In this document: piece after piece, positions 1-64,000 of the stretch
How positions within the stretch are numbered: the stretch's first letter is position 1
Layout of the letters: each line of letters begins with the position of its first letter
Assembly (NCBI GenBank): GCA_964035545.1
Contig: OZ037773.1
Location: 10,764,251 to 10,828,250 of the forward strand
From: Bugula neritina
Lineage: Eukaryota; Bryozoa; Gymnolaemata; Cheilostomatida; Bugulidae
Length of the DNA: 64,000 nt
Reading direction: 5' to 3'
Translations under genes and position numbers: made by a program
The notes under the pieces: generated by a model
The model's input: only the letters and a program-made list of their open reading frames with translations
Databases searched by the model: none
What the model was told of the DNA's origin: nothing

Positions 1-24
1 AGACTAATGGGAGCTCTTTTACAG

Positions 25-2106
25 GTGATAGCCCGGGTTGTTGATGGCTCAAAGTTTGATGAGTTTAAGGCACGGTTTGGCGAATCCATCATTACTGGTT
101 TTGCTTCTATCTCCGGCTATCCTTGTGGCATAATAGGCAACAATGGAGTACTCTTCTCAGAATCGGCATTGAAGGTAATTCACTCTAAGAATGTTGACTG
201 TACTAGTATTTACTCTAAGAGTGTTGACTGTACTAGTATTTACTCCAAGAGTGTTGACTGTACTAGTATTTACTCTAAGAGTGTTGACTGTACTAGTATT
301 TACTCTAATAATGTTGACTGTACTAGTTTTTACTCTAAGAGTGTTGACTGTACTAGTATTTACTCCAAGAGTGTTGACTGTACTAGTATTTACTTTAAGA
401 GTGTTGACTGTACTAGTATTTACTCTAAGAGTGTTGACTGTACTAGTATTTACTCTAAGAGTGTTGACTGTAATCTATTTGTAGGCCACTCACTTTATAG
501 AATTATGCTGCCAAAGAAAAATACCCTTAATATTTCTACAGAACATAACTGGTAAGTATGCCATTAACACCCATGTTTATTATATAGACGTTAGATACTC
601 TGTAGTTGGTATGTAAATACAGATATAGTAGCAGATATACACTACATATAGTTGGCTATTGTATTGGCTATTCTCAGGTTTCATGGTTGGTAAGGAGGCT
701 GAAGCTGGTGGAATTGCCAAGAATGGAGCGAAAATGGTGACAGCTGTGGCCTGTGCCAAAGTTCCTAAGATTACACTGATTATTGGCGGGTCCTATGGGG
801 CTGGTAACTACGGCATGTGTGGCAGGGCGTATGCGTAAGTTTACACCTCAGGCTATGCTTATACCTCAGGCTATGCTTATACCTCAGGCTATGCTTATAC
901 CTCAGGCTATGCTTATACCTTATCCTTAGAGTACTGGGTGATAGTATATACTGTAGAGTACTGGGTGCTAGTATATACTGTAGAGTACTGGGTGATAGTA
1001 TATACTGTAGAGTACTGGGTGATAGTATATACTGTAGAATATATGCTGTAGAGTACTGGGTGATAGTATATACTGTAGAGTACTGGGTGATAGTATATAC
1101 TGTAGAGTACTGGGTGATAGTATATACTGTAGAGTACTGGGTGATAGTATATACTGTAGAGTACTGGGTGTTAGTATATACTGTAGAGTACTGGGTGATA
1201 GTATATACTGTAGAATATATGCTGTAGAGTACTGGGTGATAGTATATACTGTAGAGTACTGGGTGATAGTATACTGTAGAGTACTGGGTGATAGTATATA
1301 CTGTAGAGTACTGGGTGATAGTATATACTGTAGAGTACTGGGTGCTAGTATATACTGTAGAATATATGCTGTAGAGTACTGGGTGATAGTATATACTGTA
1401 GAGTACTGGGTGATAGTATACTGGTTTGACTTGTAGCCCCAGATTTCTGTACATGTGGCCGAACTCTCGAATATCAGTGATGGGCGGGGAACAGGCAGCT
1501 GGAGTGTTAGCTCAGATCAGTCGTGAGCAGCGGGAGAGGGAAGGAAAGCAGGTAGCTTTTACTGTATTAGATAAGTCATATGTCTACTGTGTAAGATGAG
1601 TCATATGTATACTGTGTAAGATGAGTCATATGTATACTGTGTAAGATGAGTCATATGTCTACTGTATAAGATGAGTCATATGTCTACTGTATAAGATGAG
1701 TCATATGTATACTGTGTAAGATGAGCCATATGTATACTGTATTAGATGAGTATTATATATATATATATGTATATATATATAGCTTTAGTGTTTATATTTC
1801 AGTGGACGCAGACGGAGGAGGATGCCCTGAAAGCCCCAATACTTGCTAAGTATGATAAGGAAGGAAGCCCTTACTATTCCAGTGCTAGGTAATGAGATTT
1901 TAAACCTGTTTTAGTTAGAATTTCCTTAGCAGATTACTTCAAGTAGTTTATAAAGTGTAGCCTTATGCCCTGTGTCTTGTATGTTAAGGTTGTGGGACGA
2001 TGGAGTGATAGACCCGGCTGATACGAGAACTGTGTTGTCACTGAGTCTGGCAGCATGTTCTAACGCCCCCACACCAGACACCAAGTTTGGCATATTCAGG
2101 ATGTAG
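25..2106 (+). CDS. MCCC2: Methylcrotonyl-CoA carboxylase beta subunit, 3' part (partial gene)
   Basis: Carboxyltransferase subunit of mitochondrial 3-methylcrotonyl-CoA carboxylase, which acts in leucine breakdown. Exons 25-174, 485-551, 678-834, 1437-1551, 1803-1888 and 1989-2106 join in phase to give the last 230 residues of a protein of usually about 560. Visible family segments are [80 protein letters not shown] and the C-terminal FGIFRM followed by TAG. The [11 protein letters not shown] loop lies in the acyl-CoA-binding half of the fold. The exon at 25 follows an acceptor (tttacag), so the 5' part of the gene lies left of the window. The stop codon lies inside the first unit of a 35-bp array, which would form most of the 3' UTR. 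Every complete intron except 552-677 and 1889-1988 carries its own minisatellite. Identification rests on near-colinear match to the remembered animal protein. Confidence 0.96.
181..480 (+). repeat. 30-bp minisatellite in MCCC2 intron 1
   Basis: Ten head-to-tail 30-bp units, each with the core gttgactgtactagtattta, fill the intron at 175-484 from just after the donor to just before the acceptor. Units differ at only a few sites. The open frame across it is a by-product of a unit length divisible by three. Confidence 0.95.
846..1425 (+). repeat. 18-bp and 27-bp minisatellites in MCCC2 intron 3
   Basis: About four 18-bp units (core cctcaggctatgcttata) at 846-925 are followed by about eighteen 27-bp units (core gtagagtactgggtgatagt) to 1425. 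Shorter units with gtagaatatatgct recur near 1035, 1210 and 1360, which suggests block duplication. Confidence 0.93.
1575..1785 (+). repeat. 25-bp minisatellite plus TA tract in MCCC2 intron 4
   Basis: About seven copies of a 25-bp unit with core gtcatatgtctactgtgtaa, followed by an (AT)n tract near 1752-1785. Confidence 0.9.
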
Positions 2107-3500
2107 ATGGACTCTCTTCTCTCAGTCTATGTATCCTGTAGATGGACTCTCTTCTCTCAGTCTATGTATCCTGTAGATGGACTCTCTTCTCTCAGTCTAT
2201 ATATCCTGTAGATGGACTCTCTTCTCTCAGTCTATGTATCCTGTAGATGGACTCTCCTCTCTCAGTCTATATATTCTGTATATGGACTCTCTTCTCTCAG
2301 TCTATGTATCCTGTAGATGGACTCTCTTCTCTCAGTCTATATATCCTGTAGATGGACTCTCTTCTCTCAGTCTATATATCCTGTAGATGGACTCTCTTCT
2401 CTCAGTCTATGTATCCTGTAGATGGACTCTCTTCTCTCAGTCTATATATCCTGTAGATGGACTCTCTTCTCTCAGTCTATATATCCTGTAGATGGACTCT
2501 CTTCTCTCAGTCTATGTATCCTGTAGATGGACTCTCTTCTCTTAGTCTATGTATCCTGTAGATGGACTCTCTTCTCTCAGTCTATGTATCCTGTGAATGG
2601 ACTCTCTTCTCTCAGTCTATATATCCTGTAGATGGACTATCTTCTCTCAGTCTATATATCCTGTAGATGGACTCTCTTCTCTCAGTCTATATATCCTGTA
2701 GATGGACTCTCTTCTCTCAGTCTATATATCCTGTAGATGGACTCTCTTCTCTCAGTCTATATATCCTGTAGATGGACTCTCTTCTCTCAGTCTATGTATC
2801 CTGTAGATGGACTCTCTTCTCTCAGTCTATATATCCTGTAGATGGACTCTCAGTCTATATATCCTGTAGATGGACTCTCAGTCTATATATCCTGTAGATG
2901 GACTATCTTCTCTCAGTCTATATATCCTGTAGATGGACTCTCTTCTCTCAGTCTATGTATCCTGTAGATGGACTATCTTCTCTCAGTCTATATATCCTGT
3001 AGATGGACTCTCTTCTCTCAGTCTATGTATCCTGTAGATGGACTCTCTTCTCTCAGTCTATATATCCTGTAGATGGACTCTCTTCTCTCAGTCTATGTAT
3101 CCTGTAGATGGACTCTCTTCTCTCAGTCTATGTATCCTGTAGATGGACTCTCCTCTCTCAGTCTATATATCCTGTAGATGGACTCTCTTCTCTCAGTCTA
3201 TGTATCCTGTAGATGGACTCTCTTCTCTCAGTCTATGTATCCTGTAGATGGACTCTCCTCTCTCAGTCTATATATCCTGTAGATGGACTCTCTTCTCTCA
3301 GTCTATATATCCTGTAGATGGACTCTCTTCTCTCAGTCTATGTATCCTGTAGATGGACTCTCTTCTCTCAGTCTATGTATCCTGTAGATGGACTCTCCTC
3401 TCTCAGTCTATATATCCTGTAGATGGACTCTCTTCTCTCAGTCTATGTATCCTGTAGATGGACTCTCTTCTCTCAGTCTATGTATCCTGTGAATGAACTC
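2102..3500 (+). repeat. 35-bp minisatellite starting at the MCCC2 stop codon
   Basis: About forty 35-bp units with core tgtagatggactctcttctc. The first unit overlaps the last coding bases: the TAG stop is the tag of tgtagatgg. A few units are shortened (near 2848 and 2871). It probably forms most of the MCCC2 3' UTR. Possible AATAAA signals downstream are at 3915-3920 and in the A-rich stretch near 3966. Confidence 0.93.
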
Positions 3501-5698
3501 TCTTACTCACTGTTGGTAATGGAATGTTCTTATTGGCAGCATAATCTTGGTTTTATTTTGGTCACCTTATTATTAAAATATTTTAATAATACATATATTA
3601 TGCTGTATATCTGAAGAACTTGCTGGTAGTTACATCTACATGAATTTGATAGCTAATGGAAATGCTACTTATGAATTTGTGTTATCTTCTTCTTTAGTAT
3701 TCTTCAATGCATTATTTATATTCAGTTGTGCTGATTGTACCCTTCATGTGTAGATTTGCTGATATATACACATATCAGTCTTAATCTCTATTTAATGCTC
3801 TAAATATTTGTCAGTATCCGTTACACTCTAATATTATACACAATGTTTTTGTAAGAATGAGGATTAGTTGATGACAGTATTCAATGTTTTATAGTCTAGA
3901 ATCGAAGTGATACAAATAAAACATTTGGGCTAAAACAAAGTTGCAGCAACAAACCTGATTCAAAAAAATAAAATCACAATAATTATGAACATTTGTAAGC
4001 ATAGTCTTTAAAAATTTCTAGATAATTGCATAAAGCTGTTTAATCTGTAAAGTTGTGTTTTTTACCCCAAGTTCTCACTGTTCAATAACTTCTGCTACTA
4101 GCTGAATAACTAAATGATTCCTTAGTTAAATACGATAGAATACATGTAAATTATATTTTATTCAATAAAACTGCCAATCATATTCGGTTGTCGGTACATG
4201 GCACTTGAGGAAGCTCGTTCAAAGAATGACCTCACCATGAATCAAATAGGGGCGTGGTAAATGCCGAGACGGGAAATACAAGTATTAACCTTAGCTTGTA
4301 TTCCTGAACGTAAAATGCCATAGTGAGAGTGGCTACTTTTGTGCACCTCTATTTTACAGACCAAGGAAAGTGAAGATCAACAGCACAATGACAATACCAC
4401 CATAAGTACAAGAATCATTCACTTTGTTATCGTGATTGAATGATTTTCTTTCTTGATGTTACTACAGTTTAGGTTTTAATCATAAGGCTTAGCCATAGAG
4501 TTAGAGAAAAATAATTATATAAAGAGAAGAACCAAATAATGAATTTTTAGTTGTTATCTGAAAATTGAGGGGTGATAATATACGATGTAGCTAGTGCTTC
4601 AGCCTTCAAGTTCAAGTGATGATAAAGTTATTCTCTTACTCAAACTCATATTCATATGGTCATAGTGATACTGATACAGCGATGGTGATAGTAAGACTCT
4701 AAAAAGTATGATAGTCATTATGATTAGAGTTAGTCTTTGACTAAGACTTGGTGATATACTTATACTGTAACTTATAGTGGTAGTAATTACATTGAATTTG
4801 ATAGTGATAACACATATTCATAACACTTATTCTTATGAGTAACAGTAACTTATTGTTACTGTTATGTAAGTCATTATGTATAAGTATAAGTATAACAGTT
4901 TGAGTTATTGAAATTATTGAGTTGAACTTGATGTTATATTCATTGACCATTGTGATGCGTTGTAACTAGATTTTAATAATGATGTTAGCACTCACACTGA
5001 TGCTGTTATAAAGTTTTAGTTGTTTATGAACTTACAGTTAGGTTACTGCTAGTATATACTTGTCTTATCTGGAAGGTGGTGGTGGATGTCTGCCAAACTT
5101 ACTAAAATGAAGGAAGACACACCAAGGATGGTGAGGTGACGAAATGCCAGTAATAACTGGTGAAGTCACCAATCATCAAGACTCTGAGGCACCTCCTCGT
5201 GGTCACCATTGGTAACTGGTTCTACCAGGCTAACAGCTCAGGGATCTGTGGGAGCTACACCCAGACAGAAAAGACAGGCTTGTGACATCCTGCAAGGGCG
5301 GTTATTCTTCACTCGATGAATTATATCCGGCCAGTCACTGCGACTACACAGAGTCTGAGCTCGTCTTGGATCATCCTTGCCAGCTCAATTGACACTGCAT
5401 AGTGGAGAGGGCTGCTGTGCCAACTGGCAAACCACACAGTAGCCTCACAAATTCTTGCCAGCACATGTTGCATCATGAAGTCACAAAAGAAAGAATACTC
5501 AGGGGATATCTCTCGGCAAATGGCAGATGCTGTCACTTGACAGACCCAGATGGAGACTAATGATACACCAGAAGTCATAGTCGGACACGACAGACAGCAA
5601 GATGATCTGGAAGCTTATGTCTTACTCTTATATTTTATTTACAATCTGAATTATATTGTTGATAATAATAATCACCCGCTTATAACTATAACTTATTA

Positions 5699-5781
<83 letters not shown>

Positions 5782-6026
5782 CAATAGAGTAATAATAATA
5801 CAGTATTATAGTAACATTAGTCTGAGTTGAGCACATTTCGAAAGTACTTATTTGCTCTATCTGATTCTATAGAATATTGGAATTCATTGAATTTGAAATA
5901 TTTAAACAATCAGTTGCAGTAACTATGTCATCTAGTGATCTAGCTAATTGTATCCAAGCTTATAACTGTTAGTATGCGTTAGAAAGTTAGATTTTTCATC
6001 ACATTTCAGTAGATTTGTATGGGAAG
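3501..6026. other. Intergenic DNA, no supported gene
   Basis: Mostly AT-rich unique sequence between MCCC2 and the transporter gene. A block at about 5040-5610 is more GC-rich and holds an 85-codon minus-strand open frame (5578-5321) that I do not recognise; it could be a decayed transposon. I saw no splice-consistent gene structure. An upstream exon of the transporter could lie here. Confidence 0.5.
5700..5779. repeat. (TA)n microsatellite
   Basis: About 40 uninterrupted TA dinucleotides. Confidence 0.98.
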
Positions 6027-9000
6027 ATGCCTTCGTCTAATGATGCCATGAAATACACCATATCAGGGCTATGTGGAGTGGTGTTTGGTATAGCTGCCGA
6101 AAAGGGGCGGGTCCATCATCCAACAGTCATCAGGGGGCAAATGGATTTTTCTACTTTCACCATGATGAAGATGTTTCTAGGAGCTTCTGCTGCTGGTGTG
6201 TGCTATGTAATACTAGTACTACCAGTGTGTGTGCTATGTAATACTAATACTACCAGTGTGTGTGCTATGTAATACTAATACTACCAGTGTGTGTGCTATG
6301 TAATACTAATACTACCAGTGTGTGTGCTATGTAATACTAATACTACCAGTGTGTGTGCTATGTAATACTAATACTACCAGTGTGTGTGCTATGTAATACT
6401 AATACTACCAGTGTGTGTGCTATGTAATACTAATACTACCAGTGTGTGTGCTATGTAATACTAATACTACCAGTGTGTGTGCTATGTAATACTAATACTA
6501 CCAGTGTGTGTGCTATGTAATACTAGTACTACCAGTGTGTGTGCTATGTAATACTAATACTACCAGTGTGTGTGCTATGTAATACTAGTATTACCAGTGT
6601 GTGTGTGCTATGTAATACTAGTACTACCAGTGTGTGTGTGCTATGTAATACTAGTACTACCAGTGTGTGTGCTATGTAATACTAATACTACCAGTGTGTG
6701 TGCTATGTAATACTAATACTACCAGTGTGTGTGCTATGTAATACTAGTACTACCAGTGTGTGTGCTATGTAATACTAATACTACCAGTGTGTGTGCTATG
6801 TAATACTAGTATTACCAGTGTGTGTGTGCTATGTAATACTAGTACTACCAGTGTGTGTGTGCTATGTAATACTAGTACTACCAGTGTGTGTGCTATGTAA
6901 TACTAATACTACCAGTGTGTGTGCTATGTAATACTAGTACTACCAGTGTGTGTGTGCTATGTAATACTAGTACTACCAGTGTGTGTGTGTGCTATGTAAT
7001 ACTAGTACTACCAGTGTGTACTACTGTGTAGGTATGATATCAATTTCTCTACTCTCGATGCTCTCCAACTCAACAAGAATGAAGGTTGAAAAAGCTCGGA
7101 GCCGTTTCCTGTCCGGACTGAAGGGGAAAGGTTTGGTGTGTTCTCTGCTCGGTGGGGGTCTGCTAGGAGCTGGTATGACAGTCGCTGGAACCGTAAGTAT
7201 TCGTATATATACTTACTTTTAGTATATGCACACTTACTATTTGTTAGTATATACACTTAGTTAGTGTGGGCTGTACTCTTAGTGCCCTGGCATGGTGTAT
7301 GTCCAAGTTGGATCTCAGCTACACAATGCTTTATTCTCATTGGCTGGAGGATTTCTTGGAGCCTTTGCTTACTCTGTCCTTCACCCCACTGTGTCGGCTC
7401 TCACTGGTTCTACACTCTACAGGTGAGTATCAACACAGCTCTAACTACTGAGTATCAACACAGCCCTAACTACTTAGTGCTGTCACAGCCCTAACTACTT
7501 AGTACTGTCACAGCTCTAACTACTTAGTACTGTCACAGCTCTAACTACTGAGTACTGTCACAGCCCTAACTACTTAGTGCTGTCACAGCCCTAACTACTG
7601 AGTATCAACACAGCCCTAACTACTTAGTGCTGTCACAGCCCTAACTACTTAGTACTGTCACAGCTCTAACTACTGAGTACTGTCACAGCTCTAACTACTG
7701 AGTACTGTCACAGCCCTAACTACTGAGTATCAACACAGCCCTAACTACTGAGCACTGTCACAGCCCTAACTACTGAGTACTGTCACAGCCCTAACTATCG
7801 AGTACTGTCACAGCTCTAACTACTGAGTACTGTCACAGCCCTAACTACTTAGTACTGTCACAGCCCTAACTACTTAGTACTGTCACAGCTCTAACTACTG
7901 AGTACTGTCACAGCTCTAACTACTGAGTACTGTCACAGCCCTAACTACTGAGTATCAACACAGCCCTAACTACTGAGCACTGTCACAGCCCTAACTACTG
8001 AGTACTGTCACAGCCCTAACTATCGAGTACTGTCACAGCTCTAACTACTGAGTACTGTCACAGCCCTAACTACTTAGTACTGTCACAGCCCTACCTACTT
8101 AGTACTGTCACAGCCCTAACTACTGAGTATCAACACAGCCCTAACTACTTAGTACTGTCACAGCCCTAACTACTGAGTACTGTCACAGCCCTAACTATCG
8201 AGTACTGTCACAGCCCTAACTACTTAGTACTGTAACAGCCCTAACTACTGAGTACTGTCACAGCCCTAACTACTTAGTACTGTCACAGCTCTAACTACTT
8301 AGTACTGTCACAGCTCTAACTACGTAGTACCTTCACAGCCCTAACTACTCAGTATTACTGTTGTGGTAGTGGCAAGCAGATAGCTGGCAGCAGAGACTAC
8401 ATCTCCACAGCTCTACCTTTGGCAGCAGTTCTCGTCTGTTCAGTGTTTGCTTTAGAGCAGCTGCAGCCATCCAATGTGAGTATGTTTCATCTCTTGTGTC
8501 TATAGTAAGTGTACAGTAAGTGTATAGTAAGTGTACAGTAAGTGTATAGTAAGTGTATAGTAAGTGTATAGTAAGCGTATAGTAAGTGTATAGTAAGTGT
8601 ATAGTAAGCGTATAGTAAGTATGTAGTAAGTATATAGTAAGTATATAGTAAGTGTATAGTAAGTATATAGTAAGTGTATAGTAAGTATATAGTAAGTATA
8701 TTATCCTGATGTCGTATGTTATTCAGCACTCTTGGGGTACCAACGTCTTGGCCACACCCTCCTGGCCTCCTTACATTGCTGGTGCTGTAATTGGTCTCTT
8801 ACAAGTCCCTCTTGTCCTGGCTGTCCGAGACACCCTTTCCACCAGCACCAGCTACTTCACTGCCCTTTCTCAAGGTCTGATAACTCCGAGACTGAGGAGA
8901 GCTTTTCCCCATCTAGCTGGATACAGAGAGGCTTCGTGGTGGCAGGTAAGTGACAGTCAGTTCTCTCTCTATATTATACATTATGTGTGTAGTTCTCTCT

Positions 9001-10051
9001 CTATATTATACATTATGTGTGTAGTTCTCTCTCTATATTATACATTATGTGTGTAGTTCTCTCTCTATATTATACATTATGTGTGTAGTTCTCTCTCTAT
9101 ATTATACATTATGTGTGTAGTTCTCTCTCTATATTATACATTATGTGTGTAGTTCTCTCTCTATATTATACATTATGTGTGTAGTTCTCTGTGTAGTTCA
9201 CAGCTCTTTTACCAACTTTTAGATGTTGTTTGTGGGCGGGGCTATACTGGGTGGTTTCCTGTCTGCGCAAGCTTCTGGGAGTCTCACTAGCAGCTCTCCG
9301 GTCAGCCAATCACAAGCGCTGATGGGCGGAGCTATGATGGTTTTTGGCTCTCGATTGGCTGGCGGCTGCACCAGGTATGAACATAGTCACATGTTAAGTA
9401 TATATAAACATAATATAATAATATTGAGTATATATAAACATAGTATAATAATATTGAGTATATATAAACATAGTATAATAATATTGAGTATATATAAACA
9501 TAGTATAATAATATTGAGTATATATAAACCTAGTATAATAATATTGAGTATATATAAACATAATATAATAATATTGAGTATATATAAACATAATGTAATA
9601 ATATTGAGTATATATAAACATAGTATAATAATATTGAGTATATATAAACATAGTATAATAATATTGAGTATATATAAACCTAGTATAATAATATTGAGTA
9701 TATATAAACATAATATAATAATATTGAGTATATATAAACATAATGTAATAATGTTGAGTATATATAAACATAGTATAATAATATTGAGTATATATAAACA
9801 TAATATAATAATATTGAGTATATATAAACATAATGTAATAATATTGAGTATATATAAACATAGTATAATAATATTGAGTATATATAAACATAGTATAATA
9901 ATATTGAGTATATATAAACATAATATAATGGGCAGACAACTCTTTCAGTGGTCAAGGTCTCAGTGGAATACCCCTGCTAGTTGGTGACTCATTCATAACT
10001 GTGGCAGCCATGTTTGCTGGAGCCATAGCCACCCACGCTCTTCTCTTCTGA
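6027..10051 (+). CDS. YeeE/YedE-family (TsuA-like) sulfur-compound transporter
   Basis: Predicted inner-membrane type transporter of the Sulf_transp family; bacterial TsuA members take up thiosulfate. Exons 6027-6195, 7032-7192, 7283-7422, 8370-8475, 8727-8945, 9223-9374 and 9949-10051 join in phase into a 349-residue protein ending TGA, the usual size for the family. Seen: GVVFGIAAEKGRV and IRGQMDFSTFTMMKMF near residues 17-46; GAGMTVAGTCPGMVYVQVGS across the exon 2/3 junction; repeated glycine-rich hydrophobic helices; and GSRLAGGCTSGQGLSG across the exon 6/7 junction. The last corresponds to the GCTSGHG signature of bacterial members, with Q in place of H. The two Cys motifs (GTCPG and GGCTSG) are kept. 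Six GT..AG introns show that it is a nuclear gene and not bacterial contamination. The ATG at 6027 is the first fitting Met; the acceptor-like cag at 6007-6009 leaves room for an upstream exon. Five of its six introns are minisatellites. The real substrate here is an inference. Confidence 0.88.
6196..7020 (+). repeat. 29-bp minisatellite in transporter intron 1
   Basis: About 28 units with core gtgtgtgctatgtaatacta followed by a short ACC-rich part. The first unit starts at the 5' splice site itself. Variants have tagtac or taatac and an extra tg. Confidence 0.93.
7423..8345 (+). repeat. 25-bp minisatellite in transporter intron 3
   Basis: About 36 units with core cagccctaactactgagt, in two families (atcaaca or actgtca linkers). 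It begins at the donor gtgagtatcaacacag. Blocks of several units recur, for example near 7690-7850 and 7890-8060. Confidence 0.93.
8500..8702 (+). repeat. 11-bp minisatellite in transporter intron 4
   Basis: About 18 units of tagtaagtgta and close variants. Every unit carries a donor-like gtaagt or gtaagc overlapping an AG. Confidence 0.93.
8962..9192 (+). repeat. 32-bp minisatellite in transporter intron 5
   Basis: Seven nearly identical 32-bp units with core agttctctctctatattata. Confidence 0.95.
9395..9930 (+). repeat. 30-bp minisatellite in transporter intron 6
   Basis: About 18 units of exactly 30 bp with core ttgagtatatataaacata. Both strands are open in places because the unit is divisible by three. 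Confidence 0.95.
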
Positions 10052-10677
10052 ACCAAATACTGACAGGAGAGTCTCCAGCAGGCTGGCAGGTCTCCCCCTC
10101 ATTGTCTCTCATGTAACTCAGCTGTAGAACCTCAGTCTACTCTATTTAGTCTTCATGTCTGCACGGGTCAAGTTATCTAGTTATTAGCTAGTTGGTGCAC
10201 AGTTTTATTAACTTTACACATTCTTGTCTTACTTTAAATTATTCTCTATTTAATCACTCACTACATAATGTATTGCTGTATTTATTTTTACTTCTTTTAT
10301 TGAGATCTCTTTTTTCTTGCTCACTTCTAATGTTTCAGGTAAACACAATCAAAACACTATTTCAATGATATCTCTGCAATTACACGAAAATTGTATTTTA
10401 AATTATATAAATTTTGACCTTTTGAACTATTTTGATTTCTGTATCCATTCCTGAACTATTCTGACACTATCCAAAACATTATTATAATAAATAATTATTA
10501 ATATAAAAGTTTATTATTGGTAATTTATATTGATGAAAGCTCGAATCAGTTTATTTGATAATTTGAATGAGCTTAAGCTATAATCAATAATGGATGATTT
10601 GTCAACTATCCACTTGTAACATAAAACTGCAGTTCTACATAACTTTAGGTTTAGGGTCAGGGAAAAATAACTCTGAA

Positions 10678-10788
10678 GCAGATCCGAGTTGGGGGTGAAG
10701 GACGATTTTAAATTAGGTGTCCCATGGTTGAAGTTACGTCCTCAAATTTAAGATATAAAACCATCTTTCACCCCCGACTCAGAGCTGC
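10678..10788. repeat. Fold-back (inverted) repeat, possible MITE remnant
   Basis: Two arms of about 33 bp (10678-10710 and 10756-10788) are imperfect reverse complements. The best-kept part is gggggtgaa against ttcaccccc. They are separated by about 45 bp. No clear target-site duplication was seen. Confidence 0.55.
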
Positions 10789-11987
10789 TCATAGACCAAT
10801 TCAAAACGTACAAAATAAAATTGCTTAGCCTTAGAGAACCAACAAACTTGAACTCTTTAGTTTCATAATGTCAGTTGAAGTTGAAACTACTATCCAAATA
10901 ATATATTGTTTACCAGGCTATTGAAAACCGGAAACACTTACTCAAAACACAGTCATGTCTTCCTAAATTCAACTAGTCTATGGCTAATTCAGTAATTGCT
11001 TGATTGTTACGCCATATGGTCATATTTCAATGCTGAAAGACATTTGTTTTTGAAGGCTGAAAAGTGAGCTTAATAGTAATACTAATTGGCATAAAACCAA
11101 CGGCAACGCCAACTGTGAACAGAGTCTCATTTTGAGTTTCATCACGTCGGAGACCAATCACTATCAGTGATAGTATCACTATCAGTGTCACTTGTTGACT
11201 GGTGTACTCAATCTGAGTCTTGCTTCTTAGGACTATTTAGTAAATAGTAAATTACTGACCGTTACACTAAAACTGATGCTTATAGTAATAGTGATATTCA
11301 TACAAACTACGGCCATAATTTTCATTTAAACTTATTTTATTTTTATTTTGTTATCAACATATCATTTTATATTTAATTTTATGGTTATACTTATACAGTT
11401 ATACTTATACTTATAGTGTTATAGTTATACTTGTACTATAAGTTATTAAGTATAAGATTAAATATAAGTATAACTGTTATACTATAAGTATAATAGTAAT
11501 ACTCTTATACTATGTCTATAGTTATACTTATAATTATAGTTATACTATTACTATTAGTATTAATTATAGTTATAGTCATACTGATTGAGTGATGGTGATA
11601 CGAAGTGAGTTAATGTTAGCACTGATGATAACATTAATTCACCATATAAAAATTATAACACTTGTAACACCTAAAGGCTAAGCCTAATGCTCTTTATAAT
11701 CGCTATCAGTGATGATGATAACCATAATGATAATGACAGTAAATGTAATGGCTAATGAATAATGGCCAAAATTCATGACTCAGTCTGAGTCTCATCAGTG
11801 CCTCTTGTGTTGTTTAATACTTTGTTTTAATTTGTCATATGTGGGAATAAATAGATTTTAGTGTGTAGCCAGAAATAGTAAGACATATAGTCTTCAGCAC
11901 ATAGCTGATCTAAGTTTGTTTTATAAAGTAATATCTTCAAACCTCTAATGTTTCGAGAAATAAATAAGTGTTGTATACTAATATTAC

Positions 11988-12128
11988 TATCATGTAGATA
12001 TACTACTATCATGTAGATATACTACTATCATGTAGATATACTACTATCATGTAGATATACTACTATCATGTAGATATACTACTATCATGTAGATATACTA
12101 CTATCATGTAGATATACTATCATGTAGA
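11988..12128. repeat. 19-bp minisatellite
   Basis: About seven copies of tagatatactactatcatg. Confidence 0.92.
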
Positions 12129-12392
12129 TGGGAAGCTGTGTAAACAGTTAACTAGCCAATTTGTATTATCATTGAGATATTTATTACTAGGGTTGTCATT
12201 ATCATAACGATTATGATTAAATTGAATTTAAGTAAGGACTTCAGAAGTGAGGACTTTGTTGAAGTTAATTACAGAAATTTTAAAAATAGTATTGTTGGTA
12301 ATGATTCTTTCAAATCAAATACTAAACTTGGTGATTAAATTGCAATATTATTTTGGTCTTTACTCGATCATCAGTGTTATTTATAAACATAT

Positions 12393-12745
12393 TAGCTCTC
12401 TATATATTATATTCTATAACATCTGCATAGTATATCTAAGTCTCTATATATTCTATTCTATAATATCTGCATAGTATATCTAAGTCTCTATATATTCTAT
12501 TCTATAATATCTGCATAGTATATCTAAGTCTATATATATTCTATTCTATAATATCTGCATAGTATAATATAACTCTCTATATATTCTATTCTATAATATC
12601 TGCATAGTATATCTAAGTCTCTATATATTATATTCTATAATATCTGCATAGTATATCTAAGTCTCTATATATTCTATTCTATAATATCTGCATAGTATAT
12701 CTAAGTCTCTATATATTCTATTCTATAATATCTGCATAGGATATC
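12393..12745. repeat. About 45-bp minisatellite
   Basis: Eight units with core ctctatatattctattctat and a linker ending gcatagtatatctaag, just upstream of the Rab4 start codon. Confidence 0.92.
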
Positions 12746-12836
12746 TAGCTCTATAACTTTGTTTTAGATATCAATTGAGTGGAACAGACATCATTATAGC
12801 TGAATAAGACTTCATTGTCAGCGGATCTGAGTCAGT

Positions 12837-27860
<15,024 letters not shown>

Positions 27861-28216
27861 CACAACCCCTCCTACTACTGGTCCCACCACCTCCCCTACT
27901 ACTGGTCTGAGGATTCTTCTACTCTATATATTATTCCTGCAATTTCTACAACTGTTTTATCTATTTATACATTAGTAGACAACTCTTAATTTGTGACTTT
28001 CTCTCCAGTTCACATGTGCATTTTACAGATAAGATGCTGTGTTCTCTCTCTTTATACGTAACTTGTTTGCTGTTGAGTATTTGAGATTCTATTTTATTAC
28101 TTGCATGTACATATTATAATAGATAAGCATGTCTATCTATTCTTCATAGAGTATATAGAGTGTATAGAGACTCTATAGTATAGTATATTCTACTCTATAC
28201 CAACAACTCTGCTATC

Positions 28217-28222
28217 AATAAA
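28217..28222 (+). terminator. Candidate Rab4 polyadenylation signal
   Basis: AATAAA about 360 bp after the Rab4 stop codon. On the minus strand, 28261-28266 reads AATAAA and is a candidate for SCCPDH. Using both would put the two convergent transcript ends within 50 bp of each other. Confidence 0.45.
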
Positions 28223-28324
28223 CTAAATCATTGTATTCAAATCAAGTAAACAAATATTTCTTTATTATGTAGATTAAGATTAAGATATAAATCTAATGTA
28301 AGTAAATAGAACGCATATCACAGT

Positions 28325-28790
28325 AAAGTATAGTATTATAGTTAGTTTATAGTGTAGTTATTAGTTAGTTTATAGTGTAGTTATTAGTTAGTTTATAGTG
28401 TAGTTATTAGTTAGTTTATAGTATAGTTGTTAGTTAGTTTATAGTGTAGTTGTTAGTTAGTTTATAGTGTAGTTGTTAGTTAGTTTATAGTGTAGTTATT
28501 AGTTAGTTTATAGTGTAGTTGTTAGTTAGTTTATAGTGTAGTTGTTAGTTAGTTTATAGTGTAGTTATTAGTTAGTTTATAGTGTAGTTGTTAGTTAGTT
28601 TATAGTGTAGTTATTAGTTAGCTTATAGTGTAGTTGTTAGTTAGTTTATAGTGTAGTTGTTAGTTAGTTTATAGTGTAGTTATTAGTTAGTTTATAGTGT
28701 AGTTGTTAGTTAGTTTATAGTATAGTTATTAGTTAGTTTATAGTATAGTTATTAGTTAGTTTATAGTGTAGTTATTAGTTAGTTTATAGT
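28325..28790. repeat. 23-bp minisatellite between Rab4 and SCCPDH
   Basis: About 20 copies of a unit with core gtttatagtgtagttattag, ending 11 bp from the SCCPDH stop codon. It would be part of the SCCPDH 3' UTR. Confidence 0.94.
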
Positions 28791-28800
28791 TGAAGCCTCA

Positions 28801-31800
28801 TCAGATCACCTCAAACTTGACATTTCTCTCTTCCAGTCTTTCTATCAGTGACGTGTTTTTGAATGCAAACCCTGTGGTGAGGACACCGCCACTGCAACAC
28901 ATGTTATAAAATAAGTACAACACACACCACAATAGGTACAACACACACCATAGTAGATACAATAAGCACAACACACACCACAGTAGATAAAACACACACC
29001 ATAGTAGATACAATAAGTACAACACACACCGTAGTAGATACAATAAGTACAACACACACCGTAGTAGATACAATAAGTACAACACACACCGTAGTAGATA
29101 CAATAAGTACAACACACACTGTAGTAGATACAGTAATTACAACACACACCACAGTAGACACAGTAAGTACAGCACACGCCACAGTAGATACAGTAAGAAC
29201 AACATACACCACCGTGTTACAGTAAGAACAACACACACCACAGTAGACACAGTAAGTACAACATACACCACAGTAGATACAGTAAGAACAACATACACCA
29301 CATGTTATACAATAATTACAACATACACCACAGTGTTACAGTAAGTACAACACACACCGCAGTAGGTAGAATGTATGTTAAAGGTGACTTACCCATATGG
29401 TAGCTTACTCTTCTCTTTCAATATTGTGTACGCTGACTCTACGAGACATGAGGAAGTGGCTACATAGCCAGGATCTGGTCCTGATACTTTAACAATCATC
29501 AGTCTGTCTGGGCGTCCACTTCCATCTGGAGAGGAGTAACCATGGCAACGTAATACAACACTGAAACTTTGCTGTTTGATGACTTCTATAGGAGGACCAC
29601 CCTGGTAGACCAGACCACCAGAGAAGAACCGTGGGTACTGAAAGAGAGAAACTTACTTGTAAGTCACTTGCACTGTATGGTATATATTAAATAATACTAT
29701 ATATTGCACTATATACTTACACTGTATATTATATACTATAGATTACTATATATTACACTATATACTTACTTTTATAAGCAAGGACCTCCCAAAGGATGTT
29801 AAACTCATCAACATCAGAATGAGGGCAAATATTGCAGCTGTGATAACTTGAGAGAGAGACCCAACTTTGATATACAAGTTACTGTCCACCTACAGAGTAC
29901 CACAATACACCTACAGAGTACCACAATACACCTACAGAGTACCACAATACACCTACAGAGTACCACAATACACCTACAGAGTACCACAATACACCTACAG
30001 AGTACCACAACACACATACAGAGTACCACAATACACATACAGAGTACCACAATACACCTACAGAGTACCACAACACACCTACAGAGTACCACAACACACC
30101 TACAGAGTACCACAATACACCTACAGAGTACCACAATACACCTACAGAGTACCACAATACACTTACAGAGTACCACAACACACCTACAGAGTACCACAAT
30201 ACACCTACAGAGTACCACAATACACCTACAGAGTACCACAACACACCTACAGAGTACCACAATACACCTACAGAGTACCACAATACATCTACAGAGTACC
30301 ACAATACACCTACAGAGTACCACAACACACATACAGAGTACCACAATACACATACAGAGTACCACAACACACCTACAGAGTACCACAATACATCTACAGA
30401 GTACCACAATACACATACAGAGTACCACAACACACCTACAGAGTACCACAATACATCTACAGAGTACCACAATACACATACAGAGTACCACAATACACAT
30501 ACAGAGTACCACAATACACCTACAGAGTACCACAATACACCTACAGAGAACCACAATACATTACTTTTCTTAACATCAAAAATAAAGAGTTGAAGTAGAC
30601 TCACTGGGAGAACTTGGTTAGCCACAAACTCTTCTCGCTGACTTCTGTATATCACAGACGTGTCAGCGCCCATAAAAGGAACAAAATATTTGCCGTCTGC
30701 TTCTTTGGTAATATACCTAATCAACATAATGTTATACTGTAATATATCATAACATACGGTGATATACTGTAATATAACATAACATACTGTGATATACTGT
30801 AATATAACATAACATACTGTGATATACTGTAATATAATATAACATACTGTGATATACTGTAATATATCATAACATACTGTGATATACTGTAATATATCAT
30901 AACATACTGTGATATACTGTAATATATCATAACATACTGTGATATACTGTAATATATCATAACATACTGTGATATACTGTAATATATCATAACATACTAT
31001 GATATACTGCAATATATCATAACATACTGTGATATACTGTAATATATCATAACATACTGTGATATACTGTAATATATCATAACATACTGTGATATACTGT
31101 AATATAACATAACATACTGTGATATACTGTAATATATCATAACATACTGTGATATACTGTAATATAACATAACATACTGTGATATACTGTAATATAACAT
31201 AACATACTGTGATATACTGTAATATATCATAACATACTGTGATATACTGTGATATAACATAACATACTGTGATATACTCATAGCTGCACAATATTTTACA
31301 AGTCAGACTGTAGAAACCCACTTTTTGGGAAGTCGAAATGAAGGTTTGGGTAGCTTTGGTTGAGGATTTTGCTTTCTCAGTTGTTTCAACTCTTTCCAGC
31401 TGGCTAAACTGTTGACAAGAGTATTCCATGTGCCAGTGTTTATTCCCAAACCCTAGATAGAGTACAGATAAAATATAGATAATATAATATAGCTATAATA
31501 TAAATATAGCATAGAATATAGATATGTTATATTATATTGAGATGCTAACCTTATCTTTAGAGTCTATACCCAGAAATGAATCAACTGCAGCTAACTTTCC
31601 TATAGAGTATAACATAATACTTTAATACTGAGGTTATAGTAATAGTAAGTATTGTATATAATAATAGTAAGTACTGTATAGTAATAGTAAGTACTGTATA
31701 GTAATAGTACTGTATAGTAATAGTAAGTACTGTATAGTAATAGTAAGTACTGTATAGTAATAGTAAGTACTGTATAGTAATAGTACTGTATAGTAATAGT

Positions 31801-33971
31801 AAGTACTGTATAGTAATAGTAAGTACTGTATAGTAATAGTACTGTATAGTAATAGTAAGCACTGTATAGTAATAGTAAGTACTGTATAGTAATAGTACTG
31901 TATAGTAATAGTAAGTACTGCATAGTAATAGTAAGTACTGTATAGTAAATACTGTATAGTAATAGTAAGTACTGTGTAGTAATAGTAAGTACTGTATAGT
32001 AATAGTAAGTACTGTATAGTAATAGTAAGTACTGTATAGTAATAGTAAGTACTGTATAGTAACAGTAAGTAGTGTATAGTAATAGTAAGTACTGTATAGT
32101 AATAGTAAGTACTGTATAGTAATAGTAAGTGCTGTATAGTAATAGTAAGTACTGTATAGTAATAGTAAGTAGTGTATAGTAATAGTAAGTACTGTATAGT
32201 AATAGTAAGCCTAGGGCCACACTGTGCGTATTTTTGCATGCGAAAATTAAAATCACAAGTAGCAAAGGTGTCCACTGTAGCGTCAGTGATGCGTGATAAA
32301 TAAAGCTTTCATTTTTAAATCGCACTCGCTTTCAATAAAACGCAATTTACTGGAATATAGCACTAAATAAAGAAATTGGGCTCGCTGAATAACTACCAGC
32401 CAATTAGGTGACGACGACAGAGACGATTCGCACTTGCGTTGAAAATGCAGAGCGACAAGTGCGAATGTTTTCTCAACGCGCACAGTGGACACCTTTGCTA
32501 CTTGTGATTTCAATTTTCGCATGCGAAAATACGCATCGTGTGGCCCTAGGCTGAGTAGTGTATAGTAATAGTAAGTATTGTATAGTAAGTACTGTATAGT
32601 AATAGTAAGTACTGTATAGTAATAGTAAGTACTGTATAGTAATAGTAAGTACTGTATAGTAATAGTAAGTACTGTATAGTAATAGTAAGTACTGTATAGT
32701 AATAGTAAGTACTGTATAGTAATAGTAAGTACTGTATAGTAATAGTAAGTACTGTATAGTAATAGTAAGTATTGTATAGTAATAGTAAGTACTGTATAGT
32801 AATAGTAAGTACTGTATAGTAATAGTAAGTACTGTACGGTAATAGTAAGTACTGTATAGTAATAGTAAGTACTGTACGGTAATAGTAAGTACTGTATAGT
32901 AATAGTAAGTACTGTACGGTAATAGTAAATACTGTATAGTGTAGAGTATACTAGGAAGATGAACTTACCCTCAAATCTCCGTTTAGCATACACAAGTCCC
33001 ATATCATTAGGTATACAGTCAAGTCCACAAGCACCAATTATATAAGCCTCCTTTTCTTTAGCCTTTGCTCCATATTTAAACTCCATTTTCTCCAAAAACT
33101 AAGATTTTATACAAAATTGAAACATAGGGAATCTTCTTATAACATTATAGAAACTCTATACTATATAGAAACACAGTAAATACTAAAGTGATACAAGGTA
33201 AAAGTAGCCTAACCTCTGGCTCTCCAGAAATGTCCACATAGCTGGTACTCGTCTCAACGCAAGCTTTCACGACTGGTTCCCCGTAGAACCTGTACTACAA
33301 GATTAACAACAGTCGACTCTATGTTTCATATATTAGTCTTTATTAATTTCCAATAGTTAGTAATGCCTGTTACTCACACTAGTAAACTCGCACTAGTAAA
33401 CTCACACTAGTAAACTCGCTCTACTTACTGGGCCTACACAATTCAGCACAACTTTGGCCTGAGATGTCATGTTCACCACTGAGTCATAGTCTCCAGTATC
33501 AGCTATGATGATGCTCACATCTTCAAGGTTCTGGCCTGCAGATTACATCATTATTAACTTTTTGAAATTGAATTACAACTCATCTATTGCCAGTCGTCCT
33601 GTAGCGTAGTGATAAAATTGAACAGGCAATAAAGTCAACTGATAGTATTTAGCCATGTAGGGATTATACTAATAGTACTAATACTTACACTTACTCTTAG
33701 TCTTACAGCAATACTTGTAGTTATACTTATAATTATAACAACGAGCTACATTAAAAAAAGGTTAAATTTAATTTATTATGTTTCGAATACCTGTCTGTTT
33801 TTCTACTGCCTTTAATGTACTAGTGAGTTTCGACTGCGAGCGACCAGACACAGCCCATGTCAATTGCTTGTCTTTTTGTGCTTTCATAGCAACTTCTTTA
33901 ACGACAAACTGCCCTGTGAAACCAGATGCACCATAAATAATAAAATCAACTCGTTTAGGTAAGGATGCCAT
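28801..33971 (-). CDS. SCCPDH: Saccharopine dehydrogenase-like oxidoreductase
   Basis: NAD(P)-binding oxidoreductase-like protein; in animals it is found on lipid droplets and its reaction is not established. Exons in transcript order: 33971-33791, 33535-33429, 33294-33214, 33098-32969, 31599-31550, 31452-31322, 30716-30605, 29889-29770, 29637-29393, 28891-28801. They give 415 residues (human about 429). The Rossmann motif GASGFTGQFV lies near residue 13; later come VVLNCVGPYRFYGEPVVKAC, DISGEP, IIGACGLDCIPNDMG, INTGTW, VPFMGAD, a hydrophobic segment in exon 8 (VITAAIFALILMLMSL), then VSGPDPGYVATS and GGGVLTTGFAF. The donor of exon 6 (gtgggt at 31321) was chosen because it is the only one in phase with exon 7; it is the least certain junction, since a following Trp looks conserved. 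The start is the ATG before ASLPKRVDF; an in-frame ATG exists at 34025. Five of nine introns contain arrays. Confidence 0.93.
28905..29365. repeat. About 30-bp minisatellite in SCCPDH intron 9
   Basis: About 15 units with acaacacacaccgtagtaga and variable linkers on the plus strand. Confidence 0.88.
29883..30560. repeat. 21-bp minisatellite in SCCPDH intron 7
   Basis: About 32 units, plus-strand core cctacagagtaccacaatac. In gene orientation each unit reads tactctgtag|gtgt, a 3' splice site abutting a GT. The copy next to exon 8 is the real acceptor. Confidence 0.95.
30722..31285. repeat. 30-bp minisatellite in SCCPDH intron 6
   Basis: About 19 units of 30 bp, plus-strand core catactgtgatatactgtaa. 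In gene orientation units include attacag and atcacag acceptor-like sites. Confidence 0.95.
31635..32945. repeat. 20-bp satellite in SCCPDH intron 4, interrupted by a transposon
   Basis: Two blocks (31635-32208 and 32552-32945) of the unit gtactgtatagtaatagtaa, split by an inverted-repeat element. The same unit forms the arrays in the DEG/ENaC gene and the gelsolin gene further right. Confidence 0.95.
32209..32551. mobile_element. MITE-like element with long terminal inverted repeats
   Basis: The ends gcctagggccacac and gtgtggccctaggc are reverse complements. The similarity runs about 70 bp inward on each side, including gcatgcgaaaatt, tcacaagtagcaaaggtgtc and their complements. The element is 343 bp, codes for nothing visible, and interrupts a continuous 20-bp array, so it is younger than the array. 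Flanks taag and tgag may be an imperfect target-site duplication. The superfamily is not assigned. Confidence 0.85.
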
Positions 33972-34409
33972 TCTTATTTTTATAGCCGTAAAAAAACCTT
34001 GTTTTACTTTTGAGAATCTGATCAAATGAGTATGCTACTTAAACAAACTTTTTATTTACACTCGATACGGTTGAACTTGGGAGGCAGTTTTGTACCGGAA
34101 AAAGGGGAAAGGTGGTAAAGTTTGAATGGTTAGTTGCAGACGGCACATGCAGCAGTATTCTGAAAATAGGAGGCTTCAGATATTTGAAAGACGTAAAATT
34201 GTACGCACGTAAAAAAGACGTCTTTCAAAAACGTAAAAGTCAATCTAGGTTCAAGTTCACTTATGATACATCCGACTTGGCAGAGTTCGTCGTAATAATT
34301 AAATTTAATTATTATAACAATAGTAACACAATAATATTTTTGTATGAGTTGAGCTAGCATAGTTCATATCTTTACACTTAAGTTGAAATATGATTTGACT
34401 CTAATCGTC
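33972..34409. promoter_or_regulatory. Shared head-to-head promoter region, SCCPDH / VPS39
   Basis: Only 438 bp separate the divergent start codons of SCCPDH (33971, minus) and VPS39 (34410, plus). It is free of minisatellites, unlike most non-coding DNA here. No clear TATA box was recognised; a bidirectional promoter is inferred from the layout. Confidence 0.5.
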
Positions 34410-37400
34410 ATGCATGAAGCTTATCAAACCACTTCAATTATCGACAAGCTACCATATACAATCGAGAGTTTAGCTGCTTATGGTAATTCAATTTTCAAAA
34501 TATTAATATCTAAAATTAACAGTGAAACTAGAAGTATATTACTATTTAAATATAAAATTAACTATTATATTTATTATTGAATATTCATTCCGATTATTCA
34601 ATAAATATAATTATTATAATTATATTATTGATTTAGGTATGTCAATGTGTTATTGAAAATCAAATTAAATTTATTGTCAATCTAATCTATCAGTATTACT
34701 ATTGGTATTGCATTTACTATTACAGTAATACTATTAGTGATGCTGAGTCTGATAGTCAATTTCGTAATATTATTTATAGTATTTATAATTAGTAATTACT
34801 TTTGTAATTAACTTTACCTTTAGCTTTAAGTCATAATTATAGAAATACAATAATTTATAATTATAATAATTGTTTAATTTTAATAGTAATATTTTTAATA
34901 TTGTTATTTTAAATTTATATTGTGGTAAATTTTGTTTATTGAATCTTATTTTCATTATTTGTAATTATCACGGTAGAATTATATTTATTATTGTCATGAG
35001 CCTAATCAAATATCATTATGAATATTATGAATATTAATAGTAATACTAATATTGAATTTGATATTCATATCTATAATGCCAATGTGATGGTCATGCTAAT
35101 GAATTAAGAATCTTTACCTTGACTTTTTTTCAGTTTCATTTTGAGCTCAAATTATATTTTTATTCTTGTTTTTTATTTTGTTTTGCAAATGGAAATTAAA
35201 TTTTCTTCATACTGTCATCGTGGTGATATTCAAAGTCATAATGCACAGTTTTAAATTAGGCTATGCTCATGTTGATATTTGTAGTTGCACTCATGTTGAA
35301 ACTGATACTAATACTAACCAACCTTATTGTTTTGAATATTAGCAGTACTCATATTGATTGATTGATTATTATTAATATTATGAACATATAGAGTGTAACA
35401 AGTATTTAGATATTATACTATATATAGTAAGTATACAGATATTATAATATATAGTAAGTATACAGATATTATAACGTATAGTAAGTGCACTGCTGATATA
35501 CTTATTGCTGTTTTGATGTTTCCATAGGAAACAAGCTGATAGTTGGGGCTAGGAATGGCTATGCTCTCGTGTATAGAGTTGACTCTAAAGGTAGACTAAA
35601 GAAATATACAACTTGAATACACTGATGTTGTTACCTGCTAATTATTTATTGCATATATGACAGTATATAGTATAACAGTATATAGTATAACAGTATATAG
35701 TATAACAGTATATAGTATAACAGTATATAGTATAACAGTATATAGTATGACAGTATATAGTATAACAGTATATAGTATGACAGTATATAGTATGGGAGTA
35801 TATAGTATGGCAGTATATAGTATAACAGTATATAGTATAACAGTATATAGTATATAACAGTATATAGTATAACAGTATATAGTATAACAGTATATAGTAT
35901 AACAGTATATAGTATATAACAGTATATAGTATAACAGTATATAGTATAACAGTATATAGTATAACAGTATATAGTATATAACAGTATATAGTATAACAGT
36001 ATATAGTATAATAGTATATAGTATAACAGTATATATTACAACAGTATATAGATTATAGTATAACAGTGTATAGTACATATATAATATGGAATACAGGAGG
36101 CTCCATCTATGAGGTGTCCCTGGAACAAGCCTGTAAGACATTCTCCAAGAAGCCGGTGAGCCAGCTTGAGCCTGTGGAAGGTTTAGACATTCTGCTTAGT
36201 CTGAGTGATGGTAATGTTGGAGTGCATGAGTTGGGGTCACTAAAGGTCATGCCCAGGGCTACAGAGTCTGTCGGTGCTACTAAAGGTGCTGCCAGTGCTT
36301 TTGCTGTTGATGTTCAGGTACTGACTGTAATATACTCTGTAATATACACGGTAATATACACTGTAATATAAACTGTAATATACACTGTAATATACACGGT
36401 AATATACACGGTAATATACACTGTAATATACACTGTAATACATACTGTAATATACACTGTAATATACACTATAATATACACTGTAATATACACTGTAATA
36501 TACACTGTAATATACACTGTACTATACACTGTAATATACACTGTACTATACACTATAATATATACTGTACTATACACTATAATATATACTGTGATATACA
36601 CTGTAATATACACTGTAATATACACTATAATATACACGGTAATATACACTGTAGTATACACTGTAATATACACTGTAATATAAACTGTAATATACACGGT
36701 AATATACACGGTAATATACACTGTAATATACCCTGTAATATACACTGTAATGTACACTGTAATATACACTGTAGTATACACTATAATATACACTGTAATA
36801 TACACTGTAATATACACTGTAATATACACTATAATATACACGGTAATATACACTGTAATATACACGGTAATATACACTGTAGTATACACTGTAATATACA
36901 CTGTAATATACACTGTAATATACACTGTAATATACACTATAATATACACGGTAATATACACTGTAATATACACGGTAATATACACTGTAGTATACACTGT
37001 AGTATACACTGTAGTATACACTGTAATATACACTGTAATATACACTATAATATACACTGTAGTATACACTGTAATATACACTGTAATACACACTGTACTA
37101 TATAATCTATAGGTACTGAAGACATTAGACAACAACAAACAGTGGGCTCTGAAGCTGTGTATCTCGGCTAGGAAAAGTATTTATCTGTATTACTGGAAGA
37201 ACAGCAGTGAGATGTTCACAGAGATGTCTGTAAAGATTCCATTGCAAGATATTGCCAAACAACTGTGTTGGTGTAAATCATCCATTTGTGTTGGTTTTAA
37301 ACGGGAATACTATATGATAGACGTGAGTTATGGATAATCATATGGTATGGACGTTGCACGTATCTTGTGGTATGAATTACAACGTCATCCATGTTTCACT

Positions 37401-40400
37401 ACTTTGTAGATTGATAGTGGGGAAAAGAAGGAGCTGTTCCCTATTGGCCGAAATCTTGATCCACTAATCACAAAAGTTGGAGAAGAAAGTTTGACATTGA
37501 ATAGGGACAATATTAGTGTTGTGATAAATCACGAGGGACAACCAACTCAAAAGTAGGTGCATCTCCTGTGTATCTACTATATAAATTATGTTACTATACA
37601 TACATGATATATGTTGGTATATACTGGTATATGCTGATATATTACTAATATATTACTAATATATTACTGATATATTACTGATATATTACTAATATATTGC
37701 TGGTATATACTCATATATACTAATATATTACTGATATATTACTAATATATTACTGGTAAATACTGATATATTACTGATGTTTGTATACAGACATGGTATC
37801 ACGTGGTCGGAAAGCCCCTCTGCTATGCTCTACAGAGCTCCGTATCTTATTGGCATACTGCCAAGGTTTGTAGAAATCCGAACTATTGAACCGCGACACA
37901 TGATTCAGACGCTGGCGCTTGACAGACCTCGTATTCTCTCTCACTCCAGGTACATGTGTTATATAATATACTATGTAATATATTCTCTCTCACACCAGGT
38001 ACATGTGTTATATAGTATACTATGAAATATATTCTCTCTCACACCAGGTACATGTGTTATATAATATACTATGTAATATATTCTCTCTCACACCAGGTAC
38101 ATGTGTTATATAGTATACTATGTAATATATTCTCTCTCACACCAGGTACATGTGTTATATGATATACTATGTAATATATTCTCTCTCACACCAGGTACAT
38201 GTGTTATATAATATACTATGTAATATATTCTCTCTCACACCAGGTACATGTGTTATATAATATACTATGTAATATATTCTCTCCCACACCAGGTACATGT
38301 GTTATATAATATACTATGTAATATATTCTCTCTCACACCAGGTACATGTGTTATACAATATACTATGTAATATATTCTCTCCCACACCAGGTACATGTGT
38401 TATATAGTATACTATGAAATATATTCTCTCTCACACCAGGTACATGTGTTATATAATATACTATGTAATATATTCTCTCTCATACCAGGTACATGTGTTA
38501 TATAGTATACTATGTAATATATTCTCTCTCACACCAGGTACATGTGTTATATAATATACTATGTAATATATTCTCTCTCACACCAGGTACATGTAGTATA
38601 TAGTATACTATGCAATATATTCTCTCTCACATACAGAGACGGTGCCCTCTACGTAGCCTCTCTCAACTGTGTGTGGAGACTCACTTCTCTGTCTGTGAAG
38701 ATGCAAATCACTGAACTGATCAGTAACAAGGAGTTTGAGTTGGCTCTACTTTTGTCTGTGAGTTCATATATATTACAGTGATATACACTATATCATATAT
38801 TACAGTAATATACACTATATCATATATATTACAGTAATATACACCATATCATATATATTACAGTAATATACACTATATCACATATATTACAGTAATATAC
38901 ACTATATCATATATATTACAGTAATATACACTATATCACATACATTACAGTAATATACACTATATCACATATATTACAGTAATATACACTATATCACATA
39001 TATTACAGTAATATACACTATATCATATATATTACAGTAATATACACTATATCATATATATTACAGTAATATACACTATATCATATATATTACAGTAATA
39101 TACACTATATCACATATATTACAGTAATATACACCATATCATATATATTACAGTAATATACACTATCATATATATTACAGTAATATACACTATCATATAT
39201 ATTACAGTAATATACACTATATCATATATATTACAGTAATATACACTATATCATATATATTACAGTAATATACACTATATCACATATATTACAGTAATAT
39301 ACACTATATCATATATATTACAGTAATATACACTATATCATATATGTTACAGTAATATACACTACATCATATACATTACAGTAATATACACTATATCATA
39401 TATATTACAGTGATATACACTATATCATATATATTACAGTAATATACACTATATCATATATATTACAGTAATATACACTATATCATATATATTACAGTAA
39501 TATACACTATATCATATATATTACAGTAATATACACTATATCATATATATTACAGTAATATACACTATATCATATATATTACAGTGATATACACTATATC
39601 ATATATATTACAGTAATATACACTATATCATATATATTACAGTAATATACACTATATCATATATATTACAGTAATATACACTATATCATATATATTACAG
39701 TAATATACACTATATCATATATATTACAGTAATATACACTATATCATATATATTACAGTAATATACACTATATCATATATATTACAGTGATATACACTAT
39801 ATCATATATATTACAGTAATATACACTATATCATATATATTACAGTAATATACACTACATCATATATATTACAGTAATATACACTATATCACATATATTA
39901 CAGTAATATACACTATATCACATATATTACAGTAATACACTATATCATATATATTACAGTAATATACACCATATCCTATATATTACAAGGTATATTACTG
40001 TTGCAGGAGTCTAACAGGTCAGGAAATCTTGAGTCCAGTTTCAAAGGTGCCGAGCAGCAGCTCAACTCTATTAAAAATCTCCATGCATTTGAGTTGTTCT
40101 CCCAGAAGAGGTTTGCTGATTCTATGGGGAAGTTTGCCGACCTGCCTACTGATCCCAGCCACGTGATTGGTCTATACTCGGACCTTTTGCCCTGGGAGTT
40201 TCGGGCTCGAATACAGTATCCACGGGAGGTGGAGGAGTTTAGAGGGTGTGACAGAGAGAACGCCCTGGGAGCTCTCATAGATTACCTGACAGTGGTAAGC
40301 CTACGTCATTCAGAGTACTATGTTAGCATAGTATAATACAGAGTACTATGTTAGCATAGTATAATACAGAGTACTATGTTAGCATAGTATAATACAGAGT

Positions 40401-43400
40401 ACTATGTTAGCATAGTATAATACAGAATAGTATGTTAGCATAGTATAATACAGAGTACTATGTTAGCATAGTATAATACAGAGTACTATGTTAGCATAGT
40501 ATAATACAGAGTACTATGTTAGCATAGTATAATACAGAGTACTATGTTAGCATAGTATAATACAGAGTACTATGTTAGCATAGTATAATACAGAGTACTA
40601 TGTTAGCATAGTATAATACAGAGTACTATGTTAGCATAGTATAATACAGAATAGTATGTTAGCATAGTATAATACAGAATACTATGTTAGCATAGTATAA
40701 TACAGAGTACTATGTTAGCATAGTATAATACAGAATAGTATGTTAGCATAGTATAATACAGAGTACTATGTTAGCATAGTATAATACAGAGTACTATGTT
40801 AGCATAGTATAATACAGAATAGTATGTTAGCATAGTATAATACAGAGTACTATGTTAGCATAGTATAATACAGAGTACTATGTTAGCATAGTATAATACA
40901 GAATAGTATGTTAGCATAGTATAATACAGAGTACTATGTTAGCATAGTATAATACAGAATAGTATGTTAGCATAGTATAATACAGAGTACTATGTTAGCA
41001 TAGTATAATACAGAGTACTATGTTAGCATAGTATAATACAGAGTACTATGTTAGCATAGTATAATACAGAGTACTATGTTAGCATAGTATAATACAGAGT
41101 ACTATGTTAGCATAGTATAATACAGAGTACTATGTTAGCATAGTATAATACAGAGTACTATGTTAGCATAGTATAATACAGAGTACTATGTTAGCATAGT
41201 ATAATACAGAATACTATGTTAGCATAGTATAATACAGAATACTATGTTAGCATAGTATAATACAGAGTACTATGTTAGCATAGTATAATTCAGAGTACTA
41301 TGTTAGCATAGTATAATACAGAGTACTATGTTAGCATAAGTATAATAGTGTGTTATGTTATTAAAGCATCACAGTAATACTCTGTATATACTCTCTCGCT
41401 AACTGTTGTAACAGAAAAGGGCGGAGTTCTCAAAGTTAGATAAGAATGAGAAAGAGATTCATACGGAGCCTCTTATTGAAGGAAGTAAAACTATGAGGAG
41501 TCGAAAACAGCTCAGTCAGATTATTGACACGACTTTACTGAAGTGTTACCTTGAGGTATACTTACTGCAGATTATCTCTTCTATACTTACTGCAGATTAT
41601 CTCTTCTATACTTACTGCAGATTATCTCTTCTATACTTACTGCAGATTATCTCTACTATACTTACTGCAGATTATCTCTTCTATACTTACTGCAGATTAT
41701 CTCTTCTATACTTACTGCAGATTATCTCTTCTATACTTACTGCAGATTATCTCTTCTATACTCACTGCAGATTATCTCTACTATACTTACTGCAGATTAT
41801 CTCTACTATACTTACTGCAGATTATCTCTTCTATACTTACTGCAGATTATCTCTTCTATACTTACTGCAGATTATCTCTTCTATACTTACTGCAGATTAT
41901 CTCTTCTATACTTACTGCAGATTATCTCTACTATACTTACTGCAGATTATCTCTTCTATACTTACTGCAGATTATCTCTTCTATACTTACTGCAGATTAT
42001 CTCTACTATACTTACTGCAGATTATCTCTTCTATACTCACTGCAGATTATCTCTGTAGATCTGCAGATTATCTCTTTAGATAAATGACGCTTTGGTTGCC
42101 CCTCTGCTCAGACTGAAAGACAATTTCTGTCACATTGAGGAGAGTGAGACGGTGTTGAGGGCCAACGGCAAACTGGATGAGCTCATCATTCTCTACGAGA
42201 CGAAACAACTGCATGAGAAAGGTGGGAAACTTGTTATATGTTAGTGATATACTTGTAATATGTTAGTAATATACTTGTAATATGTTAGTAATATACTTGT
42301 TATATGTTAGTAATATACTTGTTATATGTTAGTAATATACTTGTTATATGTTAGTAATATACTTGTTATATGTTAGTAATATACATGTTATATGTTAGTA
42401 ATATACTTGTTATATGTTAGTAATATACATGTTATATGTCAGTAATATACTTGTTATATGCTATTAGTTGAAATATTTTAGCCCTGAACCTGCTGCTTCA
42501 ACAGTCTCAGTCAACTAATGCTCCGAGCTCCCTTCGAGGCGTTGAAAGAACTGTAGACTATCTACAGAAGTTGGATAGAACTCAGTCTAAGATCATCTTT
42601 AACTACTCTGTGTGGGTGATGAAAGCAGATCCTGAGAAAGGTCTTTCTGTGAGTTATAATACTTGTTATACATATCATATATTAGCTACTATTACTTGCT
42701 ATACATATCATATACCAGCTACTATTACTTGTTATACATATCATATATTAGCTACTATTACTTGTTATACATATCATATATCAACTACTATTACTTGTTA
42801 TACATATCATATATCAGCTACTATTACTTGTTATACATATCATATATTAGCTACTATTACTTGTTATACATATCATATATCAACTACTATTACTTGTTAT
42901 ACATATCATATATCAGCTACTATTACTTGTTATACATATCATATATTAGCTACTATTACTTGTTATACATATCATATATCAACTACTATTACTTGCTATA
43001 CATATCATATATCAACTACTATTACTTGTTATACATATCATATATTAGCTACTATTACTTGCTATACATATCATATATCATATATTAGCTACTATTACTT
43101 GTTATACATATCATATATCAACTACTATTACTTGCTATACATATCATATATCAACTACTATTACTTGTTATACATATCATATATTAGCTACTATTACTTG
43201 CTATACATATCATATATCAGCTACTATTACTTGTTATACATATCATATATTAGCTACTATTACTTGTTATACATATCATATATCAACTACTATTACTTGC
43301 TATACATATCATATATCAGCTACTATTACTTGCTATACATATCATATATCAGCTACTATTACTTGCTATACATATCATATATCAGCTACTAATACTTGCT

Positions 43401-45799
43401 ATACATATCATATATCAGCTACTATTACTTGTTATACATATCATATATTAGCTACTATTACTTGTTATACATATCATATATCAGCTACTATTACTTGTTA
43501 TACATATCATATATCAGCTAATTATCTTATATTGTATACCACGTCTCTTGGTTGTACAGATATTCACAGATGAGTTGCTGGAAAAGGAGCAGAGACTTCC
43601 TGTTGAAAAAGTTGTTTCATTTCTCCAAAATCTTGAGAATGGCAATAAACTTGTTCTCCATTATCTGGTGAGTTTTTTCTTTCTCTTTCTCTCTTTCCCC
43701 CCCTCTCTCTCTCTCCCCCTCCCCCTCCCCCTCCCCCTCCCCCTCTCTCCTTCTCTCCCTCTCTCTCGTTATAGTTCATCTACATTTGTTTTCCTGGCAT
43801 AATATAATATATTATATAATGTGTAATATAATATCTTAACTACTTTAGAAACATGTTGTCATTGAATGGCGAGAAACAAACAGTGAATACCATGACCAGT
43901 TGGTGAATTCTTACAGAGAGGAGATAACTCCTATGTTAGCAGAGTATATATCTAGTCTACCAGAAGGTATAGTAAATGTAGTAATATATATTAGTATATA
44001 GCTATGATATTGGCAGAGTATATATAATATACTCATATATATATATACAATGTAGGCCAGTCTCCAGCCCCTGCAGGTTCAGAGGAAGGTGAACTAGGTG
44101 ATCTGAGAGCACAACTCCTACACTTCCTTGATGTTTCTAAATTCTACAGAGCAAATCAACTGATTCGGCGTTTCCCATATGAATGTACGTAATAATATAA
44201 TAATATATGAATGTACGTAATAATATAATAATATATGAATGTACGTAATAATATAATAATATATGAATGTACGTAATAATATAATAATATATGAATGTAT
44301 GTAATAATATACTAATATGTGAATGTACGTAATATAATAAAATACGAATACTAATATATAAATATAGTGTATATTATGTTGGAAGCAGATTTCCACGAAG
44401 AGAGAGCCGTGCTGTTGGGTAGATGTGGACACCATAAACAGGCTCTGTTCATATACGTTCACATTCTACAGAGAATGGAGATGGCAGAGGAGTATTGTAG
44501 ACAGTATTATAAGAAAGATGTGTCTGGCGATTGTGATGTGAGCTTTTCATAATATCTATGCCGTAGTAGTAATATAATACGCATATATACTGTACTAGTA
44601 ATATAGTAATATAATACGCGTATATACTGTACTAGTAATATAGTAATATAATACACATATATACTGTAGTATAATAATATAATAATATATTACAGGTGTA
44701 CGTACACCTACTCAGCTACTATCTCAGACCACTGGATTCCTTGGTGGATGCCAGACAGCTATACGGCCCTCACTATGGCCTCCAGGATACGCAGCAGAAT
44801 CACGCTGCCGCTTTGAAGATATTGAAACAACACGCAGGCAAAGTTGACAGTAGAAAAGTTCTTGACTTGATACCAGATGACTTTCCTCTCTCCCACTTAC
44901 TTCCCTACCTGGAGAGTATTATAGAGAAGGGAGAGATCCAGAAGAGAGAGAACCTGGTTCTACGTAACCTCCTTCACTCTGAGAAACTTACAGTGAGTTC
45001 CTATATGTACTGTACTATACTGTAGTATACTCTGTACTATATATATACTATACTACACACTGTACTATACTGTAGTATATACTGTACTACACACTGTACT
45101 ATACACTGTACTATACTGTAGTATACTCTGTACTATATACACTGTACTATACACACTGTAGTATACACTGTACTATACACTGTACTATACTGTAGTATAC
45201 ACTGTACTACACACTGTACTATACACTGTAATATACACTGTACTATACACTGTACTATAAAAATGTAATAGTGTGTTGTTGGAGTTATCTATTCATGCTG
45301 ATGTTTACAGATTGAAAGGTCAAGGATAATGTGTGAAAGGGTGAAGTTTGTGGTGACGGAGAAAAGCACTTGCTTTGTGTGTCAAAATAAGATTAGTACC
45401 AGGTACCAGATATATGCATAGTATACTATCTAGTATAGTATACTATACTATCTAGCATGTATACTATACTACTATCTAGTGTGTATACTACACTATCTAG
45501 TATGTATACTATACTATCTAGCATGTATACTATACTATCTAGTATGTATACTATACTATCTAGTATAGTATATTATACTATCTAGTATGTATACTATACT
45601 ATCTAGTATGTATACTATACTATCTAGTGCGTATACTACACTATCTAGTGTGTATACTATACTACCATCTAGTGCGTGTACTAGTACTAGTATACTAGCC
45701 TATACTACACTGTATATTTGCAGCTCCTTTGTGAGACATTCCCAGAATTCCTTGGCACATTTAAGTTGCCTTGACAGCAAGGCTATGGATGTCGGCTGA
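34410..45799 (+). CDS. VPS39: HOPS complex subunit VPS39 (Vam6/TLP)
   Basis: HOPS tethering subunit that links Rab7-positive late endosomes and lysosomes before fusion. Eighteen exons: 34410-34482, 35528-35590, 36097-36317, 37113-37322, 37410-37552, 37791-37949, 38637-38757, 40007-40294, 41415-41555, 42080-42221, 42482-42648, 43560-43667, 43849-43966, 44056-44184, 44368-44537, 44696-44992, 45311-45402, 45724-45799. They give 905 residues (human about 886). The start MHEAYQTTSIIDKLP matches the family. A CNH-type beta-propeller covers roughly residues 1-300 (with LPRFVEIRTIEPRHMIQ). Helical repeats follow: DPSHVIGLYSDLLP, QIIDTTLLKCYLE, NDALVAPLLRL, LGRCGHHKQALFIYVHIL and AEEYC. A C-terminal Cys motif, STCFVCQNKI, is in the last two exons. 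All junctions keep phase. AATAAA at 46186-46191 is a likely polyadenylation signal. Nearly every intron is an array, and introns 6 and 14 are built from copies of the exon end plus donor. Confidence 0.96.
35645..36065 (+). repeat. 14-bp minisatellite in VPS39 intron 2
   Basis: About 29 copies of acagtatatagtat, with occasional extra ta and single-base variants (tgac, tggg). Confidence 0.93.
36318..37100 (+). repeat. 12-bp minisatellite in VPS39 intron 3
   Basis: About 64 copies of actgtaatatac, with acgg, actat and agtat variants. The intron starts AG|gtactga and the next exon starts ag|GTACTGA. Confidence 0.93.
37600..37770 (+). repeat. Short TA-rich repeats in VPS39 intron 5
   Basis: Irregular copies of tgatatattactaatatat before exon 6. 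Confidence 0.75.
37933..38636 (+). repeat. 49-bp array of the exon 6 splice junction, VPS39 intron 6
   Basis: The last 17 bases of exon 6 (attctctctcac.ccag) plus the donor gtacatgtg and about 25 intron bases recur every 49 bp. GT sites lie at 37950, 37999, 38048 and so on to 38587 (14 in all). The next copy, mutated to ctctctcacatacag, is the 3' splice site of exon 7. Confidence 0.96.
38768..39990 (+). repeat. 29-bp minisatellite in VPS39 intron 7
   Basis: About 42 units with core acagtaatatacactatatc; each contains an acceptor-like attacag. Confidence 0.95.
40305..41340 (+). repeat. 28-bp minisatellite in VPS39 intron 8
   Basis: About 37 units with core agagtactatgttagcatag; the few variants have gaatag or gaatac. 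Confidence 0.95.
41556..42057 (+). repeat. 25-bp minisatellite in VPS39 intron 9
   Basis: About 20 units with core cttactgcagattatctctt. Each includes the acceptor-like tactgcag, and the true acceptor (attatctctttag) derives from a unit. Confidence 0.95.
42230..42460 (+). repeat. 22-bp minisatellite in VPS39 intron 10
   Basis: About ten units with core gttatatgttagtaatatac. Confidence 0.94.
42655..43520 (+). repeat. 33-bp minisatellite in VPS39 intron 11
   Basis: About 26 units with core tactattacttgttatacat and variants atcagc, attagc and atcaac. All three variants alternate in blocks. Confidence 0.95.
43670..43770 (+). repeat. Pyrimidine-rich tract in VPS39 intron 12
   Basis: Low-complexity (ct)n/(ccccct)n run right after the donor of exon 12. 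Confidence 0.9.
44177..44345 (+). repeat. 28-bp array of the exon 14 splice junction, VPS39 intron 14
   Basis: The end of exon 14 with its donor, atatgaat|gtacgt, recurs every 28 bp. GT sites are at 44185, 44213, 44241 and 44269, with weaker copies at 44297 and 44325. Confidence 0.92.
45005..45260 (+). repeat. Irregular TA/CTG-type repeats in VPS39 intron 16
   Basis: Many copies of tatactgtactatacactg-like units of variable length. Confidence 0.85.
45405..45700 (+). repeat. About 24-bp repeat in VPS39 intron 17
   Basis: About a dozen copies of ctatctagtatgtatactat with variable spacing. Confidence 0.88.
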
Positions 45800-45814
45800 T
45801 GCAAAACTAGCAAA

Positions 45815-45885
45815 AGAGCACCTGCCGGGTACAGAGCACCTGCCAGGTACAGAGCACCTGCCAGGTACAGAGCACCTGCTGAGTA
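45815..45885 (+). repeat. 18-bp repeat in VPS39 3' UTR
   Basis: Four copies of gagcacctgccaggtaca just after the stop codon. Confidence 0.93.
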
Positions 45886-46185
45886 CCTATTGATATTTAT
45901 TCTCACTGCATACTAACCTAAGAAGACTGGTATATATACTTCTACTGACTATCTTACTCAGTTATACTGTAGACTAGCCTGTACTATCTCCCTCTACAGT
46001 TAGATCACCTGCTCAACACCTGTTAGACCAGTCTAATACTTACTATCATATTTATCTGTCAATGATGGTTCCAGTGTGTTTTGTTTCATTCAACAATACA
46101 CTGTCAGCTTCTGTATCAATATTTATTCTGATTGTTTAATTGTATCACATTTCAATATATTTTTATTTAGACACAATTTTTATTG

Positions 46186-46191
46186 AATAAA
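46186..46191 (+). terminator. Candidate VPS39 polyadenylation signal
   Basis: AATAAA about 390 bp after the stop codon. On the minus strand 46162-46167 also reads AATAAA and could serve the convergent coiled-coil gene. Confidence 0.5.
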
Positions 46192-46251
46192 GAAATTTAT
46201 ACATTAAATATTCAGTGTACATCTAGCGACTTGGTGGCACGGAAATGCTAA

Positions 46252-46414
46252 CATCACTTCAACAGAGGGCGTGTCTTGTTTCCTGTCATATGTGGTGTAC
46301 TGTTATATCACTTCAACAGAGGGTGTGTCTTGTTTCCTTTCATATGTAATGTACTGTTATATCACTTCAACAGAGGGCGTGTCTTGTTTCCTGTCATATG
46401 CGATGTACTGTTAC
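46252..46414. repeat. About 54-bp repeat overlapping the 3' end of the coiled-coil gene
   Basis: Three copies with core atcacttcaacagagggcgt. The copy at 46361-46414 encodes the last residues and stop codon of the minus-strand gene; the other two lie downstream in its 3' UTR. Confidence 0.93.
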
Positions 46415-47354
46415 GAACTTTCTCTTTCTGGAGATAAATATCGGTGAGAGACGTGCACAAGTGTTGCACTCTCTTTATTCTGCTTCGAGTCCCGTATTGC
46501 ATTGCCAATTCTCGTCTTTTCTTTCTCTCTTCATACTGAGCTATGGATATGTCGGTGACTGCTGGTTTCCTCTTCTTTGGCTTTGAAGGGTAGATTCTGG
46601 GCAGTTTGTAGAACTCGTCTATCAACTCACAGAGGTTTGCTGCTCCATCCAGGTTGGCTGCTCTTACTACAGGTGGTAGTGACAGTTTATCTTGCTTAGC
46701 TTGTCTTATGTTGGCTAGGATTGCCCCAAACCCTTTCTTCTTCCCAATAATGTTCACGACGTTTGTTGCTTTTATTATCTCAGGCTGGGTACATTGACCT
46801 GTTAACAATTCCATTTTCCTGTCATTTGCAGCTATTTCCTTTTGCACCTGCATCTCCAGTTTATTGAGTTGTTCAATGGCAGCTGCAAGATTAGTATGTA
46901 TGTAGTAGTTAGTATTACAAGGTGAGTATACACATAGTAGTTAGTATACATATAGTAGTTAGTATACACATACATTATATTCTACCTTCTTTATGTCTGA
47001 CTCTGCCATTGCGAGTGTGCTGAATATCTTGACGTATCTTATTCAACTCTGCATGCTTCAACCTCTGTTCTTGCTGGAGAGTTGAAGATATTGAGTTTAC
47101 TGTCTCCACTAAACTCTTGGTCTTAGACTGCACATCCTACAAGGTCAAACACCAGCAATGCAAACACTTATACTCTGTATTAGCCTGTGTTCTAGAAAGT
47201 AGCTCTACGAGTTAGCGCTCACCAACAACCCTCCTCTAATCTGTACTTTCTCTAATTCTATATTGTTTGCCCTCACTTTCTGCTCCTTGTTAAACATAGC
47301 CAACTGCCTTTGCAGTTCCCTCTTTTGTCTCACAGACCTGTTGTAGTTCTCCAT
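46362..47354 (-). CDS. Uncharacterised coiled-coil protein
   Basis: I do not recognise this family. Exons 47354-47223, 47136-46986 and 46882-46362 join in phase into 267 residues. The first about 145 residues are Lys/Glu/Gln/Arg-rich with heptad-like spacing (RQKRELQRQLAMFNKEQKV, LQQEQRLKHAELNKIRQDI, IEQLNKLEMQVQKEIAAND), so a coiled coil is likely. A more ordered part follows (KKKGFGAILANIRQAKQDK, AANLCELIDEFYKLPRIY), then a basic KPKKRKPA stretch that could be a nuclear or microtubule-binding signal, and a basic tail. No signal peptide or membrane segment was seen. The gene is tail to tail with VPS39. The final residues and the stop lie in a tandem repeat unit. Gene structure is well supported; function is unknown. 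Confidence 0.8.
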
Positions 47355-48983
47355 GCTCTTCTCTCACTCCCCTCTGATATAGACTACTATATAAACCCCA
47401 ACGTATCTCACCTGTTAGGTGAACAGATAAACAGCACAAATAGTTTGTTAATCTCGTAGATCATCTGTTACTTAAGATCATTGTTTAATCTTGTATGTAA
47501 TATAATCAATAATGTAATCAATATTGAGTCAATTTAATCAATAATGTAATCAATATTGTAGTTAAGGATATCTGTTTTATATTCTTCTCTTGAGGTGTCA
47601 TCGGTTGATCATACATTCAGACAAACGGTCCTGCTTTATCAAAGAGATTTCTTATTGTCTACTGCTTTTATTTTACCAGATTATCATATAGCAGCTTTTA
47701 ACAACACAAATCTATTTGCTTGCTGATTAGCAACTGTGCCCTTCTTTCACTCAATAACATAGCCCTTTAGTATATAGTAATATAGCCCTTCTTTCACTCA
47801 ATAACATAGCCCTTTAGTATATAGTAATATAGCCCTTCTTTCACTCAATAACATAGCCCTTTAGCATATAGTAATATAACCCTTTAGCATATAGTAATAT
47901 AACCCTTTAGCATATAGTAATATAACCCTTTAACATATAGTAATATAACCCTTTAGCATATAGTAATATAACCCTTTAGCATATAGTAATATAACCCTTT
48001 AGTATATAGTAATATAGCCCTTTAGCATATAGTAATATAACCCTTTAGCATATAGTAATATAACCCTTTAGCATATAGTAATATAGCCCTTTAGCATATA
48101 GTAATATAACCCTTTAGCATATAGTAATATAACCCTTTAGCATATAGTAATATAGCCCTTTAGCATATAGTAATATAGCCCTTTAGCATATAGTAATATA
48201 ACCCTTTAGCATATAGTAATATAACCCTTTAGCATATAGTAATATAACCCTTTAGCATATAGTAATATAACCCTTTAGCATATAGTAATATAACCATTTA
48301 GCATATAGTAATATAATCCTTTAGCATATAGTAATATAACCCTTTAGCATATAGTAATATAACCCTTTAGCATATAGTAATATAATCCTTTAGTATATAG
48401 TAATATAGTCCTTTAGTATATAGTAATATAATCCTTTAGCATATAGTAATATAGCCCTTTAGCATATAGTAATATAAATATCACAGCAGCTGTGTTATTT
48501 GCAGATCTTCCTATTGCACTCATCTACCAGTATATTTCACACAAAGTTGTGTTGGAGTATCTCGTGTCATACACGTACACACTGTATCTGTACTAGTACA
48601 CATTTACTTGTATATGGTGTATTCCATCATACTCTACCGCATTCAATGTGAACAGCATTTAGCTTGGCATTGAGATATACAGGAGAGAAAAGTTACCCAA
48701 CAGTCGTAAGCCTAAGTGGAGTCAACATACTATAGCTGGAAAGGCAGAACCTGATTGAGTTGGTAATTTTGAATCTGATTAGTTCTCATTGAATAAAAAT
48801 ATCTTATGAATAATGTTTTGATAATATAAGTAATGTGAATATATGATATTATATGTCATATGATTATATTATAGGTCATGTGAATATATTATGTTATATG
48901 TCATGTGAATATGATTATATTATAGGTCATGTGAATATATTGTATTATAGGTTATGTGATTATATCTTGAGCTAGCTGATAAC
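47355..48983. other. Intergenic DNA between coiled-coil gene and DEG/ENaC gene
   Basis: The divergent promoters of the two genes should lie here. Most of it is the 23-bp array at 47755-48475; the remainder is AT-rich. Several gtcatgtgaatat copies lie near 48860-48960. Confidence 0.6.
47755..48475. repeat. 23-bp intergenic minisatellite
   Basis: About 30 copies of ctttagcatatagtaatata plus a cc-containing end. The first three copies carry an extra ttctttcactcaataacata. Confidence 0.94.
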
Positions 48984-50526
48984 ATGGCACACAATGAAAC
49001 ATTCAATTTCGAATACAACTCCAGTAGGGAATACAACTCTGGTAGAGAATACAACTCCAGTACAAAACACAACTCTGGTAGAGAATACAACTCCAGTACG
49101 AAACACAACTCTGGTAGAGAATACAACTCTAGTGTAAAACACAACTCTGGTAGAGAATACAACTCCAGTACGAAACACAAATTCATCCCTTCAACTTTCT
49201 CAGCTGCAACTTGTAGACCCAGATATAAAATCTACAACCCTGAGGTGTGTTCATATTTACAATACTGTGTGGCGTCACAATGTTTACTCTATTACTACTG
49301 TGTGGCGTCACAATGTTTACTCTATTACTACTGTGTGGTGTCACAATGTTTACTCTATTACTACTGTGTGGTGTCACAATGTTTACTCTATTATTCCTGT
49401 GGTGTCACTATGTTTACTCTATTATTCCTGTGGTGTCACAGTATTTACTCTATTACTACTGTGTGGCGTCACAGTATTCACTCTATTATTCCTGTATGGT
49501 GTCACAATGTTTTAGGGTATAGAAAGTACTAACCTAACTTACGGAAGACTTACGGCAGCGTTCCTTTCTAGAACTGGTGGGTTTGGATACCCTGAAATAC
49601 TGGACTCTAAAAGTATGTCCTACTTTAGAGGACTTGTGCCTCTGTCTAACACTTGTGTTGTGTGTCATGTCTTATAGCACTTGTGTTGTGTGTCATGTCT
49701 TATAGCACTTGTGTTGTGTGTCATGTCTTATAGCACTTGTGTTGTGTGTCATGTCTTATAGTACTTGTGTTGTGTGCCATGTTTTATAGCACCTGTGTTG
49801 TGTGTCATGTCTTATAGCACTTGTGTTGTGTGTCATGTCTTATAGCACTTGTGTTGTGTGTCATGTCTTATAGTACTTGTGTTGTGTGCCATGTCTTATA
49901 GCACCTGTGTTGTGTGTCATGTCTTATAGCATCTGTGTTGTGGCTTATAGCACCTGTGTTGTGTCTTATAGCACTTGTGTTGTGTGTCATGTCTTATAGC
50001 ACTTGTGTTGTGTGTCATGTCTTATAGCACCTGTGTTGTGTGTCATGTCTTATAGCATCTGTGTTGTGTGTCATGTCTTATAGCACTTGTGTTGTGTGTC
50101 ATGTCTTATAGCACTTGTGTTGTGTGTCATGTCTTATAGCACCTGTGTTGTGTGTCATGTCTTATAGCATCTGTGTCATGTCTTATAGCACCTGTGTTGT
50201 GTGTCATGTCTTATAGCATCTGTGTTGTGTGTCATGTCTTATAGCACTTGTGTTGTGTGTCATGTCTTATAGCATCTGTGTTGTGGCTTATAGCAACTGT
50301 GTTGTGTGTCATGTCTTATAGCACTTGTGTTGTTTGTCATTGTGCATTGTGGGAAAGTTAAATACTGACTCATTTTAACCAGCATAATGAGCTTCACACT
50401 AAAATAATGTATTCAACAATGTACCAAGAGAAGAATTCGCTAAATATTTATCACGATATTAAATAAGGCATTTATGAGATATTTTCCTTTCTTATTTAAT
50501 ACATAGTACATCAGATCGTATATAAT

Positions 50527-50564
<38 letters not shown>

Positions 50565-50817
50565 AAATGAGTGTTTATAAAACGTTACTAGAGTGCTCTA
50601 TAGAAATAAATCTAGAGCGTAAACATTAGAAGAAGTAAAATGAGATTTGATTAATATAATGGCATTTATTACTAGTAGTTTCGTACACAAGAACGATGTG
50701 CACTCGTCAGATAAATTAGCCACTAGTGGCTAATTTATCTGACGAGTGCACATCGTTCTTGTGTACGAAACTACTAGTAATAAATGCCATTATATTAATC
50801 AAATCTCATTTTACTTC

Positions 50818-50904
<87 letters not shown>

Positions 50905-53900
50905 CATATTACATAGGAGGAGTCAAAAAGACATTCTGGATTCTGCTAACTGTAGCGTGTTGCAGTGCACTCATTGTTCACACTTACAGCCTCATTTCCA
51001 GATTCTCTCAGTTCCCTGTCACTACCGAGGTTACTGTTGTCAATGCGAAAATCTTAGACTTTCCAGGTGGGCCTTAGTCTAGCAATATGTCAGCAGGTGT
51101 CTACTGACAGGTGTCTACTGACAGGTTTGTCTGACAGTTTATAATTACTTATCTATTGCAGCGGTGACAGTCTGTAACAGCAACATGCTAGCTGTACACA
51201 GCCCTGCTAATACCTCCAACACCACCTTCGATTACAAGAATGCCCGAACTGTCAACAACCAGATCAACTATTGTGAGTTGAATAATACACTCTATAAATG
51301 TATGTACACACACGCACACGCACATATATAATACACTGTCACTCTAATATCTCACATCTGACTCAACTTAACCTCTACTCAATTTACTGTAGTGAAACTC
51401 AACAATTCTCAGCTCGGACACCAAAAAGAAGATTTCATTCTCTCCGCCACATTTAATAGCGTAGCTCTGACATTGGACGACTTTGAGTTGTCTCTACATG
51501 GTTTATATGGCAACTGCTTTACCTTTAATGCTAATGGAAGTGCTCAAGTTCGCAGATCTGTACATGGCTTTTATGGTGAATATCATACTTCTCTCTCTCT
51601 ATCTCTCTCTACTCTACTTCTCTCTCCCTCTCCCTCTCTGTGAGGCAATATTGCTGTCTGGTCTTGTAGGATTAGAGTTGGTTCTGAACATTGAAACATA
51701 CAAATACTACATGGGACCGCTGACCTACCCTCTGGACTTTGCTGCTGCTTGGTTGAAGGTGTCCAAGCCAGGGGCAGCTTTTAAAATAGAAGAGATGAGT
51801 GTTGCTGTTTCTCCAAACACCATCAATATTCTCTCTATACATCAGGTAACTATATATATGTTATACATTATACACTATCTATATTCTCTCTATACATCAG
51901 GTAACTATATATATGTTATACATTATACACTATCTATATTCTCTCTATACATCAGGTAACTATATATATGTTATACATTATACACTATCAATATTCTCTC
52001 TATACATCAGGTAACTATATATATGTTATACATTATACACTATCTATATTCTCTCTATACATCAGGTAACTATATATATGTTATACATTATACACTATCA
52101 ATATTCTCTCTATACATCAGGTAACTATATACATGTTATACATTATACACTATCTATATTCTCTCTATACATCAGGTAACTATATATATGTTATACATTA
52201 TACACTATCTATATTCTCTCTATTTATCAAGTGACTATATATGTGTGCGTGTATGTATATACTATATACTACACTTGTATGTTTGCGACAGACTAACTTT
52301 GCTCGGCTAGGCATTCCATACGGAGATTGCTTCAGAGAAGACGATCCCAAACCCCTACTTTATCAGAAGAACAAAAGCTATGATAAGGACTTGTGTGATA
52401 ACACGTGCCTGCAAAGAGCGGTAATACAGTAATACAGTAATAGAGTAATACAGTAATAGAGTATTACAGTGGTGTCATAGTATAGAAATATACGAGTACT
52501 AATATGATGGTATAGTAATGCAGTAATATAATATTATGATATTGTTTATCTGCAGGTAATATTAGAGTGTTGTTGTTATATCAGTATAGTAGAAACCAAT
52601 ATAGCAGAGTTTGATGAGTCATGGGAATTGTGTAGACGAGACAACATAACGGAATGTGCAACTGATAATAGTAAGTGTTGTATAGTAATAGTACTGTATA
52701 GTAATAGTACTGTATAGTAATAGTACTGTATAGTAATAGTAAGTACTGTATAGTAATAGTAAGTATTGTATAGTAATAGTAAGTACTGTATAGTAATAGT
52801 ACTGTATAGTAATAGTAAGTACTGTATAGTAATAGTAAGTATCATATAGTAATAGTAAGTACTGTATAGTAATAGTAAGTACTGTATAGTAATAGTAAGT
52901 ATCATATAGTAATAGTAAGCACTGTATAGTAATAGTAAGTACTGTATAGTAATAGTAAGTACTGTATAGTAATAGTAAGTATCATATAGTAATAGTAAGC
53001 ACTGTATAGTAATAGTAAGTACTGTATAGTAATAGTAAGTACTGTATAGTAATAGTAAGTACTGTATAGTAATAGTACTGTATAGTAATAGTAAGTACTG
53101 TATAGTAATAGTAAGTACTGTATAGTAATAGTAAGTACTGTATAGTAATAGTAAGTACTGCATAGTAATAGTAAGTACTGTATAGTAATAGTAAGTACTG
53201 TATAGTAATAGTAAGTACTGTATAGTAATAGTAAGTACTGTATAGTAATAGTAAGTACTGTATAGTAATAGTACTGTATAGTAATAGTAAGTACTGTATA
53301 GTAATAGTAAGTACTGTATAGTAATAGTAAGTACTGTATAGTAATAGTAAGTACTGCATAGTAATAGTAAGTACTGTATAGTAATAGTAAGTACTGTATA
53401 GTAATAGTAAGTACTGTATAGTAATAGTAAGTATTGTATAGTATTAGTAAGTATCGTATAGTAATAGTAAGTACTGTATAGTAATAGTAAGTATCATATA
53501 GTAATAGTAAGCACTGTATAGTAATAGTACTGTATAGTAATAGTAAGTACTGTATAGTAATAGTAAGTACTGTATAGTAATAGTAAGTACTGTATAGTAA
53601 TAGTAAGTACTGTATAGTAATAGTAAGTACTGTATAGTAATAGTAAGTACTGTATAGTAATAGTAAGTACTGTATAGTAATAGTAAGTACTGTATAGTAA
53701 TAGTAAGTACTGTATAGTAATAGTAAGCACTGTATAGTAATAGTAAGTACTGTATAGTAATAGTAAGTACTGTATAGTAATAGTAAGTACTGTATAGTAA
53801 GTACTGTATAGTAATAGTAAGTATTGTATAGTAATAGTAAGTACTGTATAGTAATAGTAAGTACTGTATAGTAATAGTAAGTATTGTATAGTAATAGTAA

Positions 53901-56900
53901 GTACTGTATAGTAATAGTAAGTATTGTATAGTAATAGTAAGTACTGTATAGTAATAGTAAGTATTGTATAGTAATAGTAAGTACTGTATAGTAATAGTAA
54001 GTACTGTATAGTAATAGTAAGTATCATATAGTAATAGTAAGCACTGTATAGTAATAGTAAGTACTGTATAGTAATAGTAAGTACTGTATAGTAATAGTAA
54101 ATACTGTGTAGTAATAGTAAGTACTGTATAGTAATAGTAAGTACTGTATAGTAATAGTAAGTACTGTATAGTAATAGCAAGTACTGTATAGTAGTAATAG
54201 TACTGTATAGTAATAGTAAGTACTGTATAGTAATAGTAAGTATTGTATAATAACAGTAAGTACTGTATAGTAATAGTAAGCACTGTATAGTAATAGTAAG
54301 TACTGTATAGTAATAGTAAGTACTGTATAGTAATAGTAAGTATTGTATAATAATAGTAAGTACTGTATAGTAATAGTAAGTACTGTATAGTAATAGTACT
54401 GTATAGTAATAGTAAGTACTGTATAGTAATAGTAAGTACTGTATAGTAATAGTAAGTACTGTATAGTAATAGTAAGTATTGTATAGTAATAGTAAGTACT
54501 GTATAGTAATAGTAAGTACTGTATAGTAATAGTACTGTATAGTAAGTATTGTATAGTAATAGTAAGTATTGTATAATAACAGTAAGTACTGTATAGTAAT
54601 AGTAAGCACTGTATAGTAATAGTAAGTACTGTATAGTAATAGTAAGTACTGTATAGTAATAGTAAGTATTGTATAATAATAGTAAGTACTGTATAGTAAT
54701 AGTAAGCACTGTATAGTAATAGTAAGCACTGTATAGTAATAGTAAGTGCTGTATAGTAATAGTAAGCACTGTATAGTAATAGTAAGCACTGTATAGTAAT
54801 AGTAAGTGCTGTATAGTAATAGTAAGTACTGTATAGTAATAGTAAGTAGTGTATAGTAATAGTAAGTATTGTATAATAATAGTAAGTACTGTATAGTAAT
54901 AGTAAGTACTGTATAGTAATAGTACTGTATAGTAATAGTAAGTACTGTATAGTAATAGTAAGTACTGTATAGTAATAGTAAGTACTGTATAGTAATAGTA
55001 AGTATTGTATAGTAATAGTAAGTACTGTATAGTAATAGTAAGTACTGTATAGTAATAGTACTGTATAGTAAGTATTGTATAGTAATAGTAAGTATTGTAT
55101 AATAACAGTAAGTACTGTATAGTAATAGTAAGCACTGTATAGTAATAGTAAGTACTGTATAGTAATAGTAAGTACTGTATAGTAATAGTAAGTATTGTAT
55201 AATAATAGTAAGTACTGTATAGTAATAGTAAGCACTGTATAGTAATAGTAAGCACTGTATAGTAATAGTAAGTGCTGTATAGTAATAGTAAGCACTGTAT
55301 AGTAATAGTAAGCACTGTATAGTAATAGTAAGTGCTGTATAGTAATAGTAAGTACTGTATAGTAATAGTAAGTAGTGTATAGTAATAGTAAGTATTGTAT
55401 AGTAATAGTAAGTACTGTATAGTAATAGTAAGCACTGTATAGTAATAGTAAGCACTGTATAGTAATAGTAAGTGCTGTATAGTAATAGTAAGCACTGTAT
55501 AGTAATAGTAAGTACTGTGTAGTAATAGTAAGTACTGTATAGTAATAGTAAGTATCATATAGTAATAGTAAGCACTGTATAGTAATAGTAAGTACTGTAT
55601 AGTAATAGTAAGTACTGTATAGTAATAGTAAGTACTGTATAGTAATAGTAAGTATCGTATAGTAATAGTAAGCACTGTATAGTAATAGTACTGTATAGTA
55701 ATAGTAAGTACTGTATAGTAATAGTAAGTACTGTATAGTAATAGTAAGTACTGTATAGTAATAGTAAGTACTGTATAGTAATAGTAAGTACTGTATAGTA
55801 ATAGTAAGTACTGTATAGTAAGTATTGTATAGTAATAGTAAGTACTGTATAGTAATAGTAAGCACTGTATAGTAATAGTAAGTACTGTATAGTAATAGTA
55901 AGTACTGTATAGTAATAGTAAGTACTGTATAGTAATAGTAAGTACTGCATAGTAATAGTACTGTATAGTAATAGTAAGTACTGTATAGTAATAGTAAGTA
56001 CTGTATAGTAATAGTAAGTACTGTATAGTAATAGTAAGTACTGCATAGTAATAGTAAGTACTGCATAGTAATAGTAAGTACTGTATAGTAATAGTAAGTA
56101 CTGTATAGTAATAGTAAGTACTGTATAGTATTAGTAAGTATCGTATAGTAATAGTAAGTACCGTATAGTAATAGTAAGTACTGTATAGTAATAGTAAGTA
56201 CTGTATAGTAATAGTAAGTACTGTATAGTAATAGTAAGTACTGTATAGTAAGTACTGTATAGTAATAGTAAGTATTGTATAGTAATAGTAAGTACTGTAT
56301 AGCAATAGTAAGTACTGTATAGTAATAGTAAGTATTGTATAGTAATAGTAAGTACTGTATAGTAATAGTAAGTATTGTATAGTAATAGTAAGTACTGTAT
56401 AGTAATAGTAAGTATTGTATAGTAATAGTAAGTACTGTATAGTAATAGTAAGCACTGTATAGTAATAGTAAGTACTGTATAGTAATAGTAAGTACTGTAT
56501 AGTAATAGTAAGTACTGTATAGTAATAGTAAGTATTGTATAGTAATAGTAAGTACTGTATAGTAATAGTAAGTACTGCATAGTAATAGTAAGTACTGTAT
56601 AGTAATAGTAAGTACTGTATAGTAATAGTAAGTACTGTTTTAGTGTGTCTAGCAGAGATGTGGGCAGAGTATGATTCTGGTAATCTCCCCTGTACAGAGT
56701 GTCTACCTCTTTGCAGGTAAGTATTCCGTTATTTTATATTATACTTATACTTACTATATATAAAGTTACCACTACATATTATATGTTATATGTTATTTGT
56801 TATATGTTTTATGTTATATATTACATGTTATATGTTATTTGTTATATGTTTTAGTGATGTTTTATATGAGGTGTCTGCTGACAAGAGTAAGTGGCCGTTA

Positions 56901-57483
56901 GAAACTTTCACAGTAAGTATCTCTCAGGCTTATAATATGTAATATAATGTTTTGTATCATAATAAAATAATATTATATAATTTAGCATAATATTATTTAG
57001 AGTAATATAATATAATATAATGTAATATAATAATATAAAACAATAATATTTTATTTTTATTCTTTGTCTAGGAAAATGTCATCTTACATGAACTGAGAGC
57101 ATTTGACCAACTTGTGGATCAATTGAACAACTTCTCCATCAACTTAGATGCTGACTTTGTGAGAGACAATCTTGTGAAAGTTCAGTTAAACTTTGCGTCC
57201 ATGACCACTTCTACAGTTACAGAGCTACCTCAGATTAGTCCCTGGGAATTCACCTCTGAGTTAGGTAACACTCATTCCTTATATGAATACTATTCGGTGT
57301 TGTATTGTAATGTATTATATTATATTATGTCATAATATATTCTGTTATACTATGTTATTGTCTCTTCTAGGGTCTGCCTTTGGTTTGTGGATCGGCTGGT
57401 CAGCCTGGACTCTCTTCCACCTCATTGAGTACATCTCAGACTCAGCGGCTCTCTCCGTACAAAGAAGACGGCGTTCAGATTAG
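48984..57483 (+). CDS. DEG/ENaC (ASC) family ion channel subunit
   Basis: Trimeric sodium-permeable channel subunit of the plasma membrane. Twelve exons: 48984-49244, 49516-49612, 50917-51066, 51162-51272, 51393-51575, 51670-51845, 52292-52420, 52556-52670, 56653-56716, 56855-56912, 57072-57264, 57371-57483. They give 549 residues. TM1 lies near 124-143 (FWILLTVACCSALIV). Then comes the post-TM1 motif FPAVTVCNSNML and a Cys-rich extracellular domain with GNCFTFN, YGDCFRED, DLCDNTCLQ, VILECCCY, CTECLPLCSDVLYEVSADKSKWP and the pre-TM2 VRDNLVKVQLNFASM. TM2 near 513-535 holds GSAFGLWIGWS, with GWS as the GxS selectivity filter. The N-terminal HG gating motif is not obvious; the region reads TGGFGYP. 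Residues about 10-65 are a coding repeat. Intron 2 holds a hammerhead palindrome and intron 8 a 4-kb array. Exon 9 has a tandem acceptor (tag|cag). Confidence 0.94.
49014..49182 (+). repeat. Coding 36-bp minisatellite, N-terminus of DEG/ENaC protein
   Basis: About 4.5 in-frame units encoding NSGREYNSSTKH, with variants. The region is predicted to be cytoplasmic, hydrophilic and disordered. Confidence 0.93.
49250..49515 (+). repeat. About 33-bp minisatellite in DEG/ENaC intron 1
   Basis: About eight units with core gtgtcacaatgtttactcta. The real acceptor, gtcacaatgttttag, is a mutated unit. Confidence 0.93.
49650..50335 (+). repeat. 28-bp minisatellite in DEG/ENaC intron 2
   Basis: About 25 units with core cttgtgttgtgtgtcatgtc; some are shortened. 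Confidence 0.93.
50526..50562. repeat. (AT)n tract left of the palindrome
   Basis: Uninterrupted AT dinucleotides; a second (TA)n tract lies at about 50823-50900 on the other side of the palindrome. Confidence 0.95.
50661..50721 (-). ncRNA. Type-I hammerhead ribozyme motif, minus strand
   Basis: Exact mirror copy of the plus-strand ribozyme in the other arm of the palindrome, with the same core and stems. Predicted cleavage falls between 50670 and 50669 in minus-strand reading. Confidence 0.83.
50728..50788 (+). ncRNA. Type-I hammerhead ribozyme motif, plus strand
   Basis: All core positions fit. CUGACGA is at 50739-50745. Stem II is gugcac (50746-50751) with guguac (50761-50766), six pairs and a nine-base loop. 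GAA is at 50767-50769. Stem III is three pairs, acu (50770-50772) with agu (50776-50778). H17 is A at 50779. Stem I is auuuau (50733-50738) with auaaau (50780-50785), then a UA bulge and ggc/gcc. Predicted self-cleavage falls between 50779 and 50780. The bulge in stem I and the stem II loop resemble the tertiary contact of natural fast hammerheads. Confidence 0.85.
50823..50900. repeat. (TA)n tract right of the palindrome
   Basis: About 39 TA dinucleotides, ending just upstream of the exon 3 acceptor. Confidence 0.95.
51822..52240 (+). repeat. 55-bp array of the exon 6 splice junction, DEG/ENaC intron 6
   Basis: The exon 6 end (tattctctctatacatcag) plus the donor gtaactatat recur every 55 bp. 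GT sites are at 51846, 51901, 51956, 52011, 52066, 52121 and 52176, with a decayed copy at 52231. Some units keep the full 24-base exon end. Confidence 0.96.
52421..52470 (+). repeat. Short 10-12-bp repeat in DEG/ENaC intron 7
   Basis: Four to five copies of gtaatacagtaatagagtaa right at the donor. The next exon also begins GTAATA. Confidence 0.85.
52671..56635 (+). repeat. 4-kb 20-bp satellite array in DEG/ENaC intron 8
   Basis: About 195 copies of gtaagtactgtatagtaata, with tattg, gcact, tatcat and gtgct variants and shortened units. The exon ends gataata|gtaagt, so each full unit repeats the aata|gtaagt donor context. Blocks of several hundred bp recur inside, for example near 54230-54840 and 54570-55390. 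Confidence 0.96.
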
Positions 57484-57499
57484 TAGCCGTCTCCTCCCA

Positions 57500-57790
57500 T
57501 ATTCATCTGCAGAATAACTCCTCCCATATTAATCTGCAGAATAACTCCTCCCATATTAATCTACAGAATAACTCCTCCCACATTAATCTACGAAATAACT
57601 CCTCCCATATTAATCTACAGAATAACTCCTCCCATATTAATCTACAGAATAACTCCTCCCATATTCATCTGCAGAATAACTCCTCCCATCTTAATCTACA
57701 AAACTCCTCCCATATTAATCTACAGAATAACTCCTCCATAATAATCTACAAAACAACTCCTCCCATATTCATCTACAGAATAACTGCTGA
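57500..57790 (+). repeat. 26-bp repeat in DEG/ENaC 3' UTR
   Basis: About ten units with core ataactcctcccatattaat, beginning within 20 bp of the stop codon. Confidence 0.92.
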
Positions 57791-57903
57791 CATATTTATC
57801 TGGAGAAAAGCTATTGACATGTTTATCTGCAGAAAAACTATTGACATGTTTATCTGCAGAATATTTATTGACATGTTTGTGTAGATGTTTTTAAAGAAAT
57901 TAG

Positions 57904-58048
57904 GTGCTGTCAAACTTAGCTACAAAATTTCAATGTTCATTTCTCTTTAGTAATCAATTTGTCTATTCTTCTAACATCTTTGCTTTAGTAATGTTGACAT
58001 TCAGGCAGTATTCATCTACTGCTACTGCTGCTGCTACTACTGCTACTG

Positions 58049-58098
<50 letters not shown>

Positions 58099-58099
58099 G

Positions 58100-58140
<41 letters not shown>

Positions 58141-58267
58141 GCTGCTACTACTGCTACTACTGCTACTACTGCTACTACTACTACTACTACTACTACTGCT
58201 ACTACTACTACTGCTACTACTGCTACTGCTACTGCTACTACTACTACTGCTACTGCTACTACTACTG

Positions 58268-58314
<47 letters not shown>

Positions 58315-58587
58315 GCTGCTGCTACTACTGCTGCTGCTACTACTACTGCTGCTACTGCTACTACTAGTACTACTACTGCTACTACTGCTACTACTGCTAC
58401 TACTACTACTGCTACTACTGCTACTACTGCTACTACTGCTACTACTGCTACTACTACTACTGCTACTACTACTACTACTGCTACTACTACTACTGCTGCT
58501 GCTACTACTACTACTACTGCTACTACTATTACTGCCACCACTACTGCAACAGCTACTATATGTGTGACCACTACTTTGCATCAGTGA
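57904..58587. repeat. Imperfect trinucleotide (CTA/CTG) tract
   Basis: The core at 58018-58555 is about 180 triplets of act and gct. It is open in several frames (poly-Thr/Ala, poly-Ser, poly-Val/Ala) but shows no gene structure, so it is treated as non-coding. Confidence 0.93.
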
Positions 58588-59042
58588 AGGTGATGGGTTC
58601 TTGCTTAGTTGTGCTGAGATTATTGTTGGTTAATCAATTTATTGCATTTATCTTTTATGTCTGGAAGGTGCAGTTCTGTTTTAGTCATGCTGAAGGCAGC
58701 ATGATAAACTGGTGGCAGCTGCTAATGCTGCCTAATTAGAACATTAGTAACACTGATAAGCTGATTGAAGTGAACCTGAGCACAGCCTAGCGGCAGCATG
58801 CCCTAGCAGCAGTACAGTCTAGAGGTAGCATGCCCTAGCAGCAGTACAGTCTAGCGGTAGCACGTGCTGTCTAATGAGGAGCTGCTGTTAGTTATGCCAG
58901 CCACATTGATGTAATTAGTTGAAAGACGTTGTTGATTCATTAACATTTATAGCAGTTATGTTTATTGCATTAATTATGTATGTGGGATGAACAAAGCTAA
59001 GCAGTAAATAAGTATTTATACTCTGGAAGTGTAGTGGTCAAC
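58588..59042. other. Intergenic DNA upstream of the gelsolin gene
   Basis: Short unique region, probably the promoter. Two to three copies of a gcagcatgccctagcagcag unit lie at about 58790-58865. Confidence 0.6.
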
Positions 59043-61502
59043 ATGGCAGGTAGGTCAGCTATATAATATCTCTGTTATATATTCTCTGTTATATACTCTC
59101 TGTTATATATCTATACTCTTATTTTACACTTATCTATATTCACTTGATATTTCACGTTTCATCAATTATTACAGGTCTGGTAAAACCAAAGAAATACGAC
59201 TGGAAGGACTCCAATTTGGCTCTGTTTGGGTCAAAGCTAGAGAGAGAAGTCAAAAGTACGTTTTAATTATACTTCATGTGGCGTTATTTCTCTTTGTTTT
59301 TCAGCATCATATTATAACCTCTGAACTAGCTTAGCACCTATATATCTACTGTATCTACTCTATATCTACTATGTATCTATTATATATCTACTATATATCT
59401 ATTATATATCTACTGTATATCTACTATATATCTACTATATATCTATTATATATCTACTCTATATCTACTATATATCTACTATATATCTACTATATATCTA
59501 CTGTATATCTACTATATATCTACTATATATCTACTGTATATCTACTATATATCTACTATATATCTACTGTATATCTACTATATATCTACTCTATATCTAT
59601 TATATATCTACTATATATTTACTGTATATCTACTATATATCTACTATATATATACTATATATCTATTATATAACTACTATATATCTACTATATATCTACT
59701 ATATATCTACTATATATCTACTATATATCTACTATATATATACTATATATCTATTATATAACTACTATACTCTATTTATATTCTACATTCGCAGAGGCAT
59801 CGGCAGCCACGGAACCAGCTTGGCACGGAGCTGGCAAGGAAGTCGGAATCAGAATCTGGAGGGTTGAGGTGAGCGTTTCTACTATTACATAAAACGGAGT
59901 TCAGTATTAAAAATCAAAATTTTCCTTTTGCAATGAGTTCCTCTGTTTTGTGAATAATTTTGATTTTTCAGCAATTTAAGATCGTAGACTGGCCAGTGGA
60001 GGAGTATGGGAACTTTTATAGTGGCGACTCTTACATCATACTGAGAGTAAGTTAATTATTATATCATACTGAGAGTAAGTTAATTATTATATTATACTAA
60101 GAGTAAGTTAATTATTATATTATACTGAAAGTAAGTTAGTTATTATATTATACTGAGAGTAAGTTAATTATTATATCATACTGAGAGTAAGTTAGTTATT
60201 ATATTATACTGAGAGTAAGTTAGTTATTATATTATACTAAGAGTAAGTTAATTATTATGTTATACTGAGAGTAAGTTAGTTATTATATTATACTGAGAGT
60301 AAGTTAATTATTATATTATACTGAAAGTAAGTTAGTTATTATATTATACTGAGAGTAAGTTAATTATTATATTATACTGAGAGTAAGTTAATTATATCAG
60401 ACTGAGGGTAAGTTAATTATTATATCATACTAAGAGTAAGTTAATTATTATATTATACTAAGAGTAAGTTAGTTATTATATTATACTGAAAGTAAGTTAG
60501 TTATATCAGTCTAAGGGTAAGTTAATTATTATATCATACTGAGAGTAAGTTAATTATTATATTATACTGAGAGTAAGTTAGTTATTATATTATACTGAGA
60601 GTAAGTTAGTTATTATATTATACTGAGAGTAAGTTAATTATTATATCATACTGAGAGTAAGTTAGTTATTATATTATACTGAGAGTAAGTTAGTTATTAT
60701 ATACTGAGTTGTTTTCTCATTCTTATAGACTTACAAACCAAAGCCCAACAGTGAGCTGTTAGCATGGGATCTACACTTCTGGATTGGCAAGTTTAGCTCA
60801 CAAGTAGGTTACATATATCATATCATGCGTACATATCATATCATATCATGTGTACATATCATATCATATTATATATCATATCGTGTGTACATATCATATA
60901 TCATGTGTACATATCATATCATGTGTACATATCATATCATGTGTACATATCATATCATGTGTACATATCATATCATGTGTACATATCATATCATATCATG
61001 TATACATATCATATCATATCATGTGTACATATCATATCATGTATACATATCGTATCACGTCTGCTAACAGGATGAGTACGGTACAGCAGCCTACAAGACA
61101 GTAGAACTGGATACTTACCTGGATGATGGACCAGTCCAGCACAGGGAGGTGATGAACCATGAGTCTGAGGCCTTCAAATCCTACTTTGAGAAGATTGTGT
61201 GAGTTTTTAAATACTTTGATAGTATTGTGTGAGTTTCTATCTGTATACTATATATTATACTATACATGTATACTATACATATAGCCACGTGTTGCAGGTA
61301 CATGGAAGGAGGTGTGGCCACTGGGTTCCGCCACGTGGAAAGAGGGAAATACGAGCCGAGATTCTTCACCGTCAAGAAGGTTGGCCGCCGCACGGAGGTC
61401 AAGCAGATCCCCATGAGATATAAGAATGTGAACTCAGGAGATGTGTTTATCATGGATTTGGGGCTGACCATCTACCAGTTCAACGGCCGCAATAGCTCCA
61501 AG
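59043..61502 (+). CDS. Gelsolin/severin-family actin-binding protein, 5' part (partial gene)
   Basis: Calcium-regulated actin severing and capping protein. Exons 59043-59049, 59175-59255, 59795-59868, 59972-60046, 60729-60803, 61071-61198 and 61298-61502 join in phase to 215 residues; the gene continues past the window. The first coding exon is only 7 bases (ATG GCA G). The start [22 protein letters not shown] is typical of severin-like proteins. The G1 domain contains [49 protein letters not shown] and [18 protein letters not shown], the actin- and calcium-binding signature. G2 starts at [12 protein letters not shown], with [24 protein letters not shown] at the last donor seen. Whether it has three domains (severin) or six (gelsolin) cannot be told here. 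Introns 4 and 6 show duplicated splice junctions. The last intron carries arrays and a transposon to the window end. Confidence 0.94.
59350..59780 (+). repeat. 11-bp minisatellite in gelsolin intron 2
   Basis: About 38 copies of ctactatatat, with ctg, att and tct variants. Confidence 0.92.
60035..60705 (+). repeat. 28-bp array of the exon 4 splice junction, gelsolin intron 4
   Basis: The last 12 bases of exon 4 (atcatactgaga) plus the donor gtaagttaat recur every 28 bp from GT 60047 onward, about 23 times, with slight decay. Confidence 0.95.
60815..61060 (+). repeat. About 20-bp repeat in gelsolin intron 5
   Basis: About a dozen copies of catgtgtacatatcatat with an occasional extra catat. 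Confidence 0.92.
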
Positions 61503-61509
61503 GTGATCT

Positions 61510-61998
61510 ATATCTCACTGTACCTCACTGTATCTCACTGTATCTCACTGTATCTCACTGTATCTCACTGTACCTCACTGTACCTCACTGTACCTCACTG
61601 TATCTCACTGTACCTCACTGTACCTCACTGTACCTCACTGTATCTCACTGTATCTCACTGTATCTCACTGTATCTCACTGTATCTCACTGTATCTCACTG
61701 TATCTCACTGTACCTCACTGTATCTCACTGTATCTCACTGTATCTCACTGTACCTCACTGTACCTCACTGTACCTCACTGTACCTCACTGTATCTCACTG
61801 TATCTCACTGTACCTCACTGTACCTCACTGTACCTCACTGTACCTCACTGTATCTCACTGTATCTCACTGTATCTCACTGTATCTCACTGTATCTCACTG
61901 TATCTCACTGTATCTCACTGTATCTCACTGTATCTCACTGTATCTCACTGTATCTCACTGTATCTCACTGTATCTCACTGTATCTCACTGTATCTCAC
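61510..61998 (+). repeat. 10-bp minisatellite in gelsolin intron 7
   Basis: About 49 copies of tatctcactg or tacctcactg, the T/C variant in runs; it ends exactly at the transposon. Confidence 0.96.
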
Positions 61999-62000
61999 TA

Positions 62001-62741
62001 ATGGGGCTAACAGACTACAGTCCAAACTCGACTGTGAAGGTGTTTTTGGAGCTGCTTGGCGCATACCTTCAACGTCACTTCCTACTTTTTGCTGGTCACA
62101 CTACAGTTTAATACAAGCGCTGAAAGCTAACTGTCTCTAGCCTCGCAGTAAACTTTTAACCAATAGGAATCTTGTAGCTTAGTTTCTGCTGTATCCACAG
62201 CAACCAAAAATCAAATTTAGCGCAATTTATTGAGATTTACTAGCATAATTCAATAAGATTTACTATTTATTTTTATAGTAATTTATTAGTTTCACTTATT
62301 CAAAATTACTAGCTTCATTTAATGAAATATACTAGCTTTATTCAATCGCATTCACTAGCATTAAGAAATAAATATGCTTATAAAATTCAGCCAAAGTAGA
62401 ATAACCAAATATGCTGATAAAATTCAGCCATATTTATCTGCTAAATAGTTATTTTCATAATTAATTTTTATTAAAATTTTCATACATAACTTCATCATAA
62501 TAATGTTTAGTAAAATAATATAATTTTCTAAGAACCAAATCAAATAATAATGCTCACTAGTAGCATGCGGAATAAGTAAAAGGACTTATTAATCAATCAG
62601 GGCTTACCTGGCCAGTCAGTGATTGGCTGATTGCTGAATGCTGAACTAATCGCGAAAAATTGCCAGTTGCGATCAGAAATCAGACAGTTGTGACGTCACA
62701 GAGTTCAACGCTTAACCTCGACTGTAGTCTGTCAGCCCCAT
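62001..62741. mobile_element. Non-autonomous DNA transposon with TA target duplication
   Basis: The ends atggggctaacagactacag and ctgtagtctgtcagccccat are reverse complements with one mismatch, flanked on both sides by TA (61999-62000 and 62742-62743). At 741 bp with no coding frame, it fits a Tc1/mariner-type MITE. The interior is AT-rich with several tagc/aattc runs. Confidence 0.8.
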
Positions 62742-62749
62742 TATACAAC

Positions 62750-62990
62750 ACATAGTTGTACAATATATAGTTATACAATACATAGTTATACAATACATAG
62801 TTATACAATATATAGTTATACAATACATAGTTATACAATACATAGTTATACAATACATAGTTATACAATACATAGTTATACAATACATAGTTATACAATA
62901 CATAGTTATACAACATATAGTTATACAATATATAGTTATACAATACATAGTTATACAATATATAGTTATACAATATATAGTTATATAATA
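62750..62990 (+). repeat. 15-bp minisatellite right of the transposon
   Basis: About 16 copies of atagttatacaatac or atagttatacaatat. Confidence 0.95.
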
Positions 62991-64000
62991 GTAAGTACTG
63001 TATAGTAATAGTAAGTACTGTATAGTAATAGTAAGTACTGTATAGTAAGTACTGTATAGTAATAGTAAGTATTGTATAGTAATAGTAAGTACTGTATAGT
63101 AATAGTAAGTACTGTATAGTAATAGTAAGTATTGTATAGTAATAGTAAGTACTGTATAGTAATAGTAAGTATTGTATAGTAATAGTAAGTACTGTATAGT
63201 AATAGTAAGTATTGTATAGTAATAGTAAGTACTGTATAGTAATAGTAAGTACTGTATAGTAATAGTAAGTATCATATAGTAATAGTAAGCACTGTATAGT
63301 AATAGTAAGTACTGTATAGTAATAGTAAGTACTGTATAGTAATAGTAAATACTGTGTAGTAATAGTAAGTACTGTATAGTAATAGTAAGTACTGTATAGT
63401 AATAGTAAGTACTGTATAGTAATAGCAAGTACTGTATAGTAGTAATAGTACTGTATAGTAATAGTAAGTACTGTATAGTAATAGTAAGTATTGTATAATA
63501 ACAGTAAGTACTGTATAGTAATAGTAAGCACTGTATAGTAATAGTAAGTACTGTATAGTAATAGTAAGTACTGTATAGTAATAGTAAGTATTGTATAATA
63601 ATAGTAAGTACTGTATAGTAATAGTAAGTACTGTATAGTAATAGTACTGTATAGTAATAGTAAGTACTGTATAGTAATAGTAAGTACTGTATAGTAATAG
63701 TAAGTACTGTATAGTAATAGTAAGTATTGTATAGTAATAGTAAGTACTGTATAGTAATAGTAAGTACTGTATAGTAATAGTACTGTATAGTAAGTATTGT
63801 ATAGTAATAGTAAGTATTGTATAATAACAGTAAGTACTGTATAGTAATAGTAAGCACTGTATAGTAATAGTAAGTACTGTATAGTAATAGTAAGTACTGT
63901 ATAGTAATAGTAAGTATTGTATAATAATAGTAAGTACTGTATAGTAATAGTAAGCACTGTATAGTAATAGTAAGCACTGTATAGTAATAGTAAGTGCTGT
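62988..64000 (+). repeat. 20-bp satellite, second copy of DEG/ENaC intron 8 array
   Basis: Same unit as 52671-56635. Rare variants line up at a fixed offset of 9248 bp: atcatat at 63271 with 54023, aatagcaagt at 63421 with 54173, and the window end with 54752. It continues past the window. Confidence 0.93.

Follow-up and report, generated by a model that had tools for sequence, protein, structure and literature searches.

A perfect palindrome with hammerhead motifs in Bugula neritina as a leader-only insertion of a Penelope-like element, probably made by convergent target-primed reverse transcription

Introduction

Hammerheads are known from Penelope-like elements (PLEs). Inverted pseudo-LTRs (pLTRs) and short 3' extensions have been mentioned among the peculiarities of PLEs in the accessible part of one account (PMC8969392). 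In the available text on Pen2 and Pen2a of Adineta vaga, which are endonuclease-bearing PLEs, palindromes are described at inverted junctions, and the explanation put forward for them is self-priming, the template being antisense (PMC3846280). For the Poseidon PLE of the green anole (PAc), both target strands were cut and extended in vitro and a dimer was predicted, according to the portion of that study at hand. PAc has two neighbouring starts of reverse transcription, one at each boundary of the tail, and the strands were equal in start site in vitro; therefore a strict division of labour would not be expected from these data alone (PMC11167929). As far as that portion goes, the steps after first-strand synthesis, including the second strand, were left open. 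With the later steps open in the one system (PMC11167929) and self-priming proposed earlier for the other (PMC3846280), the completion of PLE insertion has not been settled. Type I hammerheads are also carried in the repeats of retrozymes and of small circRNA elements of animals, which are called non-autonomous in the abstracts of the papers on them (PMC7229834, PMC4918200).

The locus presented here, an exact palindrome in a stretch of 64,000 nt of the B. neritina genome (the window), is a leader-only insertion of a young PLE. Like Pen2/Pen2a as described in the available text, its family combines an ORF for reverse transcriptase (RT) and endonuclease (EN) with pseudo-LTRs, an inverted pLTR and palindromes at inverted junctions, and its one-sided tail resembles the optional 31-bp tail on one inverted pLTR of those elements (PMC3846280). 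Unlike in A. vaga, where copies are few, the sister copies in B. neritina permit arm-by-arm tests, and these favour two primings (PMC3846280). The hammerhead near the ORF start, the two RT start sites bounding the tail and the AT-rich targets are shared with PAc, in which, however, RT starts mainly 111-118 bp inside the ORF, whereas the start S1 of the present family lies 45 nt upstream of the ATG (PMC11167929). The use of one start site per end is not reported in the accessible part of the PAc work and is an addition made here (PMC11167929); likewise, no statement of such a one-of-each rule or of convergent priming in PLEs was found in searches of the open-licence PMC literature. The type I hammerhead in a retroelement repeat is a likeness to retrozymes and small circRNA elements, but the present family has its own RT/EN ORF (PMC7229834, PMC4918200).

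Materials and methods

Loci (numbered L) were taken from the listed places of the hammerhead core (C1 to C5, the first of 230) and supplemented by C6-C8 from the best arm matches and by the window. Only loci whose hammerhead core was intact in one arm or both entered the set, and insertions with two very short arms were missed. Eight loci (L009, L010, L011, L016, L020, L021, L030 and L033) were replaced by longer extracts, and L001-L008 were unused. Each arm was measured against one genomic copy, with d as the distance from the tail end, and neighbouring arms were paired blind to their start-site labels (S1 or S2), which gave 51 two-armed insertions. Insertions extending beyond the extracted sequence were left unclassified (L052, 1-474; L071; L072, 840-1200; L078; L079). 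On inspection L027 and L055 each have one tailed (T) and one untailed (U) arm; they are interrupted by foreign DNA and stand outside the 51. The outer end of one arm is missing in L062, and L028 served as the reference and was left out of the junction count. The end patterns comprised 120 exact U ends and 124 exact T ends, the first 100 of the 124 being used. A count from coordinates only spans C1-C7, tailed ends being listed to C7. For a second PLE family (family 2, with a protein about 53% identical) the tailed pattern was the leader-tail junction, not the tail end.

Results

Positions 50625-50824 of the window form an exact palindrome of 100 + 100 bp with its centre at 50724|50725 and a spacer of 0; no other perfect palindrome with arms of at least 15 bp and more than two different letters occurs in the window. 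The same site appears in an inverted-repeat listing with 105 nt and 98%. The left arm runs on into a 64-bp tail, the right arm ends at an (AT)n repeat, and the whole insertion (50561-50824) is thus asymmetric, with the tail on the left side only. The features are as follows.

50519-50560, no strand: (AT)n target sequence on the tailed side (TRF array 50519-50561; the arm begins at 50561)
50561-50624, minus: tail, 64 nt between two RT start sites, with the S1 end at 50561; on a single arm only, as in sister copies
50561-50571, minus: CTCATTTTACT again, its end coinciding with S1; the two copies in this arm are 73 nt apart
50625-50724, minus: left arm (tailed, T arm), copy of the element 5' leader (pLTR), d64-165; exact mirror of the right arm
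50664-50716, minus: minus-strand copy of the hammerhead (Rfam), mirrored cut site 50670|50669 from mirror symmetry
50724-50725, no strand: arm-arm junction with a 2-nt overlap, TA (microhomology), from the junction measurement
50725-50824, plus: right arm (untailed, U arm), 5' leader copy from S2 with its outer end at 50824; arm measurement, mirror of the left arm
50733-50785, plus: type I hammerhead motif (Rfam and hand-built structure), predicted cut 50779|50780, outer stem I to about 50725-50791
50805-50815, plus: 11-nt motif CTCATTTTACT, 9-10 nt before S2
50823-50909, no strand: (AT)n target sequence on the untailed side (TRF)
50919-51077, plus: host exon, start of an amiloride-sensitive sodium channel (ASC) domain (PF00858, E 9.4e-7), given for context only

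A preliminary description of this DNA had reported a 100-bp arm mirrored exactly without a spacer. The recomputed complementarity (100 bp on each side) agrees with it, but the tail at 50561-50624 and the resulting asymmetry had been overlooked. The ion-channel setting that it gave also holds, since the palindrome lies just upstream of an exon and both 50919-51077 and a second nearby segment, 51362-51640, match Pfam ASC; judged by this domain match, the exon after the palindrome is part of an ASC channel gene. Minisatellite takes up a large part of the window, with 126 TRF rows that include a 26-nt unit repeated about 497 times; it lies at 13169-26071, 52666-56638, 62982-64000 and many other places, where it apparently fills introns.

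The comparison with a covariance model that had been proposed for the hammerhead gave a divided result. In a search of 341 bases, Rfam RF00163 (Hammerhead_1) matched both arms (50733-50785 on the plus strand and 50664-50716 on the minus strand, each with 28.3 bits, E 4.6e-5 and model positions 1-45), but the score is below the curated gathering score of 34, and a default scan of the window gave no match. A genome-wide Rfam hammerhead search gave no match either here or in 14 control genomes and is therefore uninformative. In a hand-built structure all 21 of 21 pairs are standard, with stem I of 6 + 6 pairs and a UA bulge, stem II of 6 and stem III of 3. The catalytic core and three stems of a type I hammerhead are present, the core consisting of CUGACGA, GAA and A17, and cleavage is predicted between 50779 and 50780. 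The anatomy described earlier, including this cut site, was thereby reproduced, and the minus-strand match bears out the same motif there. Because the Rfam score is under the curated threshold, the arms are referred to as a motif that fits a type I hammerhead and not as a proven ribozyme. Stem I closes, in the fold, at the very start of the arm. The stem III segment ACUACUAGU (50770-50778) is nearly self-complementary, and two hammerheads could perhaps share one stem III through it. Further Rfam matches at the palindrome (rli48, mir-210 and others) were rejected as products of the hairpin; the palindrome in L088 also gives such miRNA matches.

The palindrome had been taken to be peculiar to this intron, which is not the case, as it belongs to a large set of dispersed insertions that share their ends but differ in their junctions. 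In the 215.8-Mb genome the arm gave 56 scored matches, with 40 of 224 candidates scored, 47 of the matches being at 100% across 100 bases, and these are often paired minus/plus at 0 to 3 kb. The 41-nt hammerhead core was found at 230 places (120 + 110) with at most 2 mismatches, against 0 for the reversed control. With 124 exact tailed ends, the genome holds more than 100 insertions, and in many of them the two arms are almost the same. The loci share a layout in which (AT)n is followed by an arm, a variable interior, a second arm, the 64-nt tail and again (AT)n. The interiors of the long copies are RT/EN coding sequence with the protein C-terminus facing outward. In one longer sister copy the tail is followed after 45 nt by the ATG of a stop-free 706-aa ORF, and arm plus tail therefore represent the 5' leader of the element mRNA. 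Four full-length stop-free copies were listed in the genome search at 95-100% identity, the others being mostly at 45-53%.

The ORF was named by none of the Pfam, NCBIfam and PDB sequence searches, and its identification came from the fold. A structure search gave a telomerase-like RT, in line with the telomerase-related RT of PLEs. The C-terminus, which was folded separately as the first fold search barely covered it, is GIY-YIG-like in a low-confidence model and would correspond to the C-terminal GIY-YIG endonuclease of PLEs. The AT-rich target of PLEs is also seen: alternating AT of at least 10 nt occurs on both sides in 45/51 insertions, and (AT)6+ makes up 0.36% of the window. So are inverted pLTRs with an optional tail, exactly one tail being present in 50/51 inverted pairs. 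The link to PLEs drawn in the preliminary description is thus strengthened by the longer sister copies. A retrozyme was considered and rejected, as retrozymes have no coding capacity and the family has the 706-aa ORF. In family 2, no hammerhead was found at locus L088 by Rfam at E up to 10; a core of CUGAAGA...GAA is visible by eye.

The arms start at d0, the end of the tail (S1), or at d64 (S2), with off-site starts in three loci (L029 at d93, L036 at d55 and L068 at d112). One S1 arm and one S2 arm are combined in 50 of the 51 two-armed insertions, among them the window insertion (T 165, U 165); two tails occur in one and two untailed ends in none. The sole pair of family 1 tailed at both ends (T+T) is at L054, 2761-3004. 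By coordinates only, the one-of-each pattern was counted in 67/68 on C1-C7 and in 11/11 at those C6-C7 loci whose sequence had not been inspected. Family 2 possesses an S2 of its own, and its tail measures about 58 nt by eye; 16/18 of its head-to-head pairs are one-of-each, with one T+T and one U+U; when three loci inspected earlier in whole or in part are removed, the figure is 13/15.

Of the solo insertions flanked by (AT)n at each end, 8 are U and 0 are T (by eye; p 0.008), and solo arms joined to other DNA comprise 6 U-only and 2 T-only (L064, L065). A stop before d150 is seen in 12 T arms and 1 U arm (p 0.02 per nt copied). The excess of U among the solo (AT)n insertions and the more frequent early stops of T arms may suggest that S2 is usually used before S1, and this suggestion is weak because on the minus strand of L064, at about 2780-2980, a family 2 leader and tail flanked by (AT)n at each end looks T-only. 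The 11-nt motif CTCATTTTACT is found at S1 and, 73 nt away, beside S2, and its two copies could possibly be a pair of binding sites for a dimer.

Among 50 insertions, the arm reaching further is U in 22 and T in 19, and both are equal in 9; the reach is longer by more than 10 nt for U in 17 and for T in 11. The T arm is shorter than 105 nt in 11/50, and in 10 of those 11 the U arm still ends at 162-167. Of the 100 arm ends, 58 fall within d157-174 and 35 are at 165 or 166, and both ends lie within 150-174 in 24/50 insertions. The d157-174 cluster coincides with the outer end of hammerhead stem I, and position 165 would correspond to the 5' end of the element RNA.

A C/T variant at d75 is identical in both arms of 41/41 insertions (24 CC and 17 TT), where 19.9 discordant would be expected. 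The arms of L042 show 1 difference in 455 (nearest other copy 16), and those of L048 show 3 in 561 (nearest other copy 7). Beyond the leader, the partner arm is clearly the closest copy in 5/10 measurable pairs, with ties or worse in 5, one of which, L023, owes this to a 12-nt gap; a shuffle test of the long arms gave p 0.05. The arm classes also agree (22 both leader, 11 both long, 1 mixed; Fisher 4e-8, excluding 16 further pairs with an arm below 157). A template common to both arms, probably one RNA, is therefore indicated clearly at d75 and with mixed results in the long arms; gene conversion between arms could be an additional source of allele agreement. At 49 junctions the arms overlap by at least 2 nt in 30 and by 1 nt in 3, 4 are blunt and 12 have extra nucleotides, while random joins would be expected to give overlaps of at least 2 nt in 17-22%.

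Discussion

Based on the results of this study, the palindrome is best explained as a leader-only PLE insertion made by convergent target-primed reverse transcription, a reading to which we assign a probability of about 0.8. What is read from the sequence is the two fixed start sites, the use of one of each per insertion, the variable arm ends, the shared allele and the microhomology. From these we infer that the arms are cDNAs from two primers and that a dimeric RT copied the same RNA twice, or else two RNAs of common origin. The element mRNA would comprise a leader of about 100 nt folding as a hammerhead, S2, the 64-nt tail, S1, 45 nt and the ATG. The (AT)n target would be cut on both DNA strands, and of the two target 3' ends one would prime at S2 and its counterpart at S1. 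Reverse transcription would in each case proceed toward the RNA 5' end, which would lie about 165 nt from S1, and the two cDNAs would therefore both be first strands. Their 3' ends would then meet, often pair across 2-4 nt and be filled in, leaving two arms head to head as an inverted repeat, only one of them tailed. Where both cDNAs ran off the 5' end of the RNA, two nearly equal arms would result, and with them a near-perfect palindrome as in the window. Against this explanation stand the T+T pair of L054, the T+T and U+U pairs of family 2 and the off-site starts of L029, L036 and L068; target duplications are unreadable inside (AT)n.

It is an evenly balanced question whether PLEs in general dispense with an ordinary second-strand step, with a dimeric RT using one RNA at two starts about 60 nt apart, one for each subunit and cut strand, and joining the convergent first strands by microhomology. 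If so, the tail together with the inverted pLTRs would be the direct footprint of a two-headed machine, and perfect palindromes would be its shortest product. The ends, arm lengths, alleles and junctions of these insertions separate the ideas on PLE insertion from one another, and the rule recurs in a second family. For a purified enzyme, it is predicted that S1 and S2 are used as a pair and that convergent products are made from one RNA. Convergent priming would also account for the occurrence in a genome of dispersed perfect palindromes that bear a ribozyme motif on each strand and might otherwise be mistaken for artefacts or regulators.

The alternative that fares best is a sub-case of convergent priming, overlapping with it in its odds, in which the two cDNAs are made on two RNAs of one source locus. 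Two primings are given by it as well, with the same alleles if one locus supplies both RNAs, and dimeric RNPs and cis-preference would be plausible. It does not by itself force one S1 start and one S2 start as seen in 50/51, and it is regarded as possible though rather unlikely.

Under self-priming, a hairpin would arise by copying of a first cDNA, or of an antisense transcript, that has folded back on itself, with unequal arms due to a loop or later trimming. Such a process was put forward for bdelloid Penelopes in view of palindromes at inverted junctions, as the accessible part of that work states (PMC3846280). The equal arms (9/50) and the identical alleles (41/41) could be accounted for in this way. 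However, the template sets the maximum length of a fold-back copy, yet U exceeds T by more than 10 nt in 17/50 insertions, and the T arm has 64 nt that are absent from the U arm, so the U arm cannot supply the tail. Trimming at the centre should shorten U as well, and the U arms that still end at 162-167 opposite T arms below 105 nt do not conform to this. At least these insertions need two separate starts. As judged from the arm measurements, self-priming thus appears already contradicted for the class with unequal arms, and it is improbable overall.

The preliminary description had also suggested that cleavage by the hammerhead would cut the channel pre-mRNA. A functional intronic pair of hammerheads would agree with the complete catalytic core. 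In computed folds, however, the 200-nt hairpin of the palindrome reaches -162.5 kcal/mol against -11.5 kcal/mol for the hammerhead, and on either strand the hammerhead sits in the 3' arm, after its own perfect complement, which is transcribed first. Moreover, 0/100 arms end at the cleavage site (d105-114), and the RNAs used as templates were therefore uncut there. The hammerhead of the anole PLE was likewise without cleavage in the absence of protein, according to the available portion of that study (PMC11167929). Since the hairpin outweighs the hammerhead and the complement is transcribed first on both strands, cleavage of the host pre-mRNA is unlikely, and a functional pair of this kind is given very little credence. 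The hammerhead of the window copy is probably carried along as part of the leader, without action there.

Perfect palindromes are also a known class of assembly or read artefact. A fold-back artefact, which had earlier been named as a possible refutation, is disfavoured by the 51 dispersed paired insertions with the same asymmetric ends and many different junctions, although all of them come from one assembly; in the window, the tail is on the left arm only and both outer ends lie within (AT)n. An artefact at this locus accordingly has only a slender chance. A miniature inverted-repeat DNA transposon with a hammerhead by chance in its terminal repeats would have dispersed copies, 100-bp inverted repeats and (AT)n flanks, but it can practically be dismissed because the ends are not identical (a 64-nt tail on one of them), the arm lengths vary freely and the longer copies hold outward RT/EN coding sequence.

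Some minor observations concern relatives and neighbours of the family. A Solemya velum protein (P0001) contains the PLE RT/EN region twice in one gene model. A 408-aa metagenome protein (P0031) has 88% identity over 57% of the ORF and is possibly a close relative of the host's element. Two or three family insertions are adjacent in L029, L036 and L052, with (AT)n or short DNA between them. PLE arms are split by foreign or minisatellite DNA in L027 (2374-3072) and L055 (1576-1799), and as minisatellite is inside the PLE arms of L055, it lies within an insertion of the same PLE family as the window palindrome.
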